Assembly: GCA_029881795.1 (NCBI GenBank)
Contig: JAOULX010000009.1
Span: 62,001 to 126,000 of the forward strand
Source: Gammaproteobacteria bacterium
Lineage (GTDB): Bacteria; Pseudomonadota; Gammaproteobacteria; SZUA-229
Length of the DNA stretch: 64,000 nucleotides
Direction: 5' to 3'
Every line of letters begins with the position of its first letter. Positions within the stretch are counted from its first letter, which is position 1. Under the pieces are notes generated by a model. It had not been told where the DNA came from. It saw only the letters and a list, made by a program, of their open reading frames with translations, and searched no databases. Shown here piece after piece: positions 1-64,000 of the stretch. Both the position numbers and the translations under genes were made by a program.

Positions 1-639
1 AATCAGCAAAGCTGGCATAAATCAGACAATAATGCGGTGATTGCACAGCAGTTTGCCAGCACCTCGCTGGGCAAAAGTGATCTGCTAGCGTTACAGGAAG
101 TCGAGCTGTTTACAGAAATGCGTGCCATTGCTGCAGCGAATAAACTTCAGTTCCACGGCGCCCGCGATGCCATCCTCGCCAGACTTAAGCTGGTCTCCAG
201 CGGCCATCTTACTCTCAACCCCAAAGGCAAAACCGCCTTCTGGGCTGACATCGAACTGAAAAATGGCATCGTACTGCGGCTTTATTCGGTTCATCTGAGT
301 TATAAAAAAGGTCGCTCGCCGTTTATTGCAGAGATCCGTGGTCAGGAAACCAAAGCCTTAACAGACCACGCAGAGAATTTTAACGGCCCGGTTATTATTG
401 CCGGTGACTTCAATACCCTAAGCCTGTTTAGCCCAGATTTCAGTCAGATACCGGTGTTTACACAACTCAAACAAGCCGGTTTTAAAAGCACACGGCCACT
501 TGGTGCCTGCAACAGTCAGATTCCATTGGGTGAGCAGGACTGGATTTTTATTAAAAATGCCCGCACTTTACGTTACGTTTGCGGTAATTATGCCGGCTCC
601 GATCACCGCTGGATTCAGGCAGAAATCATCCCTCAGTAA
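1..639 (+). CDS. Endonuclease/exonuclease/phosphatase (EEP) family protein, 5' end missing
   Basis: The reading frame is open to the first base of the window, so the gene begins upstream; a GTG at 37 is only an internal codon. EEP hallmarks are visible: LQEVE (the metal-binding Glu), VHLSYKKGRS, AGDFN about 125 codons after position 37, and SDHRWI close to the C-terminus (catalytic Asp-His). These fit a metal-dependent phosphodiesterase or nuclease fold. The family includes nucleases, sphingomyelinases and phosphatases, and the substrate cannot be told. It ends 20 bp before the convergent ilvA stop. Confidence 0.85.
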   Translation, partial: NQQSWHKSDNNAVIAQQFASTSLGKSDLLALQEVELFTEMRAIAAANKLQFHGARDAILARLKLVSSGHLTLNPKGKTAFWADIELKNGIVLRLYSVHLSYKKGRSPFIAEIRGQETKALTDHAENFNGPVIIAGDFNTLSLFSPDFSQIPVFTQLKQAGFKSTRPLGACNSQIPLGEQDWIFIKNARTLRYVCGNYAGSDHRWIQAEIIPQ

Positions 640-658
640 GCAACATAACAAGCCGTTA

Positions 659-2188
659 TCAGGCGCTTTTTTGACTGCTTAAAAACAGCGCGTAAGCCGG
701 GTTATCCGTTTCATCCCAGTACGGATAACCGGTTTTTTGCAGATACTCTGTCAGTAGTGGATACTCGTCAGCAGGCACTTGCATACCCACCAGTACCCGG
801 CCGTACCCGGCGCCATGATTGCGGTAGTGAAACATACTGATATTCCAGCGTTTACCGATATTTGTCAGAAATTGTAATAACGCACCCGGTCGTTCTGGAA
901 ACTGAAATCTGAACACCGTTTCATTTTCGATGCCCTCAGCCCTACCGCCCACCATATAGCGAATATGCAGCTTAGCCACTTCGTTATCACTGAGGTCTGT
1001 TACCGGATAACCCTTGTCTTTTAAAATACCGATCACCGTGTCTTTTTCATGCTGGCCTTCTGACAGCTGGATACCAGCATAGACCTGGGCCAGAGTATCA
1101 CTGGAATAGCGGTAATTAAATTCGGTAATACCCCGTTTACCCAGACTCTTACAAAACTTATGGAAGCTGCCCGGCTCTTCCGGGATGGTGACAGCCAGCA
1201 AGGCTTCTCTGTTTTCTCCCAGCTCTGAACGCTCTGCCACATGCCTGAGACGATCAAAATTCATATTAGCACCGCTGTTGACTGCCACCAGCGTCTGATT
1301 TTCTGCGGCAGTCTTTTCAACGTATTTTTTTAGCCCTGCAATCGCCAATGCACCGGCCGGTTCCATAATAGAACGGGTGTCATCAAATATATCTTTGATC
1401 GCAGCACACATTTCATCGGTGTTTACCGTAATCACTTCATCGACAGTTTCCTTAAGCAAGCGGAAGGTTTCCTTACCGATCTGCTTAACCGCAACACCAT
1501 CGGCAAAAATACCCACCTGAGGAAGAATCACGCGGCGATTTTTTTCCATAGCCGCAGCCAAGCAGGCCGACTCATCGGCTTCTACTGCAACAATTTTAAT
1601 CTCGGGCCGTAAATATTTCAAAAACACTGACATCCCGGCTGCCAGACCGCCGCCGCCAACCGGAATAAAAATCACATCAATCTGGTCCGGGTACTGGCGC
1701 AAAATTTCCATCGCCACCGTGCCCTGACCAGCAATCACATCGGGATCATCATAAGGATGGACAAAGACCAGGTTTTTTTTCTGCGCTTCTTTTATCGCGT
1801 AATCGTAAGCATCATCATAAGCATCGCCCACCAATACGGCTTTGGCGCCGTAGGCTTTGACCGCATTGACTTTAATCGTCGGGGTCGTTTTCGGCATCAC
1901 AATCGTGGCTTTAACCCCCCGTTGTTGTGCTGCCAGTGCCAGCCCCTGCGCATGATTACCTGCCGAAGCGGCGATCACACCTTCTAGTTCACCCTGCCGC
2001 AGCAGCTGGTCAATTTTGTTATAGGCACCGCGTAATTTAAAAGAAAAAACAGGCTGCAAGTCCTCTCTTTTCATTAGGATACGATTATTTAAGCGTTTAG
2101 ACAGACTTTTCGCGATCTCAAGCGGGCTTTCAATTGCAACATCATAAACACGTGCTGTGAGGATTTTTTCGATGTATTTTTTAGTCAT
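659..2188 (-). CDS. ilvA: Threonine ammonia-lyase (threonine dehydratase), biosynthetic
   Basis: The enzyme deaminates L-threonine to 2-oxobutanoate, the first committed step to isoleucine. The 509-residue length matches long biosynthetic IlvA rather than the short catabolic TdcB. The PLP lysine lies in SFKLRGA (K51) and the phosphate-binding loop VGGGGLAAG at about 177-185. Two C-terminal ACT-like regulatory modules (about 330-400 and 425-500, marked by EEPGSFHKF and PERPGALLQF) imply isoleucine feedback control. It is divergent from rpiA with about 210 bp between them, and convergent with the preceding EEP gene. Confidence 0.96.
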   Translation of the reverse strand: MTKKYIEKILTARVYDVAIESPLEIAKSLSKRLNNRILMKREDLQPVFSFKLRGAYNKIDQLLRQGELEGVIAASAGNHAQGLALAAQQRGVKATIVMPKTTPTIKVNAVKAYGAKAVLVGDAYDDAYDYAIKEAQKKNLVFVHPYDDPDVIAGQGTVAMEILRQYPDQIDVIFIPVGGGGLAAGMSVFLKYLRPEIKIVAVEADESACLAAAMEKNRRVILPQVGIFADGVAVKQIGKETFRLLKETVDEVITVNTDEMCAAIKDIFDDTRSIMEPAGALAIAGLKKYVEKTAAENQTLVAVNSGANMNFDRLRHVAERSELGENREALLAVTIPEEPGSFHKFCKSLGKRGITEFNYRYSSDTLAQVYAGIQLSEGQHEKDTVIGILKDKGYPVTDLSDNEVAKLHIRYMVGGRAEGIENETVFRFQFPERPGALLQFLTNIGKRWNISMFHYRNHGAGYGRVLVGMQVPADEYPLLTEYLQKTGYPYWDETDNPAYALFLSSQKSA

Positions 2189-2400
2189 TGCGCTCGGTTT
2201 TTGTACGGTACGGTAAATTCATAAATCGTTTTGTATTAAATTGCTGAAATCTGCACGGCTTTAGCGCAGTATAAAAGCAATAAAACCAAAGTAATAGCAC
2301 TAAATAGCCTATAAGCGGCATGACAAGCCCCTATACAACAGGTATTATGCTGCGATTCGAATTTTTGAAAACAATTAATCTTAAGTAAAGGGGACTTCTG

Positions 2401-3069
2401 ATGAGCATGACCCAGGATCAAATGAAACGTAAAGCTGCCGAAGCGGCGATGGAATATGTGGTTACTGATTCAATCGTCGGTGTTGGTACCGGTTCTACTG
2501 TAAATCATTTCATTGATTGTCTGGCGGACATCAAGAACAAAATTGAAGGCGCGGTTTCCAGCTCAGAAGCCTCTACCAAATTACTCAAAGCGGCGGGTAT
2601 TGAGGTCTTCGATACCAATCATGTCAGCAATATTCCGGTTTACATTGACGGCGCTGATGAGTCAGATCACTACCTTAATTTAATCAAAGGCGGCGGTGGC
2701 GCTTTAACTCGCGAAAAAATTATTGCCGGCATGAGTGACAAGTTTGTCTGCATCGCCGATGAATCGAAACTGGTCGATATCATGGGTAAATTCCCTTTAC
2801 CGGTAGAAGTCATACCGATGGCGCGCAGCTACATCGCCCGTGAGCTGGTAAAATTAGGCGGCGAGCCGGTCTGGCGTGAAAACTACGTGACCGATAATGG
2901 CTGCGACATTTTGGATGTACACAATCTCGAAATCATGGAACCGATCAAGCTCGAAAACACCATTAACGCAATGGCAGGTGTGGTTACCGTTGGTATCTTT
3001 GGTAATCGTGGCGCTGATGTATTGATTCTGGGCACACCAGATGGTGCTAAAATCGTTTATCCCAAGTAA
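2401..3069 (+). CDS. rpiA: Ribose-5-phosphate isomerase A
   Basis: It interconverts ribose 5-phosphate and ribulose 5-phosphate in the pentose-phosphate pathway, and in the Calvin cycle where present. The 222-residue length is typical. Motifs are GVGTGSTV (27-34), YIDGADE (81-87) and [12 protein letters not shown] (96-107), the substrate loops of RpiA. The ATG has a purine-rich ribosome-binding site (AAAGGGGA) about 6 bp upstream. An ilvA-rpiA divergent pair is common in gammaproteobacteria. The next gene starts 24 bp downstream on the same strand and is probably cotranscribed. Confidence 0.96.
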
Positions 3070-3093
3070 GTCATTACTTCGGCAGGTCAAATT

Positions 3094-3732
3094 ATGAGTT
3101 TTCAGCGCAAAGAAATGAAACAGTCTGTCACTATCGACGGTACCGATATAGCGGTCTGGACCGACCCTCAGGTCATGCATTTAAGCCAGAGCCCGTCGAT
3201 GTTTATGATTAACTGGAATGATATGGATGAGTTCAATCCGCGCATTGCCAGTCGTATGCTGGAACTTGAAAACGATCAGAAATTTACCCATCTGATGCCC
3301 AATGCAGGACCTAAAATCAGAGACATACACAAATGGGGAATTCCTGAAGCCGAGCTGATACACGAACGAGCGATGGAGCTATTCTCACAGGCAACCGGTA
3401 ACCCCAGACCCACTGTTGATGTCGCCTGGGGCAATATCAATCGGCATAACCAGTACCTTAATCCACACAGTCACACTAATTGTATTGGCTCTGTGGTTTA
3501 CTGCGTCGATACCGGTGACCAAGATCCCGATAACGAATTAAGCGGCCGCTTTGTGATCGTCGACCCACGAGTTGAAGAGTGTTGCCCGCTAGAACCTGGC
3601 CGGGTCACACTGGAACTGACACCGGACATGAAACCCGGCACGATGATTGTATTTCCGAGTGACATTGTGCATTTTGTCCACCCGTATACCGGTCACAAAC
3701 CTCGCATGACCATCGCCTGGAATCTGAAGTAA
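3094..3732 (+). CDS. Fe(II)/2-oxoglutarate oxygenase-like protein (TIGR02466-type)
   Basis: The 212-residue protein resembles the putative 2OG-Fe(II) oxygenase group that has a short jelly-roll core. Visible candidates for the iron and co-substrate ligands are H125 and H127 (HSH), a distal HFVHP (H193, H196), and an Arg in the final strand (KPRMTIAWNLK) that would hold 2-oxoglutarate. The usual HxD is not obvious here and the metal ligands are inferred. Its position directly behind rpiA suggests an operon. The substrate is unknown. Confidence 0.75.
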   Translation: MSFQRKEMKQSVTIDGTDIAVWTDPQVMHLSQSPSMFMINWNDMDEFNPRIASRMLELENDQKFTHLMPNAGPKIRDIHKWGIPEAELIHERAMELFSQATGNPRPTVDVAWGNINRHNQYLNPHSHTNCIGSVVYCVDTGDQDPDNELSGRFVIVDPRVEECCPLEPGRVTLELTPDMKPGTMIVFPSDIVHFVHPYTGHKPRMTIAWNLK

Positions 3733-3743
3733 GCTGCTGCAGC

Positions 3744-6700
3744 TTATAACAAGACCCGTTCAATACCGTCTTTTTTCAGGCTCTTAATAAAGTCCTGTTG
3801 CCAGTTATCACCAAACCGCTGCTGTGCCATTTCGACCACAATATAATCGGTGTTTAATCCGGTCTGATTCTGATAACGCGACAGGCCTTGCTGACAAGCC
3901 GGGCATGAGGTCAGTAATTTTACGTTATTGTTCTTTGCTCGTGGCTGGCCGGTTAAAGCGCTAATATTCTTTTGTAATTCATTTTGCTTTTTAAATTTTA
4001 CCTGTGCCGCAATATCCGGCCGGGCGATAGCAAAGGTGCCCGACTCACCACAGCAACGATCGCTCAGGGTTACTGTTTTACCGAGTAACTTGCTCGCGAC
4101 CTGAATCGAATCATGCTGCTTCATTGGTGTGTGACAGGGCTCGTGATACAAATACTCTGTCTCATTATCCAGCTCCAGCTCGATGCCTTTTTCCATCAGA
4201 TATTCATGGATGTCGAGTAATCGGCAGCCCGGAAAAATCTGCTCAAATTCATATTTCAGCAGCTGATCCATACAGGTTCCGCATGACACGATAACCGTTT
4301 TGATATCGAGATAATTTAATGTATTGGCTACCCGATGGAACAGCACTCTGTTCTGGGTAGTAATCTGCCGGCCTTTAAGCTGGTCGCCTGAGGCGCTTTG
4401 CGGATAGCCACAACACAGGTAACCGGGCGGCAATACCGTTTGTACACCAGCATCATATAACCAGCGCATGGTCGCCATGCTAACCTGACTGAATAAGCGC
4501 TCAGAACCACAACCGGGAAAATAAAATACCGCTTCCGATTCAGCATCTCCGCTTGAGCGGACAGCATCACGAATAATCGGTACGGTTTTATTATCTTCCA
4601 GCGATAGCAGCGCGCGCATGGTCTGCGCCGGAATTTTCGCTGGCATCGGTCTGGCAACAAACTGAACCAGCTGCTCGATCTTATCCGGTTTGCCGGTTGT
4701 CGCAAGCGGCCTGCTGCGTTTTTTTAGCGCCAGTAATGTTGACAGGCGATGCGCCAGTCGCTGTGATTTATAACCCAGATAAATAAACAGTTTATGCACG
4801 ATCTTGACCGCTGCCGGGTCTTTAAGATTGAGGTAGGCCATCGCCAGCTTGGCCCCAATATTGGTCTTTCGTTTATTATTTGACGACAATATATTGCGCA
4901 GATGAATCGTCACATCGCCAAAATCTATATTTACCGGACACGGTGCCAGGCATTTATGACAAACCGTACAATGGTCAGCGATATCGTTCATTTCATCAAA
5001 GTGCTTTAATGAAATCCCGCGCCGGGTTTGTTCTTCATATAAAAACGCTTCGATCACCTGTCCGGTCGCGAGTATTTTATTGCGCGGCGAATACAGCAGA
5101 TTAGCCGCCGGCACATGCGTGGTACAGACCGACTTGCACTTACCACATCGCAAACAGTGTGCTATCTCGTCATTCAAGGCACCCAGATCACTGTCTTCGA
5201 GAATCAGCGCCTCTTGCTTTAATAAACGCAAGGACGGCGTATAGGCGCGTTTCAAGCCACCGGTATCGGCATGCAGTTTGCCAGGATTAAACACATTATT
5301 TGGGTCAACCTGTTTTTTATAAGCGGCAAAGCTGTCCAGTGCTTGTGGCTCCATATACTGAATTTTGGTGATACCGATCCCGTGTTCACCACTGATCACA
5401 CCGCCCAAATTCAACGCCAGCGCCATCACTCGGTCAACAATCCGTTCGGCTTCTGTCAGCATCTCGTAGTCGTTTGAGTTGACTGGTATATTGGTATGCA
5501 CATTACCGTCGCCGGCGTGCATATGCAGCGCAACAAATAAGCGACTGGACAGAACATTATGATGAAGCTGTTCAATTTTATCGTGAATGCTTTGCAGCGA
5601 GTGTCCACTGAAAATATGTTTCAGCGGTTTCTCCAGCTCCTGCCGATACGAGACCGTCACAGCGTGGCGTAAAAACAAATCCACCAGCCGGTCGTTTTCG
5701 TCTGCCCGCTCCAGCCCTGTTGCTCGACGATGATCTGCTGCCGGGCTATCAAGATTGTCCAACAGAATTGTCCAGCGCGCTCTGACTGCGCTGATTAAAG
5801 TTCGTGCTGCCTGTCGTTTATCTTCAAATGACTGTGCCGCCTCGGCATCGCCGGCGGGCGCAGCACAGGCCGCTTCAACACACTGGGAGATCGCCTCGAG
5901 GATTTTTAACTTGTTCGATATTGAATGCTCAATATTGATGCGTTCGATGCCTTCGCTATATTCAGCCAGCCGCGCCAGCGGTATCACCACATCTTCATTA
6001 ATTTTGAATGCATTGGTATGCGCAGCGATCGCTGCAGTGCGTGCCCTATCCTGCCAGAAACGCGCTCGCGCTTCAGCACTGACGGCGATAAAGCCCTCGC
6101 CCTGCCGGTTATTAGCCAGCCTTACCACATAGTCTGCTGCGTCAATAACCGCCTGCTCATCATCACCGCAGATATCAGCCACCAGCACCATTTTTGGCAA
6201 CTCGCCGCGTGAGGCTTTTGGGCTATATTTGACGGCCTTCACATAGCGATCATCCAGGTGCTCAAGCCCGGCCAGACTAACCAGCGGATTCTGATCAAGG
6301 TAATCTTTGGACTCCACTATCGCCGGTACCGACTGACGAATATCACTGCCATAGAACTCCATGCAAACCGTGCGAGTGAATTCAGGGTGACGATGCAGAA
6401 TAAACTCGGCCGACGTAATCAGCCCGTCGCAACCCTCTTTCTGCACGCCCGGCAAGCCACCGAGAAACTTATCGGTAACATCTTTACCCAGACCTTCCTT
6501 ACGCAAGGAGCGGCCGGCGAATTCAAGTATTTCAGGTGCTTTACTGGCTTTAACACCACTGCTGTCAAAGTAACTGACTTTAAAGCGGACCCTGTCCTGC
6601 AGATGGATTTTGCCAAGGTTATGCTGTAATCGTTCAACATGCAGCCAGCTTGCATCCGGCATCACCATCCGCCAGGACCATAAGTTATCTAATGTGGTGC

Positions 6701-7577
6701 CCCACATCACCGCTTTTTTGCCACCGGCATTCATCGCTATATTACCGCCGATAGTGGATGCGTCCTGCGAGGTAGGATCGACAGCAAAGACCAGACCTTG
6801 TTTTTCAGCAGCTTCTGACACCCGCTTGGTAACCACCCCAGCTTCTACCCGAATTATCGGCACCGGCTGCTCATAGCCCTCGAGATCGAGAAATTTAATC
6901 GGCTCCAGTGACTCAAGCTTTTCGGTATTAATGACCGCAGTATTTTCAGTTAACGGTACGGCACCACCGGTATAACCGGTACCACCACCGCGCGCGATGA
7001 TTCTTAAACCGGCGGCAATACAGGCGCCGATGACTTCACGCATTTCTGCTTCAGAATCTGGCGTGATTACCACAAACGGAAACTCGACCCGCCAGTCGGT
7101 GGCATCGGTGACGTGCGAGACCCGGGCGATACCACTGAAATCAATATTATCTTTACGCGTAACGGTCGCAAGACCGGCCGTTAGCTGCTGGCGCAGTCTG
7201 AACTGCTGGCCAAACCAGTTTTCAAAATCAGTCACCGCCTGGCCGGCCTTGTTAATTAAATCTATCGCCAGCTTGTTATCATTGGCCCGCTTTGACATCT
7301 GATCCAGCCGGTGCCGCATCGCTCCAACCAGATTTTTTCTGCGCTTTACATTGACTAATAAATCGTCCTGAATCAGAGGGTTACGCGTAACCACCCAGAG
7401 ATCACCCAGCACCTCAAATAGCATACGCGCAGAAATACCGGTGCGTCTGGAAGTTCGCAGCTGATTGATAATAGGCCACATATCATCCCCCAGAAAACGC
7501 GAAATAATTTCCCGATCTGAAAATGAAGTGTAGTTGTAAGGTATTTCGCGAATGCGATGATTAACAGCGTCAGACAT
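3744..7577 (-). CDS. Giant FAD-linked oxidoreductase with 4Fe-4S and CCG domains (DUF3683/YdiJ-like)
   Basis: A 1277-residue fusion. An N-terminal part of about 160 residues resembles DUF3683. A PCMH-type FAD-binding domain follows ([15 protein letters not shown]), then an FAD-oxidase C-terminal domain containing SGEHGIG. Next come two 4Fe-4S motifs, [11 protein letters not shown] near residue 809 and [12 protein letters not shown] near 872. Two cysteine-rich CCG domains lie near 1057 (LCCGYPQ) and 1176 (RCCGESG). Relatives oxidise 2-hydroxyacids such as D-2-hydroxyglutarate or D-lactate and pass electrons to quinone. It therefore combines GlcD-like and GlcF-like subunits in one chain. The exact substrate is not deducible. 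It is convergent with the oxygenase-like gene, 11 bp apart. Confidence 0.9.
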
Positions 7578-7643
7578 TGATATTTATACAAACAAATCAG
7601 CAAAAGCCTATTTTAGCATAGGTTCTTCGAATAGATCAGAATT

Positions 7644-7771
7644 GTGGGCAGTGGGCAGTGGGCAGTGGGCAGTGGGCAGTGGGCAGAAAAGTCTATTTTT
7701 TATAAGTTGATAGTCAACCGAATATTTAAGTCTTTTACTGCAAACTCTACACTGATAGCTGCAAACTTTCT
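7644..7771. repeat. Heptad palindromic element A
   Basis: The left arm has six perfect direct copies of GTGGGCA (7644-7685). A 51-bp AT-rich spacer beginning GAAAAGTCTATTTTTT follows. The right arm (7737-7771) reads as consecutive heptads ACTGCAA, ACTCTAC, ACTGATA, GCTGCAA, ACTTTCT, a degenerate version of the reverse complement of the left unit (phase ACTGCCC). It lies between the FAD oxidoreductase start and the porin terminator. The spacer and right arm are clearly homologous to element C at 16159. Confidence 0.85.
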
Positions 7772-7785
7772 TAAATCTCAGACAT

Positions 7786-7815
7786 AAAAAAACGGGGCCG
7801 AAGCCCCGTTTTTTT
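7786..7815 (-). terminator. Intrinsic terminator of the porin gene
   Basis: Stem ACGGGGC (7792-7798) and GCCCCGT (7803-7809) with a CGAA loop is flanked by A-tracts and T-tracts, so it can work in both directions. It lies 25 bp beyond the porin stop codon. Confidence 0.9.
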
Positions 7816-7839
7816 AGCAAAACTTTAATTCAAATAGAA

Positions 7840-8895
7840 TTAGAAGTTTTTACGCAGACCGATAGTCAAAGAAGTTACGCTCTTATCAGCATTTGCAGTT
7901 GCTGGAGCAGCCACTTTACCAGTACCACCAGTTGTACGCTGACCAACGATCAGGTGAGTGGTCTTGTTCAGCTTGATGATATCACCGAAAGCAGTGTAGC
8001 TCATGTCATGAGCGGCGTTATCACCAGCAAATGAACCGTTAGCGATTACAAAGTTATGCTTACCCATTTTGTATGAGAAGTTCATGTAAGTTAAATCACC
8101 AGCACCATTTGCAGCTGCTTCAACAGACTCAGACTGGAAAGTCACTTTCATCGCATCATTGATTTTGTACTGAGCACCAAACTTACTGTTTGACTTATCT
8201 TGAGTACCACCAGTAGTAGTACCAGCTTGCTTAGCTGTAGAATAAATTACTTTCAGGCCTTTAACGCCAGTATAAGTAATTGCCATCAATGCATCGCCTT
8301 CTGAACCAGTTTTAGTAGCATCGTTGTCATCATCTAAAACAGAAGTCTGGTATTGGACCTGTACACCGGCTACTTTTGGTGACTTATATTCTACTAACTG
8401 GCTGATGAAACCGTTACTTGCGTAAGCGCCTTTCGCCATACCACCGTTACCACGAGCCTGCAGAGCAGTTGCTACGAACGGGTCAAATTTAACACCACCG
8501 GCTGTTTTGTAAGCACCGTGGAAACGACCCGCTGCAACAGAACCCCAAGCTGCTTTAATACCTACAAATGAATCACGCTGACAATAAACAGATTCTACAG
8601 ACTTATTTGGTGCTGCTGTATAATTTTTATCACAACCACCAGCTGCAACAGTGTCATTGATATCAATTTGCAGTTCGAGTTTAGCAAAAGCAGTCATGCC
8701 GCCGCCTAATTCTTCAGAGGTTTTAAAACCTAAACGGCCACGACCGTCATTATCATTCTGTGTAACACCAGCAGCATCGCCACCAAGACTGTTAATACCC
8801 GCATACATTTGGCTGTATACAGTAACATCCGCATTTGCAGCCATTGATGCTGCCATACCAGCAGTGATAGCTGCTGCAATTATAGTTTTTTTCAT
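7840..8895 (-). CDS. Gram-negative outer-membrane porin
   Basis: A 351-residue general porin that would form a beta-barrel trimer for passive solute uptake. An N-terminal signal peptide (about 1-22, ending AANA before DVTVYSQ) is followed by the typical start YSQMYAGIN. The eyelet-type segment KTSEELGGGM is present, and the last residue is the phenylalanine (LRKNF) used as the BAM recognition signal. Small-residue-rich strands with alternating polarity run throughout. The start is preceded by CAGGAGTC as ribosome-binding site. It has its own strong terminator and a hairpin in the leader, so it is probably monocistronic and abundantly expressed. Confidence 0.93.
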   Translation of the reverse strand: MKKTIIAAAITAGMAASMAANADVTVYSQMYAGINSLGGDAAGVTQNDNDGRGRLGFKTSEELGGGMTAFAKLELQIDINDTVAAGGCDKNYTAAPNKSVESVYCQRDSFVGIKAAWGSVAAGRFHGAYKTAGGVKFDPFVATALQARGNGGMAKGAYASNGFISQLVEYKSPKVAGVQVQYQTSVLDDDNDATKTGSEGDALMAITYTGVKGLKVIYSTAKQAGTTTGGTQDKSNSKFGAQYKINDAMKVTFQSESVEAAANGAGDLTYMNFSYKMGKHNFVIANGSFAGDNAAHDMSYTAFGDIIKLNKTTHLIVGQRTTGGTGKVAAPATANADKSVTSLTIGLRKNF

Positions 8896-8912
8896 TGTTT
8901 AAGACTCCTGCC

Positions 8913-8932
8913 TTATTTTGTGGTCAAAATAA
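8913..8932 (-). promoter_or_regulatory. Perfect stem-loop in the porin 5' untranslated region
   Basis: TTATTTTG (8913-8920), loop TGGT, CAAAATAA (8925-8932) form a perfect 8-bp palindrome just upstream of the porin ribosome-binding site, about 18 bp from the start codon. It could stabilise the mRNA, affect loading of ribosomes, or be a protein operator. The stem is AT-rich, so the fold is weak. Confidence 0.5.
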
Positions 8933-9374
8933 ACACGCATATTTATAAATGTTTAACTTTAAAAGTGCAAGCCCTTTTTCCCCAATTGTATTTTTTGGCG
9001 CATTTTTATCATAAATGCTTAGATGCCAGGCTTAGCTTTCGCTGAGTTAATTTATAAATAACGTTTTCGAAAGCTGCCTGAATCATGCCACGCCCGTTTA
9101 CTGCAAACAAGGCTTTTTATGCTGTTTTTTTAAAGTTTTGCTTCCACTTACTAAACCACTAGGCCACAGATAACTATTTTTTTCAGCACCATAAAATTAA
9201 TTATTAAGGGGTTTACCATAGATAACCCGCGTAAAACACCGACACAATAACGCCCCTGATTACATAGTAGCCCTTATTAACAAGCGACTGACAATCCTGC
9301 CGACAATAAAATATCTCTTAAATAGAGCAACACCATCAATCTGTTTATTTTCTGCACGGCTATTTTTCGCGCAC
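8933..9374. other. Non-coding stretch between porin and rpsI
   Basis: About 440 bp of AT-rich sequence with no supported gene. It must hold the porin promoter and its regulatory sites. I see no clear operator or small-RNA signature; the only strong element nearby is the rpsI terminator at the right end. Confidence 0.6.
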
Positions 9375-9408
9375 AAAAAAAGGCCGGATTAAATCCGGCC
9401 TTTTTTAC
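9375..9408 (-). terminator. Intrinsic terminator of the rplM-rpsI operon
   Basis: GGCCGGAT and ATCCGGCC (9382-9400) form a GC-rich stem flanked by A7 and T6 runs, placed about 45 bp past the rpsI stop. A second small hairpin (GGCAAC/GTTGCC) lies between the stop codon and the terminator. Confidence 0.92.
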
Positions 9409-9448
9409 AAACTGTGGCAACCGCAAAGCAGTTGCCTGATCAGTTGTA

Positions 9449-9841
9449 TTAACGTTTCGAGAACTGTGTCGCGCGACGTGCTTTGCGCAGACCCACTTTC
9501 TTACGCTCAACTTCACGTGAATCACGAGTTACGAAACCTGCTCCGCGCAATGCTGGGCGCAGAGTTTCGTCGTACTTCATTAATGCACGGGTGATACCGT
9601 GACGAATAGCCCCTGACTGACCGGTACTGCCACCACCTTTAACAGTGATATTGAAGTCAAACTTGTCAGAGAACTCAGTCAGAACTAATGGCTGACGCAC
9701 AACCATACGCGATGTTTCACGACCGAAGTATTCGTCTAATGGGCTACCATTTACTTTAATGTTGCCACTGCCAGCACTCATGAAGACGCGAGCGCTAGAT
9801 GATTTACGACGACCTGTCGCGTAGTATTGATTTTCAGCCAT
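9449..9841 (-). CDS. rpsI: 30S ribosomal protein S9
   Basis: 130 residues, the standard S9 length. The N-terminus [18 protein letters not shown] and the basic C-terminal tail ending RRATQFSKR (the tail that reaches the P-site tRNA) are diagnostic. It follows rplM by 14 bp on the same strand, the conserved rplM-rpsI operon. Confidence 0.99.
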
Positions 9842-9855
9842 TTCTCGACCTTACC

Positions 9856-10284
9856 TTATATATCCAGCACTTTAGGCTGTTGAGCTTCATGATTATGCTT
9901 AGGACCTGAGTAAACTTTCAGCTTACGGTACATGTCACGACCCAGTGGGTTCTTAGGTAACATACCTTTCACTGCCAGCTCTATAACACGCTCAGGCGCT
10001 TTATCAATCAGTTTATCAAAGCTGATTGATTTTAAACCACCAATAAAACCACTATGGTGATGATACATCTTATCCTTTGCTTTATTACCTGTAACCGCTA
10101 CTTTTTCAGCATTGATCACGACAATATAGTCGCCGGTATCAACATGCGGGGTGTAAACAGGCTTATGTTTGCCGCGCAAACGCAAAGCAATCTCAGCTGC
10201 CATACGGCCCAGAGTTTTATCAGTAGCATCGACAACAAACCAGTCGCGCTTTACAGTTTCTTTATTGGCACTAATCGTTTTCAT
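9856..10284 (-). CDS. rplM: 50S ribosomal protein L13
   Basis: The start at 10284 gives 142 residues beginning [15 protein letters not shown], which aligns with the universal L13 N-terminus. An upstream in-frame extension to 10326 would add 14 unsupported residues. Conserved features include [16 protein letters not shown] and [10 protein letters not shown]. Cotranscribed with rpsI. Confidence 0.98.
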
Positions 10285-10640
10285 AACGTTTGCATGCTCC
10301 ATGAGTATGCGAATTCGAAGGCGCAAGATTGTACATAATTAGCGTAACAACCACAAGCCCTATCCAAAGGTTTTCTGGATTATTTAGCCGCACAAGCACC
10401 ACTAACAAGAAAACAGAGCGCGCGAATCTCGGTGATTGCGATTCTCTGCGGCCAAATCCACTGATCCATACTATTTCATTACCCGAACCCACCACAAGCT
10501 TAATTCGCGTCATCACGTATTAATGCTAGACATCGTCCGCGACACCGCTGTTCTGTGGCGAACACTCGCACTTAAACACTGATGCCCAATTAGCACCTGT
10601 TTCAAGCCACCAGCTGAGCAACCTGGCATTTATACTGGGC
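10285..10640. other. Leader and spacer region upstream of rplM
   Basis: About 355 bp without a supported gene, between the rplM start and the small-RNA terminator at 10641. It must contain the rplM-rpsI promoter, reading leftward. Short open frames here overlap one another and lack ribosome-binding sites. No structured leader was identified. Confidence 0.5.
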
Positions 10641-10735
10641 AAAAAAAAGGCGTTGCAGGGGATGCAACGCCTTAAATAACCACCAAAATGGAGGATGGAG
10701 GAGTCTTGAAAATCTTAGGGGAAAATTCAAAACAT
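10641..10735 (-). ncRNA. Putative Fur-regulated trans-acting small RNA (RyhB/PrrF/NrrF-like logic)
   Basis: Minus-strand transcription unit of about 95 nt with no plausible ORF. A consensus-like promoter and Fur-like box lie directly upstream (10742-10769). The RNA ends in a strong intrinsic terminator: 11-bp stem AAGGCGTTGCA/TGCAACGCCTT, loop TCCCC, then a T-run. Between them is an open pyrimidine-rich segment with UUUUCCCCUAAG and CUCCUCCAUCCUCCA, which can pair with Shine-Dalgarno sequences. Iron-responsive small RNAs in other proteobacteria have this plan and repress Fe-protein mRNAs. I recognise no primary-sequence match to RyhB, PrrF or NrrF. The transcription start is estimated from the -10 box. 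Confidence 0.7.
10645..10675 (-). terminator. Terminator of the small RNA
   Basis: 11-bp perfect stem (10647-10657 with 10663-10673) and an 8-base A-run on the plus strand immediately left, which gives an uninterrupted U-run on the minus-strand transcript. No protein gene ends close upstream on the minus strand except the ferredoxin, about 230 bp away. Confidence 0.9.
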
Positions 10736-10741
10736 GAGCAT

Positions 10742-10769
10742 ATTCTAATATAATAATTATCATTGTCAA
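10742..10769 (-). promoter_or_regulatory. Sigma-70 promoter with overlapping Fur-like box
   Basis: On the minus strand: TTGACA (10769-10764), a 16-bp spacer, then TAGAAT (10747-10742). The spacer carries the AT-rich imperfect palindrome TAATAATTATCATTGTC (plus-strand 10751-10767), 14 of 17 matches to the core of the classical Fur consensus. A Fur dimer bound here would occlude RNA polymerase. Confidence 0.7.
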
Positions 10770-10900
10770 ACATAAATATAGCTAAATACTAATATTCTAA
10801 TAAATATCGATAAGCGGTAGTCTCAATATTGTCGTCACAACTGTTCGTGCCACCAATCAAACCCCTCGTAGCACGACTGGCTTGTTATCATGCGCAGTGA

Positions 10901-11215
10901 TTAATCCTCAAGCAGCAAGCGCTGCACCCGCTCACCCCGGATTAAGTGCTTGTCGAAAATCTCATCGATATCCTCTTTATCAACATAGCTGTACCAGACC
11001 GCATCCGGATAAACCACCAACACCGGTCCTGCTGCACATCGATCCAGACAACCTGCGGTATTAATTCGCACTTTGTCCGGGATCTGCTGCCCCATTTCTT
11101 TTAATTTTTGTTTGGCATAGGCGCGCAAAGCCGCTGCACCGTGATCTTCACAGCAAGCACTGCCATCGTTACGCTGATTAGTACAAAAGAAAACATGGTA
11201 TTTAAAATGCGACAT
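10901..11215 (-). CDS. Thioredoxin-like [2Fe-2S] ferredoxin
   Basis: The start at 11215 gives 104 residues beginning MSHFKYHVFFCTNQR; a longer frame to 11338 adds a spurious N-terminus that overlaps the divergent gene. The cluster ligands are the cysteine of FFCTNQR, one of the CC pair that follows, and both cysteines of GCLDRC, the spacing of the thioredoxin-fold ferredoxins (Aquifex/Azotobacter type). It probably acts as an electron carrier or a Fe-S sensor. It is divergent from the GlcF-like gene with 73 bp between starts. Iron proteins of this kind are natural targets of the nearby small RNA, but this is inference. Confidence 0.9.
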   Translation of the reverse strand: MSHFKYHVFFCTNQRNDGSACCEDHGAAALRAYAKQKLKEMGQQIPDKVRINTAGCLDRCAAGPVLVVYPDAVWYSYVDKEDIDEIFDKHLIRGERVQRLLLED

Positions 11216-11288
11216 ATTGATCATTCGGATAGCCTTAAAGAACAGGTATAATAACAGCCCCCAGAGCCCTGTGAACATAGTAAATACC

Positions 11289-12473
11289 ATGCCTAAAGCC
11301 GATCTTTCTGCCGCCGACCAGTGCGTAATGTGCGGCATGTGCCAGCCGCACTGCCCAACCTACCGGTCTGAGCAAATTGAATCAGAATCTCCGCGTGGCC
11401 GGCTATCATTGATGCTTGGGCTGGCACAGGGCCAGCTGCAGGCTGATCACAGCGTTGCCTCACATTTAAATCACTGTAGCGGCTGTGGTGCCTGTGAAGC
11501 CATGTGCCCGTCACGGGTACCATTTATGCAGCTAATGGATAACAGCAAATCTCATTTACCCGGTAAAAACACAGTGACCCGGGTGCTCTTAGAATTAGTC
11601 CGCCAGCCTGCACGCTACCGGCTCTTAAATGCCCTGCTCAGTAGCCAGAGATTCGGCAATTTCTGGCGCTTTTTCGGCTTTTTGTCACAACACAGCAAAT
11701 CACTGCAAACTGTCATCAATAGCCGGCAAAACACACAACAACTGCAGCCTTTTTACCCGGCAACATCCGCATTGCAAGGCAACGTCGGTTTATTTACTGG
11801 CTGTATTACTCAACTGTTTGACCAAACGACGCTTACAGACAGCATCCAACTGCTCACACACTGCGGCTACAATGTTCATGTTCCGAAGCAGCAGGGCTGT
11901 TGCGGCGCCTTGCACCAGCATAATGGCGAGCAGGCCATAGGCACACACTTGCTGCGACACAATCAACAAGTCTTTGATTCACTGCCTCTGGACGCGATTA
12001 TTTTTACCGCCACCGGCTGTGGGGCTCAGCTGACGTCAACACCACAGAACACGCCGGTTATGGATATCATGCAATTTATCAATCAGTTCGCGCTGTTATC
12101 ACAGCTCAAGCTCCAGCCATTGACTGCTAATGTTCTGATTCACGAGCCTTGCAGCCAGCGCAATCAACTTAAATTGCCTGCTATAACCCCGCTGATGCAG
12201 CAGATACCCGGCATAACTTTGCAGCAGCTGGCAGAGAACCCGTTTTGTTGCGGCGCCGGAGGCATTAACCTGCTGACTCAAACTGACAGCGCAAACAAAT
12301 TGCGCCTACCCAAAATCCTTGATATTCAAACTCAACAGCCTGATATGGTGATCAGCACCAATTACGGCTGCGCCCTGCATCTGGCCAGCGGCACTGTAGA
12401 ATTGAGCGAGAACAAAAACATTGAATTTTGTCACCCGGTCAGCTTGCTTGTTCGCAGCGCCTCATTACAATAA
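11289..12473 (+). CDS. GlcF-like (Fe-S) oxidoreductase with two 4Fe-4S and two CCG domains
   Basis: The start chosen is ATG at 11289 (MPKADLSAADQC), giving 394 residues; the longer frame crosses the divergent ferredoxin start. Motifs in order: CVMCGMCQPHCPTYR and CSGCGACEAMCPSRVP (two 4Fe-4S clusters), then CCG domains with QQGCCGALHQHNG and NPFCCGAGG. It is related to glycolate oxidase subunit GlcF and heterodisulfide reductase-like subunits. No GlcD or GlcE partner lies beside it, so the donor is unknown. Its stop is about 30 bp before coq7. Confidence 0.88.
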   Translation: MPKADLSAADQCVMCGMCQPHCPTYRSEQIESESPRGRLSLMLGLAQGQLQADHSVASHLNHCSGCGACEAMCPSRVPFMQLMDNSKSHLPGKNTVTRVLLELVRQPARYRLLNALLSSQRFGNFWRFFGFLSQHSKSLQTVINSRQNTQQLQPFYPATSALQGNVGLFTGCITQLFDQTTLTDSIQLLTHCGYNVHVPKQQGCCGALHQHNGEQAIGTHLLRHNQQVFDSLPLDAIIFTATGCGAQLTSTPQNTPVMDIMQFINQFALLSQLKLQPLTANVLIHEPCSQRNQLKLPAITPLMQQIPGITLQQLAENPFCCGAGGINLLTQTDSANKLRLPKILDIQTQQPDMVISTNYGCALHLASGTVELSENKNIEFCHPVSLLVRSASLQ

Positions 12474-12502
12474 TCATTGTAATTATTAACGGATTTTCTA
12501 CT

Positions 12503-13141
12503 ATGCGGCATTTTTCACCATTTGATCAGCTCATCATGCAGGGCAACCACGCCATCCGTACTATTTTTGGCCAGCCTGAAATCACTGAGCGCAAATACCC
12601 GGCAGAAACCATTGATGATAGCGAACTCGATGATCAGCAACGCAAACACGTAGCCGGATTGATGCGAATTAACCACGCCGGCGAAATTGCAGCTCAGGCT
12701 TTGTATTCTGGCCAGGCCCTGACCGCCAAGCTAGAAGACGTACGTGAAAGCATGAACCGGGCCGCCCTAGAAGAAAACGACCACCTCGACTGGACCGATA
12801 AACGACTACATGAACTCGGTAGCCAGCGCAGCCTGCTGGCTCCTTTCTGGTATGCAGGCTCCTTTGTGATCGGCGCTGCTGCTGGCGCTGCCGGCGACAA
12901 ATGGAGCCTAGGCTTTGTTGCCGAGACCGAAAAACAAGTCGTTAAGCACCTGCAAGATCATTTAGAAAAACTTCCGGAAAACGATCAGCGTAGCCGGGCG
13001 ATCCTTGAACAAATGAAAGAAGACGAGCAGCACCACGCCACCGTTGCACTTGAACATGGTGGCCGAGAACTGCCCTGGCTAGTGAGAAAACTAATGACAC
13101 TGACATCAAAAGTGATGACTAAGACGGCGTACCGGCTTTAA
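12503..13141 (+). CDS. coq7: 3-demethoxyubiquinol 3-hydroxylase (Coq7 family)
   Basis: A di-iron enzyme of aerobic ubiquinone synthesis that hydroxylates the demethoxyquinol ring. ATG at 12503 gives 212 residues; an in-frame extension upstream into the preceding gene is not supported. Di-iron ligands fit E61 (INHAGE), E91-N-D-H94, and E175-Q-H-H178. A membrane-dipping hydrophobic segment lies at about 112-130. Coq7 close to speD and crp is an order I recall from Pseudomonas. Heptad element B begins 4 bp after the stop codon. Confidence 0.95.
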   Translation: MRHFSPFDQLIMQGNHAIRTIFGQPEITERKYPAETIDDSELDDQQRKHVAGLMRINHAGEIAAQALYSGQALTAKLEDVRESMNRAALEENDHLDWTDKRLHELGSQRSLLAPFWYAGSFVIGAAAGAAGDKWSLGFVAETEKQVVKHLQDHLEKLPENDQRSRAILEQMKEDEQHHATVALEHGGRELPWLVRKLMTLTSKVMTKTAYRL

Positions 13142-13144
13142 AAC

Positions 13145-13251
13145 GGTTTGCGGTTTGCGGTTTGCGGTTTGCGGTTTGCGGTTTGCGGTTTGCGGTTTGC
13201 ATAATTTTAGTCTTTTACCGACCACTGCCAACCGAACACCGCACACTTTCT
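13145..13251. repeat. Heptad palindromic element B
   Basis: Eight perfect tandem GGTTTGC units (13145-13200) start 4 bp after the coq7 stop. A 16-bp AT-rich spacer ends with TAGTCTTTT. The right arm at 13217-13251 reads in phase as ACCGACC, ACTGCCA, ACCGAAC, ACCGCAC, ACTTTCT, degenerate reverse complements of the left unit (phase ACCGCAA). It sits between the convergent coq7 and fbp genes. Confidence 0.85.
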
Positions 13252-13261
13252 TTTAAACACA

Positions 13262-13298
13262 AAAAAGCCCACGGATTTCTCAATCTCGCGGGCTTTTT
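13262..13298 (-). terminator. Intrinsic terminator of fbp
   Basis: AAAAAGCCC (13262-13270) pairs with GGGCTTTTT (13290-13298), with an inner GATT/AATC helix in the loop. Flanking A and T runs allow bidirectional action between convergent coq7 and fbp. Confidence 0.85.
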
Positions 13299-13321
13299 CT
13301 TCAGCAAATTTAACTAGCTTA

Positions 13322-14341
13322 TTAAGCCGCTTTCTCGGCTTTTGTGTGGTAATCCACCACTTTCTGAACTTCGTTCTTTGAACCCATGATCACAGGAACA
13401 CGCTGGTGCAGACCGGTCGCTTCCACTTCCATAATACGTTCACGACCCGTCGAGCTCATGCCGCCGGCCTGCTCCATGATAAAGCTCATTGGGTTAGCCT
13501 CGTACATTAAACGCAATTTACCCGCTTTACCGGCTTCACGCGTATCAAACGGGTACATGAAAATACCACCGCGCGTCAAAATACGGTAAACCTCAGCCAC
13601 CATAGAAGCAACCCAGCGCATGTTATAGCGCTGACCTAACGGTCCTTCTTCACCTTGCAGACAGTCAGAGATGTAATCCTGCACCGGCTTTTCCCAGAAA
13701 CGCTGATTAGACAGATTGATTGAGAACTCTTTAGTTTCCTCAGGTACCGTTACACCTTGTTCTGTCAGTACGAATTCACCAATACGGTGATCCAGTGTAA
13801 ACGTATTAACACCTTTACCGGTGGTTAACACCAGAACGGTTGATGGACCGTAAACGACGAAACCAGCTGCAACTTGCTTTGTACCTTGCTGTAAGAAATC
13901 AGCCAATTCTGGATCGGCTGAAGAGCCTTTAGGCGCTTTAACGATTGAGAAGATAGTACCGACAGAGATATTTACATCAATGTTAGATGAACCATCTAAA
14001 GGATCAAACATCATCAGGTATTCACCACGCTGAATGCCTTCCGGGATCATCAATGGATCATCGATTTCTTCCGAACCCATACCGGCAGTTAGGCCGGTGT
14101 ATTTCAGGTGATCGTACATCATGTCATTGGTTATAATATCTAACTCTTTTTGCGTTTCGCCCTGAACGTTTTCAGAACCCGCAACACCTAACACACCAGA
14201 CAGTGGACCCAGGCTGACCGTTGAAGCGATTTCTTTACACGTGATACTAACTTCATGAATCAGCGAGATCAGATCATAGGAAAGACCATCACCTTCACGG
14301 TTACGACACATTAAATACTGCTTCAGTTTAGGGTTTTGCAT
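13322..14341 (-). CDS. fbp: Class I fructose-1,6-bisphosphatase
   Basis: It hydrolyses fructose 1,6-bisphosphate in gluconeogenesis, and in the Calvin cycle in autotrophs. 339 residues, normal for the class. The metal-binding signature FDPLDGSSNIDVN is intact, as are GSEEIDDP and the region TREAGKAGKLRLMYEANP. It is divergent from pyk, the opposing glycolytic step, with a 330-bp intergenic region rich in inverted repeats that would be a natural control point for carbon flux. Confidence 0.97.
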   Translation of the reverse strand: MQNPKLKQYLMCRNREGDGLSYDLISLIHEVSITCKEIASTVSLGPLSGVLGVAGSENVQGETQKELDIITNDMMYDHLKYTGLTAGMGSEEIDDPLMIPEGIQRGEYLMMFDPLDGSSNIDVNISVGTIFSIVKAPKGSSADPELADFLQQGTKQVAAGFVVYGPSTVLVLTTGKGVNTFTLDHRIGEFVLTEQGVTVPEETKEFSINLSNQRFWEKPVQDYISDCLQGEEGPLGQRYNMRWVASMVAEVYRILTRGGIFMYPFDTREAGKAGKLRLMYEANPMSFIMEQAGGMSSTGRERIMEVEATGLHQRVPVIMGSKNEVQKVVDYHTKAEKAA

Positions 14342-14671
14342 AGTTACTCCAAATACTTTGTCACGGGAAACCGGTTCCCATTATTAACCTCATGCTGCAT
14401 GAGGAGGGGGCATATCGGATATTTCCTAAATCTCGAAAATCAATTTCGCGATATCACCAAAAAAATCAGTAAAATCAAGAGACTTACGAAATATCCGAAG
14501 GCTTGTCAGCTGTAACAGCCCACAATAGGGCGCGCATTATATCATAATATTATAAAATACAGAATTAATTAGATTGTGCATGCTAATATTTTCATACAAA
14601 ACAGCATTAAGCAGGGTGTTTATGCTATTAAATACTAGTCAGCAATTACAAAAAATACAGGGACAGATGCC
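14342..14671. promoter_or_regulatory. fbp-pyk divergent control region with nested inverted repeats
   Basis: Palindromes, left to right: GGGAAACCGGTTCCC (14365-14379, one unpaired base); CCTCATG/CATGAGG (14388-14404, 3-base loop); CGGATATTTC (14416-14425) pairing with GAAATATCCG (14488-14497), 62 bp apart; and, nested inside that pair, CGAAA/TTTCG (14434-14448). All lie on the fbp side and would be in its leader RNA, or act as operators for both genes. No known riboswitch or regulator consensus is recognised. Confidence 0.55.
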
Positions 14672-16153
14672 GTGAAAACACACCGTTCGGCTAAAAAAAC
14701 ATCAGATTTAAAACCCCTCTCGGCACACCTGCAATGGCGCCGAACCAAAATTATTGCCACATTGGGGCCTGCCAGTGAAAAAACTGCCACCATTGAAAAA
14801 CTGCTACGACTTGATGTCAATGCGTTCAGATTAAACATGTCTCATGGCGATCATGACAGCCATCGTCAGCTGGTCATGCGTATCCGTCGCGCAGCAAAAC
14901 GCCTCGACAAACACGTCGCCATCATCATGGATTTATGTGGTCCCAAAATCAGGGTTGGCAAATTTGAAGAAGGCGCCATTACTCTGCAAGACGGTGACAA
15001 GGTAATTGTTAGCAGCCGTCAGTTCACCGGCCAAGCGGGACTGATCAGCTCTCAATATCGCCAGTTACACAAAGATATAAAACCAGGCGAGCGTATATTG
15101 CTGGATGACGGCAACCTGGAGCTAAACGTCAGTGCGATAAAAGGCCGCGACGTACACTGCAAAGTGATCTATGGCGGGCTGCTAAAAAACCACAAAGGCA
15201 TGAACCTGCCAGACTCACAGCTTTCGACCCCATCCTTTACCGCCAAAGATAAGGACGACGCCAAACTGGCAATCGAAGCCGATGTCGATTTCATCGCTTT
15301 AAGTTTTGTACGTAATGCCGGCGATATCCAGACCTTGCAGCGTTATCTGAAAAAACAGCACGCCGATATACCGGTGATAGCGAAGATTGAAAAACCCGAA
15401 GCGATTGAGAATATCGACGAAATTCTTGCCGCCTCATACGGCATAATGATTGCGCGTGGCGATCTTGGCATTGAACTACCTGCCGAAAGCGTGCCCTTAT
15501 TGCAGCAAAAACTGATTCAAAAAGCCCGCGAATACGACCGCCCGGTGATTGTTGCCACACAGATGCTGGAATCGATGATCAGCTCAGCCCGGCCTACCCG
15601 CGCCGAAGTCGGCGATGTCGCAAACGCCGCTCTGGGCAGCGCAGATGCCGTGATGCTATCGGGAGAAACCGCGAGTGGTAAATTCCCGGTTAAAGCAGTT
15701 CAAACCATGGACAGAATTCTGCGTGAGATTGAAAACCATCAGTGGCAAAGCAACAGTTTTGGCCAGCGAATTGATCAATCCAGTAAAGGCGAATACCCGG
15801 TCCGCGAAGCAGTGGCACGGGCAGCACTGAGGCTGACTGACGATTTAAAACTGCAGGGCATTATTGTCCCGACCCATTCCGGCACCACAGCTCGCATCCT
15901 TGCCGCCGCCAGACCCTCTGCACCGTGTATCGGTGTCTGTTCCAGCGCCAGAGTAAACCGAACTCTGGCCTTGCACTGGGGCGTGGTACCGGTGCTGGTA
16001 GACGAACCAGCAACACATGACTGGCGCTCGCTTTGCTCGGTTATCAGTAACAAATGCAATCTCACCAAAAGCGGCCACACGGTGTTACTGGTATCCGGTT
16101 TTAATGATGAGCCAAGTCTTAACGAGCCGGTCATGAAGATACTTGAGGTCTGA
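14672..16153 (+). CDS. pyk: Pyruvate kinase
   Basis: It transfers the phosphate of phosphoenolpyruvate to ADP. 493 residues. Motifs TKIIATLGPAS, FRLNMSHG, the catalytic lysine region VIAKIEKPEA, the metal site IARGDLGIELP, and VATQMLESM are all intact. The GTG start at 14672 has an AGGGA ribosome-binding site about 9 bp upstream. An N-terminal extension of about 22 basic residues precedes the first strand, longer than in typical PykA or PykF. Heptad element C starts 6 bp after its stop. Confidence 0.95.
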   Translation: MKTHRSAKKTSDLKPLSAHLQWRRTKIIATLGPASEKTATIEKLLRLDVNAFRLNMSHGDHDSHRQLVMRIRRAAKRLDKHVAIIMDLCGPKIRVGKFEEGAITLQDGDKVIVSSRQFTGQAGLISSQYRQLHKDIKPGERILLDDGNLELNVSAIKGRDVHCKVIYGGLLKNHKGMNLPDSQLSTPSFTAKDKDDAKLAIEADVDFIALSFVRNAGDIQTLQRYLKKQHADIPVIAKIEKPEAIENIDEILAASYGIMIARGDLGIELPAESVPLLQQKLIQKAREYDRPVIVATQMLESMISSARPTRAEVGDVANAALGSADAVMLSGETASGKFPVKAVQTMDRILREIENHQWQSNSFGQRIDQSSKGEYPVREAVARAALRLTDDLKLQGIIVPTHSGTTARILAAARPSAPCIGVCSSARVNRTLALHWGVVPVLVDEPATHDWRSLCSVISNKCNLTKSGHTVLLVSGFNDEPSLNEPVMKILEV

Positions 16154-16158
16154 TGATG

Positions 16159-16304
16159 GTGGGCAGTGAGCAGTGAGCAGTGAGCAGTGAGCAGTGAGCA
16201 GTGAGCAGTGAGCAGAAAATTCTATTTTTTGTATGTCGTTATCAGCTGAATTTTAAATTTTTTATCTTTACTGCAAACCGCCTTTTATACCACGCACTTT
16301 TCTA
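16159..16304. repeat. Heptad palindromic element C
   Basis: The left arm has one GTGGGCA followed by seven perfect GTGAGCA units (16159-16214). The spacer begins GAAAATTCTATTTTTT, close to element A. The right arm from 16270 reads ACTGCAA, ACCGCCT, then with one base out of phase ACCACGC and ACTTTTCT. The first left unit is exactly the unit of element A. It lies between convergent pyk and speD and touches the speD 3' end. Confidence 0.85.
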
Positions 16305-17120
16305 ATCCAGAATCAGCCCCACACCTTCAGCCAGATTACGGCCGTAGAATATCTCACTCATTTCCTGATTAAGAATTCTGCCTATATGGCGTATCTCCGA
16401 CTCAGAGTAATCATTTTTAAGCGAACCGAATAAATAATTATCTATATCGATATCGTTTCTGACCATCTTGGTGTGAAAGATATTTTCCTGATAAACATTC
16501 ACGTCCACCATCTGAAACATGTCTTTGGTATCATCAGCAATATAGTTCTGAATCGAATTGATATCATGATCGATAAACAGTTTATTACCATTGACATCAC
16601 GGGTAAAACCACGAACCCGGTAATCCATAATCACAATGTCCGACTCAAAACTGTGTATCAGATAATTCAATGCCTTCAGTGGTGAGATCCGGCCACAGGT
16701 TGCAACATCAATATCTGCACGGAACGTACTTAAACCATTTTCAGGATGACTTTCCGGGTAGGTATGAACCGTAATATGACTCTTATCAAGATGTGCTACC
16801 ACCGCATCAGGTAACGGACCCGGTTCTTCTTTGTTAGATAACTGCTCTGACACAATCGGCTCTTCTGAAATCAGTATGGTCACACTAGCACCCTGAGGAT
16901 CATAATCCTGATGCGCAATATTCAATATATTGGCTCCGATAATATCGGCAACATCCGTCAGAATCTGGGTCAGACGGTCTGCGTTATACATTTCATCAAT
17001 ATATTCAATATATTTTTTTTCATCACTGGAACTGCGTGCATAAACCACATCATAAATATTAAAACTTAATGTTTTAGTCAGGTTATTAAAACCATGTAAT
17101 TTCAGTTTATTTTTACTCAC
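16302..17120 (-). CDS. speD: S-adenosylmethionine decarboxylase proenzyme (E. coli type)
   Basis: It supplies decarboxylated SAM, the aminopropyl donor for spermidine. 272 residues of the large bacterial class. Self-cleavage should occur between K113 and S114 in [14 protein letters not shown], creating the pyruvoyl group on the serine. [11 protein letters not shown] and [14 protein letters not shown] match the enterobacterial enzyme closely. No speE lies adjacent. It is downstream of a VOC gene and 1 bp from its stop. Confidence 0.97.
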
Positions 17121-17121
17121 A

Positions 17122-17529
17122 CTATTTCTCTTCTAAACACTTATCAGATACAGGTGGATGATAAATCATCTGCACCACATTGCCGTCAGGGTCCCGGCAG
17201 TAAAAACTACGGGCGCCATCACGGTGCGTTTTAGGCGGCTTAAAAACAACCACATCATGCGCTGTTAAAAACTCATACCACTGGTCCACATCGCCGATTT
17301 TATTTAATATAAAGCCGATATGATCGAGGTGCTGATCCCCTGTCATATCACGCTCGGAGCGATGTAGCGCGACATTATCACAGCCGGAACACATATACAG
17401 GTTATCGGCATCTGGTCGCCATTCTACCTGCATGCCAATTAATTCCGTATAAAAATATTCACAGGCATCAAAATTATTCACCCATAAAGCGACATGGCGC
17501 ATTCCGCCAACAGGATTCGGCTTCTTCAT
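17122..17529 (-). CDS. VOC (glyoxalase/dioxygenase fold) protein
   Basis: 135 residues covering two beta-alpha-beta-beta-beta modules. Candidate metal ligands are H12 (MRHVALWV), the histidine of DHIGFI, and the late Glu/Gln region in [12 protein letters not shown]. The fold covers glyoxalase I, ring-cleavage dioxygenases and fosfomycin-type transferases. The context (operon with a peptidase and speD) does not reveal a substrate. Confidence 0.8.
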
Positions 17530-17555
17530 TCAGTATCTCTTTTAACGCTATCTAT

Positions 17556-19184
17556 TTAACCGGGAAACAGTTTATTCATTACGTCGGTATTTACCGAATC
17601 ACCAAAACGGGACTGAAAAACCAGTGGTAATGGTACAGAGCCTGCTGACAACAAATCATCGTGAAATTTTTTCAGCTCAAATCCTGTCTGCTGCTGCAAA
17701 ATCTCACGTACCGATTTAATCAAGCCCCAGCCAGTGGCATACGACATCGGTACGGTTGGTGCCAGGCTATACCAGTTCAGCTCAGCTTTTGCCTGTGCAT
17801 ATTCAAAACCGAGCTCATCACACAGTCGTTGTGCAGCCTGCTCGATACTCATACCCCGGGTATGAATATCAATATCGATCATAACGCGCAAAGCCCGCCA
17901 TAACCGGTCACGCAGCATAATGATTTTATGTTCTGGTTTTTTCAGATACGCCTGCTCAACCATCAGCTCTTCACAATACAGCGCCCAGCCCTCGTAAAAA
18001 GTCGATGTCGCATTTAATACACGCACCAGACTGCTCGCAGCCTCTATCTGGTTTGCTGTACTAAACTGTAAATGATGGCCGGGATAGGCCTCATGCACCG
18101 AAGTCAAATCGATTGAAGTTTTATTGTGTTCTGCTAGGCCAGCTGCCTGCTCAGGCAGGGTGACATAATAATAACCATGCTGCTGCGGATCTGTCCGGGT
18201 CGGTTCATCGTAGGCTGCAAAAGGAATCTCATGGCGCAAAAAGTCAGGCGTTTCAATCACCGAGAGACGCTGCGACTGGGGTACAGTCAGCAGATCTTTT
18301 TCGCTGATAAAGGCCAGTGCTTTTTGCATACTCTGACGATAATATTCAAGTAGTTTTTTTCTTGGAGGGGTGTCTGCTTTAATTTTATCCAGCGTTTGCT
18401 GCACACTGGCACCCTCCAGCAATTGATTTAACTGAGCCTGTGTCTGTTCAAATAAATCGCTGCCAAAGTTATACAGCTGCTCTGTTGTCAGCGGTATAAA
18501 ATGACTTTCCTTTAACAGTCGCTCATAGGTCGTCTTACCACAGGCAAAATCACCGGCTGCTAACGGCTGTAATTCTCTTTGCATGAAAACAGCAAAATCA
18601 TTAAGCGCGTGACTGGCTTGTTCGGCTATTTCATGTAAGCGCTCTGGCTTACTGAAATGCTTGAGAACAACCGGATGCTGCTCAAGATTAAGAATAAAAC
18701 CTACACCTGCAGATGCCTGATCAATCGCAGACTGTAGCCAGACGGGCGGTATTAATTCAGGCTGCTGTTGTAACAAAATTTTAGCACCGCGCAAATGCGA
18801 TGGTATCGCCTGCAGCCTGTGCTTAACTGCCGCATGCAAGTTATCAATAGGACGCATCAATAACTGATGTATCGCATTCAGCGGTAAAAACTCGATGGGA
18901 TTACGATAACGCCAATCTCTTTCCAGCAACTCATGCAGCTCGCCTGAGGCCGCTGAATACAAGATATTAAAATCTATCTTTTCATCCTCTGACAAGCTGT
19001 TTGTATTCAGCTCCTGCAGCGATGACAACAGGCTTTTGTTTAATGCAATCAGGGCACCAATATCATCATCGGAATAAGGTTTTAATATATCCTCATAGCC
19101 CGACACGCCAACTGCAACGGCAGACTCAGGATGAAAACGAAACCAGCTGTTGTAATAACTTTTTACTAATTCACTAAAAACCAT
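17556..19184 (-). CDS. DUF885 family putative metallopeptidase
   Basis: 542 residues. The signature HEAYPGHHLQF near residue 365 is the zinc-type HExxxxHH motif of DUF885 proteins, usually described as carboxypeptidase-like. A conserved Glu in NATSTFYEGWALYCEELM about 35 residues later would complete the metal site. No signal peptide is evident, unlike many DUF885 proteins, so it may be cytoplasmic. It is probably cotranscribed with the VOC gene and speD. Confidence 0.85.
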   Translation of the reverse strand: MVFSELVKSYYNSWFRFHPESAVAVGVSGYEDILKPYSDDDIGALIALNKSLLSSLQELNTNSLSEDEKIDFNILYSAASGELHELLERDWRYRNPIEFLPLNAIHQLLMRPIDNLHAAVKHRLQAIPSHLRGAKILLQQQPELIPPVWLQSAIDQASAGVGFILNLEQHPVVLKHFSKPERLHEIAEQASHALNDFAVFMQRELQPLAAGDFACGKTTYERLLKESHFIPLTTEQLYNFGSDLFEQTQAQLNQLLEGASVQQTLDKIKADTPPRKKLLEYYRQSMQKALAFISEKDLLTVPQSQRLSVIETPDFLRHEIPFAAYDEPTRTDPQQHGYYYVTLPEQAAGLAEHNKTSIDLTSVHEAYPGHHLQFSTANQIEAASSLVRVLNATSTFYEGWALYCEELMVEQAYLKKPEHKIIMLRDRLWRALRVMIDIDIHTRGMSIEQAAQRLCDELGFEYAQAKAELNWYSLAPTVPMSYATGWGLIKSVREILQQQTGFELKKFHDDLLSAGSVPLPLVFQSRFGDSVNTDVMNKLFPG

Positions 19185-19209
19185 TTATTAATCACTTTTT
19201 ATTTATTAT

Positions 19210-19632
19210 TTATTCAGACAAATCGATAATTTCATAGTCATGCGTAATTTCAACCGTAGAAGCCAGCATAATTGACACAGAACAATATTTATCAGCAGAT
19301 AGCGCTACCGCCTTTTCTACCTGCTTTGGATTCAGTTTGTTACCTTCAACAACAAAATGAGCGTGAATTTTAGTAAAAACCTTGGGGTCGGTCTGCGCTC
19401 GCTCGGCACTGATTTCGACATGACAGTTCGTTATGTTCTGACGGCCTTTTTGTAAAATCATCAGCACATCAAATGAAGAACAGCCGCCGAGGCCAAGCAA
19501 CACCATTTCCATCGGACGGATACCTAAGTTTCTGCCACCCGCCTCTGGCGGACCATCCATCACTACTGAATGACCACTTTCAGATTCACCGACAAATGTC
19601 ATGTTATCAAGCCACTTAACCCTTGTTTTCAT
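19210..19632 (-). CDS. OsmC/YhfA-like protein
   Basis: 140 residues of the OsmC/Ohr fold. The two redox cysteines are C51 (GGCSSFD) and C117 (KYCSVS). It resembles the YhfA branch found next to crp in many gammaproteobacteria. It probably reduces organic peroxides, although the YhfA branch has no proven substrate. It is divergent from crp across a region with a 10-bp inverted repeat. Confidence 0.9.
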   Translation of the reverse strand: MKTRVKWLDNMTFVGESESGHSVVMDGPPEAGGRNLGIRPMEMVLLGLGGCSSFDVLMILQKGRQNITNCHVEISAERAQTDPKVFTKIHAHFVVEGNKLNPKQVEKAVALSADKYCSVSIMLASTVEITHDYEIIDLSE

Positions 19633-19662
19633 GCTTTAACCTCAATAAAACTCATAAAATAC

Positions 19663-19698
19663 TTGATGTAATGGCTTCGATTTGCGAAATTACATCAA
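19663..19698. promoter_or_regulatory. Inverted repeat in the osmC-like/crp divergent promoter region
   Basis: TTGATGTAAT (19663-19672) and ATTACATCAA (19689-19698) are perfect 10-bp inverted copies 16 bp apart. It lies 30 bp upstream of the osmC-like start and about 90 bp from crp, so it could be an operator or a leader hairpin. It is not a CRP consensus (TGTGA-N6-TCACA). Between it and crp there are short direct repeats of AAAAACTAGC. Confidence 0.5.
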
Positions 19699-19788
19699 AT
19701 GGATAAAAACTGGCCAACGGTAATTAATCGAGACCAGCCAAAAAATCAGCCCGAAAAACTAGCCCCAAAAAACTAGCAGATAATAATA

Positions 19789-20427
19789 ATGAACAAGATA
19801 CCTCTGGTTACCAAATCAAACCCGTCTCTCGATAAGTTGCTGGCAAACTGTCACCGTAAAAAATACAGTGCCCGAAAAAACATCATCCACGAAGGTGATA
19901 AATCGGAAACACTGTACTATATCATCGACGGCGCGGTAATCGTACAGGCCGAGGATGAAGATGGCAGCAATATCATACTCGCCTACCTGAATTCTGGCGA
20001 TTTTTTTGGTGAAATGGCGCTGTTTGATGAAACCTTCCAGCGCTCTGCTCTGGTCGTTGCCAAACATGATTGCGAAATCGCTGAAATCACCTACGACCGC
20101 TTCCGCGAACTCTTTAAAGAAGATTATCAAATACTGGAAATGCTGGCCAAGCAAATGGCCAACAGGCTACTGAAAACCAGTCAGTCGGTCAGAAACCTGA
20201 TGACACTCGATGTTACCGGACGCATAGCCGCAGCACTACTGGAGCTGGCCAAACAGCCGGACGCCATGACTCACCCCGACGGCATGCAAATCAGCATCAC
20301 CCGTCAGGATATCTCTAAAATTGTCGGCTGCTCAAGAGAAATGGCTGGCAGGGTATTAAAAGACCTTGAACACGACGGCCTGATCAGCGCCCATGGTAAA
20401 ACCATTGTGGTGTTTGGGACACGTTAA
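19789..20427 (+). CDS. crp: cAMP receptor protein family global regulator (Crp/Vfr)
   Basis: 212 residues, the Crp/Vfr length. The cyclic-nucleotide pocket GEMALFDETFQRSALVVA keeps the Glu, Arg and Ser that contact cAMP in E. coli CRP. The C-terminal winged helix contains RQDISKIVGCSREMAGRVLK with the recognition-helix residues R, E and R. Synteny with trpC/trpD and speD matches Pseudomonas vfr as I recall it. It is likely a global cAMP-responsive activator. Confidence 0.94.
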   Translation: MNKIPLVTKSNPSLDKLLANCHRKKYSARKNIIHEGDKSETLYYIIDGAVIVQAEDEDGSNIILAYLNSGDFFGEMALFDETFQRSALVVAKHDCEIAEITYDRFRELFKEDYQILEMLAKQMANRLLKTSQSVRNLMTLDVTGRIAAALLELAKQPDAMTHPDGMQISITRQDISKIVGCSREMAGRVLKDLEHDGLISAHGKTIVVFGTR

Positions 20428-20649
20428 AAACCTGTGCCGCTTATTTAAATCCCGACTGAAAAGTTTTTGCTGCTGAAAAGTGACAGACAAGTTGCCCTGA
20501 CGCTTTTAGCTTCGGCTAACAGTATGAAATATTTATAATCTGAGCGTTAGTGCTGACTTTTTTCAGGCTTATGGCAGCCGGGACATCTGTAACGACAGCA
20601 AACTAAATCTGCCACCTAGATCATGGCATCTGACACAGAAAGTATATGA

Positions 20650-21447
20650 TTATTTAAAAAACAACTCCGCCAGTTTTTCACCCGGCTCTTCAACTTTCAT
20701 AAACGCCTCACCCACCAGAAAGGCGTTGACCTGATTTTCTCTCATCATACGCACATCATCCGCCGTATGAATACCGCTCTCTGTCACCAGCAAACGCTTA
20801 TCCGGCACCATCGGCAGCATACGCAAAGTGGTATCTAAAGAGGTTTCAAAGGTACGCAAATTTCGATTATTAACGCCTATCAGTTCACAATCTGTCTCAA
20901 GCGCTCGCTTCATTTCGCCTTCATCGTGCACTTCCATTAACACATCCATTCCCAATTGATTAGCCTGCGCCAATAATCCATGCAGAGAAGCATCATCTAA
21001 AGCTGCAACGATCAATAAGATACAATCGGCATCCATCGCACGGGCTTCATACACCTGGTAAGGATCAATTATAAAATCCTTGCGGATCACCGGAAGATCA
21101 CAGGCCGCCCGCGCTTCAATTAAATAATCAGTACAACCCTGAAAATAATCTTGGTCTGTTAAAATCGATAGACAGGCTGCACCATGCTGAGCATAACTTT
21201 TCGCAATCTCGGCCGGTACAAAGTGCTCGCGCATCACGCCTTTACTGGGTGATGCTTTTTTTATTTCAGCAATCACCGCGGCATCACCGGCGTTAATTTT
21301 ATTTCGCATACTTTGAATAAAACCACGCGGCTTTGATGCCTGACTGGCTCGCTCTGTTAATTCATCGATGCCAATAATTTTACTGCGTTCATTATTTTCT
21401 TCTGCCTTACGCTGTAAAATCTTAACCAGAATATCTGACTGTGACAT
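20650..21447 (-). CDS. trpC: Indole-3-glycerol-phosphate synthase
   Basis: A TIM barrel that closes the indole ring in tryptophan synthesis. 265 residues, monofunctional (no TrpF domain). Signature [11 protein letters not shown] near residue 60, [11 protein letters not shown], and [14 protein letters not shown] are intact. It is the last gene of the trp block, 39 bp after trpD. Confidence 0.97.
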
Positions 21448-21486
21448 GGTTTTTTCCTGCCGTGATGTAATGAATAGTAATAGCGA

Positions 21487-22503
21487 TTACTGGTTGCTTA
21501 ATGCTATCAGTTCTTCGAGTTTGTTTTTAACCTCACCGGAGGCAATAACTTCATCTGCCCGCGCCACCCCTTCGGCCAGTGTCGTTGCCAGACCTGCAAC
21601 ATAAATTGCGGCACCTGCGTTAAGGCAAACAATATCTTTAGCCGGGCCGGCTGTATTGGCAAATACCGACTGTATGATTTTGAGACTGTGCGCTGCATCT
21701 TTCGCCCGCACCGCATCCAGCGCAACCGTTTTCATACCAAAATCTTCCGGCTTAATACTATAGGTTTTTATTGCGCCATCTTTTAATTCGGCAATATGCG
21801 TTTCACTGCCAATACTGATTTCGTCCAGTCCGTCCTCAGCATGCACCACCAGCACATGCTCACTACCAAGGTTTTTTAACACCTGCGCCAGCGGCTCAAC
21901 CCAGGCCTTATCAAAAACCCCAAGCACTTGGTTAGGTGCACCGGCCGGATTGGTTAACGGACCGAGCACATTAAAAATGGTGCGCACAGCCATTTCTTTA
22001 CGCGGGCCAATCGCATGCTTCATGGCGCTGTGATGAGCCGGTGCAAACATGAAACCAACACCGACATTATTAACACACGCCGCGACCTGCTCTGGTGTCA
22101 CATTAAGATTAACACCTGCTGCTTCTAACACATCTGCGCTACCGGACTTACTGGTAATAGAGCGATTGCCGTGCTTGGCAACACGGCCACCGGCAGCAGC
22201 TACAACAAACGCACTGGCGGTTGAGATATTAAACGATCCGGATGAATCACCACCGGTACCACAGGTATCGACCAGATGCTCTTTATTCACTTCAACTTTG
22301 TTTGCCAGTTCTCGCATTACCGCCGCAGCCGCAGTGACTTCATCCACGGTTTCGCCTTTCATCCGCAGTCCGACCAAAAAGCCGCCAATTTGTGCCGCTG
22401 TGGCTGCACCGGTCATAATGCTGCGCATCACATCAGTCATTTCATCAACTGACAAATTTCTACGTTCTGTCACGGCCTTAATGGCTGCTGGCATATCCAT
22501 CAT
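21487..22503 (-). CDS. trpD: Anthranilate phosphoribosyltransferase
   Basis: 338 residues. The PRPP-binding loop [15 protein letters not shown] and the anthranilate site [18 protein letters not shown] are intact. It transfers phosphoribose to anthranilate. It lies between the Bcr-type exporter and trpC on the minus strand. Confidence 0.97.
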
Positions 22504-22573
22504 CTAATACCCTTTTCTTATTTATTCCGGATCTTTTGATTAACACTGATTGTCGCGTGCCACCGTGACGTGG

Positions 22574-23797
22574 TCAAGCCGCTTTATTCTGCACAACAGC
22601 AGGTTTCGAAAAATACAACACCCCGCCAAATAACAATAGACCGACCGCATGAAAGCTCAGCATCGTCAACGCCAGTCCACTTATACTGTCAAACACCAGT
22701 GGTGCCACCACACCCGCGACCACGGCATTGCCTCCCATGTGCATAAAACTCTGTAATGAAGAAGCCAGTCCCTTGTTATTCGGCAACTGATCGATTCCCA
22801 TCACCGTCAGTGCCGGCATTGTCAGCGCCATACCTACTGCATAAAACACAATCGGGGCAATAACATTTAATGCGTTGATATTTAACCAGTAGGCCTGACA
22901 CAAATTCAACACCGAGGCACCAAGCATAATCAACGAGCCGGCCAGAATAATTTTCATCGGCGGGTAATAACCTGCAAGCCGTGCCGACGCATACGAGCCA
23001 GCCATAATACCTAATACGACCGGTACGAACATAATATAAAACTCGTCTGCCGCGTAGCCCAGGTGACTGAACAATAACTGCGGCGAGGACATGATATAAA
23101 TAAAGAAGCCTGCAAAATTAAAAGCCACGATTAATGCCAGCACGGTAAAATGCAAATGTGTCATGGCGTGGATATAATTTTTTAGCAGCAGCAGCGGATG
23201 CAATGAATGACGACGCTGCGGTGGCAGTGTTTCCGGCAGATATAAGGCGACCAGGCTAAAAACCAGCAAGCCCAACAACATTAAAAATACAAATATATAA
23301 CGCCAGCCCAGCGTCACTTCGAGTAAGCCACCAACTATCGGAGCGATGGCCGGAGCCATGGCAAAAAACAGCATGACATTTGACATCATCCGTTGTGCTT
23401 CTGCACCGCTATACAGATCTCTGACCACGGCCCGGCCGATCACAATACCGACACTGGCAGCCACCCCTTGCAGCAGTCGCAACCATAGAAACGTGTCTAT
23501 ATCATTGACCTGGGAACAGGCAAAAGAGCTCACCGCATAGACAAACAAAGCCAGCAGCGTTATAGAGCGGCGCCCCAGCGCATCGGAAATCGCACCACTG
23601 AAGAGTGTCATCATCGCAAAACCGAGCATATACATACTCAAGCTTTGCTGCATCTGCATCGTCGAAGCATTCAGTTCAGTCGCTACACTGGGAAAAGAAG
23701 GCAGATACGTATCGATAGTAAAAGGTGCAATCGTCGACAGACTGGCGAGGATGATCGTCAGTAATAAAACCGGTATGTTTTTATTTGCTGCAGACAT
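22574..23797 (-). CDS. Bcr/CflA-family multidrug efflux transporter (MFS)
   Basis: 407 residues with 12 predicted membrane spans. Family marks are FTIDTYLPSFP in the first periplasmic loop, SDALGRR in the 2-3 loop (MFS motif A), and RAVVRDLYSG followed by MAPAIAPIVGG (motif C of drug/H+ antiporters). It interrupts the trp genes between trpG and trpD with separate spacers, so it was probably inserted. Its substrate is unknown. Confidence 0.92.
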   Translation of the reverse strand: MSAANKNIPVLLLTIILASLSTIAPFTIDTYLPSFPSVATELNASTMQMQQSLSMYMLGFAMMTLFSGAISDALGRRSITLLALFVYAVSSFACSQVNDIDTFLWLRLLQGVAASVGIVIGRAVVRDLYSGAEAQRMMSNVMLFFAMAPAIAPIVGGLLEVTLGWRYIFVFLMLLGLLVFSLVALYLPETLPPQRRHSLHPLLLLKNYIHAMTHLHFTVLALIVAFNFAGFFIYIMSSPQLLFSHLGYAADEFYIMFVPVVLGIMAGSYASARLAGYYPPMKIILAGSLIMLGASVLNLCQAYWLNINALNVIAPIVFYAVGMALTMPALTVMGIDQLPNNKGLASSLQSFMHMGGNAVVAGVVAPLVFDSISGLALTMLSFHAVGLLLFGGVLYFSKPAVVQNKAA

Positions 23798-24030
23798 TAC
23801 AAGACTGCTTTTTTAGCAAGATAACAGAGTCAGCAGATCCAGAATTCAAAATGTTTTATACCTTGGCTCAACAGCGGCAACTTTAAATTTAATAATAACC
23901 ATGAGGGCTTATTACTTATTATCAGATAAGAACTGATGCATGATCGATAAGCCTGTTAGGCTCTATTCGCTAGCTGTCTGCTCTAAATAGAGCGCGCTTC
24001 TTTATCTGCTGTCAACGGCTAGCATAGCCT

Positions 24031-24609
24031 CTACATAGCCAGAAAATTGCGCAACAAATCATGGCCATGCTGAGTCAGGATGGACTCGGGGTGAAACTGC
24101 ACGCCTTCTATCGGCAGTTCCTTATGACGCACACCCATTATCTCATCGATACTTCCGTCTTTGTTTTCTGTCCAGGCTGTAATTTCAAGACAGTCGGGCA
24201 GCGATTCTTTCTCGATCACCAGTGAATGATAGCGCGTGGCTTCATAGGGACTTTCCAGGCCACTGAAAACACCGACACCTTTATGATGGATCATCGATGT
24301 TTTACCGTGCATTATTTCTCTGGCATGAATAATTTTGCCACCGAAAACCTGGCCGATAGACTGATGCCCAAGACAAACACCTAGAATGGGTAATTTACCG
24401 GCAAAATGCTCTATTGCCTGCATCGATATGCCCGCCTCGTTTGGTGTACAGGGACCCGGTGATACCATAATACGTTCCGGTTTCATGGCCTCTATATCTG
24501 CAATTGTTATCTGGTCGTTACGATGCACCTCAACCTGTGCACCCAGTTCACCTAAATACTGAACCAGATTAAAGGTAAATGAATCGTAATTATCTATCAT
24601 CAAAACCAT
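24031..24609 (-). CDS. trpG: Anthranilate synthase glutamine amidotransferase subunit
   Basis: 192 residues, a class I amidotransferase. The triad is C79 (LGVCLGHQ), H173 and E175 (QFHPES). It feeds ammonia to TrpE and may also serve aminodeoxychorismate synthase (PabA role). It is separated from trpE by the ion-channel gene, so the two subunits are encoded about 870 bp apart. Confidence 0.95.
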
Positions 24610-24628
24610 ATAATTTTCTCTGTTATGC

Positions 24629-25447
24629 CTAACTAGACATGCGTTCTATTTTTTCTTGCAGTCGCAGCAGTGCCTGCTGGGTCGTTTTTAATTCATCCAG
24701 AATATCATCTTTGCCAACCGGACCTTGCAGCTCTTTTAACTGCTCCTGCTTGGCTTCATCCAGATTATTTAATACTACCGCAATAAACAGGTTGATGATA
24801 ACAAAGGTCCCCATGACCACGAAACTGACGAAATAAATCCAGCTATAAACATTCATCTCCATCGCGGTGTACATCAGATCCGTCCAGTCTTCCAGTGTCA
24901 CAACACGAAACAAGCTTAATAAAGACACACCGAGGCTACCCCAGTGCTGCGGATCATGCGCAGCAAAGAGATGGTAACCCGCTACTGCATAAATATAAAA
25001 AATTACACTCATTAGCATGATGACGTGGCTCATACCCGGTAATGAACGAATTAATGTGCTCACTATCAATCGTAATTCCGGTATGGTCGAGATCAGACGC
25101 ATAACCCGTAACAAACGCGCAAGACGCGCCACCATTGCCAGCTCACCCGTTGCAGGAAGCAGTGATAAAACGATGACCGAGAAATCAAACAGATTCCAGC
25201 CATCTTTAAAATACAAACTCAATCTTGGCATAACCGCTATCATTTTTAATAACGCTTCTGCCATAAACAGAACCAGTATCGCGCCGCTGCTGAATTCAAG
25301 CTGCTGGCCATAAGCTGCCATTATGGAGGCCGATGTTTCAAGACCTAGAATCACCGCATTAACTAAAATTAATGCAATAATCGAGTAATCAAACCAGGCG
25401 TGATTTACAACACGCTGTGCAAATATTTTCATAAGTTTATCGTTCAC
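24629..25447 (-). CDS. Voltage-gated ion channel of the bacterial NaV/NaChBac family
   Basis: 272 residues, one six-helix subunit that would assemble as a tetramer. The S4 voltage sensor has R108, R111, R114 and R117 every third residue. The pore loop carries T184-L-E-D-W-T-D190 as selectivity filter, where sodium channels usually have TLESW. S6 is followed by a C-terminal coiled coil (about 230-272). It is placed 19 bp before trpG and 31 bp after trpE, so it seems to be translated from the trp mRNA. Confidence 0.93.
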
Positions 25448-25478
25448 AAAAAAGTTCAGGGAGAGTTAACTAAAATTC

Positions 25479-26978
25479 CTAACGATGCGAACCATCAAGT
25501 CCAACTTCAGCCAGAGCGACCGCCCGAAAAACAGCCCGGCCTTTGTTCATAGTTTCAGCCCATTCATTGTCAGGCACCGAATCATATACGATGCCGGCAC
25601 CGGCCTGAATATTTAACGTGCCATTTTTTATCACAGCGGTACGGATCGCAATCGCGGTATCCATATTTCCATTCCATGACAAGTAACCTACCGCCCCGGA
25701 ATAAATACCCCGTTTTACCGGTTCCAGTTCACTGATGATTTCCATCGCACGAATTTTAGGGGCACCACTGACGGTGCCAGCCGGAAAAGTAGCACGCAAC
25801 ACATCCATTGCAGACATGCCTTTTTTCAGTTTGCCGATGACGTTTGAAACAATATGCATCACATGTGAGTAACGCTCGATGGTCATTTTATCAGTCAGTT
25901 CTACGGTTCCTATTTCACTGACCCGACCGGCATCATTACGGCCCAAATCAATCAGCATTAAATGTTCGGCCAGCTCTTTAGGGTCGGCTAATAAATCTTT
26001 TTCCAGCGCGATGTCTTCGGCTTGGTCTTTACCACGCGGCCGAGTGCCGGCAATCGGTCTTACCGTCACCACATCATCTTCCAGTCGCACCAGTATTTCT
26101 GGCGACGAACCAACCACCTGATGGTCTCCTAAATCCAGATAATACATATAGGGAGACGGATTCAGGCTGCGTAAAGCCCTGTATAAATCCAGCGGCCTAG
26201 CGCTAAACGGTATCGACATACGTTGCGATAACACCACCTGCATGACATCGCCATCAATAATGTACTCTCGCGCTTTGGCTACCGCATCTTTATAACCCTG
26301 CTCAGTAAAGCCTGAAACAAAATCATCTTCTTTGATTTTTTTACTGATTGAGGCTGGCGTATAACTTGGCATATTATTATGAAGGTCATATTCCAGCTCT
26401 TTTAAACGAGCCTGTCCATTGTTATATGCGTCGTCTTCAGTCGCATCAACATAGACAATAATTTTCAGCTTGCCCGACAGATTATCAAACACCACCAACT
26501 CTTCAGACAACATTAACAATATATCCGGTGTCTCCAACTCATCTCTGGGGGCATTCGATTTATCAATGTTTGCCAGCCGTGGTTCAATATAGCCCACGGT
26601 TTCATAACCAAAATACCCCACCAGGCCGCCACTAAAGCGAGAGATATCTCCCAGATCATAAGCCTTGAATTGCTGCTGGTAATTTTCAATCCAGCCCAAA
26701 GGATCATCTGACTGTATTGACTCAACCACTACTCCATCGGTTTCAATATCAATCTGCCGACCTGAGATTTTTACCACGCTTCGACATGGCAAACCAATGA
26801 ATGAATAGCGACCCCATTTTTCGCCTCCCTGAACCGACTCGAACAGATAGGTATATGGCTGATTCGCTAATTTAAGATAGGTACTTAACGGGGTATCGAG
26901 ATCAGCCAGCACTTCCCTGACTAATGGGATGCGACGAAAATCTTGATTTTGCAGGTTTTGAAACTCTTCAGGAGACAT
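25479..26978 (-). CDS. trpE: Anthranilate synthase component I
   Basis: 499 residues. It converts chorismate to anthranilate with ammonia from TrpG. The chorismate-site segments [29 protein letters not shown] and [12 protein letters not shown] are present. The N-terminal allosteric part ([10 protein letters not shown] with the LLES-like FESV) suggests tryptophan feedback inhibition. The 240 bp upstream contain no Trp-rich leader peptide that I can find. Confidence 0.97.
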
Positions 26979-27218
26979 GCTTATTTCTCTTTAATTATAA
27001 TCGAACGAATGTGTGATGATGCAAGCCTGGCTTTACCATCGTTCTTTAAAGGAAAACTGACCTTGCTGAAAAATTAAGAGTTTCATAGAGTGTTTATATC
27101 ATAAAACGGTTTATGGCTTAAAGGCATAATCTGCAGCAAACTCAGCCGCATACACAGAACAACACAAACGCTTAGCTGCTGACTCTGTGCCTGCGCTTCT
27201 TTGCGACAGATTCAATAG

Positions 27219-27893
27219 CTATGACCAGTCGATAATTGTTTTAATCTCATCCATCCGGTCTACCACTGCATCCGGATTATAGTCACGGATATCTTCACCA
27301 TGGTTATAACCATAACTCATGCAGATAATATTGAAATTGGCTGCACGCGCGGCTTTTACGTCGCTCATTGAGTCACCCAGCATCAGCGAGTTTTCAGGAC
27401 TTACCCCGAGTTCTCTGGCAGCATGTAGCAATGGCTCAGGATCGGGCTTCTTCTTGCTTAAGGTATCACCGCATACAATGATTTCAAAATCATCTTTAAC
27501 GCCCAGTTTCTCAAGAATAGGCAGCGTGAACTGGGCATTTTTGTTTGTTACACAACCAAGTTTAATACCCGTGTCTTTTAAAAATGCCATCGCTTCTGCA
27601 ACACCCGGATACAGGCAGCTCTTCTCGCAGACATTTTTATCATACAAATCGAGGAAGATCGGGTAAGCCTTTTCAAACAAGGCATCATCCGGCTCGCCAT
27701 CAAGCTGGCCAATTAACGCGCGACGCGTTAACCGCTCAACACCGTTACCGACCCAGTTCCGTACTTTAGCTTCGCCGTGCTCTGGCATGCCCAGCGCTTT
27801 CATCATTTCATCTACGCAGTACGCCAGATCAGGCACACTATCAACTAAAGTGCCATCGACATCGATCAGTACCATTTCAGGTTTTTTCATCAT
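27219..27893 (-). CDS. gph: Phosphoglycolate phosphatase
   Basis: A HAD-family phosphatase of 224 residues. The nucleophile pair is D11 and D13 in LIDVDGTLVDS; motif II is GCVTNKN and the motif IV region is MLGDSMSD. It removes phosphoglycolate made by RuBisCO oxygenation or DNA repair. The order rpe-gph-trpE is classical. The upstream sequence (element D) supplies no Shine-Dalgarno motif: the bases before the ATG read CTTCCTCCC on the coding strand. Confidence 0.93.
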   Translation of the reverse strand: MMKKPEMVLIDVDGTLVDSVPDLAYCVDEMMKALGMPEHGEAKVRNWVGNGVERLTRRALIGQLDGEPDDALFEKAYPIFLDLYDKNVCEKSCLYPGVAEAMAFLKDTGIKLGCVTNKNAQFTLPILEKLGVKDDFEIIVCGDTLSKKKPDPEPLLHAARELGVSPENSLMLGDSMSDVKAARAANFNIICMSYGYNHGEDIRDYNPDAVVDRMDEIKTIIDWS

Positions 27894-27900
27894 GGGAGGA

Positions 27901-27970
27901 AGTCCGTCAGAAGTCGTAAGTTTTTAGCCGACAGTCAAACAGCTTTAAAACTGATGACTGACGACTTTTG
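27901..27970. repeat. Heptad palindromic element D
   Basis: The left arm has three adjacent heptads AGTCCGT, CAGAAGT, CGTAAGT (27901-27921). A 28-bp spacer follows. The right arm has ACTGATG, ACTGACG, ACTTTTG (27950-27970). The reverse complements of the left heptads (ACTTACG, ACTTCTG, ACGGACT) share the ACxxxxx phase of the right arm. It fills the rpe-gph spacer, ending 8 bp before the gph start. No homogenised array is present, so it is the most degenerate copy. Confidence 0.6.
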
Positions 27971-27984
27971 CCTTAAGACTGTGT

Positions 27985-28677
27985 TTATACTTTAGCTTTA
28001 GCTAACTCATCACGCATCTGGCCTACAACGGTGTTGTAAACATTAGCATCAGCATCGTTCTTGGCACCGAAGATAGCTGAACCCGCAACAAACATATCCG
28101 CACCGGCTTCAGCGATTTCACGGATGTTATCCACTTTAACGCCACCATCGATTTCAAGACGGATATCAAAACCACTTTCGTCGATCATCTTACGTGCCTG
28201 ACGACATTTGTTCAGTGTTTCCGGAATAAAACTCTGGCCACCAAAACCAGGGTTTACCGACATCAGTAAGATCACATCCACTTTATCCATCACATGCTTT
28301 AAGCAATCTAAAGGGGTAGCCGGGTTAAATACCAGACCTGACTTACAGCCACCTTCGCGGATCATTTGCAAAGTGCGGTCGATATGCTCAGAGGCTTCCG
28401 GGTGGAACGTAATATAGCTTGCACCGGCGTCAATAAAATCAGGAATAATACGATCAACCGGCTTTACCATCAGGTGCACGTCGATCTCAGCGGTGACGCC
28501 GTGTTTACGCAGCGCCTCACAAACCAGCGGACCGATGGTCAGATTAGGAACATAGTGATTATCCATCACGTCAAAATGAACAATATCAGCACCTGATGCG
28601 ATAACATCATCCACTTCCTGACCTAATTTAGCGAAGTCTGCTGATAAAATTGACGGGGCGATTTTATAATCTGCCAT
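27985..28677 (-). CDS. rpe: Ribulose-phosphate 3-epimerase
   Basis: 230 residues, a TIM-barrel metalloenzyme interconverting ribulose 5-phosphate and xylulose 5-phosphate. Signatures: [27 protein letters not shown] (metal His and catalytic Asp), [11 protein letters not shown], and [10 protein letters not shown]. It is the first gene of the rpe-gph-trp block. Confidence 0.97.
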
Positions 28678-28881
28678 GACCTTAACCTCAATATTGGTTT
28701 AAAAATGAGGCCACACTTTACCCGATTAACCGGCTTATTTCAGCTCAATTTACGCAAATTCCATAACTATTGCTGGTTTAGCGGTGAAATCGATTCAAAA
28801 TCAAACAGTTATTAATCTGCTTGTGATTAAATCTCAATCGTATATCCTCACTAAATTACTCAACTTTATTGGAGAAGATCC

Positions 28882-29334
28882 GTGTTTTTAGCTAAAACTC
28901 TGCACATTCTGGCTGCTGTCATCTGGGTCGGCGGCATGTTTTTCGCGTATATGGCGCTGCGCCCGGCTGCTGCCAGCTTACTGGAACCACCGCAACGCCT
29001 GTCGTTATGGGCTGATGTCTTTAGCCGGTTCTTTTTCTGGGTCTGGATCAGTATCCTGACGCTGCTGGTCAGCGGCTATTACATGATTTTTAGTCATTTT
29101 GGCGGGTTTGCCGGCTCCGGCATGCATATTCATCTGATGCACACCATGGGTCTGGTAATGATGATGATCTTTATGCACGTCTATTTTGCGCCTTATAAAC
29201 ACCTGAAAAAACTGGTTGCTGATAACAATTTCCCGGAAGCCGCTAAAAACCTCAACACTATCCGCAAACTGGTGGCTATTAATATGAGCATCGGTCTACT
29301 CACCTTTGTTGCTGCAGAAGCTATCTTGCTATAA
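28882..29334 (+). CDS. CopD-like integral membrane protein
   Basis: 150 residues with four predicted transmembrane helices. The pattern KTLHILAAVIWVGGMFFAYM and the histidines of HIHLMHTMG resemble the CopD/DUF4149-like group associated with copper or haem handling. The GTG start has GGAGA about 6 bp upstream. It precedes a c-type cytochrome on the same strand and could act in its maturation or electron transfer; this is inference. Confidence 0.75.
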   Translation: MFLAKTLHILAAVIWVGGMFFAYMALRPAAASLLEPPQRLSLWADVFSRFFFWVWISILTLLVSGYYMIFSHFGGFAGSGMHIHLMHTMGLVMMMIFMHVYFAPYKHLKKLVADNNFPEAAKNLNTIRKLVAINMSIGLLTFVAAEAILL

Positions 29335-29468
29335 GACGGATTCTTGAAAGCCCATAAAAAACCCTGATAGATAGAGCAAATAGATAAATTTACTTTAGAT
29401 ATTTGCTCTGTCACAATAGCCGGATATTTTTTATAACAAAAATCATTTTTTATCTGTGGAGGATAATC

Positions 29469-29777
29469 ATGAAACGTACTTTAGTATCGCTGGCTACTGT
29501 AGCCATCTTAGGCCTTTCTTCTACTGCTATCGCTGCCGGTGATGCCGCTGCAGGTAAAGTTAAAGCTGCCAGCTGCATGGGTTGTCATGGCGCACAGGGT
29601 ATCAGTGCTGTACCCACTTACCCGAATCTGGCCGGCCAAAAAGAGGCATACACTGCCAAGCAGTTACACGCTTTCAAAAACAAAACACGTAATGACCCGA
29701 CTATGAACGCAATGTCAGGCCCATTAAGCAACGCTGATATCGATAATCTGGCTGCTTATTACGCTAGCCTGAAGTAA
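29469..29777 (+). CDS. Class I c-type cytochrome (c553/c4-like), periplasmic
   Basis: 102 residues. The start is ATG at 29469, preceded by TGGAGGAT; a longer frame to 29403 is not needed. A signal peptide (about 1-22, ending IAA) precedes a single haem motif C36-M-G-C-H40, and the axial methionine is likely in MNAMSGPL. The small size and ALxxYxASL C-terminus fit a mono-haem electron shuttle. The ribosome-binding site matches 8 bases of the anti-SD segment of the small RNA at 10.7 kb. Confidence 0.93.
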
Positions 29778-29813
29778 TTCAGTCTTTATCGTCGAATTTT
29801 TAGTTAACCGACG

Positions 29814-30815
29814 ATGCAGTCTGCTAAAAGCCCTGTCTGGCCTGTTGCTAGCAGGGCTTTTTTAGGCCTGTGCATACTGCTGAGCTCGTCTCATTTGGCT
29901 CATTCTGCCAGCCCTTTACAGACCCATGATCTTAATCCATTAACCCTGATTTATGGCTTGCCACTGGCCAGCCCTGCCAGATTGCCGGCAACTGATTCAT
30001 CGGTTTTTTCTGTTTCCCTCAATGCCAGCAATACCATCAACATTGAAGATGTTGGCACTGAAAGCCTTTATATCGACGGCGAAACCAAAGAGCTTAACCT
30101 TATCTATTTGTTCGCGCTTAGCCAGCGCAGCAGTCTGCGTTTAAGACTTCCGCTGATCAGCCATGAAGCCGGATCACTCGACAACTTTATTGATGACTTT
30201 CATCATGCATTTGGTTTTCCCGAAGGACTGCGCCCGCTTTATCAACAGGATCAGTTACTGTTTTTATACCAGCAGAACAATACCGAGCTTCTGCGGCTAG
30301 ACAGCGCCAATAATCATATCGGTGACATAACAGTCGATCTGGCTTACCAGCTATATGCTGATAACACACAATCAGCCAGCATCTGGAGCAGTCTTAAGTT
30401 ACCAACAGGTCAGGCTGCCGATCTTAGTGGCAGTGGTCAGGCCGATATAGCAGTCTGGTTTGCCCAGGAGTACCGCTTTAGAAATAACTGGTGGCGCTAT
30501 TATAATATTGGTCTGCTGCTAAGCGGTAAATCCGAAGTTTTAACCGAGCAACAAAAATCCGATGTTCTTTTTGCAACAGCCGGCATAGAATGGCAGCCCC
30601 TGCAACGGCTCGTACTGAATATTCAGCTGGATTTTCACAGTGCTTTTTATCAGAGCCAGACTGAATTTCTCGGCGACAGTATTCAACTCAGCTCTGGCGG
30701 ACATATAAAATTTGGCAATAATAAGCGCCTTGAGATTGTCGTGGTCGAGGATATACAGGTCGGTGCATCTCCGGACGTTACTTTCCAGCTTGGCTTTAGC
30801 CAGTCCTTTAATTAA
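29814..30815 (+). CDS. DUF3187 family putative outer-membrane protein
   Basis: 333 residues from the ATG at 29814. A hydrophobic signal segment (FLGLCILLSSSHLAHSA) precedes a beta-rich body with alternating aromatic strands and a terminal LGFSQSFN, fitting the DUF3187 outer-membrane family. The start is uncertain: there is no ribosome-binding site, and two hairpins, one terminator-like, cover codons 1-17. A non-ATG start near 29868 would still leave a short signal peptide. It may be expressed by read-through or translational control. Function unknown. Confidence 0.75.
   Translation: MQSAKSPVWPVASRAFLGLCILLSSSHLAHSASPLQTHDLNPLTLIYGLPLASPARLPATDSSVFSVSLNASNTINIEDVGTESLYIDGETKELNLIYLFALSQRSSLRLRLPLISHEAGSLDNFIDDFHHAFGFPEGLRPLYQQDQLLFLYQQNNTELLRLDSANNHIGDITVDLAYQLYADNTQSASIWSSLKLPTGQAADLSGSGQADIAVWFAQEYRFRNNWWRYYNIGLLLSGKSEVLTEQQKSDVLFATAGIEWQPLQRLVLNIQLDFHSAFYQSQTEFLGDSIQLSSGGHIKFGNNKRLEIVVVEDIQVGASPDVTFQLGFSQSFN
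29826..29863 (+). terminator. Terminator-like hairpin after the cytochrome gene, inside the annotated start of the next ORF
   Basis: AAAAGCCCTG (29826-29835) pairs with CAGGGCTTTT (29852-29861) and is followed by a T-run. It lies 50-85 bp past the cytochrome stop. A second inverted repeat, ATCGTCG/CGACGAT (29788-29815), covers the ATG at 29814. Confidence 0.75.
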
Positions 30816-30834
30816 AGATTTTAGAAACACTCTT

Positions 30835-32100
30835 ATGTACAGATTATTCCTACTCGCTTTATTATTATCAGCCATAACGCTTAATGTCTACGCTGCAGAA
30901 ATTCAGATTCCGCTAAGTTCTGGTACCGATATTCCCGTTAGCATATACAGCTCCGCCACAAAAAAAGCCGACAGTCTTTTATTATGGCTGCCCAGTGAGT
31001 ACGGATTGCATGGTAAGGAACAGTTAACTGCCCAAACACTGGCTGAAAAAGGCACAGAAGTCTGGATTGCCGATCTACACAGCGCATATTTTTCGGCACC
31101 TGGCAGGCGCAGTTATAACACTATCGAACTGCGTGATATAGTCGATCTGATTATCGCCAGCAGCGCGCAGGGCAAACGCGAAGTCACGCTGTTTGCCACC
31201 GGCCGTGCTGCAGCATTTGCCTTACTTGCCGCCAGAGAGCTGCAAACCAATACATCAACCAAAGACATTGTTAAAAGCGCCATACTGTTCCATCCGAACT
31301 TTTATACCAATACCTCAGAGGTCGGCAAGGACCTCGAGTACCTGCCCATCACCTATGCCAGCAATCTTGCTATCTACATCGCACAGCCGGCGTTATCCGG
31401 CAAAAGCTATCAGCTAGAGAGCTTGCAACAACATCTCCGTAAAGGCGGCAGCGATGTGATCACACAGGTTCTACCGGATGTGGCTGACGGCTTTAATGTG
31501 CGTAAAGCCGACAATCTGAGTGAAGAAAATCTTTATCAAAAAACGCCTTCAATAATCCGAAGCGCGATCAAACTGCTTAAATTGTATAAAAAACCCCGTA
31601 GTGCCCGCTTTTTACCGCCCCAGCAGGCTGCTGTTAGCACCTCGACCATGAACGCAGGACTGCAGCAATATCAAGGCACGATTTCAAATCCCTACTTAAA
31701 TTTCAGCGATCTGAGTGCTACCCGGCATACTTTTGAAAACCACCGAGGCGATGTTTTACTGCTCAATTTCTGGGCTAGCTGGTGCCCTCCCTGCGTTAAA
31801 GAACTGCCATCACTGAACAGACTGCAGAGCGAAATAAAGCATCCAAACTTCAAAATACTCGCGATTAACATTGGTGAAGAAGAGAATAAAGTTCAGGCAT
31901 TTCTGCGCCCGATGACAATTGATTTCCCGGTACTTACAGACCCTGAAGGTCTGTCTGTTCTGCCTTGGAAACTGGTTGCATTCCCCTCCAGTTTCGTAAT
32001 CGATAAAAAAGGCAATATACGTTACGGTTTATTCGGTGCGATCGAATGGGATAACCCGGAAGTAATCGGTATCATCCAGCACTTACTCAGCGAAGATTAA
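30835..32100 (+). CDS. Fusion of inactive alpha/beta-hydrolase-like domain and TlpA/ResA thioredoxin domain
   Basis: 421 residues from ATG at 30835. Signal peptide about 1-21 (ending VYAAE). Residues about 25-270 resemble an alpha/beta hydrolase, but the nucleophile elbow reads ATGRAAAF instead of GxSxG. Residues about 285-421 form a TlpA-type thioredoxin domain with C317-P-P-C320 (NFWASWCPPC) and the cis-Pro in VAFPSSF. It is probably a periplasmic thiol-disulfide reductase. It is 19 bp after DUF3187, suggesting a shared envelope role. Confidence 0.85.
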   Translation: MYRLFLLALLLSAITLNVYAAEIQIPLSSGTDIPVSIYSSATKKADSLLLWLPSEYGLHGKEQLTAQTLAEKGTEVWIADLHSAYFSAPGRRSYNTIELRDIVDLIIASSAQGKREVTLFATGRAAAFALLAARELQTNTSTKDIVKSAILFHPNFYTNTSEVGKDLEYLPITYASNLAIYIAQPALSGKSYQLESLQQHLRKGGSDVITQVLPDVADGFNVRKADNLSEENLYQKTPSIIRSAIKLLKLYKKPRSARFLPPQQAAVSTSTMNAGLQQYQGTISNPYLNFSDLSATRHTFENHRGDVLLLNFWASWCPPCVKELPSLNRLQSEIKHPNFKILAINIGEEENKVQAFLRPMTIDFPVLTDPEGLSVLPWKLVAFPSSFVIDKKGNIRYGLFGAIEWDNPEVIGIIQHLLSED

Positions 32101-33549
32101 TTCATTATTGCTTAGCTGACTATAGACCGTTTTATTTCTGCCAGACGCCTTGGCTTCATATAAGGCCTTATCAGCTCGATCCAACAATGCCTGTGGACTG
32201 TTTGTACAATCCGGAATAACAGATGCAACCCCAATACTGAAGGTTACATAAGGCTGGGTCGGTGACATTGCATGCTCAAGCTGGTTTTCTTTTAACGACT
32301 CGTGCGCCTTCGACAACAGCTCTTGTGGATTTTCTGCACTACTGTCATTTAACACCACGCAAAATTCCTCACCACCAAAACGTGCTGCAAAATCATTTTT
32401 ACGCTGGAAAACTTTTTTTATTATTCTCGCTACACGCTGCAAACACTGGTCGCCCTGCAAGTGACCATAATTGTCATTATAAAGCTTGAAATGGTCAATA
32501 TCGATAAGACAAACCGTCATTACTTTTTTGTCACGCATGGCACGTGACCATTCTTTATCCAGCTGTTTTCCGAGATAATCTTTATTATATAAACCGGTAA
32601 GCGTATCAACCAACAGCAATGCTTTTAGCTCTTTGTTTAACTCATGAATCTTCTTACTCTTCTTCAGAATATTTGAAACTATCAGATACCTGACAACAAC
32701 CAGCAACAAGGTAAAGATAAAAAATATAATGACATTCTGATTGATTAGTTTTCTGCTGAACTCAGTCAGCAAATCATTATTAACAATATCGACAACATAC
32801 CAGTGGGAGTCTTGGATTTTTGTGCGTGATAAAATACGCGACATTTCATCATCGGTAAGACGGAAATCAGTCCTTGCTTCTATAGCATTCCGGCCACCTG
32901 ACTCACCGATTTCAATCAGATACCTCGGTGTTTCTCTTATCAGTATCAACTGATGACCTTCAGGTGAAGAATACTGCAAGGCCTTCTGTAATTCCCCCAG
33001 TCCGAAACTGGCGAAAAAGATATAATCGTGTCCTTTTATTTCAAATTTATGCAGGATGTCATAATGATAAAGAATGTGATTGGGGTGAACTCTTAGTGAG
33101 TGCTGACCGGTTTCTGCGTAGGCTTTAATATCATTGAGACAAACATTGCCGGTAAAGCCATCAAAATCTGTTATTAATAATTCATTTGTATCATTTGTTA
33201 CATTGATCGTAAACAAACCCTGCATGTATCTTGCTAATTTGTTTTTTATCAGAACATACAAATTATCGTTCTCCGGCTGGTTTACCAGAAAACGGATCAT
33301 TTCAATATTATCTTCAACAAACAAAGCCACGAATTGTCTGCGATTCCTGATGACATTTTCAACCGCTTGTTGTGCATTCAACGTGGCTTTTTCTGCCAAA
33401 TAGGTCTGATTAGCAAGAAAACTGTTTTGACGTTCGATGGTTGACCAGAACATGATTGCGGCAAATATAATAAACACAGACAGAAACATAATGCTCACAG
33501 GAGGCGACTTCTGAAACTGATTTATCATTTTTTTTAATGCTAGCAACAT
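32083..33549 (-). CDS. Membrane diguanylate cyclase with periplasmic sensor
   Basis: About 488 residues from ATG at 33549, which has GAGG upstream; ATG at 33573 is an alternative without one. Two membrane helices flank an extracytoplasmic sensor of about 230 residues (Cache/CHASE-like). The GGDEF domain follows, with active RFGGEEF near residue 390 and the inhibitory I-site RKND five residues before it. It makes c-di-GMP and is likely product-inhibited. Its 3' end overlaps the convergent TlpA-fusion gene by 18 bp. Confidence 0.9.
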   Translation of the reverse strand: MLLALKKMINQFQKSPPVSIMFLSVFIIFAAIMFWSTIERQNSFLANQTYLAEKATLNAQQAVENVIRNRRQFVALFVEDNIEMIRFLVNQPENDNLYVLIKNKLARYMQGLFTINVTNDTNELLITDFDGFTGNVCLNDIKAYAETGQHSLRVHPNHILYHYDILHKFEIKGHDYIFFASFGLGELQKALQYSSPEGHQLILIRETPRYLIEIGESGGRNAIEARTDFRLTDDEMSRILSRTKIQDSHWYVVDIVNNDLLTEFSRKLINQNVIIFFIFTLLLVVVRYLIVSNILKKSKKIHELNKELKALLLVDTLTGLYNKDYLGKQLDKEWSRAMRDKKVMTVCLIDIDHFKLYNDNYGHLQGDQCLQRVARIIKKVFQRKNDFAARFGGEEFCVVLNDSSAENPQELLSKAHESLKENQLEHAMSPTQPYVTFSIGVASVIPDCTNSPQALLDRADKALYEAKASGRNKTVYSQLSNNELIFAE

Positions 33550-33732
33550 CCAAGTCTGCCTCAGTAAAAACATGCCACATCATACGATAAAAACATGTCC
33601 AAAGATTGGCCATGATAAAGTAATTTAATAAGCAACGGCATAATTATTTAATTAAATTTATTCATTCACCGCATTAATATAAGAACTCACTAACCTACTT
33701 ATACCATGCCGTAACGACTCCACGTCCAAGGC

Positions 33733-34815
33733 TTAAAATAAGTCGCGCTGAATCATTGGCCTGTTTTGTTCGCTCTGTAACGAACAAAAGTTTGAAACAG
33801 AAATACCAAGCAACCTCACTTTTCTGTTGTTCACCTCTGTTTTTATCAGCAACGCCTCGACAACAGCCAGCAAATCAGTTGCTTCTTTTATCGCGATCGA
33901 CAGCGTTTTACTGCGAGTAATTTGTTCAAAATTATCGTACTTAACTTTTAACGTGACCGTATAGCCATTAAGATCTTCTCGGCTAAGCGACTCTGCCACA
34001 TCAGCTGCCAGCAGTTTCAGAGACTTTACCATATCACCTATTGCATCAAGGTCTTTCTCAAATGTCGTTTCTGAACCCAGTGATTTTCTCTGCCGATGAC
34101 TGACTACAGGACGCTTGTCTATGCCACGACAAATATCGTAATAATACTCAGCCGACTTGCCAAAATAATCACGACACTGTTGCAGCGACAATTTTTTCAG
34201 ATCCGCCCCCTGATAGATTCCCAGTGATTTCATTTTCACCTCTGTTGCCTTACCGACGCCGTAAAATTTGCCGATCGGCAAGCCCGAGATAAATGCTTCG
34301 CCCTGCTCTGGCGTGATCACCGTAATACCATCCGGTTTATTCATGTCGGATGCTATCTTGGCCAAAAATTTATTGTATGAGACACCGGCAGATGCGGTTA
34401 ACTGCGTCCGCATCAGTATTTTTTCTTTAATGTCTCTGGCGATCAATGTTGCTGAGCCAGCAAACAAGCTATTTTGTGTCAGATCCAGATAGGCTTCATC
34501 CAGCGACAAGGGTTCAACTAGGTCGGTATACTGAGAAAATATCGAACGAATTATTTGAGATGTTTCTTTATAGGCTTCAAAACGGGGCTTAACAACAATC
34601 GCCTGTGGACAAAGCTTGTATGCTTTTGATGACGGCATTGCGGAGCGAACACCAAATGCCCTGGCTTCATAACTGCAGGTAGCAACCACGCTGCGCTTAT
34701 CCGGATCACCACCAACAATCAAAGGCTTGCCCTGATATTCAGGAAAGTCTCTCTGCTCTACTGCTGCAAAAAACGCATCCATATCAATATGAATAATTTT
34801 TCGCTGCAACGCCAT
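33733..34815 (-). CDS. dinB: DNA polymerase IV
   Basis: 360 residues, Y-family translesion polymerase. Catalytic acids are D11 in HIDMDAFFAAVE and the SLDEAYLD pair. The C-terminal RDLF may serve as the beta-clamp motif. It is next to dusA on the same strand, 12 bp apart. No LexA box was searched for computationally, and none is obvious by eye. Confidence 0.96.
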   Translation of the reverse strand: MALQRKIIHIDMDAFFAAVEQRDFPEYQGKPLIVGGDPDKRSVVATCSYEARAFGVRSAMPSSKAYKLCPQAIVVKPRFEAYKETSQIIRSIFSQYTDLVEPLSLDEAYLDLTQNSLFAGSATLIARDIKEKILMRTQLTASAGVSYNKFLAKIASDMNKPDGITVITPEQGEAFISGLPIGKFYGVGKATEVKMKSLGIYQGADLKKLSLQQCRDYFGKSAEYYYDICRGIDKRPVVSHRQRKSLGSETTFEKDLDAIGDMVKSLKLLAADVAESLSREDLNGYTVTLKVKYDNFEQITRSKTLSIAIKEATDLLAVVEALLIKTEVNNRKVRLLGISVSNFCSLQSEQNRPMIQRDLF

Positions 34816-34827
34816 CAGTTTTTCGCT

Positions 34828-35823
34828 TCAGCTTTGACTTGTAACAACACTAAGCGGGCAATCATCAACCAGTGTCAGCGCCTGCTGCAGTACTTCAATA
34901 CCTGCGTCACTCTTGCAGGCGTTTTCACTGAGGTATCTTTTCCAGGCTTTCGTTCCTTTGACGCCCTGAAAAATACCCAGCATGTGACGAACTATTGAAT
35001 GTAAACGCAGGCCTTTTTTCATTTCACTTTCAATATAGGGAAACATACTCTCAACAATCTGATGGCGTGACAGAATCTCATGATCATCATCAAATATAAA
35101 CTTATCAACCGATGCCAGAAAATATGGATTGTGATAGGCTTCACGCCCTATCATCACGCCATCAACCCGTTGTAAATGTGAACTAACCTCGTCCAGCGTT
35201 TTAATGCCGCCATTGATACTGATACGACACTGCGGAAACAACTCTTTAATTTTATAAACGACATCATACCTTAATGGCGGTATGCTTCTGTTTTCTTTCG
35301 GGCTTAAGCCCTGCAAAATAGCTTTTCGAGCATGAATGATAAAATCATTACAACCGGCTAAGTGCAGCGTGCCGATAAAATGCACCAGCTCTTCAAATGA
35401 ATCCTGCTCATCAATACCGATTCGTGTTTTTGCAGAAACCGTCAAACTAGCAGCCTGCTTCATCGCATCAATACACTCGGCGACACTGTCCGGCACTGCC
35501 ATCATACAGGCACCAAAGCTGCCATTTTGTACCCGATTACTCGGACACCCAAGATTCAGGTTAACCTCATCATAGCCATAATCAGCTGCAATTTTGGTGC
35601 ATTCAGCAAGCTGTGCAGGATCGCTACCGCCCAGCTGCAATGCAAGCGGGTGCTCCTGCTGGTTGTACTGCAGATAACGATCACGCTCGCCAAAGATAAT
35701 AGCGCCAGTTGTCACCATTTCGGTATAAAGCAGTGCATGATGACTAATCAGGCGCAAGAAATACCGCTCATGACGATCGGTCCAGTCAAGCATCGGGGCG
35801 ACACTAACAACGCTGTTTAACAT
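34828..35823 (-). CDS. dusA: tRNA-dihydrouridine(20/20a) synthase
   Basis: 331 residues, an FMN-dependent TIM barrel reducing U20/U20a in the D-loop. VAPMLDWTDRHERYF, LGCPSNRVQNGSFGACMM (catalytic Cys) and ARKAILQGLSPKENR are DusA-specific features. Likely cotranscribed with dinB. Confidence 0.95.
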   Translation of the reverse strand: MLNSVVSVAPMLDWTDRHERYFLRLISHHALLYTEMVTTGAIIFGERDRYLQYNQQEHPLALQLGGSDPAQLAECTKIAADYGYDEVNLNLGCPSNRVQNGSFGACMMAVPDSVAECIDAMKQAASLTVSAKTRIGIDEQDSFEELVHFIGTLHLAGCNDFIIHARKAILQGLSPKENRSIPPLRYDVVYKIKELFPQCRISINGGIKTLDEVSSHLQRVDGVMIGREAYHNPYFLASVDKFIFDDDHEILSRHQIVESMFPYIESEMKKGLRLHSIVRHMLGIFQGVKGTKAWKRYLSENACKSDAGIEVLQQALTLVDDCPLSVVTSQS

Positions 35824-35944
35824 AGTAAAGGCAGGGGATTTTTTATCGGCCGGTAATAGTATGATAAATCACCGGAAAAAGATATTCGCAGTTCATCAGG
35901 AAGCAATGTCCCGACTGAACTGCTTGGTGACAGGATTTTATGCC

Positions 35945-36118
35945 TCAGGCATCCGCTTCGCGGCGGTCTTCATTTTTCCTGCGCTCAGTTTCTGTTACCT
36001 GTTTCATGCTGTCTTCACAGTCTTGCTTGCGCCGGTCATTTTTTGATTTACGTTCTTCAAGCTCATCCTCAATCAAACCCATCATCAAATCAGGATCAAT
36101 CTTTTCTTCGCTACTCAT
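35945..36118 (-). CDS. Small highly charged protein (57 aa), unrecognised
   Basis: ATG at 36118 to TGA at 35945, with GAGGAAAC as a good ribosome-binding site 4-11 bp upstream. The peptide starts MSSEEKIDPDLMMGLIED and continues as one Lys/Arg/Glu-rich helix-forming stretch ending RREADA, with one cysteine. No family is recognised. It could be a small regulatory or nucleic-acid-associated protein. It lies upstream of dusA on the same strand, 120 bp away. The plus-strand frame over it is serine-rich and is a shadow. Confidence 0.65.
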   Translation of the reverse strand: MSSEEKIDPDLMMGLIEDELEERKSKNDRRKQDCEDSMKQVTETERRKNEDRREADA

Positions 36119-36425
36119 TTTTGTTTCCTCTACGAATTTCTACTGTCTGTGTTCGGTTGCCACGCCGCAACAAAGCGTTCTAGCTAGTATATAGATCAGT
36201 TCCGCACAAAATTCCATTCAGACCCGTGAATAATTAGGCGGAATAATCAGCTCGCCCCATTCTCAGCGGTATTATCGGCAGGCAGCACACTGGTGACATC
36301 AGCTTTAAATATTTAAACACCGTGTTAAGTACATTGCAAAATGCAGCGGCCGCTTTCTGATCAATGGCAGCTACCAGTTGTCGGACCCGTCCATCTAGCG
36401 TCCGTTGACGAAATTTCTGCTGTGT
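36119..36425. other. Non-coding stretch, possible repeat relic
   Basis: No gene supported. Contains the 12-mer AAAATGCAGCGG at 36338-36349 followed by CCGCTTTCTG; the same 12-mer occurs at 44381-44392 in another intergenic region. It may be a fragment of a dispersed element; nothing more can be said. Confidence 0.35.
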
Positions 36426-36812
36426 TTATTTTATAATTTGTCCGAAGGCGATTTCATAACCGTCAATATCTTTAACACCAAACTCTTTAACACCGTAATT
36501 AGCCAGTTTCAGGCCATAATCTATCATCACGCCACGCTGATCCATCTCTACATATAGCGCTTCAATATTATCCACCCAGAAATAGGCATCCCACATATCG
36601 GCAATCACTTTTTTATTAGCGGAAACGTTTTCAGAGTCACTTGACTGACTCAACATTAAATGATGATTATCGCGCCCGGCAATACAGAACTCAATCGGTT
36701 CACCCAGCAAAGTGCAGTCAAAGCCCATCTTGTCACGGTAATAATCAGCCGCTGCATGCACATCTTTTACCAGGAATATCTGTGCGCTCCCTGTTATTTT
36801 GGCTTTATTCAT
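36426..36812 (-). CDS. VOC family protein (glyoxalase/bleomycin-resistance fold)
   Basis: 128 residues. The N-terminal module AQIFLVKDVHAAADYYRDKMGF and the C-terminal module ending DIDGYEIAFGQ match the two halves of the VOC fold. The E in YEIAFGQ is in the usual place of the last metal ligand, while the usual first His is replaced by Gln (SAQIF). It may be a binding or resistance-like protein rather than an enzyme. Confidence 0.78.
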   Translation of the reverse strand: MNKAKITGSAQIFLVKDVHAAADYYRDKMGFDCTLLGEPIEFCIAGRDNHHLMLSQSSDSENVSANKKVIADMWDAYFWVDNIEALYVEMDQRGVMIDYGLKLANYGVKEFGVKDIDGYEIAFGQIIK

Positions 36813-36921
36813 ACCTGAATCTTGTCAGCTTTTGCGTCGTTATAGTTTTATCTTTGTTGTTGTATTATTCAGTTACTTTAATCATTTCGTACGCTTCTGC
36901 CAAGCATTCATTTATCGCAGA

Positions 36922-36956
36922 TAAAAAAGCCCCTGTAAGCTGCTTACAGGGGCTGC
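36922..36956 (-). terminator. Intrinsic terminator of the TPR gene
   Basis: AGCCCCTGTAAG (36928-36939) and CTTACAGGGGCT (36943-36954) form a 12-bp stem with a 3-base loop; the adjacent A-run gives U-run on the minus strand. It is 37 bp after the TPR gene stop. Confidence 0.92.
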
Positions 36957-36991
36957 TGTTTGTGAAGTCTTAGCTGCCGGAAAATTTTAAC

Positions 36992-37819
36992 CTAGTTAAT
37001 CGATGCAGACTCGGTCCAGCCTTCTTCCTGCAGGTATTGAGCATAGGTTCTGACTTCTTTTGCCTGAGCACTTTTACCCATAGAATCCAGTATCTGTGCC
37101 TTTAAGATATAGGTATCACGAGATTCGGGCATTAAACGAATTGCGCGATTAACTGACTTCAGCGCTTTATCATTATCATCCAGTAAATAATACGCTATTG
37201 CCAGATTGTGATAAGCCATTTCATTATAGGGATCAAGCCTTAAAGTCTGACCAAAGTATTTCAGCGCTTTTTGGATCTCACCTTGCTGCGCATATAACAC
37301 ACCCAGATCATCATAAGCCTGTGCGTTTTTTGGATTCAGTCTGATGGCTTTGAGTAAATTTTCTTCTGCATATTCTGTATTACCCTGCGCCATATAACGA
37401 ATCCCACGATAAACATGAGCCATTGAATGACGCGGATTTCTCAGGATAAACACATTCAAATCGGCAATCGATTCATGCGCCTTTCCGATGCCGCCATAGG
37501 CCAGGCTTCGACCCAGAAAGGCATTATCAATCTCTCTGTCCGATAAAATGGCTTTACTATATAAATTCAGCGCTTTATGAAACTGCTGCTGATCCAGCAG
37601 CTGATTAGCCATATCCACATAAGATTCTGCATTAAGACCATCGCTGATTAAATTTTTATCAACCGAGCTGACGATCTCAGTTGATTGCCGATTAGCAGCC
37701 TGTGCCATCGACAATGACAACAGTAAAACAAAGCCCGATAACAGCATTGTCAAATGCACAGGTCTAATAGCCTGCAACGCCCGAGTCCTGATATTCGAAT
37801 TGTTATTTTGATAAAGCAT
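36992..37819 (-). CDS. Secreted TPR-repeat protein
   Basis: 275 residues. A hydrophobic signal or anchor (about 22-40, LTMLLSGFVLLLSLSMAQA) is followed by at least five tetratricopeptide repeats, for example AYDDLGVLYAQQGEIQKALKY and AYHNLAIAYYLLDDNDKALK. It probably scaffolds a periplasmic or envelope complex. It has a 319-bp upstream region with hairpins and its own terminator, so it is likely monocistronic. Confidence 0.88.
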   Translation of the reverse strand: MLYQNNNSNIRTRALQAIRPVHLTMLLSGFVLLLSLSMAQAANRQSTEIVSSVDKNLISDGLNAESYVDMANQLLDQQQFHKALNLYSKAILSDREIDNAFLGRSLAYGGIGKAHESIADLNVFILRNPRHSMAHVYRGIRYMAQGNTEYAEENLLKAIRLNPKNAQAYDDLGVLYAQQGEIQKALKYFGQTLRLDPYNEMAYHNLAIAYYLLDDNDKALKSVNRAIRLMPESRDTYILKAQILDSMGKSAQAKEVRTYAQYLQEEGWTESASIN

Positions 37820-38102
37820 CAGTCACACCTTCTTCAATTAACGCGATGCCATCCTGGAAGGTAAAGATCCTTAACCGCTGTGCTACGAAAGCCAATGCAG
37901 AAATCTGCGCATCAGACCTAGGGGTATGCCCTTATTAAAGTTGTAGTCGAGATTAGGTAGCAACGCAAAGGCTGTCACAAAACTTTTACCTCGATAAGGC
38001 TATTAAAGACGGGAGTATTGGGATATAAAAACTCAAAAAATCAATATGTTAGAAAGGTACCCGCCGTTTATCAGCAGGTCCTTATATTGCTGATAAAAAA
38101 CA
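37820..38102. other. Leader and spacer upstream of the TPR gene, with small hairpins
   Basis: On the minus strand, GCAGA-TT-TCTGC (around 37890-37903) and GGGCATACCCC (around 37921-37932) form short hairpins in what would be the TPR-gene leader. I compared it by eye with the c-di-GMP (GEMM) riboswitch and found no match. Nothing else supported. Confidence 0.35.
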
Positions 38103-38130
38103 GGGAAGCGGCCGCTAACTGGCCGCATCT
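38103..38130 (-). terminator. Possible terminator of the chemoreceptor gene
   Basis: GCGGCC and GGCCGC around 38107-38125 form a GC-rich 6-bp stem; on the minus strand it is followed, after CTTCCCTG, by a run of six T. The gap between stem and T-run makes this less certain. Confidence 0.5.
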
Positions 38131-38138
38131 TTGGCTAT

Positions 38139-40007
38139 TTAGATTTTGAATTGGGAAATAACAGCTTTCATGTTTAAGGCTAAATCTGCCAGCGCATTAC
38201 TCATACTGGTCGTTTTATTTGAAACATCAGCTGTTTCATTTACTGTTTGATTAATAATGACAATATTGCGATTAATTTCTTCAGAAACAGAGCTTTGCTC
38301 TTCCGAGGCAGTAGCAATCTGAATATTCATCTGGTTAATCGTAGCCACTGAGGCAATTATTTTATTCAGTGAATTACGCACTGAATCGGCATGTTTGGCA
38401 CTGGTTTCAGCTTTATCACGCCCCGACGCCATTGCACTAACCGCTCTTCCTGCTGACATCTGCAAGCGGTCAACAATGTCTTTTATTTCCTGCGTCGAAT
38501 GCTGACTGCGTTGCGCCAGACTACGAACCTCATCTGCGACCACAGCAAATCCCCGACCCTGTTCACCGGCTCGCGCTGCTTCAATCGCTGCATTAAGCGC
38601 CAGCAGGTTTGTTTGTTCCGCAATATCACGAATCACATTCAGTACCGAACCGATGTTTTCACTTTCTTTACTGAGTTCAGTAATCACATCGGCCGTCTGG
38701 CTTATTTCGCTCACCAGTTCACTAATGTTTTTACTATTGCCTTCCACCACAGTCTGACCCAGACTGGCTTCTTCATCTGCTGCTTGTGACGAGGCGGCTG
38801 CCTCTCCGGCGTTTTGCGCGACTTCATGAATGGTTGCCGACATTTCATGTATCGCAGAAGACACCTGTTCGGTCTCAGACAACTGCTGCATCACCCTGTT
38901 TGAGGTTTGTTCGGTAATAGCGGTCAGCTCACCAGACATATTGCTTAACTGCCCGGCAGAATCCAGCACCTGCTGCATCGATTCACGGAATGACTCCAGC
39001 ATTTTATTGAAAATATCACTGATTTGGGCCAGCTCATCGTTGCCTTTTAAACCTGCCCGCAAGGTCAGATCTTTGCTTTCACAAATCTCGGTAAAAACAG
39101 CTGCCAGATGGTTTATCGGTTTGATAATACTGCGAATCGTCAAACCAATAAAGCTCAGCGCCAGCAGCATGACAACAACCGCCAGTCCCACTGACAGACT
39201 GACCAGCGTGCTTTTTTCTGCCTCAATGGTTAGCGGCAACTCTTCGCCGAGAGATTTCAGCAAACCCTCGGTTTTGTGTATGGTGGTTCTCAACTCGCCC
39301 AGCAAACCTTCTTTAGGCGAAAGTCCCTTCACTTTATAGCCTTCCACCAGATTCAGAAAATCTTTTTCGTACTGCTTTAAGTCCTGTAACATTGATTGTT
39401 TGACATTGCTGCTATAGCTGCTGTTATTAACATCGCGAACAATCACCTGCATATCATTATTAAATTTATCGATGTATTTCAGGTCCAGTCGCAACATAAA
39501 ATCTTTTTCACGACGTCGCAACATCAGCATGTCTTTAAATAACTTGTCATCCTTAAGCTGTTTAATCGTGGCCTCAGCCGCATGTACCGACGCACGCAAA
39601 TCTCCGTATAATCCATCTTTAGAGTTCAGACCAACAATTTTTTGTTCTGCGACCACTTCATCAAATGTCGCTTGATACTCATCGGTGTGTTTTATCAGTG
39701 CAATTACCTGAGAATTATCGATCTGCTGTTGCTGTAAACGCTGCGACAGCGTCTGCAATCCTGCCTGCATCAGCGCCGCATTTTTGTTGAATTTTTCGTG
39801 ATACTTCAGATCTTTTCGGGCTAAAAAGTCTTTTTCATTACGCCGCAGCGTGAGCATATTCGATTTGCTAAGGTGTACCAGATTGAGGCTTTTTTCGAGT
39901 ACCGATAACTGACTTTTACTGTAGAAATCCAGCGCCATAATACTGAGAATGGCAACAAACATGATAATAGCGATAACAATCAGTCTTGCTTTAATACTAA
40001 TATTCAA
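38139..40007 (-). CDS. Methyl-accepting chemotaxis protein with HBM sensor domain
   Basis: 622 residues. TM1 at about 8-27, TM2 at about 265-290, HAMP to about 345, then the coiled-coil signalling domain with hairpin tip [20 protein letters not shown]. The periplasmic part is a helical bimodular (HBM) sensor: [16 protein letters not shown] (54-69) and [16 protein letters not shown] (163-178) are the paired motif repeats. HBM receptors bind TCA-cycle organic acids in Pseudomonas (McpS); the ligand here is unknown. No che genes lie nearby. Confidence 0.94.
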
Positions 40008-40195
40008 TTTTCTTCCCTTATAAAAATTTCGTCACTTTTGTCACTTTCGTGACTCCAGTAACCAGCTGAAGTATGTTTTTATCTTGGTCTTATCATAGAG
40101 CAAGTATTTACATTTTATAGCGGCAAACTGATCGACTTCTTAAATATTTTGTAAATTTTTGCGGTTATGCACGAGTTTTGTGCGAAAGTCGTTTA

Positions 40196-41374
40196 TCAGC
40201 CTGGCTGACCATCCACTCTCGCTGTGATCAGCAACGGAATATACACCCTGCAAAACAGTAAAAACGCTAGCAACCATAAACTGCCAGACAGCTGGATCCA
40301 GCTTATACTTAGCGCCGGTGCCAGCATCGGTAAGCCTACTCTGATTAGCGCGGCCATATTAATCAGCACAAAAGCCAGATTTATTGACGCTGCCGACTGC
40401 AGTTCACGGCCGGTATGCCCCAGTGCCACCCGTGCCATCATGCCAAGTGTTATGCTGCCGATTGCGCCAACGGTAAAGCCATGTATAGCCAGCGATTCCG
40501 CCAGCAACCCGGCTAAGTGCATAGCCGTTAATACAAAACCGGCCAGTAGCCAGCCATAACCTAGATACAACACCCACAGCAACGGGTTTTTCCAGATATC
40601 GTGGTGATACCAGCCCAGCAAACGCCCGAAGTGACCTACTGCGGCCAACAGCGCGATAACGATCAAGCTATTCAGCGGCAATACAAATTGCCCAGCCATG
40701 AACACAGCAGTGCCCATCACGGCCAACAGATTAGCCCAACGGTAATTTTTTACCGGCTGGTTAAGCCCCCGGGTTATAAAAAAACCAACCACTCTGCCTG
40801 CCATTAAGGTAATAATGACAATAATAACGCCCAGTCCGTAATGAATGCCCCACTCCTCTCCATTACTAAGACCGCTTATAAATTCTGCATAGTAAAGCGC
40901 GTCAGCCACGCCATAACAGACAATCAGTGCGATAAAAACACTATTATTCCACTGTCTTGCTCGTACGATTGGACAGGCTATCGCTATTGCCAGAAAAACA
41001 AAAAAAGACAGTTCAATTAAGGCGACCCAGATCAGATCTAGCGGCATAAACACCAGCACACGGGGCGCCAGCCATAACGCGGCCAATAGAATCAGCGGCT
41101 TCCCGTTCAGGGTTTGCACTCCGCTCCAGTTACGCGCAGCCGTTAATAAAAAGCCCGCAATGACAGCCGAGCTATATGCAAAAATCATTTCATGCGCATG
41201 CCAGTAAACCGGCGGTATTGTCGCTGTTATCTGCCAGCCCAGACTCATCGCCAGCAACCAGAACGCTAGCAGCAAAACTGCTGACAAACCGGCTAAGATA
41301 AAAAACGGCCGAAATGCCAGCGCAAACAGCGCGAAGTTAACAGGCGATTGCGTATTGGGCTCTAAAATTTGCAT
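40196..41374 (-). CDS. NnrS family haem-copper membrane protein
   Basis: 392 residues with about 12 transmembrane helices. FRPFFILAGL near the N-terminus and VYWHAHEMIFAYSSAVIAGF are NnrS hallmarks. NnrS protects against nitric oxide stress and is tied to denitrification gene regulation in alphaproteobacteria. Here it follows the copZ-copA-cupredoxin unit by 78 bp, consistent with a link between copper supply and NO handling, though no nitrite or NO reductase genes are in the window. Confidence 0.92.
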   Translation of the reverse strand: MQILEPNTQSPVNFALFALAFRPFFILAGLSAVLLLAFWLLAMSLGWQITATIPPVYWHAHEMIFAYSSAVIAGFLLTAARNWSGVQTLNGKPLILLAALWLAPRVLVFMPLDLIWVALIELSFFVFLAIAIACPIVRARQWNNSVFIALIVCYGVADALYYAEFISGLSNGEEWGIHYGLGVIIVIITLMAGRVVGFFITRGLNQPVKNYRWANLLAVMGTAVFMAGQFVLPLNSLIVIALLAAVGHFGRLLGWYHHDIWKNPLLWVLYLGYGWLLAGFVLTAMHLAGLLAESLAIHGFTVGAIGSITLGMMARVALGHTGRELQSAASINLAFVLINMAALIRVGLPMLAPALSISWIQLSGSLWLLAFLLFCRVYIPLLITARVDGQPG

Positions 41375-41452
41375 GGCATTAACTCAAAAAAATAACTCAC
41401 ACTCTATTACACATCTATGCTGGCACGTTTGATTTGCCTCAGTCTAAATAGA

Positions 41453-41842
41453 TTAAGATGTTTCAGCAGATTTTTTGGCGGGCTTGACCAGCACAGTTCC
41501 GCGATACATTTTCATGTCACAGGCAAAAGCATATTCACCGGCTTCTATTAGTTTCAGCTCAATTTCAACAGGCTGATTAAGCGGCAGCTCAAGCGTTTTA
41601 TCGAGCCGCTCAAAAATAACTTTTTCTGCACAGGGCGTCGCATCTTTACGAATAAAACGCAAGCTGAAAGCCTCACCGGCAATCACTTCAATTCTGGCTG
41701 GGCTATAAACCCCGTCTTCTACCACTATCTCGACCAGCTGATTCTTACTGACTGACTTAGCTGGCGGGGTTGAATACCAGAACCACCAGATCACCGCAGC
41801 AATTAACATCAGTGCCATGATATTTACGATAAGATCATTCAT
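41453..41842 (-). CDS. Membrane-anchored cupredoxin-like protein
   Basis: 129 residues. One N-terminal transmembrane helix (about 5-22) anchors a cupredoxin-like beta-sandwich. Possible copper ligands are C in ATPCAEKV and C/M in [10 protein letters not shown]; a typical type-1 His-Cys-His-Met set is not complete. It overlaps the copA stop by 4 bp, so it is translationally coupled. Likely passes or buffers exported copper. Confidence 0.85.
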
Positions 41843-44067
41843 TCATTCGCTCCTGAACGGCGAAACAAGCGCAGCCGGTTGGCATTACTGACCACGGTCA
41901 GCGATGACATAGCCATCGCCGCTCCGGCTATCATCGGGTTTAATAAAATGCCCATCAGCGGAAACAGTACCCCCGCTGCTATCGGAATACCGAGACTGTT
42001 ATAGATGAAAGCACCGAACAGATTCTGTTTTATATTTCTGACAGTGGCTTTCGAAATAGCAATCGCATCGACCACGCCATTTAATGAACCATGCATTAAC
42101 GTCACATCGGCACTTTCGATGGCAACATCAGTGCCACTACCAATGGCAAAGCCGACATCAGCACGCGCCAGCGCTGGTGCATCATTAATACCATCACCCA
42201 CCATACCCACCAGATAACCTTGCGATTGCAACAGGGCAACTTTTTGTTCTTTATGCTGCGGCAACACCTCGGCGAAATATTCATCAATGTTTAACTGATC
42301 GGCCACCGCTTTGGCCGTATGGCTATTATCACCGGTCAGCATAATGACTTTAATACCGAGCTTATGCAGGCTGTTAATCGCCTGTGCCGAGTCTTCTTTA
42401 AGCGGATCGGCGATCGAAATAAGGCCTGCTAATTGTCGCTCAATCGCTACAAAAACCGGTGTTTGCGCCTGCTGCGCCAGCTCTTGTGCAGCACTTTCGG
42501 CGGCAGTTATATCGACTTTGTTTTCCCGCATCAGCGCGCTATTGCCCAGCAATACCGACTGACCATCCACCACTGCAATTACCCCATGACCGGCGATCGA
42601 CTCAAAATTTTGCAACGGTGATAATGTGAGGCCTTTTTCTTTTGCAGCCATCACAATGGCTTCTGCCAGTGGGTGTTCCGAACCGGCCTCAATACTGGCC
42701 GCATAATGCAATATCTGATCTGGCTGCCAAGCTGCATAACACAGCAGAGAATTCAGTACCGGCTGGCCACGGGTGATGGTGCCAGTTTTATCCAATACCA
42801 CAGCATTCAATTTACCAGCCTGCTGCAGAGCCTCTCCGTTTCTGATCAGGACCCCGAATTCGGCCGCCTTGCCGACACCTACCATGACTGAAATCGGTGT
42901 TGCCAGCCCCAGCGCACAGGGACAGGCAATGATTAATACCGTCATCGTCGTCACCAGTGCATAACTTAGCCGCATCTCAGTAGCCAGATTAAACCACAGC
43001 ATAAACGTTAAAATAGCAATGATTAACACCGTCGGCACAAAGACGGCTGATATTTTATCGGCCAGCCTGCCTATAGCCGGTTTAGAGTTTTGTGCTTTTC
43101 TGACCAGCTCGATAATCCTGGCAAGCGCGGTTTCACTGCCAATACCTTTCACCTGAAAAAGAAAGGAGCCCGACTTATTGATGCTGCCACCAACCACCTG
43201 ATCCCCGGTCTTTTTTTCTACCGGCATCGGCTCGCCCGTCAGCATCGATTCATCGACTGTGGACTGACCATCAATAACAATGCCATCCAGCGGGATTTTC
43301 TCACCCGGGCGGACCCGCAGCGTTTCATCAAGCCCGACCTCGGTTATCGGCACATCCCGTTCTTTGCCGTTACGGATGACCCGTGCGGTTTTTGGTTGCA
43401 AACCGATCAGCCGTCTGATCGCTTCGGATGTTTTACCGCGGGCACGCATTTCCAGTGCTGAGCCAAAATTAATTAATGCGATGATAATCACGGCCGCCTC
43501 AAAATAAGCGTGACGCGCCAGCGACGGCACCCAATCTGGGCTGATGGTAATGGCCATCGAGAATAACCAGGCCGTTGCCGTGCCTAAGGTAATCAGCGTA
43601 TCCATATTGGCATTATGATTTTTAAAGGCTTTCCAGGCCCCGCTATAAAAATGCCCGCCAGAAAACCAGATAATCAGTGCGCTGGCTATGCCGATCACAA
43701 ACCAGACCAGCTGCCCCTGTGTTGTATTTAAATCCGGCAACAGAGCAGACATTCCCAGAATAAATAACGGCACGCCCAGCAAGGCTGCCAGCAAAGATTT
43801 TTTTAACAGGCTGCGGTAATACGCCAGCTCTGCCACTTCTTTTTGCGCATCATCCTCGGCACTTTTTAACAGACTGGCCTGATAACCGGCATCAACCACA
43901 GACTGTATCAGTTGTTCGGTTGAATAGTTGCCTTCAACCTGAGCCGTATGCTCAGCCAAATTAACAAAACTGCTTTCCACGCCATCAACACTCGCCAGCG
44001 CCTTTTCAACACTGGCCAGACAACCTGCACACATCATGCCGCCAATCGAAAAGCGCTGCTTTTTCAT
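41839..44067 (-). CDS. copA: Cu(I)-exporting P1B-type ATPase
   Basis: 742 residues with one N-terminal HMA domain (M-C13-AG-C16). Transmembrane CPC ([12 protein letters not shown]) defines the P1B-1 copper type. Phosphorylation motif [11 protein letters not shown] motif SEHPLAEA, and hinge [16 protein letters not shown] are intact. It pumps Cu(I) out of the cytoplasm, or toward periplasmic cuproprotein assembly if of the CcoI/CopA2 class. Overlaps both neighbours by 4 bp: copZ-copA-cupredoxin is one coupled operon. Confidence 0.96.
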
Positions 44068-44276
44068 GCCGTTGTTGCCGCCGTAAAGCCGGCAGATTGA
44101 ACCGCGCTAATCAGATCAGCGACAGAAGCCTCGCCAGCAACAAGTGCGCATTGATCATTCAGACTGACTTCGACAGACTTTACCCCGGCGACTGATTTCA
44201 GTGCCGCGTCAACCGCCGAGACACAACCACCGCACTTCATACCGTCGATATGGATTGATATGTTTTTTTCATTCAT
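44064..44276 (-). CDS. copZ: Small copper chaperone-like HMA protein
   Basis: 70 residues from ATG at 44276; a GTG at 44285 would add three residues. GMKCGGC (C15, C18) is the Cu(I) site of a ferredoxin-like HMA fold. It delivers copper to the adjacent CopA. Overlap with copA is 4 bp. No CueR-type palindrome is obvious upstream. Confidence 0.92.
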
Positions 44277-44478
44277 GGACTTCACTCTATTTAGCCTGAG
44301 CCGGCAGGCATGAAAAATAATCCAGATACTCTATCGTAACAACAAAGCATCTAGAAACTTATTTACTTGGCAGCAGCTACAAAATGCAGCGGTGTCTATC
44401 AGCAGCCGCAGCTGAAAATAAATAAAACTCTGCTATAACTATCACTTATAATTACAATTTTTCCAAGGTTATTATCAG

Positions 44479-45615
44479 TTGTCGTTTCAAAACTCTTCTC
44501 ATCAAATTAACGCTGAGTCTGATAAATTACGATTACTCTATCACCAGAGTTTTCCTGCTGTTTTCTTCAGTCTCGTTGCGGCTTTCTTATACGCCGCTAT
44601 ATTCTGGCCACTGCCAGATAATCACTTTGTGGTATTCTGGCTATCAGCGCTGATTGCTGCATCCGCCTTACGAATTGCACTTTTTCTGGCATACCGTCAT
44701 AAAAAACCCGATAACACCGACATATACCGATGGAAATACCCGTATTTTCTTAGCCTGCAGTTGTCCTCACTGACCTGGGGGCTGGGCACTGTTATCGTCA
44801 GTTACAATCATGCCAATGAATACCAGTTCATCACCTGCTTTTTTCTGGTCGGAATGGCCGGCTCAGCTTTATCCGTTTACTCGGCTATTCGTTTTTTTGC
44901 TATAATCACATGCAGCACCCTATTGCTGCCGCTGATTATCTGGTTTTTATTTCAGCAATCGCTGGTACACGCAATCATTGCTATTTCCTGTATTCTGTTT
45001 TTGCTATCGGCCAGCCGCGCCACATTAATTCTTTCGCAAACATTACACCGCTCCTTCATGTTGACTCACGAGTTAACCGAAGCCAAAGAAACCGCTGAAC
45101 ATTTATCCAAAACCGATGTTTTAACCGGTCTTAATAACCGCCGCGCATTCACTGAGTTTTCAAAACAGCAGCTGCAATTTTGTCAGCGTGAAAATCACGA
45201 TGTTTCATTACTAATGCTGGATCTCGACCTGTTTAAAAACATTAACGACAGCTACGGCCACGCGGCCGGCGACACCGCTTTGCAACACATGGCGAAACTA
45301 ATGCGTGACACTGTGCGCAGCTCCGATATTTGCGGTCGCACCGGCGGTGAAGAATTTGCCATTTTGCTGCCCAACACCGACTTAAATGCCGCGACTGATC
45401 TGGCAGAAAAACTGTGCCAGACTGTAGAACACCGCCCTGTAAACACCCCGGAGCGCAGCTTTAATATCAGCATTAGTATCGGTATATCAAACGGACACTA
45501 CGGACTTGAGACCCTGTTACAAATGGCCGATAAGGCGATGTATCATGCCAAACAAGGCGGCCGTAACCAGGTCAAACCCTATATTAGCAGCCAGCTAAGC
45601 CTTGATATTGATTAA
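44479..45615 (+). CDS. Membrane diguanylate cyclase (GGDEF)
   Basis: 378 residues from a TTG start at 44479 with AAGG about 13 bp upstream; no better start is seen. Five or six transmembrane helices (about 25-190) form an uncharacterised membrane sensor. The GGDEF domain has TGGEEF as active site and the I-site RSSD five residues before. It lies between two copper clusters on the opposite strand, convergent with cusA. Confidence 0.88.
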   Translation: MSFQNSSHQINAESDKLRLLYHQSFPAVFFSLVAAFLYAAIFWPLPDNHFVVFWLSALIAASALRIALFLAYRHKKPDNTDIYRWKYPYFLSLQLSSLTWGLGTVIVSYNHANEYQFITCFFLVGMAGSALSVYSAIRFFAIITCSTLLLPLIIWFLFQQSLVHAIIAISCILFLLSASRATLILSQTLHRSFMLTHELTEAKETAEHLSKTDVLTGLNNRRAFTEFSKQQLQFCQRENHDVSLLMLDLDLFKNINDSYGHAAGDTALQHMAKLMRDTVRSSDICGRTGGEEFAILLPNTDLNAATDLAEKLCQTVEHRPVNTPERSFNISISIGISNGHYGLETLLQMADKAMYHAKQGGRNQVKPYISSQLSLDID

Positions 45616-45626
45616 CCGGCGCTAAC

Positions 45627-45660
45627 AGATCGGCCGCGTTTAACGCTCAGCCGATCTTTT
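45627..45660 (+). terminator. Terminator of the diguanylate cyclase gene
   Basis: AGATCGGC (45627-45634) pairs with GCCGATCT (45650-45657), 15-base loop, then TTTTCTTC. It overlaps the cusA stop region, so the convergent transcripts share it. Confidence 0.65.
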
Positions 45661-48600
45661 CTTCAGTAACAGAAACAATGCCGGTATCACGACTAATGTC
45701 AGCAGTGTTGCGCTTATCATGCCGCCAACCATCGGTGCCGCAATCCGCCGCATCACTTCTGAACCGGTGCCACTGCCAAACATAATCGGTAACAGCCCGG
45801 CAATAATTGCAGCCACTGTCATCATGACCGGACGCACTCTTAATAAAGCCCCTTCAACCACTGCAGCCCTGATTTCTTCGGCTGTGATTTTTCTGTTTTC
45901 AGTGCCTGCCAGTAACTGATACTTCTGATAGGCCTGATTCAGATACACCAACATCACCACGCCGATCTCCACCGCGACACCTGCCAGTGCTATAAAACCG
46001 ACACCGACGGCGACCGACATGTTATAGCCCAGCAAATACAGTAACCAGAAGCCCCCGATTAACGCCATTGGCAGTGTCCCCATTATAATCGCCACCTCGG
46101 TCAGGTTTCTGAAGTTCAGGTACAGCAATAAAACAATGATCGCCAGCGTGATTGGGATAACAGTCGCTAGGCGGTCTTTCGCCCGCACCATATACTCATA
46201 CTGACCTGACCAAGCAATTGAGTAACCCGCCGGCAGTTTCACTTCAGCGCTGACCACGCGCTGCGCCTCTTCCACATACGATCCTAGATCGCGATCTTTA
46301 ATATCCACAAAGATCCAGCCATTAGGCCGGGCGTTTTCTGACTTGATCATTGCCGGACCCATTTCGACTCTAATATCGGCCACTTCGATTAATGGAATCC
46401 GCGCCCCCGACGGTGTCACAATCGGCAGATTTTCCAGCTTATCAAGTGAGTCGCGATAATCACGCGGGTATCGCAGATTTACCGGATAGCGCTCCAGCCC
46501 TTCTATTGTTTGAGTGACTTGCATACCACCCAGTGCGGTACTAATCACTGCCTGCACATCGGATATATTGAGTCCATAGCGTGATGCCGACAAACGATTA
46601 ATATCAACCGTAACATAACGGCCGCCGGCGACCCGTTCGGAATAAGCAGAGGTTGTGCCCGGCACTTTAAGAACGGCCTTTTCAACCTGTTTACCAATAT
46701 CTTCTATCACCTTTAAGTCCGAACCGGCGACTTTGATACCAACCGGTGTTTTTATTCCTGTTGCCAACATATCAATACGGGTTTTGATCGGCATTACCCA
46801 GGCATTGGTTAAACCGGGATATTTAATTAAATCATTAAGCTGCTGTTTTATTTTTTCCAGCGTCATGCCTGGCCGCCATTCGTTGCGCGGCTTAAACTGA
46901 ATGGTAGTTTCTATCATTGTCAGTGGCGCCGGATCAGTCGCTGTTTCTGCGCGGCCTATTTTACCAAATACACGTTTAACTTCCGGCAGGGTTTTAATCA
47001 GCTTGTCAGTTTGCTGTAAAATTTCCTGCGCCTTACCTATCGACACCCCTGGAAAAGTTGTTGGCATATACATCAGATCACCTTCATCCAGATCCGGCAT
47101 AAATTCTGAACCCAGCTGGCTTAGCGGCCACATTCCAACCACCACAACAATCAGCGCGCCCAGTAATAATTTTTCTGGCATTTGTAAAACAGCATTAATC
47201 AACGGACGATAAGCGGCAATCAGTACCCGGTTAACCGGGTTTTTATGCTCAGGTGTAATATGTCCACGAACAAAATATCCCATTAACACCGGCACCAGTG
47301 TTATCGACAACCCTGCTGCTACTGCCATCGCAAATGTTTTGGTAAAAGCCAGCGGTGCAAACAGTTTTCCTTCCTGCGCTTCCAGGGTAAATACAGGCAG
47401 AAAACTCAGGGTGATAATTAGCAGCGAAAAGAATAATGGCGGACCGACTTCAGCAGCCGCTTTTTGAATTATCTGCCAGCGATTCTTCTCTGTAATTACT
47501 GTTCCGTTATCCGTCGCATGTTCGATGTGCTTATGTACGTTTTCTATCATCACAATCGCAGCATCTACCATCGCGCCAATCGCAATTGCTATACCTCCCA
47601 GCGACATAATATTGGCATTGATTGACTGTGACTTCATTATAATAAATGCACCCAGAATTCCCAGCGGCAGGGATATAATGACCACCAGTGATGAACGCAA
47701 ATGAAACAGAAAGACGACACAGACCAGCGCCACTACCACAAACTCTTCAAGTAGCTTATATGCCAGATTGTCGACCGCTCTGTTGATCAGCTGCGAACGA
47801 TCATAGGTAGTTACAATTTCCACCCCTTCCGGCAAACCCTGCTTTAATTTTTCCAGCTTAGCTTTCACATTTTTAATTGTTGTCAGTGCATTTTCACCGA
47901 AACGCATCACCACAACACCACCGACCACTTCACCTTCGCCGTCAAGCTCAGCAATGCCACGACGCATCTGAGGGCCAAGCCGCACTTCAGCCACATCTTT
48001 TAATAAGATTGGCGAACCCGATTTATTCACACCCAGTGGAATTTGTTTTATATCGTCCGCAGCTTTCAGATAACCGGTCGCACGGATCATGTATTCTGCC
48101 TCTGCCATTTCAATAACCGATCCGCCGACTTCCTGATTCGCATTTTTTATTGCCATACGAATTTTATGCAACGGCAGACCATAGGCGCGTAATCGTTCGG
48201 GATCTACCACCACCTGATATTGTTTAACCATACCGCCAATGGTTGCCACTTCCGAAATACCGGCAACCGTCTGTAGTTCGAATTTTAAAAACCAGTCCTG
48301 TAAACTGCGTAGCTGTGCCAGATCATGCTTTCCACTTTTGTCCACCAGCGCGTATTCATAGACCCAGCCGACACCGGTTGCATCTGGCCCCAGTGATGGC
48401 TTGGCCGATGAAGGCAGTTTACTGGTTACCTGACTTAAATATTCAAGCACCCGTGAACGCGCCCAGTAGGGATCAGTGCCGTCTTCAAAAATCACATAGA
48501 CATAAGAATCACCAAAGAATGAATAGCCGCGAACATTGACAGCTTTTGGTACTGATAACATTGCGGTGGTTAACGGATACGTAACCTGATCTTCAACCAC

Positions 48601-48777
48601 TCGTGGCGCCTGCCCAGGATAAGATGTTTTGATAATAACCTGTACATCGGATAAATCAGGGATCGCATCCAACGGTGTATTTTTTACTGACCAGACACCA
48701 GCACCGGTCAACACTAAAGCCAATAGCAATACCATAAAGCGGTTATGTATCGACCATCCAATAATATGAGCAATCAT
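45640..48777 (-). CDS. cusA: CusA/CzcA-type heavy-metal RND efflux pump
   Basis: 1045 residues, inner-membrane trimer subunit that drives metal through CusCBA with proton motive force. Marks of the HME-RND family: [49 protein letters not shown] and [14 protein letters not shown]. The [17 protein letters not shown] pattern and the CusF domain on the partner point to Cu(I)/Ag(I) rather than Co/Zn/Cd. 15 bp after cusB. Confidence 0.95.
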
Positions 48778-48792
48778 TTTTCTATCCTCTGA

Positions 48793-50415
48793 TTATTTTT
48801 TACTGATCGATGTAATAACATAACCGTCTTCACCCTTTTCAAGATGAAACTGTACCGCATCTCCCTCCTTTAAACCGCTAACGTCAAGGCCATGTTTAAA
48901 TTGAAAATCCATAGTCATAGACGGCCAGCTAATTGCCGGAATAGGTTCATGCGACATATTTAGTTTATGCTCGTTAGCCGAAACGCTCTTAATAACACCG
49001 TTACCCATAATCATCGACGCAGTAGTCGAAGGCGTTCTCATATTAGAAGACATCTCTGAAGACTCTTTCATGCTTTTAGATGATGTATCTGTCATCCGCA
49101 TTAAACTGGCCTTCAGACTGGCTTCAGAATCAATTAAGAAGTGTCCCGACAGAACAATGCTCTCGCCTTCTTTTAAACCTTTTTTAATTTCTACAAAACC
49201 ACCGCTCTCGATACCGGCAACGACTTTACGTGGTACAAACTTTCCTTCACCCAGATCGATAATCACACGCTGATCTTTACCGGTACGGATTAATGCTTCT
49301 GTCGGTATGATGATCAAATCTTTTACTGCGCCACCATAGATCGCAACTCTGGCAAACATATTGGGTTTTAACAATTCACCGGGATTATCAAAACGCAGTC
49401 TTGCTTTTAAGGTTCTTGTTTTGTTATCCAGCTGTGGATAGACGTATTCAACGTTACCTTCCCATGTCTTGCCAGGAATAAACCCTAACGTAACATCTGC
49501 AAACTGCCCGACCTGTACCCAGTTAGCCTGACGTTCAAAAACTTCTGCCAACAACCAGACCGACGATAAGTCTGCCAGACTCATGGTGACAGTTCCCGGT
49601 TTCACATACATACCTTCTCTTACTTTAAGTTTTGAAACCACCCCATCTTGCGGCGCAAATACAGTAATTGTTTGCGGAACACGACGTGATTTTGCCAGCT
49701 CTTTTATTTGCTGATTACTCACTCCCAGTGACTGCAGCCGATCAGTTGATGCGCGAATCAGACTGCGTGTTTTTGAATTAATCGCCTGCACATATTCTTC
49801 CATTGCATTAACAATGCTCGGTGAATAAAATTCGAATAATTTCGCGCCTTTTTTTACACGCTCACCTTCTGATTGCGTAAAGAGCTTTTGAATCCAGCCA
49901 TCAGTACGTAAATGCACATGGCTCAGCATGGTTTCGTCGTAATCGATATAACCGACCGTATCAATTTTTCGCCACAGCTTACCTTTTGTTACCTCTGCAC
50001 TCCTAACTCCCATGTTATTCACCATAGCAGGTGATACTGTCACCACTGCGCCGCTTTCGTCCGGCTCATAAAATGGCACCAGATCCATACCCATTGGTGA
50101 TTTACCAGGTTCATCTCTGCGATAATTCGCATCCATCGGCGCAACCCAGTAAAGAATTTTTCGTTCTTTCTTGGCAACTGGCTTTTCCTCTTCTAATTTA
50201 ATTAAATCCATACCACAGATCGGACAATTACCTGGCTCAGCTTTAATAATTTGCGGGTGCATGGGACAAACATAGTTCGGATCAGCATGCTTACCGGCAT
50301 GTTCAACAGCCGTTTCTTTTTCTGTCATTCCATTATCAGTAGATAACATTGACGACAAGCCCCAGCCACCACCCATTGCAATAATGATGAGGCCTATGAT
50401 TATATTTTTATTCAT
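48793..50415 (-). CDS. cusB: CusB-type periplasmic adaptor with HMBD and C-terminal CusF domain
   Basis: 540 residues. N-terminal membrane anchor, then a heavy-metal-binding domain (YVCPMHPQ ... CPICGMDL, about 48-70) and a second PMxxxx-GMDL-like site (APMDANY, SPMGMDLVPFY, about 90-115). The usual barrel-sandwich, hairpin and membrane-proximal domains follow. The last 70 residues (from about 465, MIMGNGVIKSV, W and M in ISWPSMTMDF) form a CusF-like Cu/Ag chaperone, so CusF is fused rather than free. Overlaps cusC by 4 bp. Confidence 0.95.
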   Translation of the reverse strand: MNKNIIIGLIIIAMGGGWGLSSMLSTDNGMTEKETAVEHAGKHADPNYVCPMHPQIIKAEPGNCPICGMDLIKLEEEKPVAKKERKILYWVAPMDANYRRDEPGKSPMGMDLVPFYEPDESGAVVTVSPAMVNNMGVRSAEVTKGKLWRKIDTVGYIDYDETMLSHVHLRTDGWIQKLFTQSEGERVKKGAKLFEFYSPSIVNAMEEYVQAINSKTRSLIRASTDRLQSLGVSNQQIKELAKSRRVPQTITVFAPQDGVVSKLKVREGMYVKPGTVTMSLADLSSVWLLAEVFERQANWVQVGQFADVTLGFIPGKTWEGNVEYVYPQLDNKTRTLKARLRFDNPGELLKPNMFARVAIYGGAVKDLIIIPTEALIRTGKDQRVIIDLGEGKFVPRKVVAGIESGGFVEIKKGLKEGESIVLSGHFLIDSEASLKASLMRMTDTSSKSMKESSEMSSNMRTPSTTASMIMGNGVIKSVSANEHKLNMSHEPIPAISWPSMTMDFQFKHGLDVSGLKEGDAVQFHLEKGEDGYVITSISKK

Positions 50416-51680
50416 GATTCTTCTCCGACCAGATAACGTATTTCAGTTAATACGTTGGCCTTTTCAACAATAAGTTTTAAATGAGATAACTGCGCTTTAA
50501 ATTCAGATACGCGTGCACGTGTTAATGCAATGAAAGATCCGACACCACTTTGATATGCAGACATCGCCGCTTTGGCATTTTGTTTGGCCTGAGGCAGTAC
50601 TTTTTCCTGATAACGGGTAATCCGTTTTATCACTTTATACCAGCGGGATTTTTGCTGTTGCAGCTTTGTGTTAAGTGCTATTAGCAGATCCTGTCGCTGA
50701 TATTTTTTAGCCATTAAAAGCTGTTGACTGGCAACAATATCTCTGTCCTGCTTATTCGCGGTAAAAACAGGCAGACTGACTACTGCCATCATACTTAAAA
50801 AATCAGGACGCTCGCCTCCTATCATTGCCGGATTATCACCACTGCGCACGCCGTAACTAATATCAAAACCCCATTGTGCACTGTTTTTTTCTTTTGCCAG
50901 ATCTACGTCATTTTCGGCTATATTCAGCATCGCATCTTGCTGGCTCACTTCTGGGTGTGTAAGCAATAGATTCTCAGACATTTGCTCGACTGATAACATT
51001 AGCTCAGACAGAAAATCGGTTGATGGATCAAGCGGCAAACTGGCCATTTCGCTTCCCAGCCACTGCGCCAATGCCGCTCTGGCGACCTCCAGTTCTGACT
51101 CAGCTTTTTCCAGCCTGTCTTCGATCAGTGAAAACTCAACCTCCGCCTGTAAAACATCCTGCTGTTTTTTACGGCCGGCAACATATTGTGACTGGCTGAC
51201 ACTAACCAACTGCTTAAACAAGCCGGTATTGGTTTTAATAATGTCACGCTCATGCTCTTTTAAATAAACCATTAGCCATGCTTTGCGTACTATATTTCTC
51301 AGCTTTGCCTTGCGCTTATTTTTATCAGCTGACATCAAGCCTGCTTTTGACAGCCATTTTTTTGAATTAATTTCCGCACTGTCTCCGCGCGGTAACATTT
51401 GTTTGTATCCGATCACTACCTGAGTCATTTGCTCCTGCTCAAGATCATAACTGTCGACCGGCACAGCCAGCGCACCAAATTTAAAAACCGGGTCAGCCCA
51501 GCTGTCGGCTGCTACTGATTTTTCTGCCATTGCCTCTGCAGCAAGCTGCTGACTTTGCATTATCAAATCACGCTGTATCGCAATTTCTTCTGCATCTGCC
51601 AGACTCAAGTTCGGTTCTGCCAGTGCAGCTGAACCAAATAGCAGTACACTGCAGGCAAGCATATAATTTTGTAATTTCAT
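50412..51680 (-). CDS. cusC: TolC-family outer-membrane factor (CusC-like)
   Basis: 422 residues, signal peptide about 1-21 (AALA). Two repeated helix-strand-helix modules typical of TolC, with QLVSVSQSQYVAGRKKQQDVLQAEVE as first helix pair and YQSGVGSFIALTRARVSEF as second. It completes the tripartite pump. Confidence 0.92.
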   Translation of the reverse strand: MKLQNYMLACSVLLFGSAALAEPNLSLADAEEIAIQRDLIMQSQQLAAEAMAEKSVAADSWADPVFKFGALAVPVDSYDLEQEQMTQVVIGYKQMLPRGDSAEINSKKWLSKAGLMSADKNKRKAKLRNIVRKAWLMVYLKEHERDIIKTNTGLFKQLVSVSQSQYVAGRKKQQDVLQAEVEFSLIEDRLEKAESELEVARAALAQWLGSEMASLPLDPSTDFLSELMLSVEQMSENLLLTHPEVSQQDAMLNIAENDVDLAKEKNSAQWGFDISYGVRSGDNPAMIGGERPDFLSMMAVVSLPVFTANKQDRDIVASQQLLMAKKYQRQDLLIALNTKLQQQKSRWYKVIKRITRYQEKVLPQAKQNAKAAMSAYQSGVGSFIALTRARVSEFKAQLSHLKLIVEKANVLTEIRYLVGEES

Positions 51681-51754
51681 TTTTTTATCCCGAAAAAGAT
51701 CAATGTAAACACACAGCCTTGTTTAAGGCCGGGTCAGTCAATCAATGGGATATA

Positions 51755-52135
51755 TCAGATCCGGAGAAGCCCGGTTTGTTCAGATATCGAGGGGCCGTAA
51801 TCTATCAGCCCGGAATAATATGAAATCCTGCTGATAGCAATCACAGCAGGAACAGACACCGACAACACCACATTAGCAGGAATCAGTGACAGGTTAATCA
51901 GCGAAACCGCCTCAGCACCGGCATTACTCTGGTTGTCCAACGCAATTACCGACTCGCACAAAACGGGCTTACAATGCGCCGACATATCATGCCCCATCGC
52001 CTTGTGTTGCTGCATTTCCTGCATCATAAAAGCATGTGCACTGGTCTGCACTGCCAGCCCCAGCGAAGACAATACAAAAAAGCACAGAACTATTCTGCTG
52101 ACCTTTTTTTGTAATCTGTGCATGAGGTAATACAT
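51755..52135 (-). CDS. Met/His-rich secreted protein leading the cus operon
   Basis: 126 residues with a signal peptide (about 10-33, ending SAHA). Directly after it comes MMQEMQQHKAMGHDMSAHC, a dense set of Met, His and Cys that suits Cu(I)/Ag(I) binding. The rest is hydrophobic and not assigned. It lies 74 bp upstream of cusC on the same strand and may be a periplasmic metal scavenger or sensor. A Fur-like AT-rich motif (GATAATCAT on the minus strand) lies about 25-35 bp upstream of its start. Confidence 0.7.
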   Translation of the reverse strand: MYYLMHRLQKKVSRIVLCFFVLSSLGLAVQTSAHAFMMQEMQQHKAMGHDMSAHCKPVLCESVIALDNQSNAGAEAVSLINLSLIPANVVLSVSVPAVIAISRISYYSGLIDYGPSISEQTGLLRI

Positions 52136-52252
52136 GTGCTGGTCTTTTATCTCTTTAAAATTATGATTATCGTCAAATACTAGTGCTTATGACCCGTTAA
52201 ATCAATACTGGTTCCGTTATTTTATTATTTATTAAATCCCGATCTCTATTTC

Positions 52253-53089
52253 TCATTTCGAGGGCAAAACTTTCATCAGATAGTTAAGCAAAGAACGACG
52301 ATTTTCATCTATTTTAAACGTTTGATTATGCAAGCCTGACATCATGTGCATGGTCTTAGGTAAGGCTGCGGCTTCAAACAATAGACCGGCATGGTAGAAG
52401 GGAATTATTTCATCCGCTTGACTATGCATTATCAGTAACGGAACTGGTGATACTTGTGCTATGTAATCCAATGGTCTGTAGTCATTATTGACTGTCAATG
52501 ACAGTGGCCACTGCAACGGCCAGGTTAACCACCAGTTTGATAAAACATCGCGCGCTATCTGCTGGTAGTCACTAAATCCGCTGATTCCAGCAAATGCGCT
52601 GACTTTATCTTTATTCATCTTTTTAGATAGCGCATAAATTCCCATAGATGCACCCAGACTCTGACCGATTACCACTATTTTTTTCTGATTGCCTCTTCTA
52701 TAAGCGTAATCTATAGCAGCAGTTATATCTGCCATTAACCCTGCAATTTCCGGTTTTCCACCAGATAATCCAAAGCCCCTGTAGTCAAACAGTAAAACAT
52801 CAAATCCGTAACGAGTAAGCCAGTAGGCATTGGCCAAATGATAGGTAATATTTCCGGCATTACCATGTAAAAACACAAGCGTCGATCTGTATTTTGAATC
52901 AGTATGTGGTAACCACCAGCCGTGCAAATCGACTCCATCGACTGATAAAAAATTTACATTCTGGTAATTTACCTCTGTTTTTTCTATATCAAAAGCATGG
53001 TTTTTATGCGGCTGAAAAATCAACTGTGTACAAGCAGACAATAACGAACCCATTAACAACAATATGATTGCTTTTATGATCATATTCAT
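52253..53089 (-). CDS. Lipoprotein alpha/beta hydrolase
   Basis: 278 residues. Lipobox LLSAC (C20) predicts a lipoprotein. Alpha/beta-hydrolase features: oxyanion LHGNAGN, nucleophile GQSLG, acid near HSQADEIIPF, and catalytic His in SGLHNQTF. It resembles the BEM46/YfhR-like group (serine peptidase or esterase). It stands alone, 47 bp after the DUF4105 gene on the same strand. Confidence 0.88.
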   Translation of the reverse strand: MNMIIKAIILLLMGSLLSACTQLIFQPHKNHAFDIEKTEVNYQNVNFLSVDGVDLHGWWLPHTDSKYRSTLVFLHGNAGNITYHLANAYWLTRYGFDVLLFDYRGFGLSGGKPEIAGLMADITAAIDYAYRRGNQKKIVVIGQSLGASMGIYALSKKMNKDKVSAFAGISGFSDYQQIARDVLSNWWLTWPLQWPLSLTVNNDYRPLDYIAQVSPVPLLIMHSQADEIIPFYHAGLLFEAAALPKTMHMMSGLHNQTFKIDENRRSLLNYLMKVLPSK

Positions 53090-53136
53090 ACACTCATATT
53101 CCTTGCAAATACCCTACGCTTTAGCTAGATACATTA

Positions 53137-55059
53137 TCACCAGTATAAACTCAGACCAATAGCGATTTCACTTTCAACATTACGCTCATAATCAAACCGG
53201 ATATCCCAGTCACGGCTGCTACCAAATCGATTTTCCCATTTAATACGCATATCCTCTGACTGCATACCATCCAGATACTCCTGGTAAGTGACTTTTAATC
53301 TGGATTTCCAGCTGGTCAGCGGATAGCCTAGCACGCCCGCAGTCAGTGCCATACTGATCTGCCCATAATTCTGATACTCTGTCTGCGCATTAAATTCAAA
53401 CATACTATAAACAGACGAGCGGCTTGAAAATATCGATACCGCCTTGCCGATACCGCCACCTACTTTAAAAACATCACAATCAATACAACTCAGGTTTTGA
53501 TTTTCAAACCCGAATTTAATCTTCCAGGCCAGCCCTCCATCACCGGGCAACCCTGTACGGGAAACGTTTAAGGTTTCTACACTGACTATATCCAGTTTTT
53601 TAATCGCGGCCATCTTGTCCAGTAACACCAGCTCAATATCAAACATCGTTAAGTGTGAATTTGGCAGCCGCCCCTTATCAAGGCTTAGCATGTCAAAATA
53701 AGCCGGCCTCAACCGTAAACTTGCACCCGAGCCTAAGACACTGTTTGTGAGCACGCCATATCGCATCATTGACGGCAAAGGACCATTACGGGGCGGCTCA
53801 TCTTCATACTTCTCGCCCACATTCAGTCCACCAACAGCAGATATCTTAAAGCGCTCAACCAGCAACTGGCGCTTGATCTGTTTTAACTGTTTATCATCCG
53901 CTTCTAAAACAATTCTGTATTCGTAATAATCAAATAACGTATCGATCAGTTCTATTTTTTCTCTGTCAGAAAGAAGTAGATAAGTTTTATGTGAAAAATC
54001 TATGTTTTCAACCAGTAATGACAACACTTGCTGCAATTTCTCATCAAGAAGTTTATATTTACTGTAGAACAAGTTCTGCCGGGAAGGTATCCATTTCACT
54101 TGCTTGACCAGCGGCCGTCCCTGTATTTTCACTTCTGCCAAACGCTCGAATGCATATGCCGGCATAGACCACGGCAAACTTCTGGAGTACAACGGTTTAT
54201 CAACAACAAGTTCTAGCAGCTCTGCCATTCGATAGGCGCAGTTTTCTTTCAAAAAATAATAAACAAACTCCCTACCTAACAATTCCCAGCTGTGCGCAAC
54301 TATTTCATCGACCTGTGCTTTATTCAGCTCAAGCACATATTCCCACATATCACGCATTTCGTTTTCTACATAGATATGATTGTTACGATAAAATTTCTCA
54401 TGCGAGAAAACCGATTCATAGCCACCGAATAACCCTTTGGCAATATATGCTATCTGGTTTTCATTATCCGGTACAATCGCACCAAAGTTTACCGACTGAT
54501 CAAGGAGATCTGACCCCTGCGCTGACCGGTTACTATTTAACTTTAATAAAATATGACCATAATACGATGCAGGATTACCGAGGTAACCTGTAGCAAATAC
54601 AAGACTAATTGATTCTATAGTGTTGTTATTTGAGTAGGCATTGAATTTTTCACAGTTAATTGCTGGTGGCTTTACAGCTCCCCAGCCAAGTGTTTTTTCC
54701 AGCCATTTAAAGCGCGCCACAAACTGGCATTGAGGGTGCAAATCCAGATTGTCACCAGACGGTTGATAGAACCCCTTGAGACTGGCTATCAATTCTGACT
54801 TAGGATTATCTCGGCCATCAGCTGCTAGAAAAAAACCGGCTGATATGATTTCACTACGTAAACCCGACTGGCTACCCGGCTCAGATTTATAATGCAGCAG
54901 TGAATTCCAGAAGGCTTGCCTATATAATTTTTTTTCGAGCGCTTTATTTATCAGATTATCTACGACTGGCTCAGCAACTGCTGCACTAGAAAAAACAATA
55001 ACCAGAAGAAACAACGAAACTACAAGAGACTTTGACATACAACCTGATACTGCGTTCAA
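53137..55059 (-). CDS. DUF4105 (Lnb-type periplasmic) protein
   Basis: 640 residues. Signal peptide about 10-29 (VAEP). The DUF4105 core (about 150-330) contains LVFATGYLGNPASYYGHILLKL, the segment ENEMRDMWEYVLEL, and a papain-like CAYRMAELLEL cysteine near 277. A C-terminal beta-rich half with outer-membrane-like strands follows and ends with LSLYW. Members are putative periplasmic amidases or proteases; biochemical role unknown. Likely operon with DUF3015 and the lipoprotein hydrolase. Confidence 0.85.
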   Translation of the reverse strand: MNAVSGCMSKSLVVSLFLLVIVFSSAAVAEPVVDNLINKALEKKLYRQAFWNSLLHYKSEPGSQSGLRSEIISAGFFLAADGRDNPKSELIASLKGFYQPSGDNLDLHPQCQFVARFKWLEKTLGWGAVKPPAINCEKFNAYSNNNTIESISLVFATGYLGNPASYYGHILLKLNSNRSAQGSDLLDQSVNFGAIVPDNENQIAYIAKGLFGGYESVFSHEKFYRNNHIYVENEMRDMWEYVLELNKAQVDEIVAHSWELLGREFVYYFLKENCAYRMAELLELVVDKPLYSRSLPWSMPAYAFERLAEVKIQGRPLVKQVKWIPSRQNLFYSKYKLLDEKLQQVLSLLVENIDFSHKTYLLLSDREKIELIDTLFDYYEYRIVLEADDKQLKQIKRQLLVERFKISAVGGLNVGEKYEDEPPRNGPLPSMMRYGVLTNSVLGSGASLRLRPAYFDMLSLDKGRLPNSHLTMFDIELVLLDKMAAIKKLDIVSVETLNVSRTGLPGDGGLAWKIKFGFENQNLSCIDCDVFKVGGGIGKAVSIFSSRSSVYSMFEFNAQTEYQNYGQISMALTAGVLGYPLTSWKSRLKVTYQEYLDGMQSEDMRIKWENRFGSSRDWDIRFDYERNVESEIAIGLSLYW

Positions 55060-55141
55060 AAATTTACCACCCCAATCAATAAGAGCCTGCTGACAACGTC
55101 AGAAGGCTCTTAGAATTACTAACTATTATATTATTTAATAA

Positions 55142-55633
55142 TTAGATAATCTGACACTGTGCTGCATACTCAGTGCTGACTTTGTTTCTAACAACTTCAT
55201 GGTATTCTTTAGCACGCATTGTAGTTGATTTTTCAGCGTTCGCAGGATTACTCATAGACTTAGAGACATCACCACGAATTGAACCAATGATGTCAGTATG
55301 AGAAGCGCTTTCACAACCCATGATATTTAACATTGCAGTAATGTGTTTACCTTCACCCTTTGCGGTTTCTTCTTCAAGGTTGGCATAAGTATTCATAATA
55401 TAAGCTGCAGTCGCTGCACCCTTACCTTTACAAGAGTCTTCACTGGCAGCAGCAGATGTTAAAGCCGTTGTACCTAAATCCCAGATAATATTTGAAATAA
55501 TTGCACCCGTTGGGTTGTCATCAAAAATCATTGCACCAATACCACATTCTTTATACGCATCTTTAGCCGAACCTGTAGCAGGGAAAACCAGCGCAAATGC
55601 AAGCAAAGCAACTATTTTACTTATTTTTTTCAT
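55142..55633 (-). CDS. DUF3015 family secreted protein
   Basis: 163 residues, signal peptide about 1-23 (GSAKD). CGIGAMIF and the paired Ser-Cys segments (EDSCKGKG, MGCESASH) are typical of DUF3015, often encoded next to DUF4105. Four cysteines in the mature part may form disulfides. It is upstream of the DUF4105 gene by 82 bp with a stem-loop between them (AAGAGCC/GGCTCTT at 55081-55111, no T-run). Confidence 0.88.
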   Translation of the reverse strand: MKKISKIVALLAFALVFPATGSAKDAYKECGIGAMIFDDNPTGAIISNIIWDLGTTALTSAAASEDSCKGKGAATAAYIMNTYANLEEETAKGEGKHITAMLNIMGCESASHTDIIGSIRGDVSKSMSNPANAEKSTTMRAKEYHEVVRNKVSTEYAAQCQII

Positions 55634-56159
55634 TATCTATTCCTCAGTAATTTTTAATTTTTGATACATTAGTTCTGCATCGCCTTTAACAATAGCCAGT
55701 TATCAACCTAAGTCAAGTATTTACTGTCCGAGTATTTCACAATTCGCATATTGGTTTTTCATGAGCTAAAAAAATCTTAGCATATGCACCCTCTCTTTCA
55801 GACACGCCTCAATTGAGAGACCTTTAACTGGGTAATAACACAATGCAAAAATTCATATTTAAATATTCGTATATAAGAAGACAATAATAAATCTTCCATC
55901 ATTTTCAGACATAACCATTCTAATCCCTCAAAGCATCATCCACCACCACTCAGTTTAGTGGTGACAAGGTTTTTTTCACAACCATTTAAACATCGACAGT
56001 TATTTCGGTGATCTACCTGCATCTGATTCTTTAAATTGATTCATACTGAACCCCATCAGAGCACTGGTTATTGTACTCAACTCATTTCAAGTGGATTCGC
56101 CTTATCCATCGCTAACTCGAAAACAGCCTACGCTTACAAAAAATTATATGTTATCTCTA
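55634..56159. other. Non-coding stretch with one orphan hairpin
   Basis: About 520 bp without a supported gene. Contains the plus-strand stem CACCACT/AGTGGTG (55944-55963) followed by a T7 run at 55970-55976, shaped like a terminator although no plus-strand gene ends here. The right end merges into the cbbR relic. Confidence 0.5.
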
Positions 56160-56872
56160 ACGAATAAACTGACCGACCTCTACTGCCTGCTTGATCGCTT
56201 CGTTACTCGACATTTCTATACTGTATGAAACGGCACATCGTGTTCTGCAAAAAATCGCTCTATCGTACCCAGTGTACCAGAGCCTGTTTCACGCACGGCA
56301 AAGTGTTCCACGGCAAAACGGCTTAATGCTATGTTTGTTTCTTTGACCAGCAGATGCTCTGACGATGCAACTGTGTCCAGCGGATTGCTCATAAATGCTT
56401 TTGCATCAACCTCAATATCATCCGGTGGCTTCCCCATAATCACCAGTTCAGGTTCGTTTTCTTCGAGTTGATTGCGCAAGCTATCCGGTTAGTTACATCG
56501 ATATTTATTTGCACACCTTCAAAACGCTTGGAGAAAGCGGCCAGTAAACGTGTTGCGAAATAGCTTGCTGTGGTTGCGACCGAGACTCTCAAATGACTGC
56601 TGCGTAGAGCTTTCATTGACTCGGCTACAGTTTCTGCTTCGTCCAATAGCTGAAATATCTATTTACTATATATAGAATTCTTTTCCAACATCCGTCAGAT
56701 ACAGCTTTTTACTCAGCATTTCAAATAGCGGTAATCCGACATTCTCTTCTAATTGTTTGATTTGCCTAGGAACAGCTGGCTGGCTCATATGCAAAGTCTC
56801 GGCAGTGCGGGTATAGCTCAATAAACCGCAGCTGATTCAAACACTTCAAGCCGCCTAAATGTAATATGTATA
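56160..56872 (-). pseudogene. cbbR: Degraded LysR-type regulator (CbbR-like)
   Basis: Joining frames on the minus strand rebuilds a LysR protein. [12 protein letters not shown] starts the helix-turn-helix; QPAVPRQIKQLEENVGLPLFE and KKLYLTDVGKEFY complete it. The substrate-binding domain follows, with LRVSVATTASYFATRLL, DVTNR, ELVIMGKPPDD, FMSNPLD, VRETGSGT, and, in another frame, MSSNEAIKQAVE. There are several frameshifts and in-frame stops. It is divergent from the RuBisCO relic, the standard cbbR-cbb position. Confidence 0.85.
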
Positions 56873-57000
56873 AGTCTATGGTTAATATCAGATTCATTGA
56901 GGTTTCGTTATGGTATATAAATCTTATAGGCACAATCCTAGTTAAAGGTGGTTATTTTCACCATCTTGCAGAACCGAATTTATTAATAGGAGACCATCCA

Positions 57001-57390
57001 TTGGCTTTATTAGATCAAACAGGTCATTATTCTGACCTGAGCTTAAAAGAAGATAGTTTACTTGCTGGTAGCAAGCACATCTTTGTTGTTTACACTATAG
57101 AACCTGCTGATTGTTACGGCTATTTAGATACTGCTGCCCACTTTGCTGTAAAATCTTCAACCATTACTAACGTTGAAGTTTCAACGACTGACGACTTCAC
57201 CACAAGTGTTACGCATTAGTTTATGAAATCGATCAACCAAAGGCATCATGAAGACCGCCTAACCGAACGAACTATTCGACCGCAACTTTGTCGGTGGATG
57301 CGCAATGATCCTCTCTTTCCTGACTCTGACAATTGGTAGCAACCAAGGCATGGGGGGACATCAAAAACACTCAAATGTTAGACTTCTAAA
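57001..57390 (+). pseudogene. cbbM: Truncated, frameshifted form II RuBisCO large chain
   Basis: From 57001: [42 protein letters not shown] and [10 protein letters not shown] match the form II N-terminal domain. After a stop the sequence continues in shifted frames with [32 protein letters not shown] and [10 protein letters not shown], then a last shift to [10 protein letters not shown] and stop. Only about the first 125 of some 460 residues remain; the catalytic barrel is absent. The start codon itself seems damaged (ATTGGCT after an AGGAGA site). Confidence 0.88.
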
Positions 57391-57927
57391 TATCATCTAA
57401 ATGTAACAAAAGTTTAACTGTCCAGCACTAGAGCCCGGCTTTTCCACCCGTATGACGTCTGTTAATTGAAGACACAGAAAAAGCATTTAGGGATTATCAG
57501 CAAGAGGCATCTACACTCTTCGCATCAGTCTGGATAAAAAAGCGGATCAATATATTGAAGTTATCTTTGATAATAATGGCTACACCGTTATCGATAAGGT
57601 CGAAGGCTTGCCAGAAAAACCACAACAATTGCTTATCTTGCTGACCGTGTAAAGCCTGCCACAGACCATGGCTCTTACCGCACTCAATCTGAATATAGTT
57701 TAATTATTAAGATACCTACCATGAAAAATAGCGTCACCGTTTCGATTCATTTTTCGTTTAAAGGGCAACGCGACTCGCCCTCTCTGGCGATTGATATAAA
57801 TGATCAGTATTCATACGAATACGAAATGATGTAAATCAGCGAGCTGGGAAAACATCCTGATTTGAAAAATGCATTATTCGAGGCTTACACACTAGGTCAA
57901 AACACCTCACACAAATAAAAATATCGG
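57391..57927. other. Degraded sequence after the RuBisCO relic
   Basis: No intact gene. Between about 57520 and 57900 several frames read like decayed protein (for example SLDKKADQYIEVIFDNNG, then in another frame VTVSIHFSFKGQRDSPS and, after a stop, ISELGKHPDLKNALFEAY), but I do not recognise a family. It is not evidently CbbQ or CbbO. Probably part of the same decayed region. Confidence 0.5.
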
Positions 57928-58152
57928 TTAATCAAGAGCTGGTCCCAGCACAAAATCAATCACTTCAAAACCGTGGTCTTCTAAGGCAAGGGCCACATCG
58001 TCCCATTCATAGTCCGGCTTCTCTTCTTCCACCGACGAAATAATACCTGTTACATGCCTGAATAATTCATGCTCTTCATAATCATCCGGCACCTTAACCA
58101 ACCGTACCGCATTATAGTCACGCGACGGCAACACCATTAATTTATTGTTCAT
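57928..58152 (-). CDS. Small acidic hypothetical protein
   Basis: 74 residues, beginning MNNKLMVLPSRDYNAVRLVK, acidic overall and with a hydrophobic C-terminus. A GAGG ribosome-binding site lies about 9 bp before the ATG. No family recognised. It is divergent from the histidine phosphatase. Confidence 0.7.
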   Translation of the reverse strand: MNNKLMVLPSRDYNAVRLVKVPDDYEEHELFRHVTGIISSVEEEKPDYEWDDVALALEDHGFEVIDFVLGPALD

Positions 58153-58282
58153 TTAAAAACCTCGATTCTGAATTTCTGCTCGACCTGCCAAATATATCAC
58201 TACTTTTTTTAAACATTAACTTGCCAGTCTATTCAATAATGTATAAATTTAATCAACATAGCAACGATAGCAGATTTAACAC

Positions 58283-58879
58283 GTGAGCAACACAATCATC
58301 GACTTAATTCGGCACGGCGAACCTGTTGGTGGTCGCGCTTATCGTGGTCACACTATTGATGACCCACTCAGCGAAAAAGGCTGGCAACAAATGTGGGATG
58401 CTATTGCAGACCACTGCCCATGGGACATTATTATTAGCTCACCGTTACAGCGCTGCCTGTCTTTTGCCCGCACTCTGGCAGAAAATAACGGTCTTGAGCT
58501 TGTTGTCGAAGACGATTTGAAAGAAGTTGGCTTTGGCAGCTGGGAAGGTCGCACACCTGATCAGATAAAACAGCAGAGCCCGGACGAATATACCAACTTT
58601 TACAATGACCCGGTAAACCTGCGACCTGAAGGCGCTGAACCTCTGGATGAATTCATTCGTCGTACAACCCGTTGTTATGAAAAAATTCTCGAGCGTTATC
58701 AGCAAAAACATGTTCTCATTGTATCTCATGCCGGCGTTATGCGCTCCATTATTGCTCATACATTACACGCAAAACAGATTGGTCTTTACCGAATTACAAT
58801 AAATAATGCCAGCATCAGCCGGATACGAGCCACAGAAAACGGTAATATGCTCGAGCTGCTCAACTCGTCACTCAAATAA
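58283..58879 (+). CDS. Histidine phosphatase superfamily (phosphoglycerate mutase/CobC-like)
   Basis: 198 residues from a GTG start. LIRHGE (catalytic H11), SPLQRCLSFA, and VSHAGVMR (second His) are intact. Similar to alpha-ribazole phosphatase CobC and to general sugar-phosphate phosphatases; no cobalamin genes are adjacent, so the substrate is open. Confidence 0.88.
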   Translation: MSNTIIDLIRHGEPVGGRAYRGHTIDDPLSEKGWQQMWDAIADHCPWDIIISSPLQRCLSFARTLAENNGLELVVEDDLKEVGFGSWEGRTPDQIKQQSPDEYTNFYNDPVNLRPEGAEPLDEFIRRTTRCYEKILERYQQKHVLIVSHAGVMRSIIAHTLHAKQIGLYRITINNASISRIRATENGNMLELLNSSLK

Positions 58880-59110
58880 GCTGTTTTTGAAACCAGGGAT
58901 GTATTTTTGGCTAGGCTTTGAATTTGTTTATTCTTGGTAGACTAAAAATGTTTAGGTCGGCACTTCTACCAAGCACATTTTTTCAACCATTTTATCGATC
59001 AGGTGGAATTATCGCTGCTAACTCCTTACTCTTCGATTAGTCAGCGAATGCTTAGGCCAAACGAAAAACACCCGAATTAGTCTTGTATTTTTTTAGCTAC
59101 CCCCCTTAAA

Positions 59111-59992
59111 CTAAAAGCGATGATTCACATCGCCTGAAATCGTCGGTGTTTGCAGGTACTGGTTGCCCAGCTCATAAGTTAGATCTTCAACATTAGATCT
59201 TACATAACGAAACATTGATTTAATGTCTTTGACATCACTAAGTAATGACTTCATAACAAAGTAACTGAACGCACGGTGTTTTTTCTGCTCATACATATTG
59301 GAGAACTGGTCATCTTTTCCTGCTGTCATTACCACCATTTTAGTCTCATCAACTTTAACTTTTTTGGTTTTTAGTCTGGCAGCTGCGACGCCTTTAAATA
59401 ATGAATGATTATCTGTAGCACCAGAGAAACAGCTATCTATAATTGCCACCACTTTGCCAGCCGCCGAAGTATTTAGCTCTTTATATATATTTTCAAGTTT
59501 GAAGAAGTCATCACGAATAATGGTATTTGGTGTGCGGTCTGTCGGCAACAAATAAGCGTCATGTGTTTTTATATTTGGAACACCATGACCCGAGTAATAA
59601 AAATAAATAGTATCGCCCTGCTGCACTTCACTAATCATTTGATACAAGCGATCTTTAATCGGTCCACTTGTCGCTTTTTTACCAATCAGGCTCACAGTAC
59701 GACGGTTACTGATACCTAATTTTTTTTGTGCAATCACTCTGAAGGCTTCTGCGCTTTTTTCTGAATACAGTATATCGTCTGTATTTTCATATTCACCAGC
59801 ACCTATTACAAACAGCCATCGTGTCGGATCAAAAGCTTCCTTTGGCGATTTTTCTGCGGCCAGCAACAGCTCATCATTAGCACCAGAACTGTCTGCTTCT
59901 GGCATCTTGTCATATATCAATTTTGATGGCACAATCGCCCAGCAACTTAGAGAAAACATCATAACTGAAACTAGTAGTATTAAACGTCGCAT
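59111..59992 (-). CDS. Secreted caspase-like cysteine peptidase (p20 domain)
   Basis: 293 residues. Signal peptide about 1-19 (SLSCWA). The p20-like fold carries the dyad H136 (YYSGHGVPN) and C188 (IIDSCFSGA), with an acidic S1-like pocket suggested by DAYLLPTD. The sequence ends soon after the p10-like region with no added domain. Bacterial caspase-like (type I metacaspase or orthocaspase) proteins are usually Arg/Lys-specific. Export to the periplasm is suggested. No partner genes are adjacent. Confidence 0.9.
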   Translation of the reverse strand: MRRLILLVSVMMFSLSCWAIVPSKLIYDKMPEADSSGANDELLLAAEKSPKEAFDPTRWLFVIGAGEYENTDDILYSEKSAEAFRVIAQKKLGISNRRTVSLIGKKATSGPIKDRLYQMISEVQQGDTIYFYYSGHGVPNIKTHDAYLLPTDRTPNTIIRDDFFKLENIYKELNTSAAGKVVAIIDSCFSGATDNHSLFKGVAAARLKTKKVKVDETKMVVMTAGKDDQFSNMYEQKKHRAFSYFVMKSLLSDVKDIKSMFRYVRSNVEDLTYELGNQYLQTPTISGDVNHRF

Positions 59993-60237
59993 AAAAATCC
60001 CATCTTCTTTTTTATTACTGCGATACCATCATATTCCAAAGATCAAAACTGATATGTCATGTCAGCCAATATTTTATACCGCTTGAGCTTTATATTTGGC
60101 TTTTTTATCTGCATGAAAATTCTTATTTATTATTAACCGTATCAACAATTCGTTAACAAGCATCAACTATACCGACAACTAACCAATCCTCGCTACCGTA
60201 ATAAATGCCTGACTTAAGACCCGGTATCAGCCAACAC

Positions 60238-60936
60238 CTAATCACTACTATCTAAAGTCTGCAACCAGTTTTGCATGACAAGTCTGGCTCTTTCTTCTAA
60301 CAGCGCGCCATTGTTCTCTGCCCCTTCGCGCAAATAGTTAAGGCAATGTGATCCCTGATTCTGAATTTCAATAGCATGACCCAATATCCATTGTTCGATT
60401 TTTTTCATTTCAATTTCCATATGAAACTGCAGCGCCAGACTTCGCTCATAGCTGAAAGCCTGTACTTCACATTTTGCTGTCGATGCCAGAAGCTGTGCAT
60501 TGTCGGGCAGTGCGAAACTCTCGTTATGCCAGTGCAATAGCTGCCGCCCCCGTAGCGGCTCCAGCAGGCTGTTTCCAGTCCTCAAAAGCACCTCTTGCCA
60601 GCCACATTCTTTTTCATGCATCGGATAAACAGATGCTCCCAGTGCCTTGGCCATGATTTCTGCCCCCAGACCAATCCCAAATACTGGCAAATTATTCTGC
60701 AACCGGTATTCGACCAGCTGCAACTCGTTGACTAGATACGGGTATTTTGCCATCTCGTTGATGCTGACAGGGCCATCCAGCACCACCATAATATCTGCTT
60801 CGATGGTAATTCTGCGACTGAAATCAGCGACTCCGGCATCCATATATATAACATCATAACCTGCCAGTTCCAGCACTCTGTTAAAAAGCCCCAGACCGTT
60901 ATAGGCCACATGACGTATCACAACCGCTGTTTTCAT
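60238..60936 (-). CDS. Glutamine amidotransferase-like protein lacking the nucleophile
   Basis: 232 residues with a class I GATase fold. The nucleophile elbow reads G87-I-G89-L-G91 where functional enzymes have GxCxG, so the cysteine is replaced by glycine (GGT codon, one base from TGT). H172 and E174 (QFHME) of the triad remain. It may be a pseudoenzyme or binding protein, or a recently inactivated gene. It is divergent from purC, a glutamine-independent purine step. Confidence 0.82.
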   Translation of the reverse strand: MKTAVVIRHVAYNGLGLFNRVLELAGYDVIYMDAGVADFSRRITIEADIMVVLDGPVSINEMAKYPYLVNELQLVEYRLQNNLPVFGIGLGAEIMAKALGASVYPMHEKECGWQEVLLRTGNSLLEPLRGRQLLHWHNESFALPDNAQLLASTAKCEVQAFSYERSLALQFHMEIEMKKIEQWILGHAIEIQNQGSHCLNYLREGAENNGALLEERARLVMQNWLQTLDSSD

Positions 60937-61043
60937 TTGAATTCCGCTACAGATTAATTTTTAAGCAATATTGTTGATTATCTCTTTGTTTCTTCTGATC
61001 TTCACGTAAAATACAGCTTTATCACAAATTTATTACACACTGT

Positions 61044-61931
61044 ATGAGCATGACGACAAATGCAACCCCAATACTCCAGTCGCTAGAGCTGGTCCATCAA
61101 GGTAAAGTTCGCGACAATTACACTGTTGATGATCAGCATATGCTAATTGTTGCCACCGATCGAATTTCGGCTTTTGATGTCATCATGCCTACGCCCATAA
61201 AAGGCAAAGGCAAAATCCTTACCGCCGTGACCCATTTCTGGCTGGATAAGCTCAGTCATATTATTCCCAACCACCAGAGCTCTCTATCTGTCAGCGACAT
61301 CATTAAAGACCCGCAAGAGCTTGCCAGCATTAAAGACCAGGCAATGGTCGTTAAAAAACTCCGCCCTTTGCCGATTGAAGCTATTGTCAGAGGTTATATC
61401 ATTGGCTCTGGCTGGAACGATTACCAAAAAACCGGTAGCGTATGCGGTATCCCGCTGCCTGAGCAGCTGCAGCTAGCCGATAAATTACCCGAAGCTATTT
61501 ATACCCCGTCAACCAAAGCCGATGTCGGTGGCCATGATCAAAATATCGACTACAATAGTACGGTAGAGCTGCTTGGGGAACAACTTGCATCGCAGGTCCG
61601 TGAGGTCAGTTTACAGTTATACAAAGAAGCTGCTGACTACGCCCTCAAACGGGGCATCATCATTGCAGACACTAAATTTGAATTCGGGCTTGATGACAAC
61701 AATCAGCTGGTACTGATAGATGAAGTACTGACGCCGGACTCTTCCCGTTTCTGGCCGGCTGACAGTTATCAGCCTGGCAGTAGCCCCGAAAGTTTCGACA
61801 AACAATTTGTCAGAGATTATCTGGAAACACTGGACTGGGACAAAAACCCGCCAGGTCCAGAACTGCCTGAGGACATAGTCCGCCAGACAACTGAAAAATA
61901 TAATGAGGCACTACAGAGGTTAATTGGTTAA
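61044..61931 (+). CDS. purC: Phosphoribosylaminoimidazole-succinocarboxamide synthase
   Basis: 295 residues, the long form of SAICAR synthase. HQGKVRDNY, TDRISAFDVIMPTPI, and VDEVLTPDSSRFWPAD-type motif (IDEVLTPDSSRFW) are conserved. Purine biosynthesis. Either ATG at 61044 or 61050 could start; the bioD start follows the stop immediately. Confidence 0.96.
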   Translation: MSMTTNATPILQSLELVHQGKVRDNYTVDDQHMLIVATDRISAFDVIMPTPIKGKGKILTAVTHFWLDKLSHIIPNHQSSLSVSDIIKDPQELASIKDQAMVVKKLRPLPIEAIVRGYIIGSGWNDYQKTGSVCGIPLPEQLQLADKLPEAIYTPSTKADVGGHDQNIDYNSTVELLGEQLASQVREVSLQLYKEAADYALKRGIIIADTKFEFGLDDNNQLVLIDEVLTPDSSRFWPADSYQPGSSPESFDKQFVRDYLETLDWDKNPPGPELPEDIVRQTTEKYNEALQRLIG

Positions 61932-62609
61932 ATGTCATTAAAAGGGCTCTTTATTACCGGTACCAATACCGACGTTGGTAAAACACATACGGCTGTTGTG
62001 TTAGCCAAAACACTCACCTCAAATGGCATTCAGGTGATACCCCGCAAACCGGTTGAGTCTGGCTGCAATTTTGAAAATGATCAGCTGATTCCAGCTGATG
62101 CAACAGCTTTAAAACTGGCGGCCAGTTATAACGGACTACTTTCCGATGTCTGCCCTTTTCGATTTCACGAATGCACATCTCCTAGACGGGCCGCCTTTTT
62201 GGCGAACCAGGTTCTGACCACACGGCAACTGGCTGATGTCTGCCGGTTCGGCGCTGAGCAGGGTTTTTTACTGGTCGAGGGTGCTGGTGGTTACTATTCT
62301 CCGCTGAGTGAAGACGGTCTTAACTCTGATCTTGCGGAGGAGCTTGGCTTACCAGTACTATTAGTAGCACAGGATGTTCTCGGTGCAATTAATCAGGTAC
62401 TACTCAGTGTTGAAGCGATTAAAAAAAGCGGGCTGGAATTACGAGCTGTGATTTTAAATCAGGTTAAAGGTTACCAAATGCCTGACTCTGTCAGTAACCT
62501 AGAAGAACTACATCCCATGCTAGACTGCGCCGTTTATACACAACCATACAATGAACAGATCGGTGATAACGATATGCCGGCTGACCTGATCCAATTACTG
62601 ACCAGGTAA
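61932..62609 (+). CDS. bioD: Dethiobiotin synthase
   Basis: 225 residues. P-loop GTNTDVGKT (10-18), VEGAGGYYSPL with the ligase catalytic residues, and RKPVESGC are intact. ATP-dependent carboxylation of 7,8-diaminopelargonate in biotin synthesis. Start abuts the purC stop, so coupled translation is likely. No other bio genes are in the window. Confidence 0.95.
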   Translation: MSLKGLFITGTNTDVGKTHTAVVLAKTLTSNGIQVIPRKPVESGCNFENDQLIPADATALKLAASYNGLLSDVCPFRFHECTSPRRAAFLANQVLTTRQLADVCRFGAEQGFLLVEGAGGYYSPLSEDGLNSDLAEELGLPVLLVAQDVLGAINQVLLSVEAIKKSGLELRAVILNQVKGYQMPDSVSNLEELHPMLDCAVYTQPYNEQIGDNDMPADLIQLLTR

Positions 62610-62640
62610 ACCGCCTGATAGACGACCTGATTTACTGACA

Positions 62641-62672
62641 AAAAGCCACGGTCTGATCAGTGGCTTTTTTTA
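62641..62672. terminator. Bidirectional terminator between bioD and the multi-haem cytochrome gene
   Basis: AAAAAGCCAC (62641-62650) and GTGGCTTTTT (62661-62670) form a 10-bp stem with A and T runs at both sides, serving the convergent bioD and cytochrome genes. Confidence 0.9.
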
Positions 62673-62679
62673 ACCCAAT

Positions 62680-64000
62680 TCAGTCACCCCAGCTACTTGT
62701 TTTAAGAAATTGCGCAATCGCTTCTAACTGTGAATAACTCAGGAAATCCAGTGACCGCATTTCAGATTCACTATCGATTGCAGATGCGATATCACTGGCT
62801 GAATCCCCTCTGACATCTTCCCCACTGGAACCGCCACTACCCGTCGCTCCATGACATGATGCGCAATACGCTTGGTACAGACCGCTTGGGGTAGTCGGTG
62901 TTGGAATAGCAGCCAAATACTCGGCAATCGCCTGAATATCCGCACTACTTAGGGTGTTGCTCAGGTAATTCATTCCTGACACCGCGGCAATACCTGTATT
63001 AATCCGGCTTACTGTCGCCCCTGCCTTCGCGCTACTGTCTCCCGGCCCGTGACATGCCGCACAGTTATTTGTGTATAAAGTGGCACCGCTGCTACTGCTT
63101 GCAGGCGGTGGCGCAACATCCAATGACACCAGATAGTCTGAGATTGCCAGTATCTCAGCTGCACTCAGGCTACTTAACGAGTTCATTGAACTGACACTAG
63201 AAATACCTGTATTAATACGGACAACGGTTGCACCAATCTTCGAACTGCTGCTATCAGCACCATGACAAGCTGCACAGTTATTCGCGTACAGCGCTGAGCC
63301 TGTCGATGTGGCTGGAGGCGGTGTAGAAGACCCCATCGCAACCAGATAATCAGAGATAGCCTGAACCTCAGCTACTGTCAGGCCTTCCAGATAATTCATC
63401 GAGCTGACACTATTGAGACCGGTAATACCTCCAATGATTCGTGTGACCGAAGCACCCGCCTTGGTACTGCTGCTTCCTGCACCGTGACAGCTTGAACAGC
63501 TATTGGCATACAAGGTCGCGCCATCGGTGGCCCCTGTTGGTGGTGGCGTCGTGCCACCGGTGAGGAAGTCGGCAATCGCCTGAATCTGTGCACTGCTGAG
63601 ACTGGACAGTGAGTTCATGCTCGACACATTAGCAATACCGCTGTTGATACGGCTGACGTCGGCACCGCTCTTGCTGCTGTTAGCTGAGCTGCCATGACAG
63701 CCGGCACAATAGCTATTGTACTGAGCCTCTCCGTTGAGAGTACCACCAGTTGGCGGCGCACTTTCATTCCACTTTTGCCCATGGCAAGTGGTGCATGAGG
63801 GACCTATCGAACCCTGCAAACTGGCTCCGTGGCAGCTGGTACAGCCACTACTAAATGGTGTGTCTTTATCGATCGCATGACCAACACCATCCTTCATATC
63901 GGTATGAGGCACGCTGGTGCCTCCACTACCGCCACCCGATGGCGCGCTTTCACTCCATTTTTGTCCATGACAAGTGGTGCATGACGGACCTATCGAACCC
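62680..64000 (-). CDS. Multi-haem c-type cytochrome with tandem domains, 5' end missing
   Basis: The frame is open to the last base; the protein continues upstream. Within the window there are eight CxxCH haem motifs (CTTCH, CTSCH, CTTCH, CAGCH, CSSCH, CAACH, CAACH, CASCH). The C-terminal part is a run of five mono-haem cytochrome-c domains, each ending AIADFL, AISDYL, AIAEYL or similar. Linkers are Pro/Gly/Ser/Thr rich (TTPPPTGATD, MGSSTPPPATST). The upstream part has a repeated SIGPSCTTCHGQKW unit. Probably a periplasmic or surface electron conduit. Confidence 0.92.
   Translation of the reverse strand, partial: GSIGPSCTTCHGQKWSESAPSGGGSGGTSVPHTDMKDGVGHAIDKDTPFSSGCTSCHGASLQGSIGPSCTTCHGQKWNESAPPTGGTLNGEAQYNSYCAGCHGSSANSSKSGADVSRINSGIANVSSMNSLSSLSSAQIQAIADFLTGGTTPPPTGATDGATLYANSCSSCHGAGSSSTKAGASVTRIIGGITGLNSVSSMNYLEGLTVAEVQAISDYLVAMGSSTPPPATSTGSALYANNCAACHGADSSSSKIGATVVRINTGISSVSSMNSLSSLSAAEILAISDYLVSLDVAPPPASSSSGATLYTNNCAACHGPGDSSAKAGATVSRINTGIAAVSGMNYLSNTLSSADIQAIAEYLAAIPTPTTPSGLYQAYCASCHGATGSGGSSGEDVRGDSASDIASAIDSESEMRSLDFLSYSQLEAIAQFLKTSSWGD

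Follow-up and report, generated by a model that had tools for sequence, protein, structure and literature searches.

Dispersed heptanucleotide repeats have been described in several bacterial groups. In Xanthomonas and Nostoc, GGGAATC and GGGGA(C/T)T arrays are dispersed and intergenic, lie near stop codons and are under-represented between divergent genes, and GGGAATC heptads form inverted pairs in two xanthomonads, 70 in one and 75 in the other (PMC4692102). Beggiatoaceae have direct TAACTGA repeats upstream of start codons, with one inverted case (PMC4679880), and Geobacter metallireducens has paired, opposite-strand 'global regulator binding sites' that consist of short units, among them tandem heptamers (class 3, MTYCTGA) (PMC2700814). 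Heptamers also accompany an rRNA intervening sequence (IVS). In Coxiella burnetii the IVS is an S23 ORF within the 23S rRNA, preceded by three tandem GACAGAT units upstream of S23p, or two in some strains; RNase III cuts it at the first heptamer, and excision proceeds without ligation (PMC4990558). Homology of S23 and Avd has been stated (PMC10053308). Role and origin are stated to be open both for the bacterial heptamer repeats (PMC4692102) and for the rRNA intervening sequences (PMC4990558); all of these sources are represented here by excerpts.

We analysed a window of 64,000 nucleotides (the whole stretch G000:C9:62001-126000) from a 2.93-Mb genome in 27 contigs (G000, hereafter the window genome), whose closest named relatives are gammaproteobacterial MAGs. 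Element A is bounded on one side by the start of a minus-strand FAD-oxidase/DUF3683 gene and on the other by a terminator-like hairpin 3' of a porin gene, and as dispersed intergenic tandem heptamers it qualifies as a heptanucleotide SSR or STRR. Its homogeneous arm consists of the six perfect GTGGGCA units reported in a preliminary description of the window, which was made from the sequence alone (Table 1). That description had found no known counterpart of the two-arm form, but inverted pairs are published for xanthomonads (PMC4692102) and Geobacter (PMC2700814). It had also ascribed the plan of A, with other heptamers, to three further loci. The results showed two-arm heptads at B and C, whereas D is a 14-base repeat in which no inverted heptad arm was found and which is missing from three relatives. 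A lag scan of the window at periods 5-12 returned the A, B and C arrays as its sole matches, all of period 7. A fourth two-arm element, absent from the earlier list and with a heptamer different from those of A, B and C, was found at 27900-27979.

Table 1. Positions of the heptad elements and of repeat D within the window.
Feature	Position	Strand	Sequence	Remarks
Element A, homogeneous arm	7644-7686	+	(GTGGGCA)6 plus G	TRF 100% match
Element A, spacer	7687-7736	+	AT-rich	similar in elements on C9, C14, C15, C20, C21
Element A, degenerate inverted arm	7737-7771	+	ACTGCAA ACTCTAC ACTGATA GCTGCAA ACTTTCT	
Element B, homogeneous arm	13144-13200	+	(CGGTTTG)8	starts two bases after coq7 stop codon
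Element B, inverted arm	13217-13251	+	ACCGACC ACTGCCA ACCGAAC ACCGCAC ACTTTCT	
Element C, homogeneous arm	16159-16215	+	GTGGGCA, then GTGAGCA x7 (eight units)	just past pyruvate kinase stop codon
Element C, inverted arm, degraded	16270-16304	+		extends to stop codon of converging AdoMet decarboxylase gene
Element D	19738-19777		14-base repeat CCAAAAAACTAGCC, 2.9 copies	precedes plus-strand gene
Fourth two-arm element, AGTC/GACT heptamers	27900-27979	+	AGTCCGTCAGAAGTCGTAAGT ... ACTGATGACTGACGACTTTTG	flanked by two minus-strand genes

Several simpler attributes of these loci were assessed. The spacers were inspected by eye for a promoter (TTGACA-N16-TAnAAT), but A has one site (minus strand, 7717-7690) and shuffles give 1.2, so this candidate was dropped as being at chance level. 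G-quadruplexes were rejected as a general cause, since GGG runs are missing from B (GTTTGCG) and from most of C (GTGAGCA). No known RNA family matched at the gathering score, and element A folds with an MFE of -38.4 (z -2.1). By eye, A and B are each followed by a terminator-like hairpin of their own.

The right arm of element A comprises five ACTGNNN-type heptads and ends T-rich. The preliminary description had staked the inverted arm on a period-7 signal stronger than that of shuffled sequence; the lag-7 signal was significant for B (P = 0.011) but not for A (P = 0.23) or C (P = 0.78). The five in-phase heptads that it reported for A are visible, and the support for this arm is comparative. 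We compared nine right arms chosen on the basis of the left arm or of orthology, the right arm itself being unused in the choice. Within-arm mismatch was 0.10-0.25 at the ACTG positions compared to 0.61-0.71 at the NNN positions, a contrast reached by 0 of 5000 column permutations. Element A thus joins inverted period-7 arms with a common core, although its right arm alone is not significant against shuffles. Additionally, a 16-base two-arm pattern occurred in inward order in 18/369 genomes of the class, 3 of which appear by eye to be coding matches, and in swapped order in 1/369. Counterexamples in G348, in G004 and at the S23 loci described below refuted a universal AGT/ACT core, and period 7 was not unique in a core-free two-arm scan, which also found intergenic pairs of periods 8-11, e.g. 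CACAGAGA...TCTCTGTG.

These data bear on whether the elements are plain microsatellites, that is, intergenic heptamer slippage beside an inverted sequence that arose by chance or from a terminator, unconnected with any gene. Such an origin accords with the lack of a significant period-7 signal in the A and C right arms alone and with the over-representation of heptamers in bacteria, for which PMC4692102 cites a polymerase-footprint explanation. It does not account for the conservation of the ACTG core over NNN or for the preference for inward order.

Further copies were sought across the window genome. A BLAST search that used the A spacer plus its right arm as query identified related copies on C9, C14 and C20. 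The genome matched a pattern of four ACT triplets spaced 7 bases apart 49 times, and inspection by eye assigned these matches to 15 loci; the control gave 0 forward and 5 reverse. The additional copies on which the preliminary description had made its proposal depend do exist. The GTGGGCA copies have a common spacer and polarity, the homogeneous arm being the same arm every time, and a second heptamer family, GTCGTAA/TTACGAC, coexists in the genome. Within 464 kb of unbiased sequence from this genome, including the window, strong arrays were confined to the window, which indicates a low and clustered density of elements. In genome G026, many contigs end in homogeneous heptad arrays (L180-L185, L189), and short-read assemblies therefore probably under-count heptad elements.

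The orthologous sites were then compared among related species. At site B, inverted heptad sequence was present in 4/4 species examined, weakly in L011 and L012; at site C, an array was present in 4/4 species examined, with differing heptamers. The window has CGGTTTG at B and GTGAGCA at C, L011 and L012 have GTGGGCA at C, and L013 has GTCGTAA at both. The heptamer varies among genomes and at times also among sites. Site A has no element in L011, where it is not a clean empty site, and no array in L013, and L012 does not reach it. Copy number at site C was 8, 3, 8 and 6 units in the four species. Together with the two versus three heptamers of the Coxiella IVS, these counts support expansion by slippage, which the preliminary description had suggested, with conversion as its alternative, from the homogeneity of one arm. 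Homogeneous arrays that differ in copy number between species would also suit microsatellites, whereas the common spacer and polarity of the dispersed copies would not.

We next considered where the elements sit, using a mixed and partly pattern-chosen set of 48 elements from which the coding locus L089 had been dropped. Twenty-six lay between co-directional genes, 12 between convergent genes and 1 between divergent genes; the remainder were located within an ORF (2) or at the edge of a contig (7). Elements lie flush with stop codons, many of the 48 starting <20 bases from one, and are rare between divergent genes, in agreement with the published Xanthomonas distribution (PMC4692102). The genes adjoining A-C are unrelated to each other. 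These observations weigh against host regulatory sites, i.e. inverted 7-bp operator arrays for a dispersed regulator as proposed for Geobacter (PMC2700814): such sites would hardly be expected at gene 3' ends (1/48 divergent), beside unrelated genes, or with a heptamer that differs between relatives at the same orthologous site. A core kept at 7-nt spacing with variable triplets, and the lack of cis-specific pairing reported below, would nevertheless suit a protein that reads single heptads. The heptads of the plasmid omega repressor are comparable to such an arrangement. Taken together, we regard operator arrays as highly improbable.

That arrays of period 8-11 enclose GxxExxY (PF13366) genes raised the question of what heptad arms enclose. 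In genome G026 it is an ORF of PF05635, flanked by a CAGT arm and an ACTG arm; this family is that of the S23 or 23S-rRNA intervening-sequence proteins, four-helix bundles related to Avd. PF05635 was present in 7/30 relatives, at 11 loci, and inverted heptads were seen by eye at nearly all of them. In a formal flank test, inverted period-7 arms were detected at 32/40 PF05635 loci, while the same loci gave 0 at periods 5, 6, 8, 10 and 11, 1 at period 9 and 3 at period 12. Mismatched left/right pairs scored 15%, a shared heptamer being sufficient, and random places 0/600. A second batch gave 31/37 (3 of 40 loci set aside for short flanks) and a third, of weaker matches, 4/7 (L379 set aside at a contig edge), for a total of 67/84 loci in Gammaproteobacteria, mostly best-scoring matches and not a random draw. 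Among the 14 loci missed in batches one and two, most read as heptad arms that the strict rule does not accept; the exceptions are L269, a decayed locus of the window genome, and L323, where no arms were seen by eye. A search of 2.2 Mb for other genes between long-gap heptad arms, of low power, yielded none, its one match being two adjacent gene-less elements. Period 7 around a single gene family weighs against plain microsatellites, which we consider very unlikely as an explanation.

PF13366 (GxxExxY) loci behaved differently from PF05635 loci, with arms at 0/17 for period 7 and 11/17 for periods 8-11. GxxExxY genes at L246, L250-L253, L256, L257, L259 and L262 lie in inverted arrays of 8-11-base words (CACAGAGG, CGCAGAGA, TTTGCGTTCA), and these loci are a parallel class with another register. 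Several are presumably placed between carA and carB. GxxExxY was rejected as the mobiliser of the window elements: the window genome has 0 copies, and its arms have period 8-11.

In the window genome no intact S23 gene was found, and A-C have no S23 gene between their arms. An S23 remnant with an in-frame TAG lies at C20:7286-7522, and 4/15 pattern loci of this genome are within 4 kb of it. The surrounding region (G000:C20:4000-13000, L176) contains at least four heptad elements with two or three heptamers. The same-genus genomes G001 and G003 have heptads and gave no PF05635 match. Elsewhere, the 1.5-Mb genome G341 has eleven PF05635 matches on C1, mostly weak and with near-identical scores, perhaps a recent expansion or another family. 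S23 elements at L267, L268, L293, L299, L302 and others lie, as we take it by eye, between the end of rpsI (S9) and a tRNA gene, a common insertion hot spot across the genomes of several families.

Gene-bearing and gene-less copies were compared within genomes. Two-arm copies without the gene occur, and those of G382, G026 and the genus of G075 and G211 have a heptamer in common with a gene-bearing copy. G382, in which alone among 369 genomes the Xanthomonas-type pattern GGGAATCGGGAATCGGGA was found, carries an S23 gene, frame-shifted in appearance, between GGGAATC and GATTCCC arms, and gene-less GGGAATC pairs at other places. CAGTTGT is common to both kinds of copy in G026, as is CAGTGTT in G075 and G211; in G315, of the same genus as the latter two, the orthologous position is occupied by another sequence, which by eye resembles a gene-less heptad element. 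In G094, G131 and G348 the heptamers of gene-less and gene-bearing copies do not match. An S23 gene was present in 13/26 two-arm-positive genomes compared to 64/343 others (P = 5.7e-4), a count that includes the coding-looking matches G244, G306 and G367, and 13/26 two-arm-positive genomes have no S23 gene. The idea that gene-less copies are internal deletions keeping the 3' end of S23 was weakened, as 2/33 comparisons reached P < 0.01 uncorrected (L013C, L177 vs L270); direct homology of the window spacers to the end of the S23 gene is weak.

The association was then assessed outside the class. A tblastn search with one S23 protein identified 23 plasmid records, 18 of which were tested: 11/18 had period-7 arms, compared to 1 at period 6 and 2 at period 8, and mismatched pairs gave 8.8%. 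The formal matches came from Pseudanabaena, Stanieria, Nostoc, Anabaena, Calothrix and Aulosira (Cyanobacteriota), Riemerella (Bacteroidota) and Azospirillum (Alphaproteobacteria). Among the remaining plasmid arms, some are G/A-only (e.g. GGGGAAA) and were removed by the complexity filter, and no inverted heptad arm was found in Gemmatirosa. Arms with matching heptamers flank the S23 gene in most cases, in three phyla. S23 genes also occur inside CRISPR gene sets on cyanobacterial plasmids (L306, L312, L320), between cas6 and cas4 and between cas10 and a Cmr3-family gene; this location could account for the apparent CRISPR association of the family.

For four Nostocales plasmid S23 elements, homologous records without the element were identified (L315 vs L386 and L387; L316 vs L388 and L389; L321 vs L391; L319 vs L392, L393 and L304). 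At these four sites of relatives, arms and gene are absent as a single unit; L304 bears an S23 copy of its own, one gene farther along. Each empty site also has private sequence between the aligned flanks (42, 11, 16 and 7-8 bases). No consistent target-site duplication, a mark of MITEs of DDE transposons, was found at the four filled/empty sites, all of gene-bearing copies, a possible 5-base TTCTA occurring only in L319 vs L304. These insertion marks are not those of an ordinary DDE transposon.

The predicted fold of the S23 representative L302 (pLDDT 95.4) had as its best structural matches 2gsc (Xcc0516 of Xanthomonas campestris; TM by query length 0.82-0.88) and 2rld, followed by Avd 4dwl (0.75-0.79) and the DGR ribonucleoprotein. 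Sequence models concur (2gsc, 2rld and TIGR02436, with weak Avd matches for L264). A reverse transcriptase acting in trans was rejected: 35 S23-bearing genomes have one and 42 do not (P = 0.085), and six single-contig S23 genomes are without it. PF00078 gave 0 matches in the window genome and none in 42/77 S23-bearing genomes, which argues against a need for a resident reverse transcriptase.

Compared with shuffles, gene-less copies had folding z-scores below -4 in 16/28 cases, and those of C and L104 were above 0. A maintained RNA stem was not supported, because cis duplexes were no stronger than trans duplexes in four sets (P = 0.90, 0.90, 0.75 and 0.34). The elements might alternatively be selected 3'-UTR hairpins or terminators, with the S23 gene a passenger that lands there. 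The low z-scores would agree with this, as would the position flush with stop codons and the occupation of sites B and C in the relatives that cover them; but A and B have terminator-like hairpins of their own next to them, pairing is not cis-specific, and at the four plasmid sites the gene is missing along with the arms. We therefore judge selected hairpins to be a very unlikely origin.

The evidence points to the arms of A-C as the termini of an element that, in its full form, encloses a gene for an S23/IVS protein. With a probability of about 0.75, A, B, C and the element at 27900-27979 are gene-less members of a mobile-element family of very small size (S23/IVS-type heptad elements). We infer this status for A-C, between whose arms the S23 gene is lacking, and insertion as a unit is seen for gene-bearing copies, at the four plasmid sites. 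A full element would consist of a 5' degenerate heptad arm, a PF05635/TIGR02436 gene of ~118 codons and a 3' arm with these heptads inverted, ~450-500 bp in total. It may travel in the transcript of a neighbouring gene. The S23 protein could read its arms one heptad at a time; alternatively the arms could act as an imperfect RNA stem cleaved by RNase III, as published for the Coxiella rRNA copy. S23 would act in trans on gene-less copies as its substrates, and slippage would then homogenise one arm. Overall, the observation of the preliminary description was partly confirmed and its interpretation partly supported.

A broader proposal is put forward tentatively, at somewhat less than even odds. 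Heptad-armed S23 elements may form a bacteria-wide, minimal mobile class that has no transposase, recombinase or reverse transcriptase, in which a pentameric protein of the Avd fold reads a 7-base register (GxxExxY apparently one of 8-11 bases), and most unexplained bacterial heptanucleotide repeats (Xanthomonas GGGAATC, Nostoc GGGGATT, Beggiatoa TAACTGA and those of the window) may be its gene-less remains. If true, this offers an origin for many such repeats. Tying one small protein family to a 7-base register makes the origins of heptamer repeats and of rRNA intervening sequences one testable question, namely what the S23 protein binds and how the element enters DNA. The link also predicts where gene-bearing copies lie in genomes that show heptamer arrays.

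Two-arm heptads are thus already known from Xanthomonas and Geobacter, and the link to a gene is without a report that we found. In the literature covered, which includes excerpts of PMC10053308 and PMC10910872 and largely leaves out subscription journals, no connection of the S23 gene with heptads was found beyond the Coxiella heptamers. The elements resemble the Xanthomonas and Nostoc repeats in being dispersed intergenic heptads beside stop codons and in forming inverted pairs (PMC4692102). Unlike the reading of those repeats in the same excerpted source, as G-quadruplex repeats without a gene, G382 has an S23 gene between GGGAATC arms. The intergenic TAACTGA heptamer of Beggiatoaceae (PMC4679880) is a rotation of the ACTGATA in the right arm of A. 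The paired Geobacter sites, proposed as regulator sites, have heptads paired on opposite strands as in A (PMC2700814). The S23 fold is like that of Avd from diversity-generating retroelements, but the present elements have neither a reverse transcriptase nor a variable repeat. The Coxiella IVS shares an S23-family ORF, upstream heptamers and a decaying ORF (PMC4990558), and the complementary ends around its ORF may have their counterpart in the arms. Because element A lies between porin and FAD-oxidase genes and not in an rRNA gene, we term it 'IVS-type' and not an IVS: the Coxiella IVS lies within rRNA genes, its heptamers being a local detail in the parts of PMC4990558 consulted, whereas the present elements are intergenic, dispersed and often gene-less.

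Follow-up and report, generated by a model that had tools for sequence, protein, structure and literature searches.

Double-hairpin RNAs with an anti-Shine-Dalgarno (anti-SD) sequence are known from Burkholderia as Rfam family RF02278 ("Betaproteobacteria toxic sRNA"), which is related to S17 of Bordetella (PMC11722255). RNAs of the RF02278/S17 kind have so far been described as betaproteobacterial (PMC7011215, PMC11722255), and a tsRNA has been reported in Aeromonas salmonicida (PMC8780938). The RF02278 RNAs carry CU-rich segments complementary to ribosome-binding sites (RBS); overexpression of one of them, ncS27, slows growth and its silencing speeds growth (PMC5688073), and NcS27 acts on carbon-source use (PMC10987360). 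In B. pertussis, S17 adjoins coq7; the RNA binds Hfq, is cleaved by RNase E and acts as a repressor through RBS pairing, with a sigma-54 activator as a target (PMC11722255). Growth inhibition on overexpression in E. coli has been reported for the Burkholderia RNAs, whereas exponentially growing cells showed none with S17 (PMC11722255).

A gene of similar build lies in the 64-kb stretch of gammaproteobacterial DNA analysed here (the window). Its minus strand holds, at 10769-10641, a complete unit of promoter, Fur-like box, anti-SD segment and terminator, with ~95 nt free of any long open reading frame. The parts of the unit, its neighbours and two candidate targets are as follows.

10764-10769, minus strand: -35 box TTGACA, from the promoter scan
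10749-10767, minus strand: Fur-like 19-mer that agrees with the E. coli consensus at 16/19 and is not conserved
10742-10747, minus strand: TAGAAT as -10 box, within a ATATTAGAAAAT-like stretch that is conserved
10703-10733, minus strand: 5' hairpin of the predicted full-length RNA, from the fold; its sequence varies among genera
10690-10703, minus strand: anti-SD segment CUCCUCCAUCCUCC, the conserved core (DNA CTCCTCCATCCTCC), from sequence and conservation
10680-10698, minus strand: small hairpin CCAUC...GGUGG with CUCC in the loop; 10698-10694 pair with 10684-10680
10641-10673, minus strand: intrinsic terminator with an 11-bp stem, loop UCCCC and then a U run, from sequence and covariation
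9856-10302, minus strand: rplM, for ribosomal protein L13, downstream of the RNA and on its strand
10901-11218, minus strand: 2Fe-2S ferredoxin-like protein, upstream neighbour
12497-13141, plus strand: coq7, conserved neighbour, found also in the two RF02278-positive genomes (G259 and G143)
7840-8895, minus strand: porin, a candidate target with RBS GGAGUCUU, complementary to the RNA's AAGACUCC
29469-29777, plus strand: cytochrome c, a candidate target with RBS UGGAGGAU, complementary to the RNA's AUCCUCCA

The promoter TTGACA-16 bp-TAGAAT matches at 11/12 positions and ranks first among 5 in 1 kb, where 2.2 are expected, with a predicted RNA start near 10735. The terminator reads AAGGCGTTGCA-TCCCC-TGCAACGCCTT followed by a T run, and all 11 positions of its stem are paired. 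A 100-nt RNA from this unit folds with z = -5.6 (0/200 shuffles equally stable), and the predicted fold leaves most of the CU-rich segment unpaired. A sequence-only reading of the window had described this promoter, a Fur-like palindrome between its two boxes, ~95 nt of non-coding sequence, the perfect stem with its T run and an RBS-complementary segment. All of these are present as sequence, and all of its coordinates were correct. Its wider proposal of an independent sRNA gene equipped with promoter, terminator and anti-SD segment is borne out by sequence and by conservation.

Using 161 bp of the unit as query, we found matches in 3/3 same-genus genomes (83-94% identity), while many other family members matched solely over the core and terminator (query 84-151), which are kept in most of the family. 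The nearest named genomes are uncultivated MAGs. Eighteen core and terminator sequences were aligned (A1) and built into a covariance model (R1), which matched 120 of the 274 class-level genomes (E <= 0.001), mostly at one place per genome. The exact core pattern occurred in at least 118 named stretches, and the titles of those listed pointed, as far as informative, to Gammaproteobacteria or unassigned Proteobacteria; genera among the matches listed include Thiocapsa, Allochromatium, Halochromatium, Thioalkalivibrio, Thiothrix, Thiomargarita, Sedimenticola, Ectothiorhodospira and Arenicella. When R1 was run on 80 of the core-pattern stretches, 82 full-length matches were listed, every one (82/82) with core and terminator. 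Judging from these comparisons, the unit is a real and widely conserved sRNA gene, far beyond chance. The same-genus, class-level and core-pattern matches rule out a lineage-specific RNA, as the sequence-only reading had suggested it might be, and so does its relation to RF02278/S17.

Structure and promoter are conserved to different degrees. In the terminator, 9/11 pairs were changed on both sides among 80 sequences, with a covariation score of 0.367 compared with 0.125 in shuffles, in an alignment that was fitted to the model and is thus somewhat favourable to covariation. Computation establishes the gene, its conservation and this covariation. Helix 1 (CCAUC...GGUGG) is invariant in most copies and shows no variation in the pattern-selected set, and because it hardly varies its structure is not proven by covariation. 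In two loci of genus g5 (L012 and L015) CTCCTCC is kept and helix 1 reads ATTCTC...GAGAAT, as if replaced whole. A -35/-10 pair (TTGACA-16/17/18-TATAAT-like) scored at least 10/12 in 48% of 151 orthologous upstream regions and in 2.8% of base-composition shuffles, percentages that are approximate because the regions include near-duplicates from overlapping genome sets. The orthologue promoters are also conserved beyond the hexamers, where a CATACTGATT-like start region comes after the ATATTAGAAAAT-like -10 region (window 10735-10752). This region sometimes reads TATTAG-N6-CTAATA, possibly a regulator site. A Thiotrichaceae stretch (L137:5780-6057) holds three tandem copies of the RNA ~110 bp apart, and close pairs occur in two further genomes (G212 and G180).

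The neighbourhood recurs as well. With room to tell in 96 named loci, rplM lay on the same strand <=1 kb downstream of the RNA in 54 (median distance from core to rplM match 208 nt). The ferredoxin lay within 1.3 kb in 34/92 named loci, coq7 within 4 kb in 24/58, and osmC was close to the RNA in ~20 loci. In the window coq7 is near the RNA and not adjacent to it, since ~1.8 kb and two genes separate them.

An Rfam scan of the window found no family at its gathering score. The best sub-threshold match was RF02278 over its full length (model positions 1-64), at 29.4 bits against a cut-off of 50. The sequence-only reading, which recognised no sequence match, had taken the RNA as possibly undescribed; this view is not supported. 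The window copy has the CUCCUCCA segment, a hairpin with a CU-rich loop and an intrinsic terminator directly after it, the feature set of RF02278. Weak Rfam matches to suhB/mmgR, ar14 and AniS were judged to reflect the terminator and C/U-rich composition and were rejected. Searching 58 and 274 genomes with the RF02278 model returned mostly the same places as R1, at 24.7-48.7 bits. Two genomes exceeded the cut-off (67.0 and 54.5 bits; R1 there 31.3 and 36.1 bits), and in both the RNA adjoins osmC-coq7. Because the same places are matched by both models, the osmC/coq7 neighbourhood is shared and S17 lies beside coq7, homology of the window RNA to RF02278 is likely, though the Rfam threshold is not reached and coq7 is oriented differently towards the RNA in the RF02278-positive genomes than in the Gammaproteobacteria. 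The window copy is therefore not an RF02278 member in Rfam's sense; it is a gammaproteobacterial branch of that kind. Separately, three stretches, L223 (G000:C5:188966-189020, minus strand), L224 and L225, hold an sRNA-like TTTGAGTCTCCTTTTATTGTGGTTGATT and a terminator near an oligoribonuclease-like gene. This type of unit is kept in three genomes of the genus and matches RF02278 weakly (32.8 bits for the copy in the genome of the window), and we set the possible paralogue at C5:188966 aside because it is without the CTCCTCCATCCTCC core.

With the RF02278 RNAs ncS03, ncS05, ncS27 and ncS62 of Burkholderia cenocepacia, the window RNA shares the CUCCUCCA start, a small hairpin with a CU-rich loop, an immediate intrinsic terminator, a core of ~60-65 nt, RBS complementarity and places found by both models. 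It differs from them in its core (AUCCUCC instead of ACCUCCUC), in its score below the cut-off, in being mostly single-copy, where those RNAs number three to five per genome, and in its frequent position upstream of rplM in sulfur-oxidising Gammaproteobacteria. Like S17, it has a longer predicted primary RNA ahead of the CU-rich segment, a further hairpin and terminator, coq7 nearby and a likely relatedness to RF02278; S17L, however, is 190 nt long and S17 is Bvg-linked, and the likeness is one of description (PMC11722255). The NmsR siblings of Neisseria meningitidis, also compared by description, differ as a tandem pair acting on TCA-cycle genes. sX13 of Xanthomonas has in common C-rich loops that act on G-rich motifs near starts (PMC3771888), but it has three stem-loops with 4C/5C loops, adjoins polA, is confined to Xanthomonadaceae and is Hfq-independent (PMC3771888).

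The likeness to RF02278 could in principle be convergent, with an unrelated anti-SD RNA matching the model through its C/U-rich composition and terminator; sX13 or CcsR of Rhodobacter may be parallels. Such an origin would fit the sub-threshold score and the simplicity of CU-rich cores and terminators as features, yet the scores run continuously from 25-49 bits to above the cut-off at the same places and the coq7/osmC neighbourhood is common to both groups, so that we regard convergence as improbable. The RNA might instead be a leader or attenuator of the rplM-rpsI operon, that is, a prematurely terminated rplM 5' end sensing ribosomal protein or the state of translation. Its position close upstream of rplM on the same strand, in the 54 loci given above, would fit such a leader. 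However, rplM is absent there in the other 42 of the 96 named loci (including Thiocapsa, Allochromatium, Halochromatium and most Thioalkalivibrio), where core and terminator are still kept, and it is also absent at both RF02278-positive genomes. The three tandem copies in L137 and the strong terminator, for which no antiterminator form was noticed (without a dedicated search), speak against it too, and we consider a leader very unlikely.

A role in iron was the central suggestion of the sequence-only reading, by which the RNA would be a Fur-repressed, iron-sparing RNA like RyhB, PrrF and NrrF: Fur would cover the promoter spacer when iron is plentiful, and low iron would release the RNA to shut off iron proteins. 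The site itself is good. GACAATGATAATTATTATA at 10767-10749 matches the E. coli Fur consensus GATAATGATAATCATTATC at 16/19, is the window's sole site with <=3 mismatches (0.03 expected), and is equalled by 2/2000 dinucleotide shuffles of the 130-bp upstream region (p about 0.001). In addition, the genome encodes a Fur protein, and the complementary cytochrome c RBS, kept in the genus, would suit an iron-protein target. In the three same-genus orthologues (L002-L004), by contrast, the box is missing (12, 10 and 11 of 19 compared with 16/19), even where the orthologue is 94% identical over the unit. This rules out conserved Fur control; among the promoter, Fur box and anti-SD segment proposed earlier for comparison in relatives, the first and last are kept and the box is not. 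Fur matches of at least 14/19 occurred in 3/147 promoters (0.85 expected), which is not clearly enriched, and at least three (L216-L218) of the six other genomic sites with <=3 mismatches lie inside long open frames. No Fur-like box was found near the two TonB receptors identified in the genome and no FeoB match was found for calibration; the genome's own Fur motif is therefore uncalibrated. Published RF02278 RNAs of B. cenocepacia showed no significant low-iron change, and in the same experiment ncS63 (BrrF) rose 53-fold (PMC5688073, Table 2). Nor did the RNA match, at a permissive threshold, RyhB/PrrF/NrrF/BrrF-type families that have an Rfam model. What it shares with RyhB, PrrF, NrrF and BrrF is a stand-alone gene with a Fur-like promoter site in this one genome; unlike theirs, the site is not conserved and the targets are candidates. 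Both the orthologues and the published RF02278 data speak against iron sparing, which we hold to be unlikely. Fur control in this species alone is possible, with little to support it. An old anti-SD double-hairpin RNA may have come under Fur here through a few changes in the spacer, becoming iron-sparing with cytochrome c among its targets; this is a slim chance but, if true, a RyhB-like function would have newly arisen from a different RNA family.

We instead consider it likely that the unit encodes a trans-acting anti-SD sRNA of the RF02278/S17 double-hairpin type, probably assisted by Hfq (the genome encodes hfq), that blocks GGAG-type RBS. From the computed features we infer that its sigma-70-type promoter and intrinsic terminator would yield a trans-acting RNA of ~95 nt, which may be cut to ~65 nt where the CU-rich segment begins. 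The exposed CUCCUCCAUCCUCC, probably with Hfq, would pair with the GGAG-type RBS of a set of mRNAs, blocking ribosome binding and repressing translation. If Burkholderia and Bordetella are a guide, transporters, porins, and carbon or energy metabolism would be the main targets; the candidates in the window are the porin and the cytochrome c.

These two are among the strongest predicted RBS duplexes at plausible starts in the window. The cytochrome c RBS UGGAGGAU offers 8 nt of perfect complementarity and is kept in 4/4 genomes of the genus; the other family genera compared have a different sequence there. It would count as a strong RBS in any case. For the porin, the RBS is retained in both other same-genus genomes where it was found. 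The porins themselves (window 7840-8895; L231) are strongly divergent in protein sequence within the genus, with an almost identical leader AAGGCAGGAGUCUU. Both iron-protein genes named earlier as plausible targets were considered: the cytochrome c at 29.5 kb has the conserved complementary RBS just described, whereas no GGAG-type site was seen in the window before the likely start of the ferredoxin. No long target match rose above chance. A long extended match to GGAGGATGGAGGAG was rejected, as it had zero mismatches at the gene itself only and the rest were at about control level. Almost any anti-SD sequence should pair with short RBS motifs, and the target pairings are only suggestive because a strong RBS pairs with any such sequence.

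The occurrence of this RNA across sulfur-oxidising Gammaproteobacteria at the coq7/ferredoxin/rplM locus, below Rfam thresholds, seems to be undescribed, as far as a partial literature search goes. It extends the RF02278/S17 kind to a large share of the Gammaproteobacteria, above all to sulfur oxidisers and purple sulfur bacteria, frequently at a set position with ferredoxin or coq7 on one side and rplM on the other. The case also cautions against settling the function of an sRNA on one good Fur-box match. Among the sRNAs of the group that still lack annotation, this is one of the more widely conserved; the covariance model now allows its annotation, and the target set of an anti-SD regulator is opened to comparison across two large clades.
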